Origin: Candidatus Acidulodesulfobacterium ferriphilum
GTDB lineage: Bacteria; SZUA-79; Acidulodesulfobacterales; Acidulodesulfobacteraceae
Length of the DNA: 64,000 bases
Reading direction: 5' to 3'
Assembly (NCBI GenBank): GCA_004195035.1
Contig: SGBD01000005.1
Span: 1 to 64,000 of the forward strand
The notes below the pieces were generated by a model. It ran no database searches. It was not told the DNA's origin and worked only from the letters and a program-made list of their open reading frames with translations. Shown here piece after piece: positions 1 to 64,000 of this stretch. The position numbers were made by a program, and so were the translations under genes. The first letter of the stretch is position 1, and every line of letters starts with the position of its first letter.

Positions 1-441
<441 letters not shown>

Positions 442-552
442 ACAATAAAATTGTATCGAAATTAACTTATTTTTTAATGCGTGCTGTTTAGTTCTCAAAG
501 ACCAATCTTCTATAGCAGGCTTTTTTAATACCTTAACTTGAAGTGTTTGAAC

Positions 553-581
553 AGTATATTAAAATATAAAACTCTTGTCAA
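553..581 (-). promoter_or_regulatory. rRNA operon promoter overlapping the tyrS stop codon
   Basis: On the minus strand a perfect -35 box TTGACA (576-581) is followed by a 17-base spacer and a -10 box TATACT (553-558), about 110 bases before the 16S start. The leader then contains GGTCTTTGAGAACT (around 496-509), which resembles a ribosomal boxA antitermination element. The TGA stop of tyrS (578-580) lies inside the -35 box, so the two genes share bases. Confidence 0.75.
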
Positions 582-1894
582 GCTTTTTTTAAAGAATTTA
601 ATTTTATTTTATATATTTTTTTCTTGCCTATTTTTATTATAAATTCTTTAGTGTTTAAAGGCATCAAGGCATAATTCGAATCTAACCTGATAGGGGTTGC
701 GTTATTATTATATTCTAAATCTATTTTAACGGCTCCCTGTTTAATAAGTCTTTTTGCCTCGCTATTAGATTCGATGACGCCGATATGAGTCAGTAAAGAT
801 ATTAGATTTAAATTAACGCCTTGCGGTAGAATTTCTACATACTTTTCGATATATTCGCGATTAAGCTCTATTGTATTTATCTCATCGGGATTTATTCTTT
901 TTTGAAATTTTTCTTCAAAATATTTCGAAGCCTTTTCGGCCAAAGATTGGCCATGATATGTTCTTACGATTTCTAATGCAAGTTTCTTTTTGGCGAGTAT
1001 TGGATTCATGCCCTCATTTATTTCCTTTTTTAGAATATTTAATTCTGCATTACATATAGAACTTAAAAGTTCATAATACTTAATCATCATTTCATCGGAT
1101 ATCGACATAATTTTGCCAAACATCTCGTTTGGCTCATCGGATACCCCTATCTGGTTTCCAAGTGATTTGCTCATTTTATTTTTACCGTCAAGACCTTCAA
1201 GCAAAGGCATGGTCATAATAACTTGAGGATTCACATTAAAGCTCTTCATTAATTCTCTGCCGACAATAAGATTGAATTTTTGATCATTTCCTCCAATCTC
1301 GATATCCGATTTAAGAAATAATGAATCGAACCCCTGAAGCAACGGATAAATAAACTCGTGTATCGATATCGGACTATTGTCGCTAAGCCTTTTTTCAAAA
1401 TCATCCTTTTCAAGCATTCTTCTTACCGTATAATTTGAGGATATTTTAATAAATTCATCTAATTTTATATTGGATAACCACCAGCTGTTAAAAAGAATTG
1501 TTGTTTTTTCGGGCTTCAGTATCTTAAAGGCCTGATTTCTATAATCCTTGGAATTCTTCAGGACATCTTCTCCGGATAGCGGTTTTCTTGTTTCGGATTT
1601 CCCTGTAGGATCGCCGATCATAGCCGTAAAATCACCTATTATGAAAAACACTTGATGCCCGTATTCTTGAAAAGTCCTTAATTTGTTTAACAAAACAGTA
1701 TGCCCTAAATGTATATCGGGGGCTGTAGGATCAAAACCCGCTTTTATTTTTAATGGTAAATTGTGCACCGTTGAATACAATAGTTTTTCATAAAGCTCAT
1801 CTTCTTTTATCAACTCGACGCAACCTCTTTTTATAGCATCGATCTGGTTTTGAATTTGGCTTTCTATTTCATGTTTTACGCTAATGCTATTCAT
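578..1894 (-). CDS. tyrS: Tyrosyl-tRNA synthetase
   Basis: Class I aminoacyl-tRNA synthetase that charges tRNA-Tyr with tyrosine in the cytoplasm. The 438-residue protein is full length. It has the HIGH-type motif HLGH at residues 62-65, the KMSKS motif near residue 240 followed by LGN, and an S4 RNA-binding domain at the C-terminus (about 365-430, around SNSEAKRLIKQGAVKI). It is the last protein gene before the rRNA operon on the same strand, and its stop codon lies inside the rRNA -35 box. It follows the ymdB-like gene after 18 bases and is probably cotranscribed with it. Confidence 0.97.
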   Translation of the reverse strand: MNSISVKHEIESQIQNQIDAIKRGCVELIKEDELYEKLLYSTVHNLPLKIKAGFDPTAPDIHLGHTVLLNKLRTFQEYGHQVFFIIGDFTAMIGDPTGKSETRKPLSGEDVLKNSKDYRNQAFKILKPEKTTILFNSWWLSNIKLDEFIKISSNYTVRRMLEKDDFEKRLSDNSPISIHEFIYPLLQGFDSLFLKSDIEIGGNDQKFNLIVGRELMKSFNVNPQVIMTMPLLEGLDGKNKMSKSLGNQIGVSDEPNEMFGKIMSISDEMMIKYYELLSSICNAELNILKKEINEGMNPILAKKKLALEIVRTYHGQSLAEKASKYFEEKFQKRINPDEINTIELNREYIEKYVEILPQGVNLNLISLLTHIGVIESNSEAKRLIKQGAVKIDLEYNNNATPIRLDSNYALMPLNTKEFIIKIGKKKIYKIKLNSLKKA

Positions 1895-1912
1895 ATACGT
1901 TTAATAATTAAC

Positions 1913-2713
1913 CTAATTTTTATCGATATAAATTTTTTGAATATTTTTACTCAATTTGGTTTTTTTGTCAACTATTACCTGCACGGCGTTTAAAACTATA
2001 TTATTTTCTTCGGGAATAAATTTTTCAGGCATTCCGGTTAAGTATTTTTTGATTGCGATATCTTTATTGGTCCCGACAACCGAATATTTGGAACCTACCA
2101 TGCCGACATCCGTTATATAAGCGGTGCCTTTTGGCAAAATCATATTGTCATTTGTTTGAACATGTGTATGTGTCCCGACTAAAGCCGATACCTCGCCGTC
2201 TAAATACAATGCGAGGGCTTCCTTTTCGGATGTTGCTTCGGCATGAAAATCTATAATTATAGCGTCTGAATGGCCTGAAATTTTTTCGATCACATCCTTT
2301 GCAACCGTAAACGGCGATTCTGTAAGCCCCTTCATAAAAACTCTTCCTTCTAAATTTACAACCCCTATTTTTCTTTCAAATCTGGAATTAAATATGCCGT
2401 AACCAAACCCTGGAACTAAAGGGGAATAGTTTGCCGGCCTTAAAAGTTTATGCTGCCCCGCTATATAGGGAATTATAGATTTTTGATCCCAAATATGATT
2501 ACCCGAGGTGATAACATCGATGCCTAAACTTAATATAAAATCGGCAACATCTGGTGTTATTCCCATTCCATGCGCCGCATTTTCCCCGTTCGCTATAATA
2601 AACTCCGGTTCGTATTTAGAAACCAAATTGCTCAGGAGTCCTTTAACCGCCAGTCTTCCCGGTTTCCCTATGATATCGCCTATAAAAAGAATTTTAATAT
2701 CATTATCTTGCAA
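1913..2713 (-). CDS. ymdB: YmdB-family metallophosphoesterase
   Basis: A 266-residue calcineurin-like phosphoesterase of the TIGR00282/YmdB type. Metal-binding motifs appear in order: GDIIGKPGR near the N-terminus, [15 protein letters not shown] and, near residue 180, THTHVQTND. Family members hydrolyse 2',3'-cyclic AMP in Bacillus, and the natural substrate elsewhere is uncertain. The start overlaps the end of rny by 11 bases. The rny-ymdB pair is a widely conserved gene order, which suggests a shared role in RNA turnover. The symbol is given by family, not by proven function. Confidence 0.9.
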
Positions 2714-4265
2714 ATTCCGTTGCCCTCGTCTCTCTGATAACGGTAACCTTAATCTGCCCCGGATATTGAAGCGAGGATTCTATCTTTTTAGCAATATCTT
2801 TAGATAGCATAATAGAATCGTCATCCGATATTTTCTGACTTTGAACGATAGCCCTAATCTCTCTTCCTGCTTGAATAACATAACTTTTGGCAACGCCGTT
2901 AAATGAACCGGCAATCGATTCAAGATCCTCAAGCCTTTTTACATAAGTTTCAAACATCTCTTTTCTTGCGCCTGGCCTTGCGGCGCTTAATGCATCGGCG
3001 GCAGATACTAAAACAGCTAACACGCTGTTTGGTTCTTCATCATAATGATGAGCGGCGATAGCATGCACCACTCTGGGAGATTCGCCAAATTTTTTAGCAA
3101 GTTCTGCTCCGATAACCGCGTGCGATCCTTCAATCTCATGATCAACCGCTTTTCCTATATCGTGTAAAAGACCCGCCCTTTTTGCCTGCTTAACATTAAT
3201 GTTGAGCTCCGCTGCCATTATCCCGCATAAGAAAGCAACCTCTATAGAATGATTATACACATTTTGCGAATAACTTGTTCTATACTTTAACCTCCCTAAA
3301 AGTTTGAGAATTTCGGGATGGATACCGTGAACGCCGACATCGAAAGTAGCCTGCTCGCCGGCTTCCTTCATTGCAAGGCTGAGTTCCTCTTCGACTTTGC
3401 TAACCACTTCTTCTATTCGGGCAGGATGAATTCTGCCGTCCGTTATTAATCTTTCGAGCGAAAGCCTTGCAATTTCTCTTTTAACAGGGTTAAAAGACGA
3501 TAAGATAACAGCCTCGGGGGTTTCATCGATTATAAAATCGACGCCGGTAGCCGCTTCCAATGCCCTTATATTTCTGCCTTCTCTTCCGATTATCCTGCCT
3601 TTCATGTCATCGCTTGGAAGTTGAACCGATGATATAGATTTTTCTGCGACATAATCACCCGCGTATCTTTGTATAGCTAATGCTATAATTTCTTTAGCTT
3701 TTTTATCGGCGGACTCTTTTGTTTCATCCTCTATTTTTTTAATAGATTTTGCCGCTTCATGTTTGGCCTCTTCGACGATTGAATTTATGAGGGAATTTTT
3801 AGCCTCCGAGACGGTCATCCCCGATATCTTTTCTAGTTCGTAAACCCTTTCTTTTAATGCTTCTTCTATTTTTTTTTCTTTCTCGACTATTGTTTTTTCG
3901 GATTGGATTAAACCCCTTTCCCTTCTTAAAAAATCGCTTTCTTTTCTTTCGATTAATGTTATCCTTTTTTCAAGATTATCTTCTTTAATCGATAATCTTT
4001 TTTCCATTTGATTTAATTCTTGTTTTTGAATCCTTATTTCTTCTTCCGCAATTTCTTTTGACCTGATAGTTTCGGATTTAACGCTTAAAAGCAAATCCTT
4101 TTTAATCTCTTCCGCCTTTTTTTCGGCTTCCTTTATAATTGAATCCGCCTTTGATATAGCATTTTTTAACGAAATTTTATCGATAGTATATTTAACGATA
4201 AACCCCGCAATAAAGAATAAAAGAGAAAAACCAATTATCATTCCTATAACAAAACCATTTAACAT
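2703..4265 (-). CDS. rny: Ribonuclease Y
   Basis: Membrane-anchored endoribonuclease that starts mRNA decay. The 520 residues show the usual plan: an N-terminal membrane helix (about 3-25), a long charged coiled coil rich in E and K (about 30-200), a KH domain with [15 protein letters not shown] (about 213-227), and an HD hydrolase domain with [12 protein letters not shown]. Length and domain order are normal. It is followed by the overlapping ymdB-like gene and preceded by fthC on the same strand, with only about 30 bases between. Confidence 0.97.
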
Positions 4266-4298
4266 TATTGTATCTCCTTAATATAATAAAATCATTAT

Positions 4299-4871
4299 TT
4301 AATTATTTGCTTTAACAAAACCGTTCTCCGTAAGCATGTAATGCATCTTTATATCGTTGCCGTCAAATTCTAATTCGTCATCCGAAATTAGTTGGAAACC
4401 ATAACAAACACCCACAAACAGAGAATCTTTTGCTTGATTGAGAGCTTTATCGTAACACCCTTTTCCATAACCTGCCCTGTTTCCAGATATATCGAATGCA
4501 ACTCCCGGTACGAAAAAAACATCTATCTCCTTTATATCGATAATACACCCGCCCTTTGGGCATAAGATGCCGTAATCGTCTGTTTTCATCGAATTAATAT
4601 TTTCAAATTTATTAAAACACATATAATTCCCCCTGGAATACTGAGGAAGGTAAAAATTAATACTTTTGGATATATCTAATTTAATAATATATTCTATTCT
4701 TACCTCATTTTTTACACTCATATAAATTGCCGCATTTTTAAAAAAATTATCTTTTATAAAAGAATAAGCATTGGCGGCAATATTCAGGCTGAAATATTTA
4801 ATTTCATCCTCGCTTAATTTATTGCGCCTTTCAATCATCCTTTTTCTTGCGATATTCTTTTCAATCATCAT
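4299..4871 (-). CDS. fthC: 5-formyltetrahydrofolate cyclo-ligase
   Basis: Converts 5-formyl-THF to 5,10-methenyl-THF using ATP (also called Fau or YgfA). The 190-residue protein has the basic N-terminus typical of the family (KNIARKRMIERRNKLS) and the ATP-binding motif GYGKGCYD near residue 135. It lies directly downstream of the putative 6S RNA and zapA, the arrangement zapA-ssrS-ygfA known from many proteobacteria. Confidence 0.93.
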   Translation of the reverse strand: MMIEKNIARKRMIERRNKLSEDEIKYFSLNIAANAYSFIKDNFFKNAAIYMSVKNEVRIEYIIKLDISKSINFYLPQYSRGNYMCFNKFENINSMKTDDYGILCPKGGCIIDIKEIDVFFVPGVAFDISGNRAGYGKGCYDKALNQAKDSLFVGVCYGFQLISDDELEFDGNDIKMHYMLTENGFVKANN

Positions 4872-4995
4872 CTATTATCGTATCGTCATTTATTTAGATA
4901 AAAGCAATATTATAACTGAATAACTGAACGGATTATTGCGTGAAATTTAAATAAATTTTTAAGGGAATAAAATGGATAGGGCGGCATGACAAACA

Positions 4996-5178
4996 GAACC
5001 CCGCATGTGCCGAAGCGGCTTTAAAATTAGACCTATTTCAAAATAGGTGGCAATCATATGCTAAATGAATTAGGAATCACAGTTGCCTATGTTTCTATAT
5101 CAAAAAGCAGTGACAATCCCATTCTATCTAACTGTTGGGTCAATTTTAAAAACCTGACATCGAACACTGCAGGGCATA
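4996..5178 (-). ncRNA. ssrS: 6S RNA (RNA polymerase-binding regulator)
   Basis: The 322 bases between zapA and fthC contain no convincing ORF. On the minus strand the segment CCCTGCAGTGTTCG (5161-5174) can pair with GGCACATGCGGGG (4999-5011), with one bulge, closing a roughly 180-nt RNA. That matches the end stem of 6S RNA, including a 5' strand ending in GUGUUCG. A further perfect hairpin, ACCTATTT-TG-AAATAGGT, lies at 5030-5047. In proteobacteria 6S RNA commonly lies exactly between zapA and fthC. A -10-like TATAGG sits just upstream. Ends are approximate, and the fold was judged by eye. Confidence 0.75.
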
Positions 5179-5193
5179 AGCCTATAATCAGTT

Positions 5194-5535
5194 CTAAAGA
5201 GAGCGATTTATATGATTATATATATTGTTAATTTTTTCTAAAACTCTTTTGCTTTCACTATTAACTTCCGTTTTGCTGGATATATAATCGTCAGCTATAT
5301 TAAGCGCAGTTAGAACAGCTACATTAAAGGAATCAACGGATTTTGTCCGTTTTATAATCTGATCTGCTTTAGCATTCACATAGGCTGCTAATTGCTCTAA
5401 ATATTTTTTATCTTTATCGCTATTTATAACAAACTTGTGATTCATTATTATAAGCTCCACAAATGAGCTGCCCTGAAGTGAGGCTATCTCCGCCGAACCT
5501 GCATCCCGCTGGACTTTCGTCTCGTTCTCCCTCAT
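5194..5535 (-). CDS. zapA: Cell division protein ZapA
   Basis: A small FtsZ-ring-associated protein (113 residues) that promotes FtsZ bundling. The family core begins at about residue 26 with VELIIMNHKFVINSDKDKKY, followed by the helical ALNIADDYI region. The first 25 residues, from MREN to about GSS, are an extra hydrophilic stretch from a locally more GC-rich segment. The chosen start overlaps the stop of the upstream gene in an ATGA, which suggests translational coupling and supports it. A GTG start at the VELII position is possible. The neighbours (coiled-coil gene upstream, 6S RNA and fthC downstream) support the assignment. Confidence 0.88.
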   Translation of the reverse strand: MRENETKVQRDAGSAEIASLQGSSFVELIIMNHKFVINSDKDKKYLEQLAAYVNAKADQIIKRTKSVDSFNVAVLTALNIADDYISSKTEVNSESKRVLEKINNIYNHINRSL

Positions 5536-5786
5536 AATTGTATCGATTCCAAATTTACCATTATACCGTCAATCTTTTTTATTATTATATCATTTTCCAT
5601 TTCATTTTGGGTAATTTTATTCTTCAATTCGTTAATCTCATCATCTTTAGCTTTAACCTCCATTAAAAGTTTATCCCGTTCAATTTTTATTTTTTCAAAT
5701 AATTCTTTAATTAAAATAACCTTTTCTTCGATTATATTAAGATTATCGATATCCATTTTTTGAGACCCCGCAAATAATTCATTCAT
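5532..5786 (-). CDS. Short coiled-coil protein, ZapB-like
   Basis: An 84-residue protein that is almost entirely predicted coiled coil: heptad-like L/I spacing with abundant K and E from about residue 15 to 75 (NIIEEKVILIKELFEKIKIE and onward). It ends overlapping the zapA start by 4 bases. Position and character match the small coiled-coil (ZapB-type) genes often found just upstream of zapA, but sequence identity to ZapB cannot be claimed. It probably acts with ZapA at the division septum. Confidence 0.75.
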   Translation of the reverse strand: MNELFAGSQKMDIDNLNIIEEKVILIKELFEKIKIERDKLLMEVKAKDDEINELKNKITQNEMENDIIIKKIDGIMVNLESIQL

Positions 5787-5823
5787 AAGTTTAAAAAATT
5801 ATTTTAAAAAGTTTAGCGATAAA

Positions 5824-6561
5824 TTATGCCGATGTATAAAGATGGGCATACGGTCTGGCGCTTGAAGGGACAATTTTATAAAAAGGCTTGCCCGTAATGT
5901 CTTCAAAAGAAATATTAAAATCATCCGCATATTCCAATAAATATTTTTTTAAAAAAGCCATATCGTTATCATCTGCTTCATATAGTTCAACTTCTTTCGA
6001 ATATTTTGAGAAATCTATTTTTTTTCGTAAATATATAACCCCTCCATGCATTCCTGCCGCAAAATAATCGCCGGCGGTATCGTCCGCATCGTTCAGCCCC
6101 AGCAAGACAATAACTCCTCCAGCCATGTATTCCGCAAAAAAACTCCCCACCTTTCCGCCTATTATTATAACAGGCAACTGCTCATTATAACCCTTCATAT
6201 GTATCCCGACCCGATATCCGGCATTTCCCAAAATATAAATCCTGCCGCCTCTCATACCGTACCCGACCACATCTCCCGCATCGCCTTTTATTGAAATTTT
6301 CCCGGCATTCATAGTATTGCCGACATTATCCTGCGCATTGCCGTTTACGGCTATAGTGGGACCGTCCATAAAAACTCCTAAATCATTGCCCGGAACGCCG
6401 TTTATGTTAATAATTATATCGTCGCCTTTGATGCCGTCTCCAATGTAATATTGCCCGTTAACATTTTCCAGGAAAAATTTTTTAACTCCTCTTTCAATCC
6501 CTTCCCTTATTAATCTGTTAAGGTCTCTATAATACATCCCATTTGCATCTATCGTTATCAT
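5824..6561 (-). CDS. Glutamate synthase, GXGXG (domain 3) subunit
   Basis: A stand-alone version of the C-terminal beta-helix domain of the glutamate synthase large subunit (245 residues). Repeated glycine patterns such as GGRIYILGNAGYRVGIHMKG, IIGGKVGSFFAEYMAGG and AAGMHGGVIYLRKK form the stacked right-handed helix. It is the last gene of a three-gene archaeal-type glutamate synthase set (GATase, FMN domain, GXGXG) transcribed toward lower coordinates. In full-length GltB this domain has a structural role next to the FMN domain. Confidence 0.9.
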   Translation of the reverse strand: MITIDANGMYYRDLNRLIREGIERGVKKFFLENVNGQYYIGDGIKGDDIIININGVPGNDLGVFMDGPTIAVNGNAQDNVGNTMNAGKISIKGDAGDVVGYGMRGGRIYILGNAGYRVGIHMKGYNEQLPVIIIGGKVGSFFAEYMAGGVIVLLGLNDADDTAGDYFAAGMHGGVIYLRKKIDFSKYSKEVELYEADDNDMAFLKKYLLEYADDFNISFEDITGKPFYKIVPSSARPYAHLYTSA

Positions 6562-6642
6562 GTTGCCGCTTAATCTCCTTTATCTTTTAGCCAATTTGAT
6601 ATTTTAGATATTTTATATGTGGTAAACACGGGTTTAACACTA

Positions 6643-8163
6643 TTATAGCCCCGCATGTTTGATACCTAATACTTTAAGCTCGGCATCGGTTAATTCGACG
6701 CCTCTCAATCTTTCTCTCGAACCTCTTAAACTTTCGATGGAATTAACACCCATGGCTCCCAGCACCTCCTGAATTTCATGGCTCCATGCAGAAATGAGAT
6801 TATATAACCTTTCCCCGTAAACTTCAGGGTCTAATCTTCTGACAAGCTCCGGCCTTTGAGTGGTTATTCCCCAGCTGCAATTGCCTGTATTACACTTTCC
6901 GCATACATGGCAGCCCATAACAATAAGGGCGGCAGTTCCGATTGCAACGGCATCCGCCCCAAGGGCAATCGCTTTTACGGCATCTGCGCTCGACCTGATA
7001 CTCCCCGCTGCAATAAGGGAAGCCTCATTTCTAATCCCTTCTTCCCTGAGTCTTTCATCAACCTGGGCAAGAGCAAGCTCGATAGGAATCCCTACATGGT
7101 CTTTTATTATATTTGGCGCCGCTCCTGTACCGCCGGTATATCCGTCGATATATACTATATCTGCCCCGGCTCTGACTATTCCGCTAACAATAGCGGCAAT
7201 ATTATGAACGGCGGCAACCTTGACGGAAACCGGCTTCTCATAATTTGTAGCCTCCTTTATGGCAAAAATAAGCTGCCTTAAGTCTTCGATAGAGTAAATA
7301 TCATGATGGGGCGCGGGTGAAATTGCATCCGTTCCTATAGGAATCATTCTCGTTCTGGATATATCTAATCCTATTTTTTCGCCGGGCAAATGACCCCCTA
7401 TGCCGGGTTTAGCGCCCTGTCCTATTTTTATTTCAACGGCAATACCACTGTTTAAATAATCCCTGTGAACGCCGAATCTTCCCGAAGCAACCTGAACAAT
7501 GATGTTTTTGCCGAACGGGACAAGATCGTCATGAAGTCCGCCCTCGCCCGTATTCATAACTATCCCCAAAGCCCTGGCGGCCAAAGCCATGGCTTTTTGA
7601 GCGTTTAATGAAATAGAGCCGTAAGACATTGCGCCAAAAACAAAAGGCGTCTGCAATTCAATTTGAGGGGGCATCTTCGTTTTTAAAATCGGTTCGCCCT
7701 CTTCATTAAAATCAAGCTCGATTTTGGACGGCTTTTTGCCAAGGTAAGTCTTAAGTTCCATGGGTTCGCGCAATGGATCGATGGAAGGATTGGTAACCTG
7801 GCATGCATCTAAAAGTATATGGTCAAAATATTTTTTATATTTAAAGGTCGTCCCCATTCCTGAAATAACAATTCCACCCGTTTCGGATTGTTTCCAGATG
7901 CTTTTAATGTGATTCTCCTTCCAATTGCCGTTCTCCCTGATAACGGTGGGATTTTTAACAATCGAAATGGCGCTTTCGGGACAATATGTGTAGCACCTGC
8001 CGCAAGCTACGCATTTAGCATGGTCGGACAGAATTTTATCGCCGCCGAAGCTATATGTCCCCCACCCGCAGTTTTGGATGCATCTTTTGCATCTTACACA
8101 TTTTGTGTGGTCTATTAGCGCCAGATATTCGGATTGTATGTTAGAGAAGGAGGATTTTGTCAT
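6643..8163 (-). CDS. Glutamate synthase, ferredoxin/FMN-binding catalytic subunit (archaeal type)
   Basis: A 506-residue protein combining two 4Fe-4S cluster motifs at the N-terminus (CVRCKRCIQNCGW and CVACGRCYTYCPESA, about residues 22-64) with the FMN/2-oxoglutarate-binding barrel of glutamate synthase. A further cysteine motif, CHVCGKCNTGNCSWG, near residue 420 is the usual 3Fe-4S site. It makes glutamate from 2-oxoglutarate using ammonia delivered by the GATase subunit. Its start overlaps the GATase stop by 4 bases. With no NADPH-binding beta subunit in the operon, the electron donor is probably ferredoxin or the adjacent Hdr-like protein (inference). Confidence 0.94.
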   Translation of the reverse strand: MTKSSFSNIQSEYLALIDHTKCVRCKRCIQNCGWGTYSFGGDKILSDHAKCVACGRCYTYCPESAISIVKNPTVIRENGNWKENHIKSIWKQSETGGIVISGMGTTFKYKKYFDHILLDACQVTNPSIDPLREPMELKTYLGKKPSKIELDFNEEGEPILKTKMPPQIELQTPFVFGAMSYGSISLNAQKAMALAARALGIVMNTGEGGLHDDLVPFGKNIIVQVASGRFGVHRDYLNSGIAVEIKIGQGAKPGIGGHLPGEKIGLDISRTRMIPIGTDAISPAPHHDIYSIEDLRQLIFAIKEATNYEKPVSVKVAAVHNIAAIVSGIVRAGADIVYIDGYTGGTGAAPNIIKDHVGIPIELALAQVDERLREEGIRNEASLIAAGSIRSSADAVKAIALGADAVAIGTAALIVMGCHVCGKCNTGNCSWGITTQRPELVRRLDPEVYGERLYNLISAWSHEIQEVLGAMGVNSIESLRGSRERLRGVELTDAELKVLGIKHAGL

Positions 8164-9293
8164 AAGCCGATTAACCCTCCTTTTTGAGCCACTAACTCTT
8201 CGAACTTAACTATAACTGGTTCTCCCGCCTTTGGAGACCATACTAAATCAGGGGAAGGGCAAATTGCTCTAATAGCGGCTTCTTCGGATGCCACATAGGT
8301 AAAATCTCCCATTGTCGCTGCAACTAACGGCCTAAGTTTAATCCTGTCATTCATTGCGACCATGCCTCCAGAATAACCGAATACGATAGCAAACGGGCCG
8401 TTTAAAAGGGCGCTGCCGTATATTTGCCTGAGCGTGGTTAACAATTCTTTCTTTTCGTTATCCATTTTATCGATATTTTGATAAAAAGGCGCCGCCAGCA
8501 CAAGGGCGGCTAATTCAATTGGAAGTCCATGTTTTCTAACCAAAAGATCGAAAATATATGTTATAACCTCTGTATCGGTTTTTAGCGAAAGATTATATTT
8601 ATACATCTCAAGATACCTTTTGTTAATACCGTAAGACGATATCTCGCCATTATGCACAATAGACCAATCGAGTAATGTAAACGGGTGCGCGCCGCCCCAC
8701 CAACCCGGGGTATTAGTAGGAAAACGGTTATGGGCCGTCCACATATAGCCTTCAACCTCGTCTAACTTATAAAAATCGGCAATATCCTCGGGATATCCTA
8801 CACCCTTAAACGCCCCCATATTTTTTCCGCTTGAAAAAACATAAGCCCCGTCATATTTTTCATTAATGGACATAACGCTTTGGACAACAAAATCATCGTC
8901 TCCGAGATCATGAAATAATTTATCCTGTCTATCGGACTTCGGTTTCATAAAATAACGGTGTAAATATGGATGTTCCTTAATCTTAGAAGTTTTTGATGTT
9001 GGTATAGACTCCTCTTTCTCGATAATAAAATTATTTTTAAGGTATTCTTCGACATTATCCTTTGCGGATAAATTATCATACATTATATGGAACGCGTACA
9101 ATTCGGCGTAATCATGGTAGTTGCCGTAAACGGCAAAACCGCCGCCTAAACCGTTGCCCCTGTCATGTTCAACGGAGATAGCCTTTTTAATGTCACTGCC
9201 GGTGGTTTTAACCTTTTTTGCATTTATTATGCCGCATAACCCGCATCCTGAAATATCTCTTTCAACGCTAAATTTATTTTTTAACTTTAACAC
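8160..9293 (-). CDS. Glutamate synthase, class II glutamine amidotransferase subunit
   Basis: A 377-residue class II (Ntn) amidotransferase that would hydrolyse glutamine and supply ammonia to the FMN subunit. The nucleophile is probably in GCGLCGIINAKK (about residues 16-27). Other family motifs are AHNRFPTNTPGWWGGAHPF and IVHNGEISSYG. The mature enzyme normally has the Cys at its N-terminus, so about 16-19 residues would need to be removed, or the family tolerates this extension. It overlaps the FMN subunit gene by 4 bases. It lies downstream of the Hdr-like gene, separated by about 250 bases that contain a palindromic repeat. Confidence 0.92.
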   Translation of the reverse strand: MLKLKNKFSVERDISGCGLCGIINAKKVKTTGSDIKKAISVEHDRGNGLGGGFAVYGNYHDYAELYAFHIMYDNLSAKDNVEEYLKNNFIIEKEESIPTSKTSKIKEHPYLHRYFMKPKSDRQDKLFHDLGDDDFVVQSVMSINEKYDGAYVFSSGKNMGAFKGVGYPEDIADFYKLDEVEGYMWTAHNRFPTNTPGWWGGAHPFTLLDWSIVHNGEISSYGINKRYLEMYKYNLSLKTDTEVITYIFDLLVRKHGLPIELAALVLAAPFYQNIDKMDNEKKELLTTLRQIYGSALLNGPFAIVFGYSGGMVAMNDRIKLRPLVAATMGDFTYVASEEAAIRAICPSPDLVWSPKAGEPVIVKFEELVAQKGGLIGL

Positions 9294-9376
9294 TTTTAAT
9301 CCCTCAGCCTTTTGTATATAAAATTGTTTTTATTAAACAGGTCTAAATATTTATAATGGATTACCGCTTCGCCATC

Positions 9377-9498
9377 TTCGCCCGCGTTTTCGACATGCAA
9401 AAACAATCGTGCGGGCGAAAATATGTGTCTGACGACACTCGTGAAGTTGAGCTTCGCTGAACTTCGTTTGCTTTGAAACTTTCCTGCTTCCTTCGGAA
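9377..9498. repeat. Palindrome-rich element between the Hdr-like and GATase genes
   Basis: This stretch is visibly richer in G and C than its surroundings and holds four inverted repeats in a row. They are TTCGCCCGC/GCGGGCGAA (9377-9385 with 9411-9419), GTGTC-TGAC-GACAC (9425-9438), GAAGTTGAGC-TTC-GCTGAACTTC with one symmetric mismatch (9443-9465), and TTCC-TTC-GGAA (9488-9498). A 75-codon frame (9296-9523, minus) runs through it but resembles a translated repeat more than a protein. It may be a REP/MITE-like dispersed element or a structured operon spacer; the type is not known to me. Confidence 0.55.
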
Positions 9499-9547
9499 CG
9501 ACAAACATATTAAATATTAACATATAAGTAATTTTTTAACAAATATT

Positions 9548-10873
9548 TTATAACAGATTTTCATCTATAAGTTTTTTAAAATCGGCAGCCACAACCTTTT
9601 TTACAGGAGGAAGACCTAATTTCTTTCTAATTCCTTCCTGCGGATCCCCCAGCCTTAAAGTTTTAAAGAAAATGTCCTCAGCCTTTTTAACCTTTTGAGG
9701 GGAGGCGTCATTTTTTATCGCAAGATTTTTAAGCGTTGTAAGAACCGTCTCCCAGCTATAATTTTGCGGACACAGTTCGGAACATGTGTGGCATTCAAGA
9801 CATTCCCAGACTATTTTTGAAGATACCGCCCTCTCAACATCGTTATCCAGAATCATTTTAATAATCAAAGGAGGGTCGTAAGATTCGAAAGAAAGGCTCA
9901 TAGGGCAATCATTCCTGCAAGCCTGGCAATTATAACATCTAACTAATGAATCTTTCTCGAACATTATCGAGTAATCCGTTAAGGCCTTTGTTCCGTCAAA
10001 TTTATCAAGGAATTTTACAGCCTTAATTTTATGCTGTCCTATAAGTTCTTCGGTTCCTTCTATGCCAAAAGCCAAACACATAAGCTCTTCCAGTGTGATA
10101 ACAGGAATTTGATAAGCGGTTCCCTCTTTTAAAAGCATAAACTGGTTTGTATCGAACTGCGTAAAACAAGAAGGACAAACTGTCGTAATTAAATCGGGAT
10201 TAACTTCTTTAATCGAATCTAACTTTATTCTGGCCATATCAAGAGCCTTATCGTGCTCGTCAACCCTGTCGAGCGCCTGCCCGCAGCACATCATTTTGTT
10301 TTTATAATTTATAACATTAGCTCCGAGCGCCTTAAGAATACTATCGTATTTAAAAGGGTCAAAGGGGGAATCAAATCCGATTGCATGGGACGGCCTTACT
10401 AAATGACAGCCGTAATGTATTGCGATGTTAATGCCCTTTAGCGGATACTTTACATTTGCTTTAATTTTATCTAATCCAACCTCGTCATGGAGATATTCGA
10501 TAAAATGGTAAATGGAAGAGCTTCCCGAAAAATTAAGTCCGATATGCCCGAGGGTTTCGTTTAATTTTTTTTGGTACGGAAGATTTGAAACGACCTTTGC
10601 CTTGATTTGCTTGAGGTTTGAATAGCATCCCGTGCAAACCGACATTATATCGACATTTTCATTTTCGGCAAGCGCAATATTTCTAACGCCGGTTAAATCA
10701 AAGAGTGTTTCGTCGATATTTTTTACCAAAGATTTTTCCGGGCAGCAGGTAAAAGAATCGATATCCCGATATTTTATATTTAATTTATCCAGCACTAAAC
10801 GGGTAGCCTTTTCCATAAAGGGAAACTTTGCCTGTATCGTGCAGCCCCAAAAAAAAGCGCTCTCTTTATTCAT
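9548..10873 (-). CDS. HdrB-HdrC-like fusion: CCG-domain heterodisulfide-reductase-type Fe-S protein
   Basis: A 441-residue protein. The N-terminal half has two CCG domains: C11, C43-C44 and C80-x2-C83 fit the C-x31-39-CC-x35-36-C-x2-C rule, and a second set follows (HYGCHLV, MMCCGQ, VCPSCF). The C-terminal part has two 4Fe-4S motifs (CYNCQACRNDCPMS near 313 and CLECHTCSELCPQNYSW near 350), like HdrC. The CCG domains bind the noncubane cluster of HdrB/HdrD. Here the order is HdrB then HdrC, the reverse of HdrD. There is no membrane segment. It heads the glutamate synthase operon, so it may pass electrons to it (inference). The substrate is unknown. Confidence 0.85.
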   Translation of the reverse strand: MNKESAFFWGCTIQAKFPFMEKATRLVLDKLNIKYRDIDSFTCCPEKSLVKNIDETLFDLTGVRNIALAENENVDIMSVCTGCYSNLKQIKAKVVSNLPYQKKLNETLGHIGLNFSGSSSIYHFIEYLHDEVGLDKIKANVKYPLKGINIAIHYGCHLVRPSHAIGFDSPFDPFKYDSILKALGANVINYKNKMMCCGQALDRVDEHDKALDMARIKLDSIKEVNPDLITTVCPSCFTQFDTNQFMLLKEGTAYQIPVITLEELMCLAFGIEGTEELIGQHKIKAVKFLDKFDGTKALTDYSIMFEKDSLVRCYNCQACRNDCPMSLSFESYDPPLIIKMILDNDVERAVSSKIVWECLECHTCSELCPQNYSWETVLTTLKNLAIKNDASPQKVKKAEDIFFKTLRLGDPQEGIRKKLGLPPVKKVVAADFKKLIDENLL

Positions 10874-11026
10874 ATATTTTTATCTATTTATATTTTTTAA
10901 TTTAATTAATTATTTTTTTATTTAAATAAAATTTAAAAATTTCGATAATTTTTTCTTTTAATTATTATTAGTAATAGTATAAAATATATTAAGAAAAAAT
11001 TCAATTTCAAAAATGATACTTAATCT

Positions 11027-11914
11027 ATGGAATCTATGGATATTTTTAAACAAATCCAGCCTGACGATTCATTAAACGATATAGATTATGTAAAAACCTT
11101 TTCATCTTTTAACAAGCCGGTTGCCGTTAAAGGAGTAAAAGGGGAAATATTGTATATGAACGAGCTTGCGAAAAATCTATCAAAATTATCGGATCAGGAA
11201 ATATTTGCCTTATACGATGAAAAATTGCCCGAAGACATAGCGCAGGTTAATGGGCTGGGACTCGTATCGATTGAAAAAATAATAAGATTAAAAACTACCG
11301 ACGGAGAGATGGAAGAAAAATTTTTTCATATCGAAAGCAAAACCCTTCTAAATAAATTCGGCCTGTTTTACGGCACGATGTTTATTTTTTATGATTTTAC
11401 TTCGCTTGTTAAATATGTACTAAATATTAAAAATAATTCGGAAAATAAGGTTTATGACGATATAACGGGTTTATTTTTAAAAAATCAATTTAAAGAAATG
11501 CTTTCAATGGAAGTAGAAAGGGTTACAAGATATGGATTCCCTCTCACCCTTGCGGTATTTTTCTTTGAAAATCTGGTTTTTTTCGGCCAATCGTTTGGAA
11601 AAGATAAATTAAATCAGCTGCTCAAATTTTTCGGTATTTTTTTCAAGCAGAAATTTAGAAAAACCGATACTATTTTTAGAATCGATTTTAATAGCTTTAT
11701 TTGCATATTGCCTCACACAAACTATGAAAGCGCGAATAACAAGTTTAAGAAATTACAAAAAGAGCTTGATGAGGTAATAAAATTTCAAAGCAGTATTAAA
11801 CCGATTTTAATTTTCGGAATTTCGGAATTCGACTTAAAAAAGCATTATAAAAATTATGAGCTTTTAATAGAAGAAGCGAGGATAAACCAGCAAAATAACA
11901 AATTTTACAAATAA
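11027..11914 (+). CDS. PAS domain plus degenerate GGDEF domain protein
   Basis: A 295-residue cytoplasmic signalling protein. Residues of about 25-130 look like a PAS sensor (PVAVKGVKGEILYMNELAKN, then a beta-rich end at GLFYGTMFIFYDF). The second half follows the GGDEF fold, starting at DDITGLFLKNQFKEML and running to a C-terminal helix. The signature loop reads RIDFNSFICILP (near 222), so the GG(D/E)EF residues are lost and diguanylate cyclase activity is unlikely. It may bind c-di-GMP or another nucleotide, or signal by contact. It is transcribed divergently from the Hdr-like gene and converges on pgsA with 17 bases between stops. Confidence 0.75.
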   Translation: MESMDIFKQIQPDDSLNDIDYVKTFSSFNKPVAVKGVKGEILYMNELAKNLSKLSDQEIFALYDEKLPEDIAQVNGLGLVSIEKIIRLKTTDGEMEEKFFHIESKTLLNKFGLFYGTMFIFYDFTSLVKYVLNIKNNSENKVYDDITGLFLKNQFKEMLSMEVERVTRYGFPLTLAVFFFENLVFFGQSFGKDKLNQLLKFFGIFFKQKFRKTDTIFRIDFNSFICILPHTNYESANNKFKKLQKELDEVIKFQSSIKPILIFGISEFDLKKHYKNYELLIEEARINQQNNKFYK

Positions 11915-11931
11915 ACTTAACCCCCCGCCTG

Positions 11932-12492
11932 CTAACTTTCCAATAGCACGCCTGATACGCTTTTCAAATATTTATACGAAGAAATCAGTGAAAATACTAT
12001 ACTGATAAAAATCAATATAAGACCTATGTCCCCAAAATTTATATTAAAATGCTCATAATAAATCAATAAAAAAAATATGCCGAACATTTGAAAAGCGGTT
12101 TTCCATTTCCCCTCCTTTCCCGCAGAAATAACGACCCCTTTTTCACTGGCAATAGCCCTTAACCCCATAATAAATATTTCCCTGAATATAATTATAACAA
12201 CCACCCATGCAGGAATTCTATTTAATGGAATAAGCATTATAAGAATTGTTACTACAAGAAGTTTATCGGCGATAGGATCTAAAAAAATTCCTAAATTTGT
12301 TACCAATTTTTTCTTTCTTGCTATATAGCCGTCTATAAAATCAGTTAATACGGCAAAGATAAAAAAAACCGAGGCATATATGCCGTAAATTTCTTTTTTG
12401 AAAAATAACAACGCAAATATCACGGGTATAATTAAAATTCTAGACATCGTCAAAAGATTGGGCAGGTTATATATTTGTTTTTTACTTTGCAT
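11932..12492 (-). CDS. pgsA: CDP-diacylglycerol-glycerol-3-phosphate 3-phosphatidyltransferase
   Basis: An integral membrane enzyme of phosphatidylglycerol synthesis (186 residues, about 5-6 hydrophobic segments). The CDP-alcohol phosphotransferase signature D-x2-DG-x2-AR-x8-G-x3-D-x3-D is intact as DFIDGYIARKKK followed by GIFLDPIADK. The start overlaps the end of the transglycosylase gene by 11 bases, so the two are probably translated from one mRNA. Confidence 0.95.
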   Translation of the reverse strand: MQSKKQIYNLPNLLTMSRILIIPVIFALLFFKKEIYGIYASVFFIFAVLTDFIDGYIARKKKLVTNLGIFLDPIADKLLVVTILIMLIPLNRIPAWVVVIIIFREIFIMGLRAIASEKGVVISAGKEGKWKTAFQMFGIFFLLIYYEHFNINFGDIGLILIFISIVFSLISSYKYLKSVSGVLLES

Positions 12493-13093
12493 TGTTACTT
12501 TCCCTCCTGTAATACTTCATTACCTCGTTAACATAACCGCGGGTTTCGCTGTACGGGGGTATGCCTCCGTATTTTTTAACGGCTTTGCTTCCCGCGTTAT
12601 ATGCGGCGAGAGCCAGGGGCAGATCCCCGTTATACCTGACAATAAGGCTTTTTAAGTATTTTGTTCCGCCATAAATGTTTTGAGACGGATTAAACGGCTT
12701 CAAGACATTAAGTTGCCTCTGAGTCCCGGGCATTAATTGCATAAGCCCTTCGGCGCCTTTATCCGAAACCGCATCGTCATTAAATCCTGATTCTGCCTTT
12801 ATAACGGCTTCTATCAATCTGGAACTAACTTTATATTTATTGGAGGCTTTAAGTATTATCTTTCTGTATAAGACATTATTGTACCCTTTAAAATTATTTG
12901 AGTGCTGCCTTGTCTTCATATAAAGCCGATAGTTATTCGAAACGGGAACATTAGAAAAATAAACCGTTCCGTTTTTGCCGACGCGCATATAGATGTCGGC
13001 CGCCCCTGCCTTGAGATTAACAAAATTAATTAAGCAAAAAGAAACAAAAATCAATAATAAATATGCATATTTTTTCATAAAATATTTTTTCAT
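12482..13093 (-). CDS. Lytic transglycosylase, SLT domain, periplasmic
   Basis: A 203-residue exported peptidoglycan lyase. An N-terminal signal sequence (about 1-31, ending in a KAGA-type site) is followed by a short DUF4124-like beta segment (DIYMRVGKNGTVYFSNVPVS) and an SLT domain. The catalytic Glu is in VIKAESGFN, with the family motifs GLMQLMPGT and ALAAYNAGSKAV. Its start overlaps the cbiC stop by 4 bases. The operon cbiC-slt-pgsA looks like a chance grouping and not a pathway. Confidence 0.92.
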   Translation of the reverse strand: MKKYFMKKYAYLLLIFVSFCLINFVNLKAGAADIYMRVGKNGTVYFSNVPVSNNYRLYMKTRQHSNNFKGYNNVLYRKIILKASNKYKVSSRLIEAVIKAESGFNDDAVSDKGAEGLMQLMPGTQRQLNVLKPFNPSQNIYGGTKYLKSLIVRYNGDLPLALAAYNAGSKAVKKYGGIPPYSETRGYVNEVMKYYRRESNNAK

Positions 13094-13809
13094 AAACTAC
13101 AGGCCAAAAGAGCGTTTACGGCGGAAGCGGCGGAGGAACTTCCTCCAAAATTTCCGAAATTGCCGACGGAGGAATAAAAATTATCTTCGTAAAGCAATTT
13201 TTTGGACTCTGCCGCCCCGACAAAACCGACAGGCATGGCTATTATTATAGGCGGATTGTAATTTATAAAATTATAAAGCCGCTTGCATAAATCCATGACC
13301 TCGACAAGCGCGGTCGGAGCGTTTCCTATCACGATTATATCCGGTAATTTTTCTATAGTCGCCAGCCTTATAGAAAGAGCCGTTTTCGTTATATTATTGT
13401 TGCCCCCGTTATCTTTCATCTTACCTAAAAATTCATATTTATTTTCTAAATCTTGCTGCTTTTCCGCTAAAATATCATGATTAAAACCTATATAGCAGTT
13501 TAAATCAAGTATAATATTTTTGTTGGCATTTTTACTGATACCTGCTTTAGTCATTTCGGAATCGCATACAATTTTTAACGGTTCTTTTTTTTTAATTTTT
13601 CCGTTAATAAGATTTATCCCCCTTTGAACCGAATTGTTTGTGAAGAAAATGGTTTCGGCATAATTTATATCGCTCGTAGCATGGATAACTCTTTTAACAA
13701 CCGCCTTTTCTGCTTCGGAATAAAAACCGTCGAAACGGGTATTCCCTTTTAGTAAAGAATCTATTATGGTTATGCTTTTCTTATAAATTTCTTCTCCGAT
13801 ATTGGACAT
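13090..13809 (-). CDS. cbiC: Precorrin-8X / cobalt-precorrin-8 methylmutase
   Basis: Moves a methyl group from C-11 to C-12 in corrin ring synthesis. The 239-residue protein has the catalytic histidine motif VKRVIHATSDINYAE (His near residue 45), DSEMTKAGIS, and the conserved end MPVGFVGAAESKKLL. The last part (GGSSSAASAVNALLACSL) fits the family C-terminus. No other corrin ring genes are nearby, so the pathway must be scattered. Cobamide use is consistent with metH and the corrinoid-activase-like gene in this window. Confidence 0.92.
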   Translation of the reverse strand: MSNIGEEIYKKSITIIDSLLKGNTRFDGFYSEAEKAVVKRVIHATSDINYAETIFFTNNSVQRGINLINGKIKKKEPLKIVCDSEMTKAGISKNANKNIILDLNCYIGFNHDILAEKQQDLENKYEFLGKMKDNGGNNNITKTALSIRLATIEKLPDIIVIGNAPTALVEVMDLCKRLYNFINYNPPIIIAMPVGFVGAAESKKLLYEDNFYSSVGNFGNFGGSSSAASAVNALLACSL

Positions 13810-13943
13810 GCGCCGATGTTTTAATAATTCCCGATAAATGTTATAATATAATACAAATGATACAAATACATGTTAAAATTATATAATAGAATTTATCACA
13901 CTTTACTACTTAAGACAAGCTCCGAACTTGTTAAAAAATAAAA

Positions 13944-14993
13944 ATGAAAAATAAGGAATCGCTATTCGATAAATCGCAGCTGGAATTGGAAGAATTCTGC
14001 ATTTTAAACGGGTTTAAAAAGTATAACGCTCATCAGGTTATGAGATGGGTTTATTTCTATCAGACCCTCGATTTTACTAAAATGACCGACATCCCGAAGC
14101 CTTTAAGGAATGAGTTATCGAATAATTTTCATATTAATCTGCCGGGGATAGCAGGAACGACATACGAAGAGGATACAAACGGCTATTCAAAGAAATATTT
14201 AATCAGGCTTGCGGATGATATGACCATAGAATCGGTATTAATAAATTATAATAACAGAAAAACTTTATGCGTCTCGTCTCAAATAGGATGTAAAATGGGC
14301 TGCGCATTTTGTGAAACTGCAGGACTCGGCGCAGGCAGAAACTTATCCTCGGGTGAAATAATATCCCAAATATTGCTGGTAAACGAGGATATAAAAGAAA
14401 AAATTACAAATGTAGTTTTTATGGGTATGGGCGAACCGTTAGACAACATGGCAGAGGTAGAAAAATCATTAAATATTATGTCGGATAACAAGTTTCTTGC
14501 TATAGCGCCGCGGAAAATCACTATTTCGACTTGCGGCTTATTAGATAAACTTCACGACATCGAAAAATTTAAATATAAAATCGCCATATCTCTAAACGCT
14601 TCTGATAATATTACAAGAAATAAGCTTATGCCCATCAACAAAAAGTTTCCGTTAGAAAGCATCGTTAATTTAATAAATCGCAAAAAACCTTCCGTCCATA
14701 ACAAAATAACGCTGGAGTATGTGCTGATAAAAGGTGTGAATGACGGTATTTCAAACGCTAAAGAGCTTATAAAAATGTTTTCCCCTTCAAAAGTAAAATT
14801 TAACTTGATACCATTAAATAAAGGAGAAGATTCCATATTTTTAAAAAACTTAGAAAGACCCGACGATAAAGTTATTAACGATTTTAAAGTTAAATTGCTC
14901 AAAGCGGGGTTCACCGTAACGACAAGATTTTCTAAAGCGCAATCGATAAACGGCGGGTGCGGACAGCTCACGGCAAAAATGCTATATTCTTAA
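13944..14993 (+). CDS. rlmN: Dual-specificity RNA methyltransferase RlmN
   Basis: Radical SAM enzyme that methylates C2 of A2503 in 23S rRNA and A37 in some tRNAs. The 349 residues are full length. The cluster motif CKMGCAFCETAGLG (C-x3-C-x2-C) is near residue 115, GMGEPLDN follows, and the C-terminal catalytic Cys is in GGCGQLTAKM. Transcription is opposite to both neighbours. Its 3' end overlaps the 3' end of the corrinoid-activase-like gene by 26 bases (convergent). Confidence 0.97.
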   Translation: MKNKESLFDKSQLELEEFCILNGFKKYNAHQVMRWVYFYQTLDFTKMTDIPKPLRNELSNNFHINLPGIAGTTYEEDTNGYSKKYLIRLADDMTIESVLINYNNRKTLCVSSQIGCKMGCAFCETAGLGAGRNLSSGEIISQILLVNEDIKEKITNVVFMGMGEPLDNMAEVEKSLNIMSDNKFLAIAPRKITISTCGLLDKLHDIEKFKYKIAISLNASDNITRNKLMPINKKFPLESIVNLINRKKPSVHNKITLEYVLIKGVNDGISNAKELIKMFSPSKVKFNLIPLNKGEDSIFLKNLERPDDKVINDFKVKLLKAGFTVTTRFSKAQSINGGCGQLTAKMLYS

Positions 14994-16224
14994 TAAAATG
15001 TTTTTCGAAAAGCTTACTGCCGGAAAGGGGAAAGTTTTTTGCGATTTTGATTATATCTCTTAAATCCTTTTCTCTTTCGGACGGTTTTGCCGTTATATAT
15101 TTAAGGCATCCTGAAAGGACCGAATCTGAGGTAAAATTTATCGTTTTCCCTTTAAACGGAAGAATGTCTATTAAATCAATAATTTCGGGCTTTATATGGC
15201 TACCGAATGTCCCCGAAAGGTAAACATCGAAATCATCGTCATTATAAATTTTAAATTTTTCTATAAGGATTTCCGATGCAGATTTAACTGCTGATTTGGC
15301 TAACTGAAATTGCCTGACATCTTCCTGAAAAAACCGCATATTAATTTTATCGTCGAAATACAGGACAACCTCCTGTCCCCCATTCTTTGTATCGATTACG
15401 GAATAGCTTTCGGAATCTATTAAGTCAGGGGGAAGAATTCTTCCGTTTCTATCTATAATATTTTCTTTTAAAAGCTCATGCATAAGGCTCATTATACCGC
15501 TTCCGCAAATTCCCTTCGGCCTAGCATCGTTTATTGTCTTAAACTTAAATATGCCGTTTTTAAGTTTTACATCAAAAATAGCGCCGGTTTCTGCCGTCAT
15601 CCCAAACTTAATGTTTCCGCCCTCAAACGCCGGACCTGCGGGAGCGGAAGCGGTATATATCTTATGCTTATTTCCTATGGCTATTTCGACATTTGTTCCA
15701 AAATCTGCCAGAAAAATCGGTTTATCTCTTTTTGCCATATCCAGATAATAGATGGAAGCCACCGTATCGCCCCCGACAAATCCATCCAATATCGGGAATA
15801 TAAATAACTCCTTGTTCTTTAAACAAAAGTCCTGTAAAAAATCGGTTTTATCGGGAAAGAACAGGTCAGCCGAAGCCCTATAAGGCGGCTTCGAAAGCGG
15901 AGCAAGCGGATAGCCGCACAAGGCCATTTCCATAACCGTATTGCCCGCTATCGCAACAATTTCGATATCGTTATAGTCGAGTCTGGTTTCCTTTTTAATA
16001 TCATCTATTAATGTATTTATAGTTAAGACCGCTCTTTGCTGCAACTTTTTAACGGAATTCTGGTCTAATCCATTCTGTATTCTTTTGATGGAATCAAGGC
16101 CAAATTCGGGGTATTGAAAATTTAATATGCTTTTGCTTGAGATAACGGAATTTTCACTATTTGCCAAAGCGGCGGCAACCGTCGTCGTTCCAAGATCGAT
16201 TCCTAAAAAATATCTATTTCGCAT
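14968..16224 (-). CDS. RACo/RamA-like ASKHA ATPase (corrinoid activation family, DUF4445)
   Basis: A 418-residue actin-like ATPase. Nucleotide-binding motifs are GIDLGTTTVAAAL at the N-terminus, DFGTNVEIAIG near 180 and GICGSGIMSLMHE near 245. The family reductively reactivates inactive cob(II)alamin in corrinoid proteins. Classical RACo has an N-terminal 2Fe-2S ferredoxin and RamA a C-terminal ferredoxin; this protein has neither, so another reductant would be needed. It follows selD by about 55 bases on the same strand. The short metH at 25.6-28.0 kb lacks its own activation domain and is a plausible partner (inference). Confidence 0.82.
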   Translation of the reverse strand: MRNRYFLGIDLGTTTVAAALANSENSVISSKSILNFQYPEFGLDSIKRIQNGLDQNSVKKLQQRAVLTINTLIDDIKKETRLDYNDIEIVAIAGNTVMEMALCGYPLAPLSKPPYRASADLFFPDKTDFLQDFCLKNKELFIFPILDGFVGGDTVASIYYLDMAKRDKPIFLADFGTNVEIAIGNKHKIYTASAPAGPAFEGGNIKFGMTAETGAIFDVKLKNGIFKFKTINDARPKGICGSGIMSLMHELLKENIIDRNGRILPPDLIDSESYSVIDTKNGGQEVVLYFDDKINMRFFQEDVRQFQLAKSAVKSASEILIEKFKIYNDDDFDVYLSGTFGSHIKPEIIDLIDILPFKGKTINFTSDSVLSGCLKYITAKPSEREKDLRDIIKIAKNFPLSGSKLFEKHFIKNIAFLP

Positions 16225-16278
16225 TCCGATTAACCCGACAAATAAAGAATAAAGGCGGGACGATAATAAGGATTATGT

Positions 16279-17334
16279 TTAAACCATATAAATAAGGGCA
16301 CCCTTTCCCGGAGTTTTTTGTAATACTTTGCCTATTTTGTGCAACGGCTCTCCCGCATCTTTAAAAGCGTGCTCCAGCGCCTTCGATTTTAATTCAGGAA
16401 CCGGCATTACAAGTCCGCCTGAGGTTTCTGCGCCAAAAGCTAACCACAATAAATTTTCATCGACATTTCTCAAGGTGGATACATATTTTGAAAAATATTT
16501 TCTGTTTCGTTTGGTTCCTGACGGGTTTATACCTTTCTTAATTAACTCATATACCCCGTTTATAGCGGGAAGAGCGGATAAATCAATCTCGCATGCGGCG
16601 CCGCTTGCAATCATCATCTCGCTTAAATGCCCGACCAGCCCGAAGCCCGTAACATCCGTAATAGCATTTGGCGATTTTAAAGAAACGGCAAGCTCCGAGG
16701 CTTTTTTATTGAGCTTTGACATAGACAAAGAGGCTTCGTTTAGCGAATCCTTGCTTAAAAAATCCGTACAGATAGCGCTGACGACAAACCCTGTTCCGAG
16801 ACTTTTGGTTAAATATAAGATATCCCCGGGGCTTGCCCCCTGATTAGAATAAATTTCATTTATATTGCAAACCCCCGTAACGCTAAGCCCGTATTTAAGC
16901 TCTTTGTCGTCTATCGAGTGGCCGCCTAAAAGCGCTGCCCCTGCCTCGTTTATCTTATCCAGACCGCCAAGAAGTATCAGGTTGAAAACCTCTTTTTCTA
17001 CTTCCTCAATCGGGAAACAGGCAATATTTAAAGCCGTTATCGGCTTCCCCCCCATTGCATAGACATCCGAAAGCGCATTTGCGGCGGCAATCTGGCCAAA
17101 AGTATAAGGGTCGTCCACCACAGGCGTAAAAAAATCGACTGTTTGAATAAGGCAAGAATCGTCGCTTATTTTATAAACGCCCGCATCATCTTTATACCCA
17201 AACCCGACCAAAACATTATCATTTTTTGGAACAGGCAATTTTTCGAGAATCTTCGAGAGGTCCTCCGGACCTATCTTGCATCCTCAGCCGTGGGCGCTTG
17301 TCAAACTTGTAAGTTTATATTTTTTTGCCGTCAT
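16279..17334 (-). CDS. selD: Selenophosphate synthase, itself a selenoprotein (UGA-encoded Sec at residue 17)
   Basis: Makes selenophosphate from selenide and ATP. The normal frame starts at ATG 17332-17334 and reads MTAKKYKLTSLTSAHG-U-GCKIGPEDL. The in-frame TGA at 17284-17286 is codon 17, exactly where E. coli SelD has its catalytic Cys17, and Lys20 is kept. The full product is 351 residues; a reading from the internal TTG at 17236-17238 would lose the active site. Later glycine-rich ATP-binding motifs (GFGYKDDAGVY, ALLGGHSIDDKE, GFGLVGHLSEM) are intact. It begins 17 bases after the MCE gene. Confidence 0.95.
17258..17272 (-). promoter_or_regulatory. SECIS-like hairpin of selD
   Basis: On the minus strand the mRNA segment AGGTCC-GGA-GGACCT forms a perfect 6-bp hairpin. 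Its apical loop begins with G and lies 17 nt after the recoded UGA. That fits the bacterial SECIS rule as I remember it: apical loop 16-37 nt from UGA with a G in its first two bases. Such elements bind SelB and direct Sec insertion. Confidence 0.8.
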
Positions 17335-17351
17335 GTTTATTTACCTGTGTG

Positions 17352-18932
17352 TTACGGCATAGGCATTTTGCCGCCCACTATGAGATATTTAAGGTCCTTA
17401 TCTGTAAATTTAACGCCGCCGCCGATGTAAACAGACCTGTTATGATTACTAAAGATGTCGTCGTATCCGGCATCTAAAAATAAATGCCTGTAAAATGTGT
17501 ACGCAATGCCGGCGTCAACATATTCGCTGACGTTACCGTTGTTCGAATTAAACCCGAATGCCCTTGTATAAAGCTTAACATTTTTATTCGTGCCGGGTAT
17601 ATAGTAATTAATCCCGACCCCGCCCGTCGAATATAATAAACCTGCAAGAAGGGTAAAATTATAAAAATTTTTGGCTATCAAGGCGTTAAACTTTATGCTG
17701 TTGGAATATGTGTATTGCGTCGTGTTTGTGGTTATACTCGATGGATAAAACTGCCCGGAGGGCGGGCTGTTAGTCGTATATGTCGTCGTCTGCGTCTCGC
17801 CGAATGTGTTGCCGTAACCCATAGGTACGGAAGCGACGCCCAGCTCGTAATAATGACCGGGAGACGGCTGAAGTTTGACATTTACCTGAGTTATAGAGCT
17901 TTTACTTCTGGCAAGGTATTGGGAATTCATGTTCATTTTAATCTGAAATTGACTGTAACCGCCTACTAAGTTATTAATGCCCTTAAGAGAACCGTTTAAA
18001 TTGTTATATACCGAATTTCTATTGACAAGTTTCCCGATTGTTCCCTGCCCCTTGTTTATTTTTGAAGATATGCCGTATATTTCATCTAACGACAGCTGCA
18101 ATTTTTTTGTATCGGAGTTGATGTTTTTTAGGCTTTCGTTAATATTATTTTTATTTTTGGCAACAATATGATTTAAATTAGTGGAAAGACCCCGTATGTT
18201 TTCCGTAATAGCGGGAAGTTCCTTTTTTAAATTATAAGATATGGAATCAAAATTATGAATCGTTCTTGTGATAGCCGCATCGTTTTTAACGGTTAAACCG
18301 TTTATGTGTTTTGAAATAGATGCGAAATTAGACATAATGGTATTGACATTTTCCTGATTTATATAAACAAGCCTGTTTAAATTTTTTGAAAGCATGGCAA
18401 TATTATAAAGAATTTCTTTTATATGCTTTTCTCCGGTCTTTGTTCCAACGGAATTTCTAAGCGATCTGGAAACTTTCTCTAAATCGTCCGCGGTTTTGGC
18501 AAACTTCATAATAAGCGCGGACATACTTTGTGGCGATACCTCGCTCTTAACGATTTCCCCGTTCAAAAGTTCTTTCGCTTGAGCCGCCGGAGTCCCGACA
18601 GGTGAAATAGAGATATAACTCTCCCCCAATAAACTCATCGATCTGATGGAAGCGACATACTGGGGATAAACTTTATACTGGGAGTCTATCGCCATGTAAA
18701 CCCTTGCCATGCCGTTTTCCAATTCAATCTTTTCGACCCTCCCTATTTTTATTCCCGCCATAGTAACTTCCGTCCCTATGCCGATGCCGTTTGCCGATTT
18801 AAAATAAGCCGATATAGTATAGGTAGGAGGCTTGAAGATATAAACCTTTCCAACCCTAATGGAAAAATAGGCGAGTATTAATAAAACGATTACCGTAAAG
18901 ATACCTACCCTGGTTTCTTTATTTAATTTCAT
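17352..18932 (-). CDS. mlaD: MlaD/MCE-family phospholipid transport protein with long C-terminal extension
   Basis: Substrate-binding part of an Mla-type ABC lipid transporter in the envelope (526 residues). One N-terminal membrane anchor (about 10-28) precedes a single MCE domain (about 36-115, with GIGIGTEVTMAGIKIGRVEKI). A long helical region follows (about 150-310), then a C-terminal part rich in alternating hydrophobic strands and T/S/N-rich loops, ending VYIGGGVKFTDKDLKYLIVG. It lies 2 bases after mlaF. E. coli MlaD is only about 180 residues; the longer form is usual in delta-like groups, to my knowledge. Confidence 0.88.
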   Translation of the reverse strand: MKLNKETRVGIFTVIVLLILAYFSIRVGKVYIFKPPTYTISAYFKSANGIGIGTEVTMAGIKIGRVEKIELENGMARVYMAIDSQYKVYPQYVASIRSMSLLGESYISISPVGTPAAQAKELLNGEIVKSEVSPQSMSALIMKFAKTADDLEKVSRSLRNSVGTKTGEKHIKEILYNIAMLSKNLNRLVYINQENVNTIMSNFASISKHINGLTVKNDAAITRTIHNFDSISYNLKKELPAITENIRGLSTNLNHIVAKNKNNINESLKNINSDTKKLQLSLDEIYGISSKINKGQGTIGKLVNRNSVYNNLNGSLKGINNLVGGYSQFQIKMNMNSQYLARSKSSITQVNVKLQPSPGHYYELGVASVPMGYGNTFGETQTTTYTTNSPPSGQFYPSSITTNTTQYTYSNSIKFNALIAKNFYNFTLLAGLLYSTGGVGINYYIPGTNKNVKLYTRAFGFNSNNGNVSEYVDAGIAYTFYRHLFLDAGYDDIFSNHNRSVYIGGGVKFTDKDLKYLIVGGKMPMP

Positions 18933-18934
18933 AA

Positions 18935-19687
18935 TTAAATCGTATTAAAATTAATCGGGCCGATCATGCTTCCGGCAACAAACTGGCTCACTACCGGATT
19001 CTTTGAACTTTTAATTTCCGCAGGACTCCCTATCTCGATAATGGAACCGTCGTAAAGCATTGCGATTACATCCCCAGTTTTATACGCGCCTTCTATATCA
19101 TGGCTTATTATTATTCCTGTGAATTTAAATTTGTTATAAATCGATATGATTAAATTATTTATCGCATCCGACATAATAGGATCAAGTCCGGTAGTGGGTT
19201 CGTCAAAAAGAACTATTTCGGGGTTAAGTATTAAAGCCCTTGCCACTGCCACTCTTTTTCTCATGCCGCCGGAAATCTCCGACGGCATCTTTAATTCCTG
19301 TCCGCTCAACCCTACATCGCCAAGCATCGAATGAACCCTGTCTTTAATCTCGCTTTCCTTAAACTTAGTATGCTGCCTTATCGGAAAAGCTATATTTTCA
19401 AATATATTTATAGAATCAAAAAGCGCCCCGTCTTGAAAAACCATGCCAAATTTTTTCCTGATTTCATTAAGTTCCTTTCTTTTTAAGATATTGATATCTA
19501 TGCCATCCACCAAAACTCTTCCGGAGTCCGGCTTAATTAAACCTATTATATGCTTAAGCATAACGCTTTTTCCGCCGCCGCTCCTGCCTATTACAACCGT
19601 AATTTTTTGGTCGTCAAATTTTATATCCAGATCATTTAACACCTTGATGCCATTAAAAGATTTCGATAATCGTTCAAGGATAATCAT
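18935..19687 (-). CDS. mlaF: Mla-type ABC transporter ATP-binding protein
   Basis: Cytoplasmic ATPase of the phospholipid transporter (250 residues). Walker A is [13 protein letters not shown], the signature is [15 protein letters not shown] and Walker B is [12 protein letters not shown], followed by the H-loop IIISHD. The gene lies between mlaE and the MCE gene in the order E-F-D, all on the minus strand, so the three form one transporter operon. Confidence 0.95.
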
Positions 19688-19736
19688 AGCATTTTAAAAT
19701 GATTTTGACAATTTTAACTAAATTTTTTAAAAATTA

Positions 19737-20516
19737 TTAAAAAAGGATAGAAGTAAGAATATAGTCCGCAAAAAGAATATATACAGAACTTAATACCACG
19801 GCCTGGGTCGTAAAACGGCCAACGCCTTTTGACCCGCCGGTTGTTTCAAAGCCTTTAAATGTGCTAATCGTCGCAAGTATTATACCAAAGAAAACCGCCT
19901 TTAAAAGGCCGTTATATATATCGCTTAGTTTCATATACTGATATATTTTTTCTACATAAGTAATATGATTGAGCCCTAAAAAATAAGTGTAAACGATATA
20001 ACCGCCGATTATGCCGATCAGCGAACACAAGATTGTCATAATCGGGAGCATAACCATGGCGGCCAGAATCCGGGGAATCGAAAGATAATAGTATGGATCG
20101 ACGGCCATCACTTCAAGCGCGTCTATTTGCTCCGTTACCTTCATTGTGCCGATTTCGGAAGCCATAGACGAACCGCATCTTGCCGTTATCATAAGCGCGG
20201 TTAAGACCGGCCCCAATTCCCTTGTCATGGATAAAGCGACCGTAGGGCCTATCATATAAGTTACGCCGACAATTTTAGCCGCATAATATGACTGGAGCGA
20301 TAATACCATGCCTGTGAAAAGGCCTGTTAAACCGACAACATAAAAGGAATCCATGCCGATAAAAGCCATCTGGTCTATTAGATTGCCGAAATTTATGGAA
20401 TATCTGAATATAGAAAGAATGGATTCCCACAGATAAATAACAAGAGAGCCCAATTCATCGGTTGTTTTTAATATAAATTTGCCGATACTTTCAAAAGGGG
20501 TGAGTATTCCATTCAT
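19737..20516 (-). CDS. mlaE: Mla-type ABC transporter permease
   Basis: Membrane component of the lipid transporter, with about five hydrophobic segments and the family sequence VLTALMITARCGSSMASEIGTMKVTEQIDALEVM (spread over about 120-155). I prefer the start at ATG 20514-20516 (MNGILTPFESIG, about 259 residues). An upstream ATG at 20607-20609 in the same frame would add 31 unrelated residues and overlap the HNH gene. The E-F-D operon order and spacing support the function. Confidence 0.92.
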   Translation of the reverse strand: MNGILTPFESIGKFILKTTDELGSLVIYLWESILSIFRYSINFGNLIDQMAFIGMDSFYVVGLTGLFTGMVLSLQSYYAAKIVGVTYMIGPTVALSMTRELGPVLTALMITARCGSSMASEIGTMKVTEQIDALEVMAVDPYYYLSIPRILAAMVMLPIMTILCSLIGIIGGYIVYTYFLGLNHITYVEKIYQYMKLSDIYNGLLKAVFFGIILATISTFKGFETTGGSKGVGRFTTQAVVLSSVYILFADYILTSILF

Positions 20517-20574
20517 TGAACTATATATGTTAATGTTTATAATTTTGCAAATGCCGTAAGTGGCCGATACTTTA

Positions 20575-21174
20575 TTACGATTCCTCCAGCTCCACATGCC
20601 AATAAGCATTATCGACGAGGCTTAGAAACGGCATCCACTCTTTATACATAACATTTGTAAGAGATATATGATAATAAGGGGACCATTCGGGTTTCCGAGG
20701 TTTCCTGATAAGTTTCATTCCCGCTCCTTCAGGCGTTCTTCCGCCTTTATTTCTGTTGCAGGGGATACAACTGCATACCACATTTTCCCATGATGAAACC
20801 CCGCCATGCGTCCTTGGAACGACATGGTCAAGATTCAACTCAGTTTTTTTAAACTCCCTGCCGCAATACTGGCATTTATTTTTATCCCTTAAAAATATGT
20901 TAGCCCTTGAAAATTTTATATATCTTTTGGGCAGTTTATCATAGTTAGCAAGGATTATAACCCTTGGCGCCCTGATCATTCTATCTACAAGCCCTATTGA
21001 TTTAGATTCTTCAATGATAGACAGGCTCTGCCACGAGTCAAAGCTAAATGTTCTATAATTTTCATCCACAGCCCTGGCAACACCTTGATAAAGAAGGATC
21101 AGTCCTCTTTTTAAGGATGTAACGTGAACGGGCAAAAAAGATTTGTTTAAAACAAGAACGCTTGATGAAAGCAT
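20575..21174 (-). CDS. HNH endonuclease family protein
   Basis: A 199-residue protein with a zinc-binding HNH nuclease core: CQYCGREFKKTELNLDHVVP, then GGVSSWENVVCSCIPCNRNK (about residues 99-140). The N-terminal half (VLVLNKSFLPVHVTSLKRGLILLYQG) is the conserved extension of a widespread stand-alone bacterial HNH family whose cellular role is not established. There is no restriction or phage partner nearby. It lies upstream of mlaE on the same strand. Confidence 0.85.
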   Translation of the reverse strand: MLSSSVLVLNKSFLPVHVTSLKRGLILLYQGVARAVDENYRTFSFDSWQSLSIIEESKSIGLVDRMIRAPRVIILANYDKLPKRYIKFSRANIFLRDKNKCQYCGREFKKTELNLDHVVPRTHGGVSSWENVVCSCIPCNRNKGGRTPEGAGMKLIRKPRKPEWSPYYHISLTNVMYKEWMPFLSLVDNAYWHVELEES

Positions 21175-21284
21175 AATTTCTATTCAAATTGATTAAAGAT
21201 ACAAATTGTATTTAAGTATTATAATAATTATAAATATTATAGCCTTATTGAACCATTATATCAATAAATCAAAAAAATAAAAAA

Positions 21285-22745
21285 CTAAAAATATTCGTAT
21301 TCCTTATCTGGAATAGATTTTAACGCTTGTATTATATCTTTAAAATCTATCTCGAGCACGGTCCTGAGATCAATCAGGAATTCATCATTTTTGATTTTTC
21401 CGATGATCGGAACGCCAAAACCGCGAAAAATCCGGCTCAATTTATCGGCGCTTAATGTTTTATGGGCAATGCTTATGGAATATGTTTTGAGTTCGTAATC
21501 CGGCAAAGCTCCGCCTCCTACGATACTTAAATCCTCTATTATCTTAAAATTGTATATATTTTTATTTATATATTCAAGTTTTTTAATTTTATTTAAAAGC
21601 CTGAATGCTTTTCTTTTAATATCTTCTCCGCTTTGCGAAAGAAAAAAAAGGGTAGGTATTCTTTTAACCGCGGTTTCGATATCCAAATATTCAAAAAGGA
21701 CGGCTTCAAGCGCGGCAAGCGTCATTTTATCTATTCTAAATGCCCTGTTTAACGGATTTGACGCAATTAAATCCACATACTCTTTTTTTCCCGCTATTAT
21801 TCCTGCCTGAGGTCCCCCTAAAAGCTTATCTCCGCTAAATGTGATAATATCCACACCTGCATTAACAACCTCCGGCGCAGTGGGTTCGTGAGGCAATCCA
21901 AATCTTTCGATACCCACAAAACTGCCCGAACCCAAGTCCTCCATAACGGGTATACGGTGGTTTTTACCGATGGAAACAATATCTTTGCTCGATAGTTCGC
22001 TAACAAAACCCCTCATTCTAAAATTGCTATGGTGCACCTTTAATAAAAGAGCCGTGTTTTCATTTATATTTTTTTCATAATCTGAAGGCTTTGTCTTATT
22101 TGTGGTACCGACTTCCACTAAAACAGCCCCCGAAGCCTTCATTATGTCGGGTATTCTAAACGACCCGCCAATTTCGATAAGTTCCCCTCTCGAAACTATT
22201 ACTTCCTTTTTTTGTTCCGCACAAAATGATGACAGCGACATAAAAACAGCGGCCGCATTATTATTCACGACGATAGCCCTTTCGCATTTTAAAATTTTTT
22301 GAAGCAGGGATTCCACATGCGAATATCTTTTGCCTCTTTTACCCTCCGTCAAACTAAATTCTAAATTTGAATAGGACGATGATATTTGCGCAACATTTTT
22401 AACGGCTCTTTCCGGTAAAATGGAACGCCCTAAGTTTGTATGGATAACGACGCCGGTCCCGTTGACGACTCTTTTTAAATTAAAAGAAAAATTGTTTAAG
22501 TCATTTTTAAGCTTGCCGGCAAAATATTCAACCTTAAACCTTTCCTCATCGATATTTCCGGTTTCCGCCGTTTCCATATTTAAAAGATTTAAAACATTAT
22601 CTTTTTCCTGTTTTATTAAAGCATTAAGCCTTCCTTTTACAAAATTATAAGAAAAAGCTTTGCTAAGCAATTTAACATCCTTATTTTCAAGGATTTCATA
22701 GATACTCGGAAATTTTCTTAATATATCGTTTTTATTGTGTTCCAT
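21285..22745 (-). CDS. selA: L-seryl-tRNA(Sec) selenium transferase
   Basis: PLP enzyme that converts seryl-tRNA(Sec) to selenocysteinyl-tRNA(Sec) using selenophosphate. The 486-residue protein is full length and the PLP-binding lysine is in TFSGDKLLGGPQAGI near residue 305. Other family motifs are VVNGTGVVIHTNLGRS and VEVGTTNKT. It lies 21 bases downstream of recO on the same strand. With selD (Sec-containing) in the same window, it shows an active Sec pathway; selB and tRNA-Sec are outside the window. Confidence 0.96.
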   Translation of the reverse strand: MEHNKNDILRKFPSIYEILENKDVKLLSKAFSYNFVKGRLNALIKQEKDNVLNLLNMETAETGNIDEERFKVEYFAGKLKNDLNNFSFNLKRVVNGTGVVIHTNLGRSILPERAVKNVAQISSSYSNLEFSLTEGKRGKRYSHVESLLQKILKCERAIVVNNNAAAVFMSLSSFCAEQKKEVIVSRGELIEIGGSFRIPDIMKASGAVLVEVGTTNKTKPSDYEKNINENTALLLKVHHSNFRMRGFVSELSSKDIVSIGKNHRIPVMEDLGSGSFVGIERFGLPHEPTAPEVVNAGVDIITFSGDKLLGGPQAGIIAGKKEYVDLIASNPLNRAFRIDKMTLAALEAVLFEYLDIETAVKRIPTLFFLSQSGEDIKRKAFRLLNKIKKLEYINKNIYNFKIIEDLSIVGGGALPDYELKTYSISIAHKTLSADKLSRIFRGFGVPIIGKIKNDEFLIDLRTVLEIDFKDIIQALKSIPDKEYEYF

Positions 22746-22766
22746 AAATTTTTTTGATTTATAATT

Positions 22767-23546
22767 TTAAAGGCTCTCAAAAGATTTTAACCTTTTACCT
22801 ATATGAAATGATAAAAAATCTTCCAAAAATGTGGAACATTCCCTTAATAATTCTTCTTTAACGACCAATTTATTTATTATCGACAAATCCGATTCCATCA
22901 TTAAATTAGATAAATTAATAAAATTAACGGGCAAATTTCTTATTCCTGCATTATTTCCTGAATTGGCGCAAGAGCCGCAAACAACGCCCCCCTTTTTTAG
23001 GCTAAAATAAAATTTGTTATCCGCATTCTTCTCCGAACAAACGGTGCAGGTCGAAAAGTTAGGAAATATGCCCGTATATTTTAACAAATTAGATATAAAA
23101 TAAATCTCGTATTTAAGCAATATCGCGGTCATAGAAAAATCAGGCGAAGATGCTTTTGCGCCGACATGGTTAAGACCTTTATAAATGGCGCGGGTAAGAT
23201 AAAAAATATTTTTATTGTTATCCCTTTCCTGACATAAAACCCTTGAAACCTCGGCAATCTTGGTTAGAAAAAGATAAATATCTATATCCTTTCTAACATT
23301 CTTGTAATCTTCGACTATATCCGCTTCGTACAAAATATCTAAAGTCATGCCCGCCTTTTCATAAAATTTTATATTCGTGAGCATTGCAGGCTCTAATTTG
23401 CCCAGAAATCTTTTCCTGCTTTTCCTCGCATTATTGGCAAAACAGGTAATCTTTCCGTAATCTTCGGTGATATAGCTCAAAAGCAAATCAGCCTCGTTTA
23501 ATTTTTTTATATATATCACAAATGCATTTGTAGAGAATAATTTCAT
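22767..23546 (-). CDS. recO: DNA repair protein RecO
   Basis: Recombination mediator that anneals strands and loads RecA with RecR (259 residues). The N-terminal OB fold begins FSTNAFVIYIKKLNEADLLLSYIT. A zinc site is visible in the second half as CTVC and CGSC (about residues 162-165 and 183-186). It is part of the minus-strand run murT-DMT-recO-selA. Confidence 0.9.
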   Translation of the reverse strand: MKLFSTNAFVIYIKKLNEADLLLSYITEDYGKITCFANNARKSRKRFLGKLEPAMLTNIKFYEKAGMTLDILYEADIVEDYKNVRKDIDIYLFLTKIAEVSRVLCQERDNNKNIFYLTRAIYKGLNHVGAKASSPDFSMTAILLKYEIYFISNLLKYTGIFPNFSTCTVCSEKNADNKFYFSLKKGGVVCGSCANSGNNAGIRNLPVNFINLSNLMMESDLSIINKLVVKEELLRECSTFLEDFLSFHIGKRLKSFESL

Positions 23547-23568
23547 AGCATAGAAGATGCAGAATTAT

Positions 23569-23937
23569 TTATTTTCCAGAATTAAATATTACAAATATTC
23601 CTATCATGATTATAAAAACCCCAAACCATCTTTTAAGGCTGACCTCTTCCTTTAAAAATATTTTCGATAAGAGAACTACAAGTACATAGCCGCTTGAAAG
23701 CATCGGATATGCAATAGATAAAGGCAGTTTAGACAGTGCAAGAAGGTAAAATATCGTCGCAAAAAAAAGCATTATCAGCGCGCTGAATATAAATGGATTT
23801 AAAAAAACAAGGATAGACCTTATGCCTATCTTTAAATGTTCCTTTTTAACCATGCCGGAGCCGATTTTTTGCAAAATTTGCCCAATCGATGTAAATATAA
23901 CGGCAAGACCCATAAAGATGTAAGGATTTGTCAGCAT
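23569..23937 (-). CDS. Small four-helix DMT/EamA-type membrane transporter
   Basis: A 122-residue hydrophobic protein with four membrane segments, in the half-size EmrE/ArnE-like class of the drug/metabolite transporter superfamily. The end GVFIIMIGIFVIFNSGK and the middle SIAYPMLSSGYVLVVLLSKIFL are characteristic. Half-size members act as dimers. The substrate is not shown by the sequence. It lies between murT and recO with short gaps, so it may export a cell-wall or lipid intermediate (weak inference). Confidence 0.8.
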   Translation of the reverse strand: MLTNPYIFMGLAVIFTSIGQILQKIGSGMVKKEHLKIGIRSILVFLNPFIFSALIMLFFATIFYLLALSKLPLSIAYPMLSSGYVLVVLLSKIFLKEEVSLKRWFGVFIIMIGIFVIFNSGK

Positions 23938-23946
23938 AATTTATAT

Positions 23947-25356
23947 TTATATTATATACTTTTTAAATTTCAAAAGCTCGGTATAAGTGGGTAAAATAAA
24001 AATTTTTTTATTCCCGCCATCTCTGCCACCGCCTTCCCCGCAAATTTTAATAATTTTTTTTAAAGAACTTTTTAAGTTATGATCTACTATAATGCTGTCT
24101 TTATCTATGCCGGCGGTCTGCAATCTTATCGCCATATCAAAGGGGCGGGCGCCCGTAATTACGATTTTGCCGAGTTTACCTGCGTACCCCTCGAAATCGA
24201 CATCCCAAATCCACGAAACATCTCTGCCGTCGGCATCTCTATCGGAAAAAGCAAATAGAACATTTATAAAACCATCTTCACCCGTAATCTTTTCTAAAAC
24301 CCTGTTAAACCCGGTCGGATTTTTAACAAGGTCAACATTGATTTCGATTCCTTTAAAAATCTTTTTATATGACCTTCCAAATTTTGTCCTAAAATTCTCA
24401 AATGAAGTCCTTATGATTTTATTGTTAAGCGTATAATTTTTTAAAACCGCATAAGCCGCCGCATAATTAGCCATATTGTAGTCGCCGGATAACTTTGGCT
24501 TAAAATAAAATATTTTGTCCGCAGTTTTATTGCATAAACCTTTCATCCCTTTACCGCTAAATTCACAAGCATAAATTTCAGGTTCTTTACTTTCGAATCC
24601 GCAATATTTACAATTAAATCTTAATAAAAATAGACTTTTATTTAAATTTTTTTCACAAAAAAGAATATGCCCGCAATTAGGGCAGGTTAAAGCATCGGAT
24701 AAATTGGAAGAAACCCCTCTAATTTTATTTATTTCATTTTCAAAGAAGTTTTCATTAAAGCCGTAATAAATCTGCGGATTGTTAAGTCCATAACCGATAA
24801 AAGAACCTAAAGGCTCGTAAGAGGGTAAAATGAGAACAGGCGGATAAGGCAAATCTTTTATAGCGTTTTTTATCTTATTTACCGTTATATTGACCTCGCC
24901 GTATCTGTCTAGCTGGTCCCTGTAGAAATTAGTAATAACGATAACATTCGGGCTTAACTTTGAAACTATATAAGGAAAAACCTTTTCATCTACCTCCATA
25001 ACGATAAAATCGGCATTAAATTTCAGCGTTAAATTATATAAACCTATAATGGATCCAAAAATTCCGTTCGGCATATTAGCGCCGTTTGAATTAGTACATA
25101 CATTTTTACCCGAATTTCTAAGAGCGCCTGCAATCAGGTTTGAGGTTGTAGTTTTACCGTTGGTTCCGGTAACGATAATAACAGGAACGCCGCGTGAATT
25201 AATGTCTTTCGAAAAATCGTCGAAAATATCTTTATCTAACTTCTTTAAAATATGGGCGGGTAAAACATCGCCTTCCCTTTTAAAAAAGATATTTAAAACA
25301 CTTTTAAAAAATTTGTAAAAAAGAATTTCAATTTTATTTTTAAATCTTAAAGTCAT
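23947..25356 (-). CDS. murT: MurT-like Mur ligase (lipid II isoglutaminyl synthase, ligase subunit)
   Basis: A 469-residue Mur-ligase-family protein. The P-loop VTGTNGKTTTSNLIAGAL is near residue 60. A Cys4 zinc ribbon (CPNCGHILFCEK, then CKYCGFE) is inserted near 225-255, as in MurT, and the C-terminal DUF1727 domain includes DVSWIWDVDFE. MurT with GatD amidates D-Glu of lipid II in Gram-positive bacteria. A GatD-like gene lies 4 kb away at 29509-30270, on the other side of metH and murI. Its presence in an organism with outer-membrane genes is unusual; it could act on another substrate. Confidence 0.88.
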   Translation of the reverse strand: MTLRFKNKIEILFYKFFKSVLNIFFKREGDVLPAHILKKLDKDIFDDFSKDINSRGVPVIIVTGTNGKTTTSNLIAGALRNSGKNVCTNSNGANMPNGIFGSIIGLYNLTLKFNADFIVMEVDEKVFPYIVSKLSPNVIVITNFYRDQLDRYGEVNITVNKIKNAIKDLPYPPVLILPSYEPLGSFIGYGLNNPQIYYGFNENFFENEINKIRGVSSNLSDALTCPNCGHILFCEKNLNKSLFLLRFNCKYCGFESKEPEIYACEFSGKGMKGLCNKTADKIFYFKPKLSGDYNMANYAAAYAVLKNYTLNNKIIRTSFENFRTKFGRSYKKIFKGIEINVDLVKNPTGFNRVLEKITGEDGFINVLFAFSDRDADGRDVSWIWDVDFEGYAGKLGKIVITGARPFDMAIRLQTAGIDKDSIIVDHNLKSSLKKIIKICGEGGGRDGGNKKIFILPTYTELLKFKKYII

Positions 25357-25407
25357 AATAAATTCAATAAGTTATAATATTTTATTATAAATATTAATAA
25401 CTTAATA

Positions 25408-25460
25408 TTGATTAATTATTAATCAATTTGATTAATTATTCGATTTGTTTAACAAATCGA
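25408..25460. repeat. Two perfect palindromes in the metH-murT spacer
   Basis: TTGATTAAT-T-ATTAATCAA (25408-25426) is followed by a partial direct copy (TTGATTAATTATT, 25428-25440) and then by TCGATTTGTT-T-AACAAATCGA (25440-25460). Both are exact inverted repeats around a single central T. They lie upstream of murT (minus strand). They could be operator sites for dimeric regulators or a weak metH terminator; no clear T-run follows on the minus strand. Confidence 0.6.
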
Positions 25461-25505
25461 CTTTATGAGAATAAGGCTTTCAAAAAAAATTTTACAACCA
25501 TTGTG

Positions 25506-25549
25506 AAATTGTCATAAAATTGTAACAAAATTGTAACAAAATTGTAATA
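25506..25549 (+). repeat. Four tandem 11-bp repeats, Pho-box-like
   Basis: Four adjacent units read AAATTGTCATA, AAATTGTAACA, AAATTGTAACA and AAATTGTAATA. Each holds a 7-base core (TTGTCAT or TTGTAAC) separated by AAAA, the spacing of PhoB boxes (CTGTCAT-N4-CTGTCAT). The array lies between metH and murT in the intergenic spacer. Its plus-strand orientation is opposite to both flanking genes, so the PhoB reading is uncertain. Confidence 0.5.
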
Positions 25550-25577
25550 TAGCTTCCATGAAACCGTCATAAATCGT

Positions 25578-28037
25578 TTATATATTCCCGCTTATCGGGC
25601 GGGACAAATATTGTTTAATTTTTTCGACTGCTTCCATTGCATTTTTAGCATAAATATCGGCATTTATCGATTTTGCGTAATCATCCGTTACGACAGCCCC
25701 GCCAACCATTGAAAATACCTTTAAATTATGTTTCTTCAGTTCCTTGATAACATGCTCCATTTCCGTAACGGTCGTTGTCATCAAAGCCGAAAGGCCTACG
25801 AAATCAACTTTATTTTTTATAGCTTCTTCTATTATCCTTTCGGTCTTTACATTCCTGCCAAGGTCTATAACCTCGTAGCCGTTATTTTCAAGAAGCATGG
25901 ATACTATATTTTTTCCTATATCGTGGACATCGCCCTCAACCGTAGCCATTAAAATTTTAGGCCCTGTGGAAGCGCCGCTTTTAGGCAGCTCCCGTTTAAT
26001 TCTGCTAAAGGCTATTTTCATAGCCTCTGCGCTTTCCATAACCTGAGGAAGAAAATAAATGTTTTTATCAAAAAGCCTGCCGACTTCTTCCAATGCGGGT
26101 ATTAAATATTTATTTCCGATATCTAACGGCAAATCCCCATCGCTTAGAAGTTTTTCGACATAATGAGCGATATGCTCCTTTTCTCCATGAACAACGGCAT
26201 CATACAACTGGACTCCCACTGTTTTTCCGGAAGCCAAATCAGGATTTTTCTCTCTATTGCTATTGCCGGCATAGTCCCTTGCTTCCGCCGAATACTTGTT
26301 TATATAGTTCTTAAAAAGATAGTCTTTCCCCAGGAGGGCATTTATAGCATAAAAATTTGCCATTAAATAGTTATCTTCGGGATTTATTATAGAGGCGCTT
26401 AAGCCCTCTTTAATGCACAGCGATAAAAATGACGAATTAATATATGACCTTTTTGGAAGTCCGAACGATACATTGCTGATACCTAAAACGGTAGGAAGAT
26501 TTAGTAAAGTTTTATTTTTTGAAAGCGCGTCTATTGTTACCATTGCCTTTTCCTGTCCTGCGCTTATCGGAAGGGTAAGAAAGTCAATGATAATGTCATA
26601 AGATTTTATGCCGTAATCTACAAGTCTTTGATATACTTTATATGCCGTTTCCAGCCTTTTTTCCGCAGTCTCCGGAATCCCCGCATCGTCTAAGGCTAAA
26701 ATCAAAACGCCTGCCCCGTATTTTTTAATCAAAGGCATAATCTTCGCAAGTTTCTTTTCTTCGCCGCTTATCGAATTTATAAGCGGCTTGCCGGGATACA
26801 GCATAAGAGCTTCTTCTAAAACGGCCGGATCGGAAGAATCTATAGAAACAGGTGTATGCACAACACTCGTTACGGCGATTATCCCTTTTTTCATTAAATT
26901 TATTTCATCGGTTCCGGGAACACCCACATTAAGGTCAAGCACCGTTGCGCCCGCTTCAACCTGTTTTAACGCAGTTTTCCTGATATAATTGGTTTTCCCG
27001 TTTTTAAGTTCTTCTATAAAATCTTTTTTACCGGTAGGATTTATTCTTTCGCCTATAACGATAGGCGGATGATTATAGCCGCAGGATACAAAATCGGTTC
27101 TGGATGTTAAAAATAGGCCTGATTCTTTCTTTATACCCTTTTCGGGCAGGCCGCTTTTATTTATCGTATCTATCTCGCCTTTAAGCGCACGGGTAAACAA
27201 ATCATTACTTCCGCAGCATGCAGAAATTACCCTTACGCCTATTAGCGCAAGCTCCGAAATTAATACGGTAAAATCTTCCGGTTTGCCCGGAAAAACCGTT
27301 TTTCCGTCGATTAATTTCGGTATTCCGGCATTTGGCTTAGAAATAAGCGGTATTTCAGTTACGGAGGCCATCTTTTTTAAAATCTCGTATATTCCCGCAG
27401 GGCCTACGGAACAGTTTGCGCCTATTACATCTGCTCCGAGGCTGTCTGCCGCTATGGCAAAAACCTCAGGGGTGGTTCCTAAAATCGTCCTGAAGGTGTT
27501 ATCGAATGTCATCATTGCTATAATCGGTTTATCGCATAACTCCTTAACCGCAATGATAGCGCTCCTTACCTCTTGCAAATCTATCATGGTTTCGAGTTGG
27601 AATATGTCTGCCCCTGCGTCTAACCCTGCCTTAATCTGCTCCTTGTAAATTTCGACGCTTTCTTTAAAAACCAGATCTCCTACGGGATAAATAAATTTTC
27701 CGGTAGGACCTAACGACATAGCAACAAGCGCTCTGTCACCCGCAATTTCCTTGACAGCTTTAACGGCATTAAAATTTACGGCATACAACATGTCCGACAG
27801 GCCGTATTCGGCAAGCTTTATTCTATTGCCGCCGAATGTATTGGCGACTATTATTTCGCTTCCCGCCGTAAAATAACTTTTATGAACATCTTTTATATAA
27901 TTTATTTTTTCCGAAACATTAAAACTTTCGGGAAGCAAGCCTTTGGGAAGCAGGTTTTTTAGCTGCAGAACCGTTCCCATAGCCCCATCCGAAAGCATCA
28001 ACCTTTTTTTTAATTCGCCTCTAAAATCCTTTATCAT
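25578..28037 (-). CDS. metH: Cobalamin-dependent methionine synthase, short form without activation domain
   Basis: Transfers a methyl group from methyl-THF to homocysteine through cobalamin. Domains of the 819-residue protein in order: homocysteine-binding barrel with zinc cysteines (GANCSVGP near 210 and ISACCGSND near 275), pterin-binding barrel (about 320-580), helical cap, and B12-binding domain (DVHDIGKNIV near 710, DFVGLSALMTTT). The C-terminal SAM-binding reactivation domain of the ~1200-residue E. coli enzyme is absent, so reactivation must come from elsewhere. It lies 34 bases downstream of murI on the same strand. Confidence 0.95.
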   Translation of the reverse strand: MIKDFRGELKKRLMLSDGAMGTVLQLKNLLPKGLLPESFNVSEKINYIKDVHKSYFTAGSEIIVANTFGGNRIKLAEYGLSDMLYAVNFNAVKAVKEIAGDRALVAMSLGPTGKFIYPVGDLVFKESVEIYKEQIKAGLDAGADIFQLETMIDLQEVRSAIIAVKELCDKPIIAMMTFDNTFRTILGTTPEVFAIAADSLGADVIGANCSVGPAGIYEILKKMASVTEIPLISKPNAGIPKLIDGKTVFPGKPEDFTVLISELALIGVRVISACCGSNDLFTRALKGEIDTINKSGLPEKGIKKESGLFLTSRTDFVSCGYNHPPIVIGERINPTGKKDFIEELKNGKTNYIRKTALKQVEAGATVLDLNVGVPGTDEINLMKKGIIAVTSVVHTPVSIDSSDPAVLEEALMLYPGKPLINSISGEEKKLAKIMPLIKKYGAGVLILALDDAGIPETAEKRLETAYKVYQRLVDYGIKSYDIIIDFLTLPISAGQEKAMVTIDALSKNKTLLNLPTVLGISNVSFGLPKRSYINSSFLSLCIKEGLSASIINPEDNYLMANFYAINALLGKDYLFKNYINKYSAEARDYAGNSNREKNPDLASGKTVGVQLYDAVVHGEKEHIAHYVEKLLSDGDLPLDIGNKYLIPALEEVGRLFDKNIYFLPQVMESAEAMKIAFSRIKRELPKSGASTGPKILMATVEGDVHDIGKNIVSMLLENNGYEVIDLGRNVKTERIIEEAIKNKVDFVGLSALMTTTVTEMEHVIKELKKHNLKVFSMVGGAVVTDDYAKSINADIYAKNAMEAVEKIKQYLSRPISGNI

Positions 28038-28071
28038 AAAATGAATCTCAAATTTATTTTATTTTTATATA

Positions 28072-28917
28072 TTATAAAAATTGGTTAACTATACTGACAT
28101 TTTCTATCTTCCTGCCTAGAAATTTTTCGCCTAATTCCTTAAACTTTTCAAGGTCGTCGCTGACAAAAAACAATTCGCTGCCATTTTTTGCCTCATCTTT
28201 TAACATATCGTTTTCTTTCAAAAAATATTTAACTATTTTTGCGGTTTCGATTCCAGAATCTATTATTTGTATATCCCGGCCTATAACCTCTAATATTAAA
28301 TCTTTAAGAATCGGGTAATGGGTACAGCCGAAGACAAGACAGGAAAGGTTTTCGTCAATTACTGGATTTAAATAGTAATTTATTACTTTTTTTGTTATCT
28401 CTTCATTTAAAAAACCCTCTTCGACAAGGGGGACAAAGAGAGGGCAGGCTTTTTCTATAACCTTAAAATTACTTTTAAACTTATATTCGCCGCTCCTTTT
28501 TAAAGCGTTAATTTCTTCGTATATAACCCTTGAATATGCCCTGCTTTTAATTGTGGCAGATGTCCCTATTACAGCGATATTTCCTCCTGAAGAAACCTCT
28601 ACCGCTTTTTTAGCTCCAGGCTCTATAACGCCGAATATGGGAATAGTTTCTCCTTTTCGCAAATCGTCTAACGCCAGGCTTGAAGATGTGTTGCAGGCTG
28701 CCACGACGATTTTAACCCCCTTGCTTATTAAGAATTTTGAAATTTCCGTCGAATATCTGAGAACCGTTTCTTTTGATTTATTACCGTAAGGAACCCTTGC
28801 CGTATCCCCAAAATATATTAAATCTTCGTCAGGCAAAATCTTTCTTACCTCTTTAAAAACCGTTAAACCGCCGAGTCCCGAATCAAATATACCTATAGGT
28901 GAATTATTGTATTTCAT
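28072..28917 (-). CDS. murI: Glutamate racemase
   Basis: Makes D-glutamate for peptidoglycan. The 281 residues carry the N-terminal IGIFDSGLGGLTVFKE and both catalytic cysteines, in VVAACNTSSS (near 76) and LVFGCTHYPIL (near 195). It lies between the MurT-like and GatD-like genes, whose usual substrate contains D-Glu, and just upstream of metH. Confidence 0.95.
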   Translation of the reverse strand: MKYNNSPIGIFDSGLGGLTVFKEVRKILPDEDLIYFGDTARVPYGNKSKETVLRYSTEISKFLISKGVKIVVAACNTSSSLALDDLRKGETIPIFGVIEPGAKKAVEVSSGGNIAVIGTSATIKSRAYSRVIYEEINALKRSGEYKFKSNFKVIEKACPLFVPLVEEGFLNEEITKKVINYYLNPVIDENLSCLVFGCTHYPILKDLILEVIGRDIQIIDSGIETAKIVKYFLKENDMLKDEAKNGSELFFVSDDLEKFKELGEKFLGRKIENVSIVNQFL

Positions 28918-29063
28918 ATAATAAAATAATTGAAATAGTTCAGATAAATGTAGTAAAATATCAAAGGCATATATACGCGCTTTAGCTATTATAAAATAAA
29001 GAAACCTATTATATCAAATAAAAAACGATATAAATTTAAATAAAATTAAATCAAATCAAGAAA

Positions 29064-29471
29064 ATGAAAGATAAATACTTAAAAAAAAGATTCGATGTTC
29101 TGACCGAAGATAATATTGATTTGGATATTTTAGAAACTATGGACTTTGAATACCCCGCAAGCGATACCTCGGTAACCGTAAGAACCAAAGAATTTACCTC
29201 GGTTTGTCCGTGGACCGGACTTCCCGATACTGCCGAACTCTTAATTACATATATCCCTTTTAAAAAATTAGTCGAGATGAAATCCCTAAAATACTACCTT
29301 TTATCCTTCAGAAATGTCGGAATACTGCAAGAACACGCAGTAAACAGAATTATAAACGATTTAAGTAAATTGCTTAAACCTAAGTCTATGGAGGTCGAAG
29401 CAAGATTCGAGTCCAGGGGCGGACTTGATACCGTCGTTAAGACCGCATATAAAAGCAAAAGAAAACAATAG
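29064..29471 (+). CDS. queF: NADPH-dependent 7-cyano-7-deazaguanine reductase (preQ0 reductase)
   Basis: Reduces preQ0 to preQ1 in queuosine synthesis. The 135-residue short (unimodular) form has the catalytic Cys in TSVCPWTGLPD and the family motif EMKSLKYYLLSFRN (E-(S/L)-K-S-h-K-(Y/F/W) type), followed by EHAVNRI. It is transcribed divergently from murI and converges on the GatD-like gene with 37 bases between. No other queuosine genes are in the window. Confidence 0.95.
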   Translation: MKDKYLKKRFDVLTEDNIDLDILETMDFEYPASDTSVTVRTKEFTSVCPWTGLPDTAELLITYIPFKKLVEMKSLKYYLLSFRNVGILQEHAVNRIINDLSKLLKPKSMEVEARFESRGGLDTVVKTAYKSKRKQ

Positions 29472-29508
29472 AACGATAAATTTACAATTTATATATGGGC
29501 ATATTACA

Positions 29509-30270
29509 TTACATAGATATAAAACCACTCAACTCTTTAATATCTTTTCTTGCATTTATTTCAAAACTGTTATCGATTTTAATGCGGTTTATTGATGTGA
29601 CCTCGTCAAGCGAAATGTTGTATCTGTTTTTTAGCGCAATATCTATTAAATAGTCGCAAAAAACAAAATTTTTAGGTAAAAAACTTCCATGTAAATATGT
29701 GCCGAAAAAGTTATCGGTTCTTGCCCCTTCCGTTTTATCTTCCCCGTTATTACCGAATCCGCGCAAAACAGTTCCGAAAGGTTTTTGGGTTTCTTCTAAA
29801 TATGTCCTGCCGCCATGATTTTCGAAACCGACCGCAACCGTATCGTTAAATTTTATCGCGATATTCCCTGTCAGCCTTGGGCTTTTAGCCTCCGTATAAC
29901 CTTTAAACAGGGAAATACCTTCGATAATTTTACCGGCAGAGGACTTATAATAATCGCACAAAAGCTGGTAACTGCCGCAAACGGCAAGCATTATTATATG
30001 CCTGTCCAATGCTTCTTTTAATATATTTTTTTTATTTTTTATAAAATCGTCGTAAATCAAAGCCTGCTCCGCATCCTGTCCGCCGCCCATAAAAATAATA
30101 TCCATATTATCTGCCCTTAAAACCTTTTCTAATGAAATATTTTCGATTTTCAGGCTGATTCCGTACATGGACGCCCTGTATCTAAAATAAAGAACATTCC
30201 CCCTGTCCCCGTATATGTTCATAATTTCGGGATATAAATCTATTGCCGTTAATTCAAAAGCCTTTTTCAT
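29509..30270 (-). CDS. gatD: GatD-like class I glutamine amidotransferase (MurT partner)
   Basis: A 253-residue CobB/CobQ-type amidotransferase. The N-terminal DLYPEIMNIYGDRGNVLYF is typical of GatD. The nucleophile is in MLAVCGSYQLL (near 97) and the catalytic His in GTYLHGSFLPKN (near 205). GatD provides ammonia from glutamine to MurT for D-Glu amidation of lipid II. It is not adjacent to murT here: queF lies opposite, and murI and metH lie between. A cobyric-acid-synthase-like role is less likely because the ATP-binding half is absent. Confidence 0.85.
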   Translation of the reverse strand: MKKAFELTAIDLYPEIMNIYGDRGNVLYFRYRASMYGISLKIENISLEKVLRADNMDIIFMGGGQDAEQALIYDDFIKNKKNILKEALDRHIIMLAVCGSYQLLCDYYKSSAGKIIEGISLFKGYTEAKSPRLTGNIAIKFNDTVAVGFENHGGRTYLEETQKPFGTVLRGFGNNGEDKTEGARTDNFFGTYLHGSFLPKNFVFCDYLIDIALKNRYNISLDEVTSINRIKIDNSFEINARKDIKELSGFISM

Positions 30271-30361
30271 AATTTTAAATAAAGTTTAAAATAAAGTTCG
30301 GCAATTTAACGATTTAACATATTTATAAATATTTATAAATATGTTATCATAATAAAAAGTT

Positions 30362-31594
30362 ATGCCTATATTAGATTTGATTTCCAAAAAGCTCGAAGAA
30401 AACAGAAAGCTCGGACTTTATAGAAAAATACCAGAGTTCGATTTCATCGGCAAAGGCGCCAAACCTTGTTTCTATTTTAATAAAAATTCAAGCCCGGCCG
30501 GGGACATTAACCCCCAATTAGATTATAACACAGGGTTTGTTAATCTTGCAACAAATGACTACCTCGGGCTTTCTTCGAGCGAAAGAATAAAGAACTCGGC
30601 TAAAAAAGCTATCGATATCTACGGAACTTCAAGTTCTTCTTCTTTCCTGATATATGGCCATACCCTGCCCCATAGAAATCTTGAGGATTTGCTGTGCGAA
30701 TTTAAAGGCGGCTATGAAAGATGCATGCTATATCCATCGGGCTATCAGGCTAATATCGGCACTATAAAGGCACTGTCAAATATAGCCCCTCTCAAAACCT
30801 TTATAGCTTTCGATGAGTTATCCCATGCATCGATAGTCGATGGAGTTTTAGGCGCCAAGGTTAAATTTAAAAGCTTTAAACATAATGATTTATGCCATTT
30901 AAATAATATATTAGAGAGCCAAAAGGATAAAGAAATAAAACTTATTATAACCGAGGGGGTCTTCAGCATGGACGGAGATACCCCCGATTTACAGGGCATC
31001 TTAAACATCGCAAAAAAATATGATGCCGTAAGCGTTATAGACGATGCGCACGCAACCGGAACCATAGGAAATAAAGGCGGCGGCAGCGTCGATTTTCACG
31101 GGATAAAACCGGACATAATCGTAGGAACGCTTGGTAAGGCATTAGTGTCTAACGGAGCTTTCGTCCTTTCTAACCGTTTGATTATCGAATACTTAATTAA
31201 TTTTAGCAGATCTTTTATATTTTCGACGGGCATACCCCCGTCATCTGCCGCGACAAGCCTCGAAGCGCTAAATATTATAAAAGAAAATCCAGAAATAGTT
31301 AAAACTCTGCAAAACTATTCGGAATTCGCGAGGAATTTTTTAAAAAACTCGGGATTAAATATATTGAATTCTACTACTCATATAATTCCCGTTCTGATCG
31401 GGAACGAAGAAAATGCCGTTAAAATAGAAAAAAAACTTTTGAAAGATGGAATCTATCTCAAAGCCGTAAGATACCCCACGGTTGCGAAGGGGAGCGCAAG
31501 ATTAAGACTGGGTATAAACGCGGCCATTGATTTTGCAAATCTTAAAAATGCATTAAAAAATCTCGTAAAAGTTGCGGAACAAACATGGGAATAA
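30362..31594 (+). CDS. bioF: 8-amino-7-oxononanoate synthase
   Basis: PLP enzyme joining pimeloyl thioester and alanine in biotin synthesis. The 410 residues include DDAHATGTIGNKG and the PLP lysine in VGTLGKALVSNGAF (near 260). Related alpha-oxoamine synthases (Kbl, HemA) are the alternatives, but the overlapping bioC gene settles the role. Its end overlaps the bioC start by 10 bases. Confidence 0.93.
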   Translation: MPILDLISKKLEENRKLGLYRKIPEFDFIGKGAKPCFYFNKNSSPAGDINPQLDYNTGFVNLATNDYLGLSSSERIKNSAKKAIDIYGTSSSSSFLIYGHTLPHRNLEDLLCEFKGGYERCMLYPSGYQANIGTIKALSNIAPLKTFIAFDELSHASIVDGVLGAKVKFKSFKHNDLCHLNNILESQKDKEIKLIITEGVFSMDGDTPDLQGILNIAKKYDAVSVIDDAHATGTIGNKGGGSVDFHGIKPDIIVGTLGKALVSNGAFVLSNRLIIEYLINFSRSFIFSTGIPPSSAATSLEALNIIKENPEIVKTLQNYSEFARNFLKNSGLNILNSTTHIIPVLIGNEENAVKIEKKLLKDGIYLKAVRYPTVAKGSARLRLGINAAIDFANLKNALKNLVKVAEQTWE

Positions 31595-32475
31595 TCACAA
31601 ATAAAGTAAACGCACACAAAATAAATAAAAAGAAAGTAAAAAGAAATTTCTCAAATGCCGCAAATTACGACAGTTTTACCTCTTATCATAATTTAACCCT
31701 TAAAATGATATCCCAAACGGTAAAAAATTATTTAAATAATAATGTATCTAAATCGCCAAAACACATATTAGATATAGGATGCGGGACGGGGCAGGGATAT
31801 TTTATCATTAATGAAGCTATTCCAAGCTATAAATTTAATTATCTTGGACTTGATTTTGCAATCGGACTCTTAGGCGGGGCAAAACAGAAATTTTCAATTT
31901 CGGATAATATGAATAATGCCTTGCTAATTTGCGCCGACGCCGAATCATTGCCGCTAAAAGATAAAAAATTCGACATAATATTTTCTAATATGGCGCTTCA
32001 CTGGTTAAATAATACCCTGCATTTCTTGAAAAAGGTTAAATCCGCATTAAAGGATGAGGGTATCGTTATATTGTCATTTTTAAGCTTCGGAACGCTAAGG
32101 GAGTTGTCCGAATGCCTTAAAGATGCCTTAATTGAACGACAGGGAACGACGGGGAACAAACCCTGCAATTTTAAAACCTTCGATTTTAAACTTCATAAAT
32201 TTCCATGTCTAACTCATACGGAAAAAGAAATAAATAAATCCGGTTTAAAAATAATAGACTCCAAAGTATTTGAATATGTCGAAACCGCGGATTCTTCTCT
32301 GATATTACTAAAAAGAATGAACATGCTCGGAGCCAAAAATGCCATTGACGCCGGAAAAATGCCGCATGGCTTATTGAAGCGGATTTTAAATATCTACGAT
32401 AAATACTACCTTAATTGTGACGATAAAGTTTATGCTACTTATAAAATTGCTTATTTGGTGCTAAAAAAAAACTAA
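31585..32475 (+). CDS. bioC: Malonyl-[ACP] O-methyltransferase
   Basis: SAM-dependent methyltransferase that starts pimeloyl synthesis by masking malonyl-ACP. The 296-residue protein has the SAM motif ILDIGCGTGQGYF near residue 57 and the family motif FDIIFSNMALHWLNN near 130. It is translationally coupled to bioF and followed by a strong terminator, so bioFC is a two-gene operon. BioB is 6 kb downstream; bioA, bioD and bioH are not in the window. Confidence 0.92.
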   Translation: MGIITNKVNAHKINKKKVKRNFSNAANYDSFTSYHNLTLKMISQTVKNYLNNNVSKSPKHILDIGCGTGQGYFIINEAIPSYKFNYLGLDFAIGLLGGAKQKFSISDNMNNALLICADAESLPLKDKKFDIIFSNMALHWLNNTLHFLKKVKSALKDEGIVILSFLSFGTLRELSECLKDALIERQGTTGNKPCNFKTFDFKLHKFPCLTHTEKEINKSGLKIIDSKVFEYVETADSSLILLKRMNMLGAKNAIDAGKMPHGLLKRILNIYDKYYLNCDDKVYATYKIAYLVLKKN

Positions 32476-32484
32476 TGAAAAATA

Positions 32485-32518
32485 AAAAGCCCTAACTATT
32501 AAATATTTAGGGCTTTTT
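32485..32518 (+). terminator. Rho-independent terminator after bioC
   Basis: AAAAAGCCCTAA (32485-32496) pairs exactly with TTAGGGCTTTTT (32507-32518) around a 10-base loop, with a T-rich end. It follows the bioC stop by about 10 bases. The A/T-rich arms make it usable in both directions, though pal (minus strand) ends about 50 bases further on. Confidence 0.9.
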
Positions 32519-32569
32519 ATTTTATAATTTATCCAGCGTATTAGAATATGCGGAATATAACACAAAACT

Positions 32570-33130
32570 TTACTTTGAAACGGCTACAAAATGATCCCTT
32601 CTATTAATGGCATAGCATACCCTAGTATGCGCCCTGCATAACGGTCTTTCTTTACCGTAGCTTATGGTCTTAAGCCTGTCTGCGGCTACGCCGAGATCCT
32701 CAAGATATGCCTTTGCGGCATTTGCCCTTCTCCAGCCGAGCGCGAGGTTATAGGCCTCAGAACCTCTTCTATCGCAATTGCCCTGTATTTGAATAACTTC
32801 ACCTGGGTTATACTTAAGATAGATTGCGTCTTTTTTAAGCACCATCTTGGCAAGCGGAGTGAGAATAGATTTATCGAAGGCAAAATGAATATTGTTTGAG
32901 TTTGCCTGAATATTGTAGGTTGCAAGCCATGGATACTCTTTGGCGTATGACGGAACTTGCTGGGCCGCTTTAGGCGTAACTTTGGGCGCAACGGCAACGG
33001 CAGGTTTTTGTGCCGGGGGCAAAGCGCTTGAAGTAGTTTTGGTTACCTTAGGGGCACAACCCGAAAGAACGGCAGAAACGCCAAAAACTAAACCAAGAAT
33101 TGATAAACCAATCTTTGTTTTTTTGTTCAT
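32570..33130 (-). CDS. pal: Peptidoglycan-associated lipoprotein (Pal/OmpA C-terminal domain)
   Basis: An outer-membrane lipoprotein that binds peptidoglycan (186 residues). A signal peptide ends in the lipobox LSGC (Cys near 25). A Pro/Ala/Lys-rich linker follows, then the OmpA domain with IQGNCDRRGSEAYNLALGWRRANAAKAYL and the end motif GKERPLC. An AAAGGAGA ribosome binding site lies just upstream. No tolB or tolQRA genes are present, so it could also be a stand-alone OmpA-family lipoprotein. Confidence 0.9.
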   Translation of the reverse strand: MNKKTKIGLSILGLVFGVSAVLSGCAPKVTKTTSSALPPAQKPAVAVAPKVTPKAAQQVPSYAKEYPWLATYNIQANSNNIHFAFDKSILTPLAKMVLKKDAIYLKYNPGEVIQIQGNCDRRGSEAYNLALGWRRANAAKAYLEDLGVAADRLKTISYGKERPLCRAHTRVCYAINRRDHFVAVSK

Positions 33131-33448
33131 TGTAAATTTTCTCCTTTAAAAATTAATTTTAAATTTTAAAAACTTTTAGACCCTAAAACTTTTGGGCCCT
33201 AAAAACTAATTGAATTAAATTGGATTGAAGGCAATTATTAACAAAATCAAAAATTAAACGCACCACTCTCCTTGATAAATTAAGGTTGAATAAAATATCC
33301 CATCAATTTCACATATATCATACTTATATCATTATTTAAAAAAAAATCAATACCTTTTTTTAAACCTTCTGATAAATTTTATAAAATTGAAAAATTTTAA
33401 TCCTGTGATAGACTTTATAATGAACAAAAAAATAAGGAGGTGAAATTT
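33131..33448. other. Divergent intergenic region between pal and the selenopeptide ORF
   Basis: About 318 AT-rich bases. On the pal side lies a 16-bp tandem duplication, AAAACTTTTAGACCCT then AAAACTTTTGGGCCCT (33169-33200), in the presumed pal 5' leader. On the other side a consensus -10 box TATAAT (33416-33421, plus strand) lies 27 bases before the ATG of the small ORF, without a clear -35 box. AAGGAGG (33434-33440) is the ribosome binding site. I see no other gene in it. Confidence 0.6.
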
Positions 33449-33568
33449 ATGAAAAAGGTTTACGAAGCCCCGCTATTTCAGGAAATCCCCGCCGAAGAAT
33501 TTTACAGTTTAATCATGGAAGGCTACGGGATTAAGGATTCGTGCTATTCCTGAAAGTCCTGCAAATAA
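33449..33568 (+). CDS. Candidate selenopeptide, 39 residues with C-x2-U-x2-C tail (UGA read as Sec)
   Basis: The ORF opens at ATG 33449 after an AAGGAGG ribosome binding site with 8-base spacing. Codons 1-34 begin MKKVYEAPLFQEIPAEE and end GYGIKDSCYS. Codon 35 is TGA (33551-33553), and four more codons (KSCK) precede a TAA. If TGA is Sec, the tail is C32-x2-U35-x2-C38. A SECIS-like hairpin follows at the right distance, and SelA and SelD are in this window. The 'MKK-Y-x-P' start with an acidic middle and Cys-rich end resembles many ribosomal peptide (RiPP) precursors. There is no signal peptide and no neighbour on the same strand; no modifying enzyme is beside it. If TGA is a true stop, the product is a 34-residue peptide. 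I know no named family. Confidence 0.65.
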
Positions 33569-33589
33569 GCGCAGTTGGCGCTACTTTGC
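33561..33589 (+). promoter_or_regulatory. SECIS-like two-tier hairpin after the in-frame UGA
   Basis: GCAAA (33561-33565) pairs with TTTGC (33585-33589). After a 2x2 internal loop, AGCGC (33568-33572) pairs with GCGCT (33578-33582), leaving the loop AGTTG. The loop starts 19 nt after the UGA and has G as its second base, matching the bacterial SECIS rule as I remember it and resembling the selD element (17 nt). The stop codon TAA spans the internal loop. Confidence 0.65.
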
Positions 33590-33629
33590 TCACCTGCCTT
33601 CTTTATCAAGTTAAGAAAGGCAGGTGAGC
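33588..33629 (+). terminator. Long hairpin after the selenopeptide ORF, probable terminator
   Basis: GCTCACCTGCCTT (33588-33600) pairs perfectly with AAGGCAGGTGAGC (33617-33629), and CTT/AAG extends it past a single bulged A. On the plus strand it is followed by TTATTT, a weak U-tail; the minus strand has none. It ends against the stop codon of the VOC gene, and its first two bases are shared with the lower stem of the SECIS-like hairpin. Confidence 0.7.
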
Positions 33630-34013
33630 TTATTTCAAATACTCTATAAGCTCTACCATAATCCCGTTTGGATCATTCAGAAAAGCAATTTTCATGCTCT
33701 TATCCATCGAATAAAAAGGGTCTCTCGAAAAAACCGCACCGTCTTTTTTCATTTTGTAGGCATCACCGTCAATGTCATCCGTTTGAAATGCAAAATGGGC
33801 AAAGGAATTTTCGCACGGGTTAATTTGCTTTGGATTATCTTCGGCTATAAGTTCAATTTCGAAGCCTGTTTTTATATCTTTTAAGAAGACTAAGGTAGTT
33901 TTATGAGCCTCTATATATCTTTTTTCCCTTACGGCAAAGCCAAAAAATTTAGCGTAAAAATCGATAGACTTGCTTAAATCGTTTGTTCTTATTGCAGAAT
34001 GTATAAATTTCAT
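33630..34013 (-). CDS. VOC/glyoxalase-fold protein (lactoylglutathione-lyase-like)
   Basis: A protein of about 127 residues in the vicinal oxygen chelate superfamily. It begins MKFIHSAIRTNDLSKSIDFY with a metal-ligand His near residue 5. Further candidate ligands are in GFEIELIAED, FAHFAFQTDD and the C-terminal MVELIEY, the glyoxalase I pattern. I chose ATG 34011-34013; an upstream ATG (34059-34061) would add 16 residues overlapping the neighbouring gene and not matching the fold. Glyoxalase I is possible, but other VOC activities cannot be excluded. Confidence 0.85.
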   Translation of the reverse strand: MKFIHSAIRTNDLSKSIDFYAKFFGFAVREKRYIEAHKTTLVFLKDIKTGFEIELIAEDNPKQINPCENSFAHFAFQTDDIDGDAYKMKKDGAVFSRDPFYSMDKSMKIAFLNDPNGIMVELIEYLK

Positions 34014-34023
34014 TATTTTTAAT

Positions 34024-34506
34024 TTAATCAAAGACAAAGACGGTACCGGCATCATTTTCATGCCTTATCTCATCTACCTGTTCTTTTTTCATTTTTCCGG
34101 CATACAGCTTATTCGCTGCATTGATAACTAAGCCGTTTTTCCCGCCTGCATTTTTGTAAGCGTGAACAACGCCGGGAGGAACGATGAGAGCGGCAGGCCT
34201 ATTCTCTCCAAGAAATAATACCATTTTATTGAGATAAGTCGATGAGCTTTTTCTATTATCCCACAATATAATCTTAAAATCGGAAGGACCTAAAAAACAA
34301 AAATAATCCGTTTGATAAACATGTTCATGAGGACCTCTTTTAACATTGGGCATGGTTAAAGAAACATAGGCCATCTGAGGAAAGATTGAGCCGTCAATCT
34401 CGTCCTCCCTGTACAGTTCGGCAAGCCAGCCCCTGTCATCGATATGTTTTTTAATATCTTTGATAACGACATCTTTAATTTCGGATAATTTAAAAGAAGC
34501 ATTCAT
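34024..34506 (-). CDS. RmlC-like cupin, dTDP-4-dehydrorhamnose 3,5-epimerase family
   Basis: A 160-residue cupin. The sequence DIKKHIDDRGWLAELYREDE, the metal/substrate His region VKRGPHEHVYQTDYF and VPPGVVHAYKNAGG follow the RmlC/WxcM-like sugar epimerase or isomerase pattern. The true RmlC catalytic set is only partly recognisable, so the exact sugar reaction is open. No other nucleotide-sugar genes lie beside it. It is upstream of the VOC gene on the same strand with a short gap. Confidence 0.75.
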   Translation of the reverse strand: MNASFKLSEIKDVVIKDIKKHIDDRGWLAELYREDEIDGSIFPQMAYVSLTMPNVKRGPHEHVYQTDYFCFLGPSDFKIILWDNRKSSSTYLNKMVLFLGENRPAALIVPPGVVHAYKNAGGKNGLVINAANKLYAGKMKKEQVDEIRHENDAGTVFVFD

Positions 34507-34626
34507 TTTTACAGCCTTTATTTTTTGTGATTTTAGGATATTATTAAACTATGTAAAGCAAGTTAAATTATATGCTATTAAATTTTTAATTTCAACCATT
34601 TCTAAAATTTTAAAATTACAAAAGCA

Positions 34627-36933
34627 ATGCAAATTTTTATAAATTTTATAAATAACAAATTTATAAAAATGTCATTTTACGGCTGCCTGATAATTTTTGT
34701 TTTAATATTTTCAAGCGGTTATTCTTTTGCTAAAACATTAAAAATAATCAGTCCCGCTCAAGCTATTGCCATAAAAGCCGTCATCATTCCTTTAAGGAAA
34801 ATAATAAAAGGCACGGAAACCATCAAATATATTCAAAATATTCAAAGCGCCAGACCGATTAACAATGATTTTAGAACCGGCAGGGACAGCCGCATAAATA
34901 AAATTAAAAATTCAGGCAACCGATTTAAAAATCTTAAGGGATTATATGTAAAGCTATCCGCTAATTTATATTTAATGCTTTATCCAAATAATTTTTATAA
35001 AAAGCCGAAGCATTTAAGGGACTATAATATTCATCAACTTTATCCGTACACTTTCAATAAAGGATTTATAACCGTAGATAAATTATCGGAAAAGACCATA
35101 ATAAACAGATTATATAAGCTATATATAATTAAAATTAAATTTAGAACAAAAATTCCCGAGGCGTTTGGCAATTTCGGGTATTTTAGAAAAGAAATAGTAT
35201 TAAATGCCCCCTTTTATCCGTATATTTCGGCAAATAAAAACTCAAATCCGCAGGTTTTTACCCGCTTTAAAATAAATTTAGCAATAAAAAACGGATATGA
35301 AGCATTTTTTAACGGAAAAATTTATACGCATAGATTGATTATTGCCCGGACCACAAATTTCATTTCTATTATATTATCCAAAAAATTCAGAAAAAAGGAA
35401 TTACATTTAAATGCCTTATCGTTAAATTTTTTCTCTCCTTACCCTTGTAATTTTAATAATAAAAATAAAAAAATTTATAACGGGATAAGATTATTAAGCA
35501 AATTCTATAAAATAAAATTGAACCGAATAAACATTGTTTATATCTATTTAAGAAGAAGCATGTGGCTGAAACCCCCGCTGCACTCAAACACCCTTCTCGT
35601 CAACACGCGGTTTACAGGCGTATTTCCCAACTTTTACATATACCAAAAACTGAACCTTATAAGAGGAATAATTTATTTAAATTTAATAAATTCCAAAAAA
35701 ACAATCGAAAAGGCGAGCAAAAACAGTTATCCTTTTTATTCTCAAAGATTGCAAAGGCTTTCGTTTATTAATTTTAAAGCATTTTTAATTAAATATTCAA
35801 AAAAAAATCCAGACATAAAAACATTTTTAAGGCATTTTAATTTTATTCAGGGGGTCAATACCGTCATAAACCACCCGATATTCCCTCTTTCTTACCTTTA
35901 CTTTACAGGTTTTCCCCGCACGCATGCATTAAAAAACAGCGTTTATTATTATAATAACGATTTAAATCTTATTCCCTATAAAAAAATAAAGACCGAATTT
36001 TTAAACCTGAAGAAAAAAGATTATTATACCGTTTTTGTGAGCGGCGCAGGCGGAAATATCAGTCCGAACAGCGGGAGAACGGAAGGATATATAAACTTTA
36101 CCATGACAAAAAGATTCAGTTATAGAAATAATCTTTTATTAGGCGTGTTCAAAAATTATTACAACAGGGGTTTTAGTATAGGATTTTCCCATCAAATCGG
36201 CAGGTTTTTCCCTGTATCCCAGATGTATAAGCAGTCTATTTTCGGAACGGCAAGCCTCATGGAAATCAGCCCTGAGGCATCGGGCAATTCTTTTGTTTAT
36301 CAAAATGCGAAAAGGGTGGCCGAATTTAGTCTGGGCTACGCTTATAATTCTATAGATTACAATATAAATCCGGGGTACGGTTCTTCATTTAATATTTCAT
36401 ATAATATTGCCAATTCCAATATTTTTTCCCCGTTTTCATTCAGTCAATTTACATTGCGGTATATTAAAAATTTTTCAATAGATGCGTCCAATATAATCGC
36501 GTTCAGAGGAATCGGGGTTTTTGCGGTCGGCAGCGTTCCCTCCGCCCTCGACTATAACCTCGGCGGTATAAACGGAATTATGGGGATGCCGGCCAGCCTT
36601 CCGTTTATCAATAATGATACCCTTATTGCAGAAGTCGATTACAGAAAAAATATCTACAGGGGATTAAATATAAATCTACTAAATAATCTTTTAAATATAA
36701 CGGCTATAACCTCGGATGTTATTTTGGGTGCTGGCAAAATAGGGGATACCGTTCCGTCCGTTTTTAATAAAGGTCCGCTTTACAGCTTTGCAGGGCTTGG
36801 AATTCATTTTAAAACCTATTTTTTCGGAATATATCCCGAAATGATAAGTATTTATGCCGCCAAGGCATTTGGAAGCAGCGTAGGTTCGGAATACGGCGTA
36901 AGGTATTATCTTGGTTTAAATCAACCGTTCTAG
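34627..36933 (+). CDS. Outer-membrane beta-barrel protein of unknown function
   Basis: A 768-residue exported protein. An N-terminal hydrophobic signal (about 15-36, ending SSGYSFAKT) is followed by some 430 residues unusually rich in K, N, Y, I and F, with no domain I recognise. The last 290 residues are alternating strands typical of a beta-barrel, with an LGGINGIMGMPAS block and VDYRKN that recall the RGY/EYR region of Omp85-type barrels, and a C-terminal Phe (LNQPF). It is not BamA: no POTRA repeats are evident. ATG 34669 is an alternative start. It stands alone before cbpA. Confidence 0.65.
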   Translation: MQIFINFINNKFIKMSFYGCLIIFVLIFSSGYSFAKTLKIISPAQAIAIKAVIIPLRKIIKGTETIKYIQNIQSARPINNDFRTGRDSRINKIKNSGNRFKNLKGLYVKLSANLYLMLYPNNFYKKPKHLRDYNIHQLYPYTFNKGFITVDKLSEKTIINRLYKLYIIKIKFRTKIPEAFGNFGYFRKEIVLNAPFYPYISANKNSNPQVFTRFKINLAIKNGYEAFFNGKIYTHRLIIARTTNFISIILSKKFRKKELHLNALSLNFFSPYPCNFNNKNKKIYNGIRLLSKFYKIKLNRINIVYIYLRRSMWLKPPLHSNTLLVNTRFTGVFPNFYIYQKLNLIRGIIYLNLINSKKTIEKASKNSYPFYSQRLQRLSFINFKAFLIKYSKKNPDIKTFLRHFNFIQGVNTVINHPIFPLSYLYFTGFPRTHALKNSVYYYNNDLNLIPYKKIKTEFLNLKKKDYYTVFVSGAGGNISPNSGRTEGYINFTMTKRFSYRNNLLLGVFKNYYNRGFSIGFSHQIGRFFPVSQMYKQSIFGTASLMEISPEASGNSFVYQNAKRVAEFSLGYAYNSIDYNINPGYGSSFNISYNIANSNIFSPFSFSQFTLRYIKNFSIDASNIIAFRGIGVFAVGSVPSALDYNLGGINGIMGMPASLPFINNDTLIAEVDYRKNIYRGLNINLLNNLLNITAITSDVILGAGKIGDTVPSVFNKGPLYSFAGLGIHFKTYFFGIYPEMISIYAAKAFGSSVGSEYGVRYYLGLNQPF

Positions 36934-37002
36934 TTTCAACAGGAATGACAACAGTAATAACATATTGAAATTTTCTACAATTTTTGATATAAATATATAA
37001 GT

Positions 37003-37902
37003 ATGGAATACAAAGACTATTATAAAATACTCGGCATAGATAAAGCCGCTTCTTCGGATAATATAAAAAAGGCTTACAGAAAATTGGCAAGGAAATATCA
37101 TCCCGATGTAAATCCTAACGATAAAACTGCGGAATCGAAATTCAAGGAATTACAGGAAGCTTATGATGTCCTTAAGGATGAAAAAAAACGCAAAGAGTAT
37201 GATGAATTAGGTTCTAATTATTTTAACTTTAAAAATGCAGGGGCGGGTGGCGGTCCATCGCAAGGGGAATACTACTACGATTATACCGGCGGAGGTCCTT
37301 CCGGATTCAATTTTAATACCGGCGGGGCAGGTTTTAATTTCGAAGATATATTCTCCGACCTCTTTAGCAGGTCAGGAAAAAAACAGGGGCCGCTTAAAGG
37401 AAGCGACTTGAGCGCCGCGATAGAAATATCCGTTATCGAAAGCGTTAAGGGAACCGAAAGGATAATTAATATCAACGGTGAGAAAATAAAGGTAAAAATA
37501 CCTGCAGGGATTTCAAACGGCGGAAGAATAAAGGTTTCTGGAAAGGGTTCCCCCGGTTTAAACGGCGGTCCGAGCGGCGACCTTTATATCGAAATTGCCG
37601 TTTTAAACGACAACATCTTCGAAAGAAAAGGGAACGACATCTATATCAACAAAAAAATAAAATTAACCGAGGCTGTCCTCGGGGCAAAGGTGGAAGTTTC
37701 CACTATTGATGGGAAGATTATGCTGACAATCCCCGCAGGAACTCAAAACGGAGCAAAGTTCCGTGTTCCCAAAAAGGGCGCAGCGGACATTTCGACAAAA
37801 AAACCCGGCGATTTAATAGTTACAATACAGATAGAGGTTCCTTCTAATATTTCCGAAAAAATAAAAAAAATATTTACGGAACTTTCGAAAGAGGGAATTT
37901 AA
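37003..37902 (+). CDS. cbpA: DnaJ-family co-chaperone CbpA
   Basis: A 299-residue type II Hsp40. The N-terminal J domain (1-65) has the HPD motif in [12 protein letters not shown] Gly/Phe-rich linker (about 75-125) follows, then the two beta-sandwich substrate domains with no zinc-finger cysteines, which separates it from DnaJ. It would stimulate DnaK. The following gene encodes a CbpM-like modulator, the same pair as in E. coli. Confidence 0.93.
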
Positions 37903-37935
37903 AAAAAAGTTTAATCGTATATTAGTTTATTAATT

Positions 37936-38292
37936 ATGGATTATTTTATTAGCCTGACAAGCTTTTGCGATGAAATTAACTTAAATAAAGAGTCTGCGAT
38001 GTTTTTCGTTTACGAAGGTTCAATCTCCGTTAAAAAACAGGAAGACGAATTTTTTATAGACAGCGAAACAGCCGAAACGCTCAGACTCATTTCCGGGATT
38101 CAAAACGACCTCGGGGTTAATGACGAGGGTATATCCGTAATACTCAATCTAAGAAGGAAAATAATAGATTATCAGACTAAAATTAAAACTATATTCGAAT
38201 CGATAGATAAGTCTAAGAGCATTGACGAGCTTATTTTTATACTTGAAAAAACAGGTATTTTTAAAAATACTGATAATGACGAAAATATTTAA
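37936..38292 (+). CDS. cbpM: CbpM-like chaperone modulator (MerR-like helix protein)
   Basis: A 118-residue helical protein with a MerR-type N-terminal helix-turn-helix-like segment (TSFCDEINLNKESAMFFVYEG) and a later helical part (AETLRLISGIQNDLGVNDEG). CbpM binds the J domain of CbpA and inhibits it. Assignment rests on size, this pattern and position 33 bases after cbpA. Confidence 0.8.
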   Translation: MDYFISLTSFCDEINLNKESAMFFVYEGSISVKKQEDEFFIDSETAETLRLISGIQNDLGVNDEGISVILNLRRKIIDYQTKIKTIFESIDKSKSIDELIFILEKTGIFKNTDNDENI

Positions 38293-38313
38293 TATTTATT
38301 TACGGTATATTTT

Positions 38314-39324
38314 ATGAAAGATATGTCTTTTTCACTCACTTTTCAAATAAAAAACTTGATCGATAACGGCATGGAACTGCCTGACGATATGCTTTTGTCC
38401 ATCTACGAGGCATCAGGTTCAACCCTTATGGAACTTTTTTCTTTAGCGCTTGAACTTAAAGAAAAATATGCTGGAAAAAAGGTTAATTTTTGTTCGATTA
38501 TTAGCGCAAAAACGGGGATATGTTCGGAAGACTGCGCATTTTGCGGCCAATCTTCATTGGTTCGGAAGAAGAACAAAAAAATAAAAATAAATAGCCTTGT
38601 CACCGAATCCGAGATTGTGGAAGCCGCAAAAATTGCCAAAAATAACGGCGCAAATGAATTTTCTATCGTAACAAGCGGAACCTCTATAAATAATAAAAAT
38701 GAACTTAATATCATTGCCAATGCCGTTAAACGGATTAAAGAAGAGGTCGGCATTACCCCCTGCGCATCTTTAGGGCTTATGAAATACGAACATCTATTAT
38801 TATTGAAGGACTATGGTCTCGAAGTATTTCATCATAATATCGAAACCAGCAGCAACTTTTTCCCAAAAATCTGTTCCACTCATTCTTTTAAGGACAATAT
38901 CGAGACTATTAAATCCGCAAAAAAAGCCGGGCTTAAGATATGCTCCGGCGTCATAATCGGAATGGGCGAGTCAAGGCTTGACAGGATAATGATGGCAAAA
39001 GAGATAAAAAATCTTGATATCGATAATATTCCAGTTAATTTTTTAAATCCGATTCAGGGTACCCCTCTCGAAAATGCGGAAGAGCTTACCCCGATGGAAT
39101 GCCTTAAAACTCTCGCAATGTTTAGATTTGTAAACCCCCTAAAAAACATCCTTGCGCAGGGGGGCAGGGAACATAATCTTCGCCAGTTGCAGCCTCTTGC
39201 CCTCATGGCGGGTGCAAATGGACTGCTTTTAGGAAATTATCTGCTTACCTCGGGAAGAAACCCCTCCCTTGACATAGAATTAATAAATGATCTGGGGCTT
39301 GAAAAGGCGGAGTATGCCAAATAG
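38314..39324 (+). CDS. bioB: Biotin synthase
   Basis: Radical SAM enzyme that inserts sulfur into dethiobiotin. The 336 residues include the SAM cluster motif GICSEDCAFCGQS (C-x3-C-x2-C, near 68) and conserved end sequences NLRQLQPLALMAGANGLLLG and NYLLTSGR. It is separated from bioFC by about 6 kb. Its end overlaps the ruvX start by 11 bases. Confidence 0.96.
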   Translation: MKDMSFSLTFQIKNLIDNGMELPDDMLLSIYEASGSTLMELFSLALELKEKYAGKKVNFCSIISAKTGICSEDCAFCGQSSLVRKKNKKIKINSLVTESEIVEAAKIAKNNGANEFSIVTSGTSINNKNELNIIANAVKRIKEEVGITPCASLGLMKYEHLLLLKDYGLEVFHHNIETSSNFFPKICSTHSFKDNIETIKSAKKAGLKICSGVIIGMGESRLDRIMMAKEIKNLDIDNIPVNFLNPIQGTPLENAEELTPMECLKTLAMFRFVNPLKNILAQGGREHNLRQLQPLALMAGANGLLLGNYLLTSGRNPSLDIELINDLGLEKAEYAK

Positions 39325-39772
39325 AAAAGCCCTTGGCATCGATTACGGCTTAAAACGGATTGGACTTTCGTTAAGCGATGACACTCAAACAATTGCATTT
39401 CCGTTCAAATATATTCCTAACACTTCATTAAAAGAAATAATCGCCGAATTGGAAGAGATTATTTTTAACGAAAATATCGGCTTAATCGTGATAGGGATGC
39501 CGTTTGGCCTTAAGGGAAAACAAACCGATTTGTCGTTAAAAATAAATGAATTTGTCGAGGAACTCTACCGCGCCCAAAACTCCGGCAAAACCGAAAACCC
39601 AATCCCTATTGTAATTTATGACGAAAGATTTTCAACGATTCAGGCTCAAAAAAGCCTGATCAGCCAAAATGTTAAAAGAAAGAAAAGGAAAGAAATTGTG
39701 GATTCCGTGGCTTCCACTTTTATATTGCAATCCTATCTCGATAAAAACAAAAAAAACAATAAAAATTTATAA
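39314..39772 (+). CDS. ruvX: RuvX/YqgF Holliday-junction-resolvase-like nuclease
   Basis: A 152-residue RNase H-fold protein involved in pre-16S rRNA 5' processing in E. coli. Motifs are ALGIDYGLKRIGLSLSDD, VIGMPFGLKGKQTD and YDERFSTIQA, with a C-terminal DSVASTFILQSYL. I chose ATG 39314, preceded by AAAGGCGGAG; an ATG at 39287 in frame would extend deep into bioB without need. mltG follows after about 170 bases. Confidence 0.93.
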   Translation: MPNRKALGIDYGLKRIGLSLSDDTQTIAFPFKYIPNTSLKEIIAELEEIIFNENIGLIVIGMPFGLKGKQTDLSLKINEFVEELYRAQNSGKTENPIPIVIYDERFSTIQAQKSLISQNVKRKKRKEIVDSVASTFILQSYLDKNKKNNKNL

Positions 39773-39941
39773 TTAATTGCAACTCTAAAAGTTTTTACTT
39801 ACTTAAATTTATATAATTTTATATAATTTACAAGATGTTAATAATATTAATAAATATAATTAATAAAATATATATGACAAATTTACGAAACATAAAAAAA
39901 CATAGATTAAAATAATTTAAAAAAATCAACAAATTCATTGA

Positions 39942-40976
39942 ATGTGCTATTTTAACTATCCTGCCCATAAACGATTTAAAAAGATTGCGTTAATATTAGA
40001 ATTTATTATTCCCTTAACCATTATTGCTTTTATCGCATCATATGCGTTCCTTCCGCAGTCATATCGCTATAGAAAGCCCGAACTTATTACGATTACCCGC
40101 GGAAATTCCTTAAAGGAGATAACATATAAACTTTACGATAAAAAACTGATAAATAACCCATACCTATTTTATTTTATGGGCTTTATCAGCGGCTATTCAA
40201 GATATATCGAGGCCGGAACTTATTATGTATCCGCAAGCGAGTCTCCCGCTTCCATTTACCACAAATTTGTGAATGGCGATGTGGCATCGGCTAAGGTAAC
40301 CATTCCGCCGGGTTTAAATATTTTTCAAATAGCCGAAATTCTGGCGAAAAAGAAAATTACAGGACAAAAACAGTTTTTAAAGGAGTGCTTTGATAAAAGA
40401 TTTCTTTTAAGCCTTAAAATAGACGAAAAATCGGCTGAAGGTTTTTTATATCCCGATACATATATTTTTAAAATTCATTCAAACCCGCAAAATATAATTA
40501 AAGAAATGTTAAACGAATTCAATTTAAAAACAAAAAATCTAAAACTTAATTACGATGATTTGATAATAGCTTCCATGATTATCAAAGAGGCGGACGGAAA
40601 TTATAAAAACGGCATGAGATTAATCTCATCGGTTATACACAACAGGCTTAAGATAAATATGCCGTTGGATATCGATTCAACCTCCATATACGGTAAAAAT
40701 TTATTAAGTTATAAAAAGTATAAAAAGGAGGATAAATTTAAAATCGACCTTAACATGAACCTGTCTTATTTAAAAATAAAGTCCCCGTATAATACATATC
40801 TAAATTACGGCCTTCCGCCCACGCCCATTGCAAACCCGAACATCAGGGCAATTAAAGCAGCCATAGACCCCGCTAAAACACGATATTTATATTACATGTC
40901 CACAAAATCAGGAAAAACAATATTTGCCGAGACATTGATAAACCAAAATGAAAATATTAATAAATATCTTAGATAA
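39942..40976 (+). CDS. mltG: Endolytic murein transglycosylase MltG
   Basis: Membrane-anchored enzyme that cuts nascent glycan strands (344 residues). One N-terminal membrane segment (about 15-37) is followed by a LysM-like region and the YceG domain. The catalytic Glu is in SMIIKEADGNYKNG (near 215), with SSVIHNRLKINMPLDIDST and YNTYLNYGLPPTPIANP. ruvX-mltG adjacency is common. The 169-base spacer before it is AT-rich without an evident gene. Confidence 0.94.
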   Translation: MCYFNYPAHKRFKKIALILEFIIPLTIIAFIASYAFLPQSYRYRKPELITITRGNSLKEITYKLYDKKLINNPYLFYFMGFISGYSRYIEAGTYYVSASESPASIYHKFVNGDVASAKVTIPPGLNIFQIAEILAKKKITGQKQFLKECFDKRFLLSLKIDEKSAEGFLYPDTYIFKIHSNPQNIIKEMLNEFNLKTKNLKLNYDDLIIASMIIKEADGNYKNGMRLISSVIHNRLKINMPLDIDSTSIYGKNLLSYKKYKKEDKFKIDLNMNLSYLKIKSPYNTYLNYGLPPTPIANPNIRAIKAAIDPAKTRYLYYMSTKSGKTIFAETLINQNENINKYLR

Positions 40977-41085
40977 GTAAAAACATAAAAATAAATTAAT
41001 TTATTTTAAAAAATATATTATAATATCAATATGAGAAAGCTTGAAGGAGACCGTTTAAAATTTTTATTTATGGAGGAAAAACAAA

Positions 41086-41907
41086 ATGAAATCGTTAAAA
41101 GTCGGATATTTGACTAAATTATCCGCAAAAGACATGCTTTTGCATATAAAAACTTCGTTTTTATTTCAAAAATCGAACAGGGCATTAGCAACTCTTGCAG
41201 TGCTTCTTCTTCTGCCTGTTCTTGCCTTTTCGGGATGCGCCACAACCGCGGGACCGACAACCAGTGCAAGCGGGCTGTCTTCCGGCAATGTCGCGTTAAG
41301 CACCAAAATGAGCTCAAGCATATTTCTGCAGCCTGTTGCGCCGCAAAAAAAAGTTGTATATGTAAGTGTAAGAAACACTTCTACTGCTACGGGACTTAAT
41401 TTTAGAAACGAACTTATTTCAGCCTTGATCGGCGAAGGTTACCGCATAACGAATAATCCTCAGGAAGCCAATTTTATGCTTATGTCTAATGTTCTTTATA
41501 TCGGTAAAGAATCACAAAATTATACGGTGGCCGGCGCTTTAGCGGGGGGTTTCGGCGGCGCTTTTATAGGCTCAAGATATAACTCAGGCACTTCGATGGT
41601 AGCAGGAGGAGCGTTAGGAGCCTTGGCGGGCGGTATTATAGGCTCGATGTTTCAAAACAAAAACTATATGATGATTGTAGATATTCAGCTTGAACAGAGA
41701 CAGGCTGGAACCTACACCACGAACTCCACCGCCGCGGGTCAGGGAACGGCAAGTACCATCACGACTTATAATGCAGGCGTTAAAAACTGGGCCATATACA
41801 GGGATAGAATCGTATCGCAGGCATCGGCAATGAATCTGGAATTTGCATCTGCCGAACCTTTATTAAAACAGCAGATGGCTCATTCGATAGCTAATTTATT
41901 GCCGTAA
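41086..41907 (+). CDS. TraT-like outer-membrane lipoprotein
   Basis: A 273-residue lipoprotein. A long basic N-terminus (about 1-30) precedes a hydrophobic segment and the lipobox FSGC (Cys near 51). The mature part matches the TraT complement-resistance/surface-exclusion family: LSTKMSSSIFLQPV, VYVSVRNTSTA, EANFMLMSNVLYIGK, and a Gly/Ala-rich hydrophobic patch (GALAGGFGGAFIGS and GGALGALAGGIIGSMF). GGAGG (41072-41076) is the ribosome binding site. No conjugation genes are nearby, so plasmid surface exclusion is unlikely here. Confidence 0.85.
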   Translation: MKSLKVGYLTKLSAKDMLLHIKTSFLFQKSNRALATLAVLLLLPVLAFSGCATTAGPTTSASGLSSGNVALSTKMSSSIFLQPVAPQKKVVYVSVRNTSTATGLNFRNELISALIGEGYRITNNPQEANFMLMSNVLYIGKESQNYTVAGALAGGFGGAFIGSRYNSGTSMVAGGALGALAGGIIGSMFQNKNYMMIVDIQLEQRQAGTYTTNSTAAGQGTASTITTYNAGVKNWAIYRDRIVSQASAMNLEFASAEPLLKQQMAHSIANLLP

Positions 41908-41950
41908 ATAATTATAAATAATTAATTGGCTATTTAAAATCTTAAAATAA

Positions 41951-41976
41951 AAAAGGCGCCGTAGGGCGCCTTTTTT
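41951..41976 (+). terminator. Rho-independent terminator after the traT-like gene
   Basis: AAAAGGCGCC (41951-41960) and GGCGCCTTTT (41965-41974) form a perfect 10-bp stem with loop GTAG, followed by further T. It separates traT from the mod operon. Confidence 0.93.
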
Positions 41977-42014
41977 GCAGTTGCTATTGAAATATCTTAT
42001 ATAGATAATTTCCC

Positions 42015-42055
42015 TTGACAAAAGATTATTATCGTTATATCATTACAGATATAAC
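42015..42055 (+). promoter_or_regulatory. modA promoter with ModE-like operator
   Basis: A perfect -35 TTGACA (42015-42020), a 17-base spacer and -10 TATCAT (42038-42043) lie about 80 bases before modA. An exact inverted repeat, GTTATAT-N8-ATATAAC (42034-42055), covers the -10 box. Both the sequence CGTTATAT and the spacing resemble the E. coli ModE operator, so repression by molybdate-bound ModE is likely. No modE gene is in the window. Confidence 0.75.
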
Positions 42056-42120
42056 ACATATAAAACAAGCCTGTAACAAGTAAGATAAGTAAATAAATAA
42101 CTAATTAATGGAGGTCAAGC

Positions 42121-42960
42121 ATGAAAAATCACATTAAATCCATTTTAAGATTTGAATATTTATCATTATTTTTAGCACTATTGTCTATAAGTTTTGTAAG
42201 TTTTACGACATTTAATATCACCGCCGCAAATGCCATTACCCTGAGGATAATGGCAGCCGATGCCCTTCCAAAGCCGATTACGGAAATCGGCAATATCTTT
42301 AAAAAAGAACACCCGGGCGCCAAAATAGATTACGATTTTCTGGGCGCAGGCGTCCTTAAGGGCGATATCGAAGAAGGAGCGCCGTGCGATGTCTTTTTAT
42401 CGGCAAACGGAAAATTTCAAAGGCAGCTTAAAAGAAAAGGGTTTTTAAATTCTTACAGGGTTTTTGCATACGATTACTTAGCAGCCGCCACGCCTTATAA
42501 CAATCCTGCCCATGTTACAAAGTCTAATTTAATACAAAAACTAATGGATGCCAATGTTACGCTTGCAACATCCAGTCCGCATTCCGACCCCGCCGGCGAT
42601 TATACATGGAAGATGTTTAAAATAATAGACAAAAATATCCCCGGCGCTTTTGAAAAGATTACAAACCACGTCAATCACCTGCTTGACGCCGCATTAGTTA
42701 TGCCGATCCTTGAAAACGGAGACACAGACTTGGGTATTCTCTATACATCGCAGCTTCTTGAGCTTAAAAGAAGCGGAGCTAAGATTAATATTATCAAGAT
42801 ACCCAAAAAATATAATACTCACGCAAAATTTACGGCGGCAGTTTTAAATCAATCAAAACATAAGGCTCTTGATGAAGACTTCGTAAAACTTCTTTTTTCA
42901 AAAAAAGGAAAAAAGATATTAAAGCACTGGGGATTTTCTCCCGTAAATTCCGCAAAGTAA
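42121..42960 (+). CDS. modA: Molybdate ABC transporter, periplasmic binding protein
   Basis: Binds molybdate or tungstate in the periplasm (279 residues). A signal peptide with a long basic start ends near residue 36 (ITAANA). The mature part has the ModA features AADALPKPITEIGNIFKKEH, GAPCDVFLSAN and ATSSPHSDPAGDYT, the last lining the oxyanion site. GGAGG lies just before the start. First gene of modABC. It could belong to the WtpA/TupA branch; the sequence alone does not settle the preference. Confidence 0.92.
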   Translation: MKNHIKSILRFEYLSLFLALLSISFVSFTTFNITAANAITLRIMAADALPKPITEIGNIFKKEHPGAKIDYDFLGAGVLKGDIEEGAPCDVFLSANGKFQRQLKRKGFLNSYRVFAYDYLAAATPYNNPAHVTKSNLIQKLMDANVTLATSSPHSDPAGDYTWKMFKIIDKNIPGAFEKITNHVNHLLDAALVMPILENGDTDLGILYTSQLLELKRSGAKINIIKIPKKYNTHAKFTAAVLNQSKHKALDEDFVKLLFSKKGKKILKHWGFSPVNSAK

Positions 42961-43110
42961 AATATTTTTGTTTTAATTTATGTAAAAAGTGTGGATTTTT
43001 TGATTTTGAGATTTTAACAATCTTTATAATATTATAAAATTATATCAATATGAATAAACAGAAATCAAAAAACTTCTGAAAAATAAAAATTTCACATATT
43101 AAGATAACAT

Positions 43111-43914
43111 ATGGCTTTTAATAAAAATAAAATATTCGACATACTTGTTTACATTATCTCGTTTTCATTTTTTATTGCGCTGGCACTGCTCCTTTCAGGC
43201 ATATTTTTTCAAACATCGCTTAATCTTTTTATAAAAGAATTAAAAGATATCCGGCTTTGGAACTCCATCTTTTTAAGTTTTAAAATATCTTTCATCGTTA
43301 TTTTAATAAACTTGATAGTCGGCATCCCTCTTGCCTATATATTGTCGTTTAAGAGAAGCAAAATATCGTTTATACTTGATTTAATCTCCGCTCTTCCGCT
43401 CACGACATCGCCGCTTGTAATAGGTTTTGCCGTTCTAATTACCATGGGTTCGTTAAATCCGATAGGCAAGTTTTTTATGAGCAGGGGAATAAAATTCGTA
43501 TTTACCCCTCAGGGAATTATATTGGTTCAATTAATTATATCCTTTCCGTTTTTCGTAAATATAACAAAAACCTCTTTTGATTCTATAAACAGAAAAATGC
43601 TGGATTCGGCTAAAACCGTAGGGGCATCATCTTTTGACGCTTTATTTAAAATTATTCTGCCGCTTTCATATAACGGCATTCTGGCGGGACTTGCGATGAG
43701 CTGGTCAAGATCGATGGGCGAGTATGCCGCAACACAGATGGTTTCAGGCGTTATTCCAAATGTAACTGAAACCGCCCCTATAGAAGTTTTTGTCAAAACC
43801 GGCTACGGCAATTACCCTGCCGCCATTGCCATCGCCAGCATTTTAATGTTAATATCCATGTTTTCTCTTGGAATTTTTAAATACTTTAATTACAAAACAA
43901 GGACAAACAATTAA
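43111..43914 (+). CDS. modB: Molybdate ABC transporter permease
   Basis: A 267-residue inner-membrane permease with about six membrane segments. The EAA loop that contacts the ATPase reads MLDSAKTVGASSFDALFKIILP, followed by GEYAATQMVSG as in other ModB/CysT-type permeases. It lies 150 bases after modA and 16 bases before modC. Confidence 0.93.
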   Translation: MAFNKNKIFDILVYIISFSFFIALALLLSGIFFQTSLNLFIKELKDIRLWNSIFLSFKISFIVILINLIVGIPLAYILSFKRSKISFILDLISALPLTTSPLVIGFAVLITMGSLNPIGKFFMSRGIKFVFTPQGIILVQLIISFPFFVNITKTSFDSINRKMLDSAKTVGASSFDALFKIILPLSYNGILAGLAMSWSRSMGEYAATQMVSGVIPNVTETAPIEVFVKTGYGNYPAAIAIASILMLISMFSLGIFKYFNYKTRTNN

Positions 43915-43930
43915 TCTTTCCTGCCTAAAA

Positions 43931-45076
43931 ATGAAACTATTAGAAATTAAAAATATTTATAAAAGTTTTTCGGATAAAAAGGTCTTAACCGGCATAAATT
44001 TAGATATAGAAAGCGGGGAAATCTCCTCTATTTTCGGCTATTCCGGCGAGGGTAAAAGCACGCTTTTAAAGATAATTTGCGGAATTATAAAGCAGGATAA
44101 CGGCGATATCATGCTTAACGGGAAAAGCATAAACAGCCTTGAGCCTTATGAAAGACACGCCGTCCTCGTAATGGATGAACCACTCTTATTCCCGCACATG
44201 AATGTATTTGAAAATATAGCCTTCGGCTCAAAATTAAGCTCTAATAAAAAAAGGCATATAAACAATAACAGGAATATATTGAAATCTACAAAAGAAATAA
44301 TGGAATTACTTGGAATTACGGGTCTTGAAAAAAGATACCCTGATGAAATAAGCATGGGGCAGGCTCAGAGAGTGTCTTTGGCAAGAGCGTTAATTGTGAA
44401 CCCTGAAATTATACTTATGGATGAACCGTTTTCGAACCTCGACATTATTTCAAAAACCAAGGTTAGAAAACTAATTAAGGATATAAACAATGAACTTAAA
44501 ATTTCTATGCTGCTTGTAACGCATGACATAGAAGATGTTTTAAATCTATCAAATAAAATGTTTATTTTAAATAACGGAAAAATTCAGGATTCCGGAAAAC
44601 CTAAGGATGTTTTGAAAAAACCATCCTCTATGGATGCGGCTTTCCTTCTGGGAACGGAAAATATATTTGAGGGCATCATATCGGAAATAGACAAAAAAAA
44701 TAATTTAATTAAAATTAAACTTTTAAATGGAAAACAAGGAAATAGTTATATCGAGACGGATTTTCAGGGAGATTTCGAAATAAACGAGCAGGTTTTTTTT
44801 GTAATAAGACCTGAAGAAATAATAATACTGAGGGATGACAGGCAAACTTCGAAACCGGTGAAGGAGAATCACTTTTCGGGAAGGATTATTTCAGCCGTTT
44901 TTACATCGCGGATGATGGAAATACTGATTAGCTCTGAAAATGATTCCATGTTTAAGGTTTTAATACCCTTTCATGCTTATGAGGTTATGAACCTTTTTGA
45001 GGGAAAAACAGTCAATATCTCTTTAAAAAAATCGGCGATACATATCATAAAAAAGAAAAAACCGATAAGACTTTAA
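43931..45076 (+). CDS. modC: Molybdate ABC transporter ATP-binding protein
   Basis: Cytoplasmic ATPase of the molybdate importer, about 381 residues. Walker A is GYSGEGKSTLLK, the signature is ISMGQAQRVSLARALI and Walker B is IILMDEPFSNLD, with LLVTHD as H-loop. The C-terminal 120 residues form a TOBE-like molybdate-sensing domain (FFVIRPEEIIILRDD). I chose ATG 43931; the in-frame TTG 63 bases upstream lies inside modB. It converges on xseA with 4 bases between the stop codons. Confidence 0.93.
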   Translation: MKLLEIKNIYKSFSDKKVLTGINLDIESGEISSIFGYSGEGKSTLLKIICGIIKQDNGDIMLNGKSINSLEPYERHAVLVMDEPLLFPHMNVFENIAFGSKLSSNKKRHINNNRNILKSTKEIMELLGITGLEKRYPDEISMGQAQRVSLARALIVNPEIILMDEPFSNLDIISKTKVRKLIKDINNELKISMLLVTHDIEDVLNLSNKMFILNNGKIQDSGKPKDVLKKPSSMDAAFLLGTENIFEGIISEIDKKNNLIKIKLLNGKQGNSYIETDFQGDFEINEQVFFVIRPEEIIILRDDRQTSKPVKENHFSGRIISAVFTSRMMEILISSENDSMFKVLIPFHAYEVMNLFEGKTVNISLKKSAIHIIKKKKPIRL

Positions 45077-45080
45077 CTCT

Positions 45081-46451
45081 CTATTTAACATCTCTCCCCT
45101 TGACCACGGCACTTAAGTTTCCGTCGCTTAAAGTTATTTTTATATTTTCGTTTTCTTCCACATTTAAAACCGATGAAATAACCCTTTTATCATCGGTAAA
45201 AACTATACTATACCCTCTCTTTAAAACATTGTAAGGACTTAATGAACTTAATGCCTTATTTTCGGTCTTAAGCCTATTTCTATAATTCAATATCACTATT
45301 TCCATTGCCTTTTTAAGTTTTCCCGATAAATCTGTGATATAAGATTTGCGCTCATTAAAAACAGATAAAGGGCTTCTCAATAAAAGCCTTTTATTAAGAT
45401 GTTCAAAATTAATTTTCGATAAATGAATACGCGAAACGATGCTTTTACGCAGACTGTCCGCAAGATCATATAACCTGAGCGTTTTATCCTGAATAAACCT
45501 TTTTGGAGAGGCCGTTTCCCTGTTTTTAATTAAATTGGATAAAGCATCTTTTTTAGTTAAAATAACATTAAAAATCCCCTGTTCTACCCTGCCTCTTAAC
45601 GATTTTATCTGTTTTATAAGTTCAAGCTTTACAGGAACAACCATTTCTGCGGCATTAGAAGGTGTTGACGCCCTTCTGTCCGCTACAAAATCGGCAATAG
45701 TAAAATCGGTTTCGTGACCGACTGCGCTTATTACCGGAACTTCCGAATTATAAATAGCCCTTGCGGTAGTTTCTTCGTTGAAAGCCCATAAATCCTCGAT
45801 GCTCCCCCCGCCCCTTCCGACTATAATCACATCGACTTTTTCCTGCGTCCTGCTATATAAATTTAACAAGTCAATTGCATAAGCTATTTCTGCTGAACTG
45901 TTTTTTCCCTGGACGCTCGCATTTGCAAATACTATAGATACATTTTTAAATCTTGACCTTATTATTTTTATCATATCGTGTAAAACAGCCCCGCTTCTCG
46001 ATGTAACTATTCCTATGGTTTCAGGTAAAAACGGAATCTTTCTTTTACGGGATTCGTCGAACAACCCTTCACTTTTAAGTTTTTCTTTTAACTGCTCGAA
46101 TAATAGATAAAGCTCTCCATAACCCGAAGGCTCTATTTCCGATATTATAAAACTATATTCGCCCCTCGGTTCATAGACGTTAATCCGTCCATAAACGGCC
46201 ACAGACAGCCCCTCTTTAATCTCAAACCTTATCTTTCGAATATCGTTTCTAAAAATTATACATTTTAATTTAGCATATTCATCTTTTAAATCAAAATAAA
46301 TACCCGAAGAATAATTAGTTTTTAAGCCGGAAATCTCCCCTTTTACCCTTATGTCGTAAAGACTCCCTTCCATCATATCTTTAATAAAACGGGTAATTTC
46401 GGATACGGTATAAACTGCCTCATCCGCAACATTATTCATATTCATATTCAT
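45081..46451 (-). CDS. xseA: Exodeoxyribonuclease VII large subunit
   Basis: Single-strand DNA exonuclease subunit (456 residues). An N-terminal OB fold (IRVKGEISGLKTNYSSGIYFDLKD), the catalytic core with IGIVTSRSGAVLHDMI, VIIVGRGGGSIEDLWAFN and AVGHETDFTIADFVADRRASTPS, then a coiled-coil tail. The small subunit xseB is not adjacent. It lies at the downstream end of the efflux operon, 16 bases after the MFS gene, and may be cotranscribed. Confidence 0.95.
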   Translation of the reverse strand: MNMNMNNVADEAVYTVSEITRFIKDMMEGSLYDIRVKGEISGLKTNYSSGIYFDLKDEYAKLKCIIFRNDIRKIRFEIKEGLSVAVYGRINVYEPRGEYSFIISEIEPSGYGELYLLFEQLKEKLKSEGLFDESRKRKIPFLPETIGIVTSRSGAVLHDMIKIIRSRFKNVSIVFANASVQGKNSSAEIAYAIDLLNLYSRTQEKVDVIIVGRGGGSIEDLWAFNEETTARAIYNSEVPVISAVGHETDFTIADFVADRRASTPSNAAEMVVPVKLELIKQIKSLRGRVEQGIFNVILTKKDALSNLIKNRETASPKRFIQDKTLRLYDLADSLRKSIVSRIHLSKINFEHLNKRLLLRSPLSVFNERKSYITDLSGKLKKAMEIVILNYRNRLKTENKALSSLSPYNVLKRGYSIVFTDDKRVISSVLNVEENENIKITLSDGNLSAVVKGRDVK

Positions 46452-46467
46452 AATTTTATCATATCTC

Positions 46468-48018
46468 TTATAAATTTCTCCCTGATTTTTTATTTTTAAT
46501 AAAGAAGGCTATAGCTGCTCCGGCCAATGTAATATAGCCCAGAATCGCAAATGAATCGCCGTAAGCGGCAATGGAAGCAAACATCTGTACAACATAATCA
46601 AAAAAGCTCAGGGATGGATTTGGAAAAATCGTTCCCTGCCTGAAATACGATGGCGCTTTGTTTATTAGACCGCCGCTAATAAAATTCATCATATTATGAT
46701 ATGCGTAAAAATTATATTTAATATCGCTTGCGTATTGATTTAAATGATAAACCTGCCTTACCACAAGTTCGTTGCCTATAAAAGCTATCCCGAACGAAGC
46801 CCCTACCTGAAGCGTTACAGGAATTAAACCTGAAACCTCGGGAATTTGTTCCGTTTTTACCGAATTTAGCGCGGCGCTCATAACAGGGGCATTTAACAGC
46901 CCTATGCCTACGCCTCTTATCAGTTGATTTATAACGATATCATAAACGCTTGTGTTTAATGAGAGATTGTCGAACATAAACATAGATGCCGCAACAATCA
47001 AAAGGCCTAAAAAAAGCGGATACCTCGGTCCTATTTTATCGGATATTTTTCCTGAAAACAGAGAAACACACGCAACCGAAATTGCTGTCGGAGCCATTAA
47101 AATCCCTGTTCGCATAGCATTGTAATTTAAAACGTTTTCTATGAAAAGCGGCAGTAAAAACATTGCCCCGAAAATTCCAACCGCCCTTATCATATTAACG
47201 ATGGAAGCTATAACAAAATTATAATTTTTAAAAATGCCTAAATTAAGAAGGGGCGTTTCGACAAATAATTCCGTTATTATAAAAAAAACAAGTGAAAAGC
47301 CGCTTATAACCTCTGATTGGACTATAATAGGAGCATGCCAGCCATAGGTCTGCCCCTCGTTTAACGCATATAACAAGGAACCCATCGATAGCGCCATAAA
47401 CAAAAAACCAAAAATATCAAATTTCTTTACATATTTTTTTATAGGAATATCGTGCGGTAAAATTGCGATTGAACCCAATATAGAGATAATCCCTATCGGA
47501 ACATTTACGAAAAATAACCATCTCCAGTCAACATAATCGACAAAATATCCTCCGATAGTCGGCCCGATTGCCGGAGCCACCATTGCCCCTATAGACCAGA
47601 TACCCATAGCCTCCCCTCTTTCCTCGGGAGCAAAAACCTCGGCTATAAGGGTTAGCCCTGTAGGCGTAAGCCCTGCGCCGCCTATTGCCTGTATAATGCG
47701 AAATATAATAATATCGGTAAACGACGGCGCCATCCCGCATAAAGCTGAACCTATCACAAAAATACTAATGGAGACTATAAAAGGATATCTTATCCCGTAT
47801 TTTCTTCTAAAAAAAGCTACTGGAAGTATAACGATAGAATAAGCTATCGTATAGGCAATCATTACCCATTCGACATCGGTAACATTGATGCCAAAATGGG
47901 ACATCATTTTTGGAAGAGCCACCGTTACGATATTGACATCGAGAATAGCCATAAAGGAAGAAACGACCACGAGGGCGAGAACTATCCATTTGTAATGCTT
48001 ATGCGATTTTTCAACCAT
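46468..48018 (-). CDS. DHA2-family MFS efflux transporter (EmrB/QacA type)
   Basis: A 516-residue inner-membrane drug/proton antiporter with about 14 membrane segments. The first helix holds FMAILDVNIVTVALPKM, the DHA2 signature, and GEAMGIWSIGAMVAPAIGPTIGGYFVDYVDWRWLF is the conserved motif C region (spread over about 130-165). It is 22 bases after the RND gene in the operon tetR-MFP-RND-MFS. The MFP at the head could in principle serve either pump. Confidence 0.92.
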   Translation of the reverse strand: MVEKSHKHYKWIVLALVVVSSFMAILDVNIVTVALPKMMSHFGINVTDVEWVMIAYTIAYSIVILPVAFFRRKYGIRYPFIVSISIFVIGSALCGMAPSFTDIIIFRIIQAIGGAGLTPTGLTLIAEVFAPEERGEAMGIWSIGAMVAPAIGPTIGGYFVDYVDWRWLFFVNVPIGIISILGSIAILPHDIPIKKYVKKFDIFGFLFMALSMGSLLYALNEGQTYGWHAPIIVQSEVISGFSLVFFIITELFVETPLLNLGIFKNYNFVIASIVNMIRAVGIFGAMFLLPLFIENVLNYNAMRTGILMAPTAISVACVSLFSGKISDKIGPRYPLFLGLLIVAASMFMFDNLSLNTSVYDIVINQLIRGVGIGLLNAPVMSAALNSVKTEQIPEVSGLIPVTLQVGASFGIAFIGNELVVRQVYHLNQYASDIKYNFYAYHNMMNFISGGLINKAPSYFRQGTIFPNPSLSFFDYVVQMFASIAAYGDSFAILGYITLAGAAIAFFIKNKKSGRNL

Positions 48019-48040
48019 TATTTTAACCTGTTATTTTCCA

Positions 48041-51000
48041 CTACGACTTTTTAAAAAACCCTTTTAGATTGTCCGTATAGGAGTATAAAACGGGAATTAC
48101 AAGCAGGGTAAGAAACATAGAGGTCAAAAGCCCGCCTATAACATCGATTGCCATAGGCGCCCTTGAAGAAGAACCCACGCCAAGGCCGGTTGCGATCGGA
48201 AGCATGCCAAAAATCATTGCAAGAGTCGTCATTAAAATCGGGCGGAGCCTTATGCTGCCGGCTTCAACGATAGAATCATGCTTATTTAACCCCCTCTCTC
48301 TCGACAGTATTATAAAATCGACTAAAAGTATGGCATTTTTTACAACAAGACCTATCAGTAAAATTACCCCTATAAGCGCAATTACACTCAATGCCCTGTG
48401 CATTAAAAGCAGTCCTCCTATCGCTCCTATCAATGCAAAAGGAACGGAGACCATAATAACAAGCGGGTCAATAAAACTATCGTATAACGAGGCAAGAATC
48501 ATATAAACTATAATGAGCGCCAAAAGCAATGCGGAACCCATGGCGCCGAACGATTGATTCATTTTGGAAGCCATACCGCTAAACTGGTAAGTGTATAATG
48601 ATTTTTTAGGTATTATACGGGACATATATTTATTAATCTTTGCAACCCCGTAGCTGAGGGGAACATGGTTTGACATATTCGCATAAATCGTAACGGCATT
48701 TTCAAGATCCCGTCTGTTTATAACCTGCGGGCCTATCGTTTTCTTAATCGTTATCAGATCTGATAAAGGTATTAATTTGCCTTCATTATTTGACACATAT
48801 AAATTCTTTATATCGCTTACCCGGTTTCTTTCATTCCTGAAAAGCCTTATCTGCTCATTATAAATATGTCCCTGATAAATAAAATTGTAATTTTTAAATA
48901 TATTTATATCCCCCCCTATAAGCGCATCAATTGTTTCGGCAATGCTCGAAACGCTCACCCCGAGGCTGCCAGCCATATTTCTTTTTATATGAATTAAAAG
49001 CTCCGGTTGATGGAACTGCATATTGGAAGTAACATCAATCAGGCCCGGCGTCTTCCTTAAATCATTTAAAAGTTTATTGGAATAAGCTACCGTTTTTTTG
49101 ATGCTTGGACCCATCACGATGACCTGAAGGGGGGAAACATTTGCGGAAGCGCCACCGACCACGGGCATATCCATAACCTGCGTAAAAACGCCGGGGACTT
49201 TGGTAAGCCTTTTTCTTAAAATAGCCATTATCTGCTGCTGATTTACATTCCTATTATTTTTTAAGGAAATAAAAAATAACCCCTTATACCTTGAACCGTT
49301 AACACCTGAAGCGGTAGCCATGAAAATTGTCTTTCGGAACGGGGTCTTTTTAACAACCATATATAAAGAATTGGAATATTTTTTCATAACCCTTACGCTT
49401 GTCCCTTCCGGCGCTTGAAAATAAACAAGAAAATTGCCCGAATTAGACGGAGGCATCATCTCTTTTCCGATATATTTTGTTAAATATAATGAAAAAACAA
49501 ATATTATAATCGCCGATACTATAACGATTAATCTATGATTTAAACTCCAGCTAATCATTCTTTTATAAATATTAGTCGTTTGCGCCATGATATTTTCAAA
49601 AAAAGTAAACAAAAAGCCGTGTTCCTTTTTATGAACGATAAACCTCGATGACAGCATTGGGGTGAGCGTAAAAGAGACAAACAGGGATATTAAAACGGCA
49701 AAGGCAACGGTTAAAGCAAATTCATAAAAAAACTTTCCTATCATGCCCGGCATAAATGCAACCGGAATGAAAACTGCAACGATGGAAAATGTGGTTGCCA
49801 TTACTGCAATGCCTATTTCATTCATGGAATTAGACGCCGCAAACATTCTATCTTCTCCGCCCTCGACATGCCTGTATATGTTTTCGAGAACAACGATGGC
49901 ATCATCTATCAAAAGGCCGACAGAAAGCGATAAGCCAAGCATGGTCATATTATTGAGCGAAAAATTCATTAAGTGTAAAAAACCAAAGGCTGAAATTATT
50001 GCCGCAGGCAAAGCCGCCGCCGCAATTATGGTAATTCTTAAATCCTTTAAAAAGAAAAATACGATAAGCACCGTTAATAAAGCGCCCCAGATTATATCAA
50101 ATTCGACGCTTTCTATGGATTTTTTAATATAAGTAGCGCTGTTATAAGCAACCTTCGCTTTAACGCCGGGAGGCAAAGAAAGCTTAACCAAATTTAAAAG
50201 ATGTTTTGCTTCGGCAGCCACTCTGACTGCATTTGCGTGGGTTTTTATGGTAATGCCGAGCCCGACCGTAGATTTTCCGTCAAATGTAGTAATCGATGTT
50301 TCAGGAGCTTCATAGTTTACGGCATGCCCTATCTGCGAGAATCTAACAGGTACTCCAAGGTAATTATTAATTATCATCCTGTTAAATTCTTTAGCGGTAT
50401 GGAATCTTCCCTTAAGATATGTAAAATAGGTTTTTGTGCCGGTTTTTAAATTTCCGGTGGGCAGCGATACGCTTTGGGACTCGATGGCATTAATAACTTG
50501 ATTAACACCGAGTCCATGGTTTGTCATTTCATTGTTATCGACATGAAAGACCATCCTTCTGTTTCGAACTCCGCCCATAATAATTTGACCGGCTCCGGGA
50601 AGCCTTTCAAATTTTCTCTCTAAGACTTTTTCGGCATAAAATGACAAAAATCTCTTTGACCTGTTGCCGTACAAAGTAATCCACATAACGGGAGAAGAGT
50701 TGACGCTGAGCTTTTTAATAACGGGAGTGTTGATATTTTTGGGCAGCGTATCTAAAATTGCATTGACATCGGCGGTAACGGTTTGATAACGATGGGCGAT
50801 GTTTTTATTTAAATGAAACTCGACGGTTACAACGCTCATCCCCACGCTGCTCATAGACATTATATGCTTTATGCCTGAGGCAGAATTTACCGCGTCCTCT
50901 ATCTTTTTAGTAACATCGAGCTCCATTTCCTTTGGACTTGCGCCGGGAAGAGTGGTTGTGATAGTAATTATCGGAAACTGGATGTTTGGATAAAGATTTA

Positions 51001-51100
51001 CGGCAAGGGTAAAATACCCGAATATACCCAAAACGACAAAAACACTAACCATCATTACCGCAAAAACAGGGCGTTTGATGGAAATATCGGATATTTTCAT
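48041..51100 (-). CDS. RND efflux pump inner-membrane subunit (AcrB/HAE1-like)
   Basis: A 1019-residue proton-driven pump with 12 membrane segments and two large periplasmic loops. It starts with SIKRPVFAVMMVSVFVVLGI. The proton-relay region LSVGLLIDDAIVVLENIYRH in TM4 holds the Asp-Asp pair typical of drug (not metal) pumps. It lies 7 bases after the adaptor gene. No outer-membrane TolC partner is in the window, so one must be supplied from elsewhere. Confidence 0.95.
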   Translation of the reverse strand: MKISDISIKRPVFAVMMVSVFVVLGIFGYFTLAVNLYPNIQFPIITITTTLPGASPKEMELDVTKKIEDAVNSASGIKHIMSMSSVGMSVVTVEFHLNKNIAHRYQTVTADVNAILDTLPKNINTPVIKKLSVNSSPVMWITLYGNRSKRFLSFYAEKVLERKFERLPGAGQIIMGGVRNRRMVFHVDNNEMTNHGLGVNQVINAIESQSVSLPTGNLKTGTKTYFTYLKGRFHTAKEFNRMIINNYLGVPVRFSQIGHAVNYEAPETSITTFDGKSTVGLGITIKTHANAVRVAAEAKHLLNLVKLSLPPGVKAKVAYNSATYIKKSIESVEFDIIWGALLTVLIVFFFLKDLRITIIAAAALPAAIISAFGFLHLMNFSLNNMTMLGLSLSVGLLIDDAIVVLENIYRHVEGGEDRMFAASNSMNEIGIAVMATTFSIVAVFIPVAFMPGMIGKFFYEFALTVAFAVLISLFVSFTLTPMLSSRFIVHKKEHGFLFTFFENIMAQTTNIYKRMISWSLNHRLIVIVSAIIIFVFSLYLTKYIGKEMMPPSNSGNFLVYFQAPEGTSVRVMKKYSNSLYMVVKKTPFRKTIFMATASGVNGSRYKGLFFISLKNNRNVNQQQIMAILRKRLTKVPGVFTQVMDMPVVGGASANVSPLQVIVMGPSIKKTVAYSNKLLNDLRKTPGLIDVTSNMQFHQPELLIHIKRNMAGSLGVSVSSIAETIDALIGGDINIFKNYNFIYQGHIYNEQIRLFRNERNRVSDIKNLYVSNNEGKLIPLSDLITIKKTIGPQVINRRDLENAVTIYANMSNHVPLSYGVAKINKYMSRIIPKKSLYTYQFSGMASKMNQSFGAMGSALLLALIIVYMILASLYDSFIDPLVIMVSVPFALIGAIGGLLLMHRALSVIALIGVILLIGLVVKNAILLVDFIILSRERGLNKHDSIVEAGSIRLRPILMTTLAMIFGMLPIATGLGVGSSSRAPMAIDVIGGLLTSMFLTLLVIPVLYSYTDNLKGFFKKS

Positions 51101-51107
51101 AAATCCC

Positions 51108-52250
51108 TCACTTTGCTATGGTTACTTTTTCGTTATCATGGACTAAATTAGAACCTTTGACTACGACAAGTTCGCCCTTGCTCACGCCTTTTATAATTTG
51201 CAAATATTCGTCTTTTGTCACTCCGGCAACAACCCTTTTTTGTTTTACGATGCCATTATTTTTATAAACAAACAAATAATCGCCTTTTAGACCTGTTCTA
51301 ACGGCGGCTTGAGGCACAAAAAGGCCGTCCTTTACAAACCCCACGGGAAGTTTGACATCCGCAAAATATTGAGGCTTTATAAGATTTCTACTGTTTTGAA
51401 ATAATGCTTTAACCCTGACCATGCGGGTTTGAGAATTTAATGACGGACTTATAAAATAAATCTTCCCTGAAAAAATCTTTTTGGAATAGCCCTTAACGGC
51501 TGCAAAACAGGTCTCGAAATTTTTAATAAGAGGGACTTTGCTTTGAGGGACATAAAACTCCAGTTCTAAGGGCTTCAAGGCAACGACTTGATAGGACAAT
51601 TTATTTACGGGAACATAGTCGCCGAGGTTAATATACCTTTTATAAACAATGCCGCTAATTAAAGAAACTATAAGCGTGTCCCTGTAATCTTTCCTGTCCA
51701 AGCTTAAAAGCGATACCCCTGCATTATAAGATGCCAGAGCTTTTTTATAATTAGAAACCGCGGTATCGTAATCTAAAGCGGTCAGAAGCTGTTTTTTATA
51801 CAATATCGTGTCCCTTTTAAGAGTCGATTCTGCTAAAAAAAGTGCCGCTTTAGCCTGTTTCACGGCACTTTCCTGAGATTTCATTGTAAAATATGCCTTT
51901 TTTCTATCGATTATTGCGAGCACCTGTCCCGCTTTTACAAAATTTCCATCCCTGGCGATTATCTTAACAATCTGTCCTGCCGACCTCGAGGCAATATTTG
52001 CAGTCTTGTACGGCAAAAAATAACCCGGCTCTTTTAAATAAATCTTTGTACTTAAAATCTTGACTTTACTAATTGTTACAGGAAGCGCCGCTTTTGCGGA
52101 AACCTTCTTTTTCCCGCAAGCGGTAAGCGATAGAGCGGAAACCAGAACAAGTATTACCAGAATAGGCAGTAATATTTTTATACTACCTGAAATTTTAAAT
52201 TTAAAAAATTTATTTTTACTGGTTTGTTTGGTTTGCATCCCGTCCTCCAA
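51108..52250 (-). CDS. RND periplasmic adaptor (membrane fusion protein)
   Basis: A 380-residue adaptor linking the RND pump to an outer-membrane channel. A membrane segment ending in a lipobox-like LTAC (near 46) is followed by the biotinyl-lipoyl half (ARDGNFVKAGQVLAIIDRKKA), an alpha-hairpin, the matching half (LIVSLISGIVYKRYINLGDYV) and a beta-barrel domain. It lies between tetR and the RND gene with gaps of 7 bases on each side. Confidence 0.93.
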   Translation of the reverse strand: MEDGMQTKQTSKNKFFKFKISGSIKILLPILVILVLVSALSLTACGKKKVSAKAALPVTISKVKILSTKIYLKEPGYFLPYKTANIASRSAGQIVKIIARDGNFVKAGQVLAIIDRKKAYFTMKSQESAVKQAKAALFLAESTLKRDTILYKKQLLTALDYDTAVSNYKKALASYNAGVSLLSLDRKDYRDTLIVSLISGIVYKRYINLGDYVPVNKLSYQVVALKPLELEFYVPQSKVPLIKNFETCFAAVKGYSKKIFSGKIYFISPSLNSQTRMVRVKALFQNSRNLIKPQYFADVKLPVGFVKDGLFVPQAAVRTGLKGDYLFVYKNNGIVKQKRVVAGVTKDEYLQIIKGVSKGELVVVKGSNLVHDNEKVTIAK

Positions 52251-52257
52251 ATATATA

Positions 52258-52863
52258 TTAATGCTTACTTATTCCATAGATTAAAAGATTAAATATCTCT
52301 TCCGAATCGCTTTTAATCATTTCTTCGGTGAATTCAGGTTTATTATCGAGAAAATTATATATCGCGTTTGTTTTAATTAATGAAACAAGCATATATCCAA
52401 CCTTCGTCGAATTTAAATCATGTCTGAACTCACCCGATTCGATTCCCGATTTAATAATTTCGCCGATAAAATCTGTATATCTCTTTCTTCTTAAATTAAA
52501 AGACTCCTGAGATTTTTTTTTCAAAAAAACAACATTAACCTCATCCAAAAAGACGGTTTTAAAAAAATACCTGTTTTCATAAATATGGTTAATATTCTCG
52601 GCAATTAGAACCCTCAATTTTTCTACATGACCTTTTTGCGTGTTGACTTTGGACTTAATCCTTTCAAACATCCTTTCAAATCCCTGCTCCAGCACTTTTT
52701 CCAAAAGTTCATTTTTATCTTTAAAGTAAAGATAGACCGTCCCCTTGGCAATGCCCGCCTTTTGCGCGACCTTGTCCATCGTCAAAGCCGAAAACCCTAT
52801 TTCTTCTATCAGCTTCCTTGAGGATAATAAAATTAATTCGTATTTATCTACATTTTCTGCCAT
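52258..52863 (-). CDS. TetR-family transcriptional regulator of the efflux operon
   Basis: A 201-residue repressor. The N-terminal helix-turn-helix is MDKVAQKAGIAKGTVYLYF (about residues 29-47); the rest is a helical ligand-binding domain. It is the first gene of the MFP-RND-MFS operon. A 16-bp palindrome fills the spacer of its own promoter, so it most likely represses itself and the pump genes until a ligand is bound. The mRNA would start about 1-2 bases before the ATG. Confidence 0.93.
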   Translation of the reverse strand: MAENVDKYELILLSSRKLIEEIGFSALTMDKVAQKAGIAKGTVYLYFKDKNELLEKVLEQGFERMFERIKSKVNTQKGHVEKLRVLIAENINHIYENRYFFKTVFLDEVNVVFLKKKSQESFNLRRKRYTDFIGEIIKSGIESGEFRHDLNSTKVGYMLVSLIKTNAIYNFLDNKPEFTEEMIKSDSEEIFNLLIYGISKH

Positions 52864-52871
52864 ATCTATTA

Positions 52872-52900
52872 ATTATAATGACTTTAAAGTCATAATTCAA
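52872..52900 (-). promoter_or_regulatory. tetR promoter with palindromic operator, near-leaderless
   Basis: On the minus strand TTGAAT (52895-52900) and TATAAT (52872-52877) are separated by exactly 17 bases. The perfect palindrome ATGACTTT-AAAGTCAT (52878-52893) fills that spacer, so a bound repressor would block RNA polymerase directly. The -10 box ends 8 bases before the tetR ATG, leaving almost no 5' leader. Confidence 0.8.
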
Positions 52901-52913
52901 CAAAAAAAATATT

Positions 52914-53465
52914 TTAATCTTGATTTTGACAAAACTGCATCAGCGGCTGCCGTAATTTCTTTATTAAAAAGGATAGGGCTAAAAGCATTATAACAAGGTA
53001 AATTATGGAAAAGATTATATGGACGGAGTCGTTATTTTGCAATTCTAGACCATAGAGCAATAAATTTGCAAAAATCAGGAATGGAAATGACCACATTAAA
53101 ATCCATCCCTCTATAAAATGGAAGCAATGGGCCTCTTTACCGTAAAGACCTGCTAATCCGGCAAGGACAAATCCCATCGATATAATTAAAATCTCGGAAT
53201 TTCTAAAAAACAAAAAACCCGCGCCAAAAATAATCCCCAAAATAATGCAGGACAATATAAATATTTTTACCTCTTTTTTCCATACCAAAAGAAATATTCC
53301 CGATATTAAAGAACCGAGATAAAAAACCGAAATGCCGAGAGCAAAACCCTGCCAATTAGAAAAAAGATACGACAAAGCAAACAAAAGAATACCTAAAAAG
53401 CCGATAACATAGCCTGACCTATAGATAATATCGTAAGTTTTGGGGTAATAAATATCGGTTTCCAT
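52914..53465 (-). CDS. Hypothetical membrane protein, about six helices
   Basis: A 183-residue hydrophobic protein with roughly six membrane segments (for example GFLGILLFALSYLF, GFALGISVFYLGSLISGIF, IFILSCIILGIIFGAGFLF). I recognise no family motif. It follows the M16 peptidase gene by 3 bases and so is probably the last gene of the nusA-infB-pnp operon. The tetR operator begins about 20 bases after its stop codon. Confidence 0.75.
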   Translation of the reverse strand: METDIYYPKTYDIIYRSGYVIGFLGILLFALSYLFSNWQGFALGISVFYLGSLISGIFLLVWKKEVKIFILSCIILGIIFGAGFLFFRNSEILIISMGFVLAGLAGLYGKEAHCFHFIEGWILMWSFPFLIFANLLLYGLELQNNDSVHIIFSIIYLVIMLLALSFLIKKLRQPLMQFCQNQD

Positions 53466-53468
53466 AAA

Positions 53469-54710
53469 TTATCCAACCCTGCCGAGAACAGAAATATTCC
53501 TGTTCGCTTTGGCGGAAAACAGCTGTTTTGAAATTCTTTTTATAGCCTGGCTATCCACAGAATCTATCTTTTTTAAAATCTGCGCTTTAGAAATGTATCC
53601 ATTATTATAAATTTCATTTATCGCATTATTATTCATTATATAGCTTGTCGATTCCATTCCCAATAAAAAGCTGTCGGAAATATGCCTTTTTGCATTTAAA
53701 ATTTCTTCGTCGCCGATATTATCCTGCACCAAGCTATCTATTATATTAAAAATCAGTTTTTTAGAAAGTTCAAATTTTTTTGGAGAAACACCTGCATATA
53801 TATATACATATCCATCGAATTTGTGAAAGGCGGCATTTGAATAAATAGAGTAGGCAAGCCCTTTATTTTCCCTCACCTCTTGAAACAGCCTCGAACTGAC
53901 GGAACCGCCTAACAGGGTATTTAAAACCTCTAAAGTATAATAATCTTTATCCGTTTTTTTTATTCCGTCGAGACCGATAATAAAATGAGCCTGCTCCAGT
54001 TCCTTTTCCTGAAAAAATTCACCGTAATTCTTGTTCGTATCGGGTTTTTCGGGAGAGACCATTTTTGCAAAACTTCCCGAAACCTTATCCATGTAATTAT
54101 CTATGGACCTTGCAATTTTTTCATGGTCAAAATTACCGGCAACTGATATAACTACATTTTGCGGGGCATAATGTAAATAAAAATAATCCAGTATTTTCCC
54201 CCTGTCAAAATCGCCGACGGTTTCGAAGGTTCCAAGTATCGGATAAGCAAGCGAGGAATTTCCGTAAAAATTTTTATGGAAAAGTTCCATGGAATAATCG
54301 AAAGGGTCGTCTTGAACGCCTGAAATTTCCTGTAAAATTACATCTTTCTCTTTTTTTACTTCATCAGGCGGAAATAATGAATTAAACATGAGGTCTATTA
54401 AAAGATTAATTGCATTATCATAGTTTTCCGAAAGAACGCGGGTATATAAACAGGTGAGCTCGGTTCCGGTAAAGGCGTTTAAAGCCCCGCCCATCAAGTC
54501 TATTTCTTTATTTATATCTTTATATGTTCTGGTTTTAGTCCCCTTAAAAAGCAGGTGTTCTATAAAATGCGATATTCCGTTTAAATTTGCAGGCTCATAA
54601 GCACTGCCCGTTTTAACCCACAATCCTATGCTGACGGAATTAAAATACGATTTTTTTTCGGTTATCAGCGTAATGCCCGATTTTAATTCTTCTCTTTGGA
54701 AGTTTTTCAT
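53469..54710 (-). CDS. M16 family zinc metallopeptidase (processing-peptidase-like)
   Basis: A 413-residue peptidase like the YmxG/PqqL or mitochondrial processing peptidase type. The inverted zinc motif HxxEH is in HFIEHLLFKGTKT (near 48-52). GLAYSIYSNAAFHKFDG in the second half matches the family substrate loop. The start overlaps the pnp stop by 4 bases; pnp followed by an M16 peptidase is a common arrangement in bacteria. The substrate is unknown. Confidence 0.93.
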   Translation of the reverse strand: MKNFQREELKSGITLITEKKSYFNSVSIGLWVKTGSAYEPANLNGISHFIEHLLFKGTKTRTYKDINKEIDLMGGALNAFTGTELTCLYTRVLSENYDNAINLLIDLMFNSLFPPDEVKKEKDVILQEISGVQDDPFDYSMELFHKNFYGNSSLAYPILGTFETVGDFDRGKILDYFYLHYAPQNVVISVAGNFDHEKIARSIDNYMDKVSGSFAKMVSPEKPDTNKNYGEFFQEKELEQAHFIIGLDGIKKTDKDYYTLEVLNTLLGGSVSSRLFQEVRENKGLAYSIYSNAAFHKFDGYVYIYAGVSPKKFELSKKLIFNIIDSLVQDNIGDEEILNAKRHISDSFLLGMESTSYIMNNNAINEIYNNGYISKAQILKKIDSVDSQAIKRISKQLFSAKANRNISVLGRVG

Positions 54711-56791
54711 AAAGTTTCTTTTCTGGAAAGTTTTATTTTTCCTGTTTTATCTATATCTATAACCTTTACTTTTATTTCTTCCCCCTCTCTTAGAACATCC
54801 GTCACCTTTTCGACTCTCTTGATATCTATTTGAGAGATATGGACAAGCCCGTCCGTTCCGGGAAATATCTCTACAAAAGCTCCAAAATCCATTATCTTTC
54901 TAACCTTACCGTAATAAATTTTGCCAATCTCTGCCTCCTGCACTATATCGTTAACCATTCCTATTGCAATATCCAGCGCATTCCTGTTTGACGAAGAAAT
55001 CGTAACCTTTCCAGAATCTTCGATATCGACGCGCGCGCCGGTTTTTTCGATTATTCCTTTAATAACCTTTCCGCCCTGGCCGATGACTTCCCTTACCTTC
55101 TCAGGTTTAACCATTATCGTAACAATTCTGGGAGCATTTTGCGCCAGCTCTTTTTTTGGTGCGGAGATTGTCTTTAGCATAATATTCAGTATATGTAAAC
55201 GGCCTTCTTTGGCCTGTAAAAGCGCATGCCTTAAAATCTCTTTCGTAACACCCGAAATTTTAATATCCATTTGAAGCGCCGTAACCCCGTTTTCGGTGCC
55301 TGCCACTTTAAAATCCATATCTCCGAGATGGTCTTCGTCCCCCAAAATATCGGAAAGAATCGCAACCTTATCTCCTTCTTTTATAAGCCCCATGGCAATC
55401 CCTGCAACGGGGGCCTTTATCGGAACACCCGCATCCATTAAAGCCAAAGTTCCTCCACAAATCGTAGCCTGAGAAGAAGAACCGTTAGATTCGAGTATCT
55501 CTGACACAACCCTTATGGTATAAGGAAATTCCTCGAAAGAAGGTATAATATATCTTAAAGCCTTTTCCCCCAGAGAACCATGACCTATTTCCCTTCTGCC
55601 CGGCGACCTTAAAGGCGAAACCTCGCCGACGGAGAACGGAGGGAAATTATAATGAAGCATGAATCTTTTAACGGACTCTTTTTCGGGAGCGTCGATAATC
55701 TGTTCATCAAATTTTGTGCCGAGGGTCACAGCGACAAGCGCCTGTGTTTCTCCTCTCGTAAAAATGGCGCTTCCGTGAGCCATAGGAAGTTCATTAACGG
55801 AACAGCTAATCGGCCTGATATCTCTTAGTCCCCTTCCGTCAACCCTCAGCCCTTCGGTAAGAACCCTGCTTCTTAACAAATCCTTTTGGATAGATTCAAA
55901 TATATGATTAATTAAAGCTTCTTGCCCCGAGTGTGATTCTTGAAGCAATTCGATAACTTTTGAATTAAGATTTGCTACCTGCTCGCTTCTTTCCTGTTTT
56001 GTAGATATTTGCAGGGCTTTTGACAAATCATTATTAACGATTTCTTTAACCTTTTCATATAGCCCGTCAGGAATATCTACCGGTTTCAGGTCTATTTTAT
56101 TAACGCTAATTTCCGAAAGAATAGCGTTTTGAAATTCTATTAACTCTTTAATTTTATTATGTCCAAATTCTATTGCCGAAAGAAGCTCCTCTTCGCCAAG
56201 CTCGTTAAAGCTTCCTTCCACCATCGTTACGGCATCTTTTGAACCCGCTATTATAAGAAAGGTGTCGCTGCTTTCAAGCTCTTTATAGGTAGGATTTGCA
56301 ATAAAAGCGCCGTTTACCCTTGCTACTCTCACTCCTGCAGTAGGTCCGTTAAACGGGGATTCGGAAATCATCAATGAAAACGAGACGCCGATCATGGCAG
56401 CCATATCGGGGTCGTTTTCCTGATCCATCGATATTACTGTAGCAATTATCTGGGTGTCAAAAAAATAGTTATCGGGGAAAAGGGGTCTTATCGGCCTGTC
56501 TAAAAATCTCGATGTTAAAACCTCTTTTTCGGATGGTCTTGCCTCTCTCTTAAAAAATCCTCCGGGAATTTTTCCTGCGGCATAAAATTTTTCCACATAA
56601 TTTACCGTCAGAGGTAAAAAATCAACCCCTTCTTTTATATTTTTGTCGATACATGCCGTAACAAGAACCTTAGTATCCCCAATAGTAACTAAAGCACTGC
56701 CCGAGGCCTGTTTTGCAAGCCTTCCCGTTTCAATAGTTATTTTTTTTCCGTCAAGCGTAAAACTCCTCACCGCATTATAACTTGCCATCAT
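54707..56791 (-). CDS. pnp: Polyribonucleotide nucleotidyltransferase (PNPase)
   Basis: Phosphorolytic 3'-5' exoribonuclease (694 residues). Two RNase PH domains are separated by a helical region, followed by KH (VREVIGQGGKVIKGIIEKTG) and S1 (IYYGKVRKIMDFGAFVEIF) domains at the C-terminus. The catalytic second PH domain shows GRREIGHGSLGEKAL. It follows rpsO by about 85 bases, as in E. coli, where the spacer carries pnp autoregulation. Confidence 0.97.
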   Translation of the reverse strand: MMASYNAVRSFTLDGKKITIETGRLAKQASGSALVTIGDTKVLVTACIDKNIKEGVDFLPLTVNYVEKFYAAGKIPGGFFKREARPSEKEVLTSRFLDRPIRPLFPDNYFFDTQIIATVISMDQENDPDMAAMIGVSFSLMISESPFNGPTAGVRVARVNGAFIANPTYKELESSDTFLIIAGSKDAVTMVEGSFNELGEEELLSAIEFGHNKIKELIEFQNAILSEISVNKIDLKPVDIPDGLYEKVKEIVNNDLSKALQISTKQERSEQVANLNSKVIELLQESHSGQEALINHIFESIQKDLLRSRVLTEGLRVDGRGLRDIRPISCSVNELPMAHGSAIFTRGETQALVAVTLGTKFDEQIIDAPEKESVKRFMLHYNFPPFSVGEVSPLRSPGRREIGHGSLGEKALRYIIPSFEEFPYTIRVVSEILESNGSSSQATICGGTLALMDAGVPIKAPVAGIAMGLIKEGDKVAILSDILGDEDHLGDMDFKVAGTENGVTALQMDIKISGVTKEILRHALLQAKEGRLHILNIMLKTISAPKKELAQNAPRIVTIMVKPEKVREVIGQGGKVIKGIIEKTGARVDIEDSGKVTISSSNRNALDIAIGMVNDIVQEAEIGKIYYGKVRKIMDFGAFVEIFPGTDGLVHISQIDIKRVEKVTDVLREGEEIKVKVIDIDKTGKIKLSRKETL

Positions 56792-56875
56792 ATCTCCTTT
56801 GCAAATCTAAAATCATTAAAGCCGTTAAAATTGAATTATTTAATTAAATTAATTTATTATTTATAAATATGCCGT

Positions 56876-57145
56876 TTATTTGCGAAGTTCAAGCGAACTT
56901 ATAAGGGTTTTATACCTTGTTTCATCTTTACTTTTTAAATAATCAAGCAAATGTCTTCTTCTCGAAACCATTTTTAAAAGTCCTCTTCTCGAATGATGGT
57001 CTTTGGCAAATTTTTTAAAATGCTCAGATAATAAATTAATACGATATGTGAGCAGCGCAACCTGAACCTCAACAGAACCGGAATCCCCTTGATGCGTCTT
57101 AAACTTCTCGATTATTGTGTTTTTTTCGTCTTTTGAAATTGGCAT
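56876..57145 (-). CDS. rpsO: 30S ribosomal protein S15
   Basis: An 89-residue primary 16S-binding protein of normal length, with the family motifs [17 protein letters not shown] and [22 protein letters not shown]. It is located between truB and pnp, the conserved order. Confidence 0.98.
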
Positions 57146-57172
57146 TTAATTAACCCCTCCAGATATTATATA

Positions 57173-57946
57173 TTAAATATTATTATACTTTGTTATCGAT
57201 ATATCGTCATTATTATTAATAATCCTATGGCTGTGGACCTGCACAATATTTTCTATCATAAAATCTACACCCTTTGTCAGTGATTCAAAAGGTAAAGCCT
57301 CATAGATATCAAAACCGCCGGCGCTCGTTCTTCTAAGACTGAACAAATGGGCAGGAATATTGAATTTATCCATTATATCCTGAGCTATGGCTCTCACATA
57401 GGTTCCCTTTGAAACACTACATTTAAAATATATGAAAGCGTTATCGTAAGACTTTACTTCAAAATCATAAATATTTACAACCCCTGTCTTTTTATCGCCA
57501 TATATACTGCCTATATCGATATTTTTTCTCGCATACTTATATAAAGGTACACCCTTAAACTTTTTTGCACTAAACATCGGAATTTTTTGAGTAAAATCCC
57601 CTTTTAGCTTGCTTAAATAATCGGCTATATTTGCAATTTCAGAACCTGACACCTGTTTCTTATCGACTTCTATGCCCGAAACATCAAGGGTGTTTGTGCT
57701 TACGCCGATTTTGAAAGCGCCTTCGTATGATTTTGGAATATTAATGAGCTTATCCTGAATCTTTGTCGCCTTATTTATAAGAACGGGAAGCACTCCCGTT
57801 GCAAAAGGATCTAATGTCCCCGCATGACCGACCTTTAAGCAATTAAGCTCTTTTTTAATCATGGAATCCACTGTAAAAGAAGTCATATCTTTTGGTTTAT
57901 CTATTACAAGAATACCGTTAATGTCACTGTTTTTAACTACTTTCAT
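57173..57946 (-). CDS. truB: tRNA pseudouridine(55) synthase
   Basis: Makes pseudouridine 55 in tRNA. The 257-residue protein has the catalytic Asp in HAGTLDPFATGVLPV (near 46) and VSKGTYVRAIAQDI. It ends after the catalytic domain, so the C-terminal PUA domain of longer TruB proteins is reduced or missing. It lies in the infB-rpsO operon. Confidence 0.96.
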   Translation of the reverse strand: MKVVKNSDINGILVIDKPKDMTSFTVDSMIKKELNCLKVGHAGTLDPFATGVLPVLINKATKIQDKLINIPKSYEGAFKIGVSTNTLDVSGIEVDKKQVSGSEIANIADYLSKLKGDFTQKIPMFSAKKFKGVPLYKYARKNIDIGSIYGDKKTGVVNIYDFEVKSYDNAFIYFKCSVSKGTYVRAIAQDIMDKFNIPAHLFSLRRTSAGGFDIYEALPFESLTKGVDFMIENIVQVHSHRIINNNDDISITKYNNI

Positions 57947-58014
57947 ATCTTAATTTTTATATTTATTATAAACAAATAAGAGCGCCTGAATTATATTCAG
58001 GTTTTATTTTAATT

Positions 58015-59139
58015 TTATAAAACCTCTTCGCAATATTTATATACCTCTTTTTTAATTTCGTTTAAATCGCCGCTGGCTTTGCATCCTGCAGCGAACTTAT
58101 GTCCGCCGCCCCCAAATCTTTCGGCAACTTTTGCAACATTTGCATAACTTTTAGACCTGAAATTCAACCTGTATTCGTTAAAGGATACTTCTCTAAAAAA
58201 TATCGCTATCTCCACGCCTTGAATCGACCTTGGATAATTGACAAAATTTTCATATAACCCGTTAACCCTGTATCCATCCGCCTTCTGAAGAATATCGTTA
58301 ATCATCTTTTTAGTTCCAACCATCGATGCTACTTTACCGTCTGCGGCAAACTCGAGAGTGCCTAAACTCTTTCCTAACAATATATACATTTCTGCAGGCT
58401 TTGTTTCAAAAATTTCGGTAGCTATTTTTGATGGGTTTATATCATACTCATTTAAAACGGAACAGATATAAAAAGATCTTTTATTTGCCGACGAATAATG
58501 AAACGAGCCCGTATCCGTCAATATCGATGTATATAACGCTAATGCAATTTCGCCGTTTATCTTAGACAAAATTTTATTTCTTTCATCCAAATTGCACGGC
58601 AGCGGCTCATTTAATTTTCCATTCAGAAAGCTGTCATAAGGAGAATAAGGGATTTTATTTTCATGAGCGGCATAAGATAAAAAAAGATAAAAAAGAATCT
58701 CTCCCGTTGAACTTGCATCTGGTATCACGAGGTTTGAATGCCCAAAGCGTGTATTAGTAAAATGATGGTCTATATTAATTATTCTATTTATACCCGAAAG
58801 ATGTTCAAAATTAGCTCCAATACGGGAAAACTCGCCGCAATCGACGACGATAAGCAAATCAATAGGCTCTCTTGGAAATTCATTTAAAAATTTCTCCGCC
58901 CATGGCAAAAATTTCAAGTTATTTGGAATAGAGTCCTTATTGTAAAGAAACACCTCTTTATCTAACGAACGAAGAAACAGGGCTGCGGCAATAACGGAAC
59001 TTATTGCATCGCCCTCAGGATTTTCATGGGTTGCGATAAGAATTTTTTTAGATGTCTCTATAACATGAAATATATCATTCGTCGAATTTTTTAGGTCTAT
59101 TATATCCACATTTGAATATTCTTTTATTTCATGAATCAA
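58015..59139 (-). CDS. nrnA: DHH-family phosphoesterase, NrnA-like (nanoRNase / pAp phosphatase)
   Basis: A 374-residue DHH/DHHA1 protein that degrades short RNA or pAp. Motifs in order are HENPEGDAISS, VVDCGEFSRIG, NIDHHFTNTRFG (the DHH signature, near 127) and the C-terminal GGGHKFAAGCKASG. Its position between rbfA and truB is the usual one. It is slightly longer than typical (about 320) because of an inserted segment around residues 165-190. Confidence 0.92.
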   Translation of the reverse strand: MIHEIKEYSNVDIIDLKNSTNDIFHVIETSKKILIATHENPEGDAISSVIAAALFLRSLDKEVFLYNKDSIPNNLKFLPWAEKFLNEFPREPIDLLIVVDCGEFSRIGANFEHLSGINRIINIDHHFTNTRFGHSNLVIPDASSTGEILFYLFLSYAAHENKIPYSPYDSFLNGKLNEPLPCNLDERNKILSKINGEIALALYTSILTDTGSFHYSSANKRSFYICSVLNEYDINPSKIATEIFETKPAEMYILLGKSLGTLEFAADGKVASMVGTKKMINDILQKADGYRVNGLYENFVNYPRSIQGVEIAIFFREVSFNEYRLNFRSKSYANVAKVAERFGGGGHKFAAGCKASGDLNEIKKEVYKYCEEVL

Positions 59140-59170
59140 ATTTATTCCTCTGCTTTATTTATTATTATAC

Positions 59171-59539
59171 TTAATTTTTAGGTTGCGCATGTTCGTCATT
59201 TGTCGAATTATGCTCGTTTATTATTCGGTTAATCTCAAAAGCCTTTTGCAATCCCCCATAATACTCGAATGTGATCTCGGGAACAACCCTTAAGAGTACT
59301 TTAGAAAATACCTCTTTTTTTATAAAATTTTTGGAACTCTTAAATCCGCCAAGAGCTTTATTTATTTCTTTTTCAGACCCCATAACGCTAAAAAATATTT
59401 TACAAAATTTTAAATCTTTTGAGGCTTCGGCGCCTACTATCGTAACATTTTTTAATCTGTTGTCATTAACCTTAAATTCAAGCGCCAGAGATACTTCTCT
59501 GGCAATGAGTTCGCCAACCCTTTTATTTCTCTCTATCAA
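59171..59539 (-). CDS. rbfA: Ribosome-binding factor A
   Basis: Small KH-fold factor for 30S maturation. The family start pattern RNKRVGELIAREVSLALEF is preceded by a TTG codon (59537-59539) with AGCAGGA just upstream, giving a 123-residue protein. An ATG at 59573-59575 in frame would add MLGEGWSGGSRN, which is translated repeat DNA with no ribosome binding site, so I prefer TTG. The rest (IVGAEASKDLKFCKIFFSVMG and the R-x-P-like VVPEITFEY) fits RbfA. Confidence 0.88.
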   Translation of the reverse strand: MIERNKRVGELIAREVSLALEFKVNDNRLKNVTIVGAEASKDLKFCKIFFSVMGSEKEINKALGGFKSSKNFIKKEVFSKVLLRVVPEITFEYYGGLQKAFEINRIINEHNSTNDEHAQPKN

Positions 59540-59561
59540 ATTCCTGCTACCCCCGCTCCAA

Positions 59562-59640
59562 CCCTCCCCTAACATTACAGTAAAGGGGGGATGATTTATG
59601 CCCTGACTCCCCCATTGTAGAGGGAGAGGATAATTTATGC
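59562..59640. repeat. Two tandem copies of a GC-rich hairpin repeat at the infB-rbfA junction
   Basis: On the minus strand two related units follow each other. One starts GCATAAATTATCCTCTCCCT and ends GGGGGAG (59607-59640); the other starts GCATAAATCATCC and ends AGGGGAGG (59563-59601). Each can fold as a C-run/G-run hairpin. The first supplies the infB stop codon and the second reaches the rbfA start region. The look is that of a dispersed intergenic repeat. No other copy was noticed in this window. Confidence 0.65.
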
Positions 59641-62055
59641 CTCATTAGAAGAAGACTCAAGAGTTTGTTTGATATATTCAATCTCGTAAGCTTCTATTAT
59701 GTCTCCGGCCTTAATATCGTTAAAATTTTCGAGAAGTATCCCACATTCAAAATTTACCTGAACCTCCTTAACATCCTCTTTGAACCTTTTAAGCGAATTT
59801 ATGTGACCTGTGTAGATTACCACATTATCCCTTAAAAGTCTGGCGTTAGAAGACCTTTTAATAGTCCCGCTCAATATGAAAGAACCCGCAACCGTCCCCA
59901 CCTTAGGAACGCTAAATACATCTCTTACCTCAGCCTTACCTGTTATCTTCTCTTTTTCGACGGGAGCAAGAAGTCCTTCCATGGCATCTTTAATATCTTT
60001 GACGGCGTCATAAATAATATTGTAGTATCGTATCTCTATACCCTCATTTTCGCTTAAAATTAATGCTTTTGGCTCGGGGCGAACATTAAACGCTATTATT
60101 ATAGAGTTTGTCGCTTTTGCAAGCATAACATCGCTTTCGGTGATTGCCGATGCGCCGCTATGGATAACATTGACTTTAACTTTAAGAGTCGAAAGTTTAT
60201 TAAAAGATTGAATTAATGCCTCCATCGAACCGGAAACATCCGTTTTTACAATCAGTCTTAATTCTTTGATTCCCCCTGATTTTATCTTTAAATATAGTCC
60301 CTCCAGTGTCGTTTTGGCAGTGGAACTTAATTCAACCTCTCTATACTTTAACTGTCTTTCTAAACTAATCCTCTTAGCCTCTTTTTCATCCTTTAATGCG
60401 ATAAAATTGTCGCCGGGAGAGGGAACCCCCTCAAGACCGAACAGCTCGATAGGTGTTGACGGCCCCGCTTTTTCAATCTTAGCCCCTTTGTAATCCGCCA
60501 TAGCTCTAACCTTAACATAATATAAACCGCATACGGCGCTATCATTTACATGTAAAGTCCCGCTCTGTATCAAAACGGTAGCAACCGGCCCCCTTCCTTT
60601 GTCGAGCTTTGCCTCGATTACCGTTCCTCTTGCCAGTTTATCGGGATTTGCCTTTAATTCTAAAATTTCGGACTGAAGTATTATGAGTTCGAGAAGTTCC
60701 TTTAATCCCTGTCCTGTTTTGGCAGAAACATTAGCATAAAGAGTGGTTCCGCCCAGGTCTTCCGAAACAAGGCCAAATTCCATCAGGCTATTTTTTATTT
60801 TAGCGGGATTTGCACCGGGCTTGTCTATTTTATTAATTGCAACGATTATCGGAACATTTGCCGCCTTTGCATGATTAATCGCTTCCACGGTTTGGGGCAT
60901 AACGCCGTCATCGGCGGCGACGACAAGAACAACTATGTCGGTGATGCTTGCCCCTCTTGCCCTCATCTCCGTAAAGGCTTCGTGACCGGGGGTATCTAAA
61001 AATGTTACCATAGAGTCATCTACTTTAACGCTATAAGCGCCTATATGCTGGGTTATCCCTCCCGCTTCGTTCGATGTCACATTTGTTTTTCTAATAGCAT
61101 CGAGCAAAGAGGTTTTGCCGTGGTCGACATGCCCCATAACGGTAACAACGGGAGCTCTATGTATAAGGGATTCAGGGGAATCGGGCGACTCTTCCAGCGC
61201 AAAGGCCTCATTGAAGCTGACATTTTCCACAGTATAGCCGTATTCCGTGGCAATAAGCGATGCCGCATCGATATCTATTGCTTGATTTATAGTGGTTATA
61301 ATACCGACATCCATTAATTTTCTAATAACCTCCGATGCCTTAACGCCCATAGCCTGCGATAAATCGTTAACGGTTATGCCGCTATTTATCTTGATCACCT
61401 TTTTGGAAGCTCTTTTTTCGGGTATAACCTGCTGTAATTGCGAAATCTGTTGAACCCCTCTATTCGACTTAAACCTTTTTTTATGCCTTCTATGGGCAAA
61501 ATATTCGCTCTCTTCGGATGTATCTACGAATTTTTCGTTTTTATTAAACTTTATAGGAGATACTTTCTTAAATTCGTCTTTTTTTCCTATCTTTTTTGGG
61601 GATGCCTGGCTTTCAGGACCTTCTTCGCTTATGTGTTTTACCTTATCTATATCTAAAGTCTTTACCACGCTTAATACATCGCCTGCGCCGGCTATGTGCC
61701 TTTTGGGTTCTTTTTTTTCGTTACCCTTTTTAAACGCGGCAATATTATCTTTGGCAGGCTTTTGTTTTTTTAAATCCTGCTTCGAAACTGTATTTTGACG
61801 GGCAGCGGCCTCAACTGCCGGTTCCTTGACAGCCTCAGGTTTAACGGCTTTTTCTATTTGCAACGCGGCTTTAGATATTTCCTGCGAAACCTTTTTAGCG
61901 GAACCTTCGGTTTCAGCGGAAATTGCCGGTGTGGCGGGAGAAACTGCAATTTCAGCTTCCTCTACCTTGCTTGCCCTTCTCCTGATTACGCCTTTTGATA
62001 CTCTTCTTTCTTCCATTTTCTTTTCTTCCGTCCTTGCGGAATTATTCATATCCAC
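59635..62055 (-). CDS. infB: Translation initiation factor IF-2
   Basis: GTPase that places initiator tRNA on the 30S subunit (806 residues). A charged, Ala/Lys/Glu-rich N-terminal region (1-215) is followed by the IF2-N domain ([20 protein letters not shown]) and the GTPase domain with [22 protein letters not shown] and INKIDKPG, then domains II-IV. It begins 7 bases after nusA. No ylxR gene lies between them. Confidence 0.97.
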
Positions 62056-62062
62056 AATATTT

Positions 62063-63358
62063 TTAATTAATTTCTTTATCTATCTTTTCTTTAAGCTCCA
62101 TATCCGATTTTATTCTGGCAAGAAACTCACCTGCAGAATTTATAATTTTTTCAGCCTTCTTTGCATCTACCGAAATATCCTTGACCAATTCGGAAACAGA
62201 GGCATTTGCTATATCTTCGACAGAACTATAGCCGCTCTGATATAAGAGTTTTGCTATAATATCGCCAATCCCCGGTATATCCATAAGAGCCTTATATGCC
62301 GACTGGTCCTTTTTGCCTGCTTTCGATTCGCTGTTAATATCTATCTTGTAATCGGTTATTTTTGTTGCAAGCCTGACATTTTGCCCCTGCTTACCAATTG
62401 CGAGAGCAAGCTGATCATCGGGAACTATAACCGTAATTGTTTTTGTATCCTCGTTAACGGCAACCTTGGAAACCTCGGCAGGGCTTAAAGCATTTACGAC
62501 CAATTTTGCGGGATTATCGGAATAAGGAATAATGTCAATCTTTTCTCCCCTTAATTCGTTGATTATGCTCTGTATTCTAAACCCCTTTACGCCGACGCAT
62601 GCGCCGACAGGATCTATATCTTTATCAGTCGTATAAACCGCAATTTTAGACCTGAACCCAGGAGCTCTCGCTACTCTGACAATTTTAACGGCGCCGTCGT
62701 AAATCTCCGGTACCTCCAATTCAAAAAGCTTGATTAAAAATTCATCGGAGGCGCGGGAAAGAATAAGTTTTGGTCCCCCTTTTTCCATTTTAATATTAGA
62801 TAATACTGCCCTTATTCTATCGTTCGGCTTATATGTTTCGCTGTATATTTGCTCTTGTTTGGGTAAAATCGCCTCCGTTTTTCCCAAATCGACTATTATC
62901 ATCGATTTTTCAACCTTTCTAACAAGGCCGCTTACAATTTCGCCCTTTCGTTCATTAAACTCGTCAAAAATATTTTTATGTTCTATCTCTTTTATTTTTT
63001 GAAAGATAACCTGCTTTGCAACCTGCGCTTCTATCCTGCCGTAAATATTTTTTTCTACTTTAAGCCCGAGGCTGTCTCCAACAATGGCATCGGGGTCATT
63101 TTTAACCGCATCTTTAACAGAAATTTCTGTTCTGGGGTTTTTAACCTCATCTACCACCTGTTTAAACATAAACACCTCTATTTCTCCCGTTTCTTCGGTA
63201 TAATGCGCCTCCAGATCATATCCTATGCCTAGATTTTTCCTGGCAATAGCAAGTATTGCTTGCTCTAAAGCCTCGATAACTAAAGAGCGGTCGATATTTT
63301 TATCTTTAGAGACCTGATCTATTACCGAACTAAGGTCATTTATGATAAGTTGAGACAC
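62063..63358 (-). CDS. nusA: Transcription termination/antitermination protein NusA
   Basis: A 431-residue RNA polymerase-binding factor. Domains in order: N-terminal polymerase-binding domain (about 1-125), S1 ([21 protein letters not shown]), KH1 and KH2 ([20 protein letters not shown] and [20 protein letters not shown]), and one helix-hairpin-helix repeat ([20 protein letters not shown]). The second C-terminal repeat of E. coli NusA is absent, as in many bacteria. Confidence 0.97.
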
Positions 63359-63398
63359 CTCTGAACTCCTTAAATATTAAATAATTAATTTATATATT

Positions 63399-63884
63399 TT
63401 ATACGATTAGTAAATTTCCCTTTTTAATTTGAATAAAGGGAATAATTTGTGTTTTATTTTCGATTTCGTCAAATATTTTTATGGAAGGGTTTGCATAAGG
63501 TTCGCTATTTTCCACATCGATTATCTTTCCGATTAAATTTACCCTTCCGTCAATTTTTTTTCGCAGGGATATTTTTACCCTTTTCCCCTTATATTTTTCA
63601 TAATCGCTAAACTTTATAATAATCCTGTTGATACCCGGAGATGAAACCTCAAGGGTGTATTTAAATTTTATCAAATCTTTGATATCCAGTATCATACTTA
63701 ATTCTTTTGAGATATCGGACAACTGGGATATATTAACCCCTCCTTCGGCATCGACATAAACCCTCAAAATTACCCCGCTATCCCTTCTTGCCGGGACAAA
63801 CACAACGCCGACAAGATAACATCCGTAATAAATAACAATATCTTCTATCAGTTTTTCTATATTTTTTATCAAATTATCGTGCAT
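63399..63884 (-). CDS. rimP: Ribosome maturation factor RimP
   Basis: A 161-residue 30S assembly factor. Family features are YYGCYLVGVVFVPAR, LRVYVDAEGGVNI, the SYTLEVSSPGI-like LEVSSPGINRI, and a C-terminal SH3-like domain. I chose ATG 63882-63884 (MHDNLIKNIEKLIEDIV). An ATG at 63948-63950 in frame would add 22 hydrophobic residues that come from translating a terminator hairpin. The preferred start has no visible ribosome binding site, only a T-run. It heads the nusA-infB operon. Confidence 0.92.
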   Translation of the reverse strand: MHDNLIKNIEKLIEDIVIYYGCYLVGVVFVPARRDSGVILRVYVDAEGGVNISQLSDISKELSMILDIKDLIKFKYTLEVSSPGINRIIIKFSDYEKYKGKRVKISLRKKIDGRVNLIGKIIDVENSEPYANPSIKIFDEIENKTQIIPFIQIKKGNLLIV

Positions 63885-63888
63885 AAAA

Positions 63889-63915
63889 CAAAAAAAGCGG
63901 GCAAAACCCACTTTT
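63889..63915 (-). terminator. Terminator or attenuator hairpin just before rimP
   Basis: On the minus strand AAAAGTGGG (63907-63915) pairs with CCCGCTTTT (63893-63901) around TTTTG, with one G-U pair, and continues into a T-run that reaches to within about 5 bases of the rimP ATG. It has full intrinsic-terminator form. It may end an upstream gene outside the window or control entry into the rimP operon. Confidence 0.7.
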
Positions 63916-64000
63916 ATATAAAAAATCAGTAAAATATAAAAATAAGACAAATTACAAAATTTGTATATACTTATCTAATAAATTATAAATAAAATTTAAT

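Follow-up and report, generated by a model that had tools for sequence, protein, structure and literature searches.

The gene at 33449 in a genome of Candidatus Acidulodesulfobacterium ferriphilum is only 39 codons long, has a TGA in frame close to its end and stands apart from any apparent partner. Is it a true selenopeptide gene, and what would its product be made into? The window, by which we mean the whole stretch of 64,000 nucleotides analysed (positions 1 to 64,000 of contig SGBD01000005.1), comes from a MAG of 1,873,120 bases in 7 contigs that is 97.3% complete and is here called G000; other genomes and their loci are given by G and L labels. The host group and its relatives are bacteria of acid mine drainage and potential sulfate reducers (PMC6776010). 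Among these relatives are Ca. Acididesulfobacter diazotrophicus AP1 and SZUA-79.

The gene, its signals and the Sec machinery

With the TGA read as Sec, the product has 39 residues, MKKVYEAPLFQEIPAEEFYSLIMEGYGIKDSCYSUKSCK, and the gene and its surroundings contain the following features.

33449 to 33568, plus strand: selenopeptide precursor gene, 39 codons and a stop codon (ATG at 33449, TAA at 33566-33568)
Within 33449 to 33568, plus strand: leader motifs Y-x-x-P-[LMV]-[FL] and A-E-E-F and core D-S-C-Y-S-U-K-S-C-K, from the comparison of homologues
33551 to 33553, plus strand: in-frame TGA, codon 35 (Sec35), where 31 of 31 distinct copies have TGA or a Cys codon; Sec machinery is present
33434 to 33440, plus strand: ribosome binding site AAGGAGG, seen in the sequence and kept in essentially all homologues
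33387 to 33421, plus strand: probable promoter region (TTGAAA...TGaTAGACT, TATAAT), which in the sister genome G002 has its homologue immediately upstream of the radical SAM start
33588 to 33629, plus strand: long inverted repeat GCTCACCTGCCTT/AAGGCAGGTGAGC, likely the transcript end, between the selenopeptide gene and a convergent VOC gene

A first-pass annotation made from the letters alone had placed the start, the AAGGAGG site, the TGA at codon 35 and the four codons and TAA that follow it exactly, and its array of Cys32, Sec35 and Cys38 agrees both with the end of the product and with the homologues, which keep the UGA position and the Cys three residues on. The TATAAT box that it reported is present at 33416-33421, but its pairing with any -35 box is not clear, and a promoter scan favours TTGAAA-16-TAGACT over it with a score at chance level. 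A terminator scan of the region 3' of the gene gave no site of the T-run type; hairpins resembling the inverted repeat occur 3' of several homologues. With a SECIS element that spans the last codons and extends into the 3' untranslated region, this is a very short selenoprotein gene, and routine annotation overlooks genes of such a length or calls them as a shorter reading frame.

Two genes of the Sec machinery are encoded in the window, as had been recognized earlier.

21285 to 22745, minus strand: selA, L-seryl-tRNA(Sec) selenium transferase (TIGR00474, 561.5 bits)
16279 to 17334, minus strand: selD with an in-frame UGA at 17284-17286 (HGUGCKIG) (TIGR00476, 328.8 bits)

The automatic reading frame call begins selD too late, at 17238. 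The genome also contains tRNA-Sec (71.6 bits) and SelB (313 bits). Of the 30 family genomes, 5 gave no score for tRNA-Sec above the cut-off, among them G008, which has UGA copies of the peptide gene; there, either not all candidates were scored or the gene is missing from the assembly.

Conservation beyond the TGA codon

In a search with the peptide profile, the selenopeptide was identified in 27 of 30 genomes of the Ca. Acidulodesulfobacterales/SZUA-79 family, which are mostly MAGs of this one family and do not give independent counts, and in 0 of 356 genomes of other families. The phage and plasmid collections contained no match. We compared 35 copies (25 with UGA and 10 with Cys), 31 of which are distinct. 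The codon at the UGA position in the distinct copies is TGA in 23 and TGC or TGT in 8, and nothing else, while the residue at +3 is Cys in all 31 (24 TGC, 7 TGT) and the residue at +1 is Lys or Arg in all 31. The codons past the UGA show 2 synonymous and 0 nonsynonymous changes between the window copy and each of G001 and G003, and the whole peptide shows 6 synonymous changes and 1 nonsynonymous change relative to G001. The leader is conserved as strongly as the core. The first-pass annotation had regarded homologues that end at the UGA, or that diverge freely after it, as contrary to its reading, and none of the 31 distinct copies behaves in this way; the Cys-for-Sec homologues that it suggested looking for do exist.

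Sec and Cys copies occur together in the genomes G007, G008 and G023. Loss of the Sec machinery was rejected as the cause of the Cys copies, since most genomes with such copies retain tRNA-Sec. A second TGA that is found in some copies (for example CKU in G004 and G029) was rejected as a Sec codon because it is placed too near the hairpin loop, and is an ordinary stop.

The SECIS hairpin

The stretch that begins within the last codons of the gene contains a hairpin with two tiers.

33561 to 33589, plus strand: SECIS element, by RNAfold and comparison of homologues, fitting the bSECIS model in PMC13188914
33568-33582, plus strand: conserved SECIS core, the upper hairpin with stem AGCGC/GCGCT and loop AGTTG, kept in UGA copies

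The minimum-energy fold from RNAfold (-12.9 kcal/mol) consists of a lower stem GCAAA/UUUGC, in which 33561-33565 pairs with 33585-33589, a 2x2 internal loop, and an upper stem AGCGC/GCGCU, in which 33568-33572 pairs with 33578-33582 around the loop AGUUG (33573-33577), located 19 nt past the UGA. The bSECIS model, as quoted in PMC13188914, has an upper stem of 4-16 bp, a loop of 3-9 nt with a G at loop position 1 or 2, a loop 16-37 nt after the UGA and an MFE of -7.5 or lower, and the upper stem of 5 bp, the loop sequence, the distance and the energy of the present hairpin all lie within these bounds. The rule that the first-pass annotation had given, on the distance of the loop and the position of the G, agrees with this model. 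The two-tier hairpin that it described was recovered as drawn, but only the upper tier is conserved; the lower tier is private to a few copies, with at least 4 lower pairs in only 3 of the 25 UGA copies.

The hairpin is not unusually stable in comparison with shuffled sequence (z = -0.48), and its energy was dropped as evidence for a SECIS element, so the case rests on the comparison between homologues. All 25 UGA copies have a stem of 4-7 bp with a loop AG[GT]T[GTA] at 18-25 nt past the UGA, a combination of this specific loop and a stem of at least 4 bp that occurs in 0.2% of shuffled sequence, and there is no loss of the hairpin among them of the kind that had been named beforehand as a sign against Sec decoding. 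Only 1 of the 10 Cys copies (G008c) keeps the core. When 15 distinct hairpins are compared, 98.7% of the cells are paired, against at most 70% in slid controls, and changes on both sides are seen at 3 of the 5 pairs. This conservation suggests that the hairpin 3' of the UGA guides Sec decoding.

If the UGA were instead an ordinary stop, the product would have 34 residues, ending in ...DSCYS, and the match downstream would be due to chance. The shortness of the reading frame and a hairpin no stabler than shuffles fit with such a stop, but the codon-level conservation past the UGA, the Cys codons that homologues have in its place and a covarying hairpin that is tied to the UGA copies have already refuted it by comparison, and we give it hardly any credence. 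Judged from the homologues, the gene encodes a real, conserved selenopeptide.

A radical SAM maturase and a PqqD-domain protein in relatives

The selenopeptide gene in most relatives is located just 3' of two genes, one for a radical SAM/SPASM protein of 338 aa and one for a PqqD-domain protein of 86-99 aa. According to their coordinates, the peptide and maturase genes are side by side in 17 genomes, usually together with the PqqD gene, although the adjacent copy in G018 is frame-broken. The maturase is encoded on another contig or far off in G001, G007, G009, G011 and G017, which means that a remote enzyme is common. The partners match the radical SAM/SPASM domains PF04055 and PF13186 and the PqqD domain PF05402 (48 bits). 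The alignment of the maturases contains the motif CxxxCxxC (CNLRCxHC) and seven SPASM cysteines, which are C251, C269, C306, C309, C315, C318 and C336 in the numbering of the G002 protein, with C306 shifted in G004. By its predicted structure (pLDDT 89), the enzyme comes nearest to SkfB, SuiB and CteB, which are RiPP maturases.

The first-pass annotation had likened the start and acidic middle of the peptide to a RiPP leader and proposed a scan for radical SAM genes that co-occur with homologues. The genes for a PqqD-type protein and a radical SAM/SPASM maturase that adjoin the selenopeptide gene in relatives bear out this guess and strongly support the view that the selenopeptides are RiPP precursors. 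The gene was also described as isolated, which is true locally, but possession of the maturase pair is the rule in the family.

Several other features were observed around these genes. Frame-broken and truncated extra copies of the selenopeptide gene are present in G018 and G002. The one in G018 (L047:7057-7176) is a decayed copy with an internal TAA downstream of an intact maturase gene, and the intact copy is located on another contig; in G002 (L042:8713-11805), a gene for a STAND-type NTPase separates an intact copy from one that is truncated at the N-terminus. In several genomes, the gene for a DsrE-like protein, apparently with a signal sequence, adjoins that of the peptide or that of the maturase (L039:6877-7347; L040:10025-10501; L090:6868-7350; L097:331-801; L098:3217-3696), which suggests a tie to sulfur handling. 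Sulfur-carrier genes (DsrE-like, thioredoxin-like and GcvH-like) recur close to several selenopeptide copies, and this recurrence no more than hints at a role in sulfur or metal handling. Small, apparently exported proteins with an NPCG motif are encoded near maturase or peptide genes in the genus g6 (L091:3524-3727; L039:7946-8581; L046:2840-3430), one with NPCGK-like repeats and others with a long C-terminal domain.

Absence of the enzyme pair from the window's assembly

No orthologue of the maturase was found in the window's assembly, a MAG from which a fragment may be missing, nor was any PqqD-domain protein. The first-pass annotation had taken the lack of an adjacent maturase to suggest a remote enzyme or an unmodified product; none is adjacent, but the pair is missing from the whole assembly and not merely remote. 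Since the maturase is absent from an assembly that is so nearly complete, modification in the window's organism is doubtful. The alignment to G002 reveals where the pair would have been.

33416 to 33431, plus strand: deletion junction, at which a segment of ~1.46 kb with the radical SAM and PqqD genes is cleanly absent relative to G002

Positions 33132-33431 of the window correspond to positions 5-274 in G002, and positions 33416-33565 to positions 1739-1890, such that the homology starts at the Pal start codon, reaches almost to the radical SAM start and then continues straight into the ribosome binding site of the peptide gene. Other radical SAM genes in G000 were rejected as the maturase. 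Two of them, at C1:778.8-781.0 kb, come after hemC and a gene of the CobA/HemD type and, by this neighbourhood, look like Ahb/NirJ of heme synthesis, and the remainder reach no more than 24-38% identity, over part of their length.

G001 has the same junction as the window, yet retains the radical SAM and PqqD genes on another contig. Only the first part of the radical SAM gene is left before the peptide gene in G003 (L095:1-308, L096:1-484), and this truncation means that the genus has lost the enzyme a second time, independently. The peptide is also present with no maturase detected in G012, G014 and G019. From its genomic context, the window's gene appears to be an orphaned Sec-RiPP precursor.

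The peptide could be a relict that is decaying and no longer matters after the loss of the enzyme pair in the window's organism, as the deletion here, the partial radical SAM gene in G003 and the broken extra copies in G018 and G002 would suggest. We consider this unlikely. The window copy is not shortened, its ribosome binding site, Sec codon, SECIS element and tail are all intact and its amino-acid changes are few, which is a weak argument against decay, as the loss may be recent. It is also rather doubtful, with some points in its favour, that the product is an unmodified selenopeptide in which Cys-x2-Sec-x2-Cys serves in thiol/selenol redox chemistry or metal binding and which needs no maturase, at least here. 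G000 has neither maturase nor PqqD, yet its peptide is intact and differs from that of G001 by mostly synonymous changes, and G012, G014 and G019 retain the peptide as well. However, a leader as conserved as the core is needless for an unmodified chelator, the gene is placed beside the maturase in 17 relatives, and the maturase-free genomes are MAGs in which the losses may be recent.

Homologous clusters in distant bacteria

To the extent covered by a maturase profile scan of the genomes of 84,980 species, gut Firmicutes, and also a Riflebacteria MAG, have proteins with 43-47% identity. The maturase homologue in these clusters is accompanied by a PqqD protein and by peptides such as MKEYSTPIIQEEDEMLFTKDVWENFSEGNWCFGCTNCNCN and MVKLAYEAPVFEEVEGMVFTKEVWEEFNQGKWCFGCTNCNCN, which have the same Y-x-x-P start of the leader and a C-x2-C-x2-C core (CFGCTNC) with Cys at the Sec position. 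A peptide of the form ...AYEKPIL...CRQCSGCHGCR is encoded in G030, from another family. The Sec form is known here from the Acidulodesulfobacterales/SZUA-79 family only.

In Ca. Acididesulfobacter AP1 (L093:5985-7452), a maturase paralogue (~36% identical) is encoded together with a PqqD protein and a CRQCSSCHACR peptide, and G030 has a similar set (L187). The radical SAM, PqqD and CFGCTNCNCN peptide genes in Firmicutes and Riflebacteria (L129:5001-8607, L133, L128 2465-6088) adjoin a gene for an amidohydrolase-GNAT fusion and one for a stand-alone asparaginyl-tRNA-synthetase-like core protein. This set is shared by distant hosts and has the look of a RiPP pathway, so far undescribed, that includes an aminoacylation-like step. 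Two genomes of another family have a conserved small peptide (...KKGSGKVCRK) encoded between radical SAM genes (L189:4323-4450, L190:3264-3377), which is without Sec, its TGA overlapping the start codon that follows. A candidate VCRKUKS selenopeptide beside two radical SAM genes (G141, G278) was rejected, as its TGA is a stop that shares bases with the GTG at which the following radical SAM gene starts.

A proposed Sec-containing RiPP precursor

We think it very probable that the gene encodes a Sec-containing RiPP precursor, in which UGA35 is read as Sec and a leader for PqqD precedes a core for radical SAM modification, and that the enzymes were lost in the window's genome. UGA35 would be decoded by SelA, SelB, SelD and tRNA-Sec under the guidance of the hairpin. 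The N-terminal two thirds (K-x-Y-x-x-P-x-x-x-x-x-x-A-E-E-F) would be the leader, probably read by the PqqD-type protein, and the core C-Y-S-U-K-x-C would be acted on by the radical SAM/SPASM enzyme with two auxiliary clusters. In the likeliest product, one or more chalcogen atoms of Cys or Sec would be joined to neighbouring carbons as a thio- or selenoether, or there may be another oxidation as in SbtM. PapB with synthetic Sec is a precedent for a selenoether made by a SPASM enzyme (PMC10470005), and SbtM is one for a Sec RiPP (PMC11002830). Loss of the radical SAM and PqqD genes would have left the selenopeptide gene behind the former operon promoter, and the peptide in the window's organism may be an unmodified redox or metal-binding peptide or a relict. 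It is possible, and we put it forward tentatively, that the family is a second, chemically distinct class of natural Sec-RiPPs in which a SPASM radical SAM enzyme and PqqD cross-link Cys-x2-Sec-x2-Cys by an encoded selenoether or similar bond, and that some lineages, including the window's, dropped the enzyme and use the bare peptide as a redox or metal carrier.

Comparison with known systems

The peptide has no match in NCBIfam and Pfam, and the earlier statement that no described family fits holds for these collections, but the kind of system, a Sec-RiPP with a SPASM radical SAM enzyme, is known from SbtA/SbtM (PMC11002830, PMC13188914). Among the Sec peptides of a selenoproteome review (2026) is the entry 'Selenobacteriocin, TIGR04081, SGUG' (PMC13188914), and the thio(seleno)oxazole RiPP SbtA/SbtM (Lewis et al. 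2021, as cited in PMC11002830 and PMC13188914) is a Sec RiPP whose maturase is a SPASM radical SAM enzyme. Both systems have a short precursor with an in-frame UGA followed by a SECIS element, a SPASM radical SAM maturase, and Cys in place of Sec in some members. However, the SbtA core is SGUG rather than CxxUxxC, the SbtM model comprises 516 aa and ends in the radical SAM part while the present enzyme has 338 aa and a separate PqqD protein, and the present family has Cys homologues in Firmicutes and Riflebacteria. Both Sbt profiles fail: TIGR04081 gave nothing in the window's genome even at E <= 10 and nothing with the peptide itself, and the maturases score 128-130 bits against TIGR04082 (cut-off 350), which is one among many SPASM families matched. 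Membership of the peptide in the selenobacteriocin system, for which the shared principle and the TIGR04082 score could be cited, is very unlikely in view of the silent precursor profile, a maturase score far under the cut-off and the different core. On the tests run, the family appears to work like an Sbt-type Sec-RiPP but to stand outside that family.

The best-scoring families for the maturases are TIGR04303 and TIGR04340 (~130 bits each, cut-off 400). The GeoRSP/ACGX systems that they describe, and related CxxC-type peptides, resemble the present family in maturase score, a PqqD-type partner and a Cys-rich target. They differ in that the scores are about one third of the curated cut-offs, the precursor is unmatched and the models describe no Sec; the geo PqqD model gives 19-26 bits (cut-off 100). 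The Y-x-x-P motif and a stand-alone PqqD-domain protein are shared with lasso/PqqA-type precursors, Y-x-x-P being a motif of lasso leaders, but the present clusters have a radical SAM gene instead of lasso cyclase or protease genes.

In ranthipeptides and sactipeptides (PapB, CteB, SkfB, AlbA), SPASM radical SAM maturases likewise act on cysteines of ribosomal peptides, the defining bond being a thioether between a Cys sulfur and a beta/gamma or alpha carbon, and SkfB, SuiB and CteB are the nearest solved structures to the present maturase. The identity is low (~20%), the PapB model gives 90-92 bits (cut-off 340), and Sec is genetically encoded in the present family. PapB is reported to form a selenoether with artificially supplied synthetic Sec (PMC10470005).

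SbtA/SbtM is the only Sec-containing RiPP system found in the literature searched, and the present family, which differs from it in leader, core and maturase, is independent of it and would be a second, unnamed family of Sec-containing peptide natural products. The natural Sec and Cys versions in one genome and the Cys-only relatives in gut bacteria allow Sec and Cys to be compared cleanly as substrates of one radical SAM enzyme, and this pair is the natural counterpart of the artificial Sec substitution with PapB.
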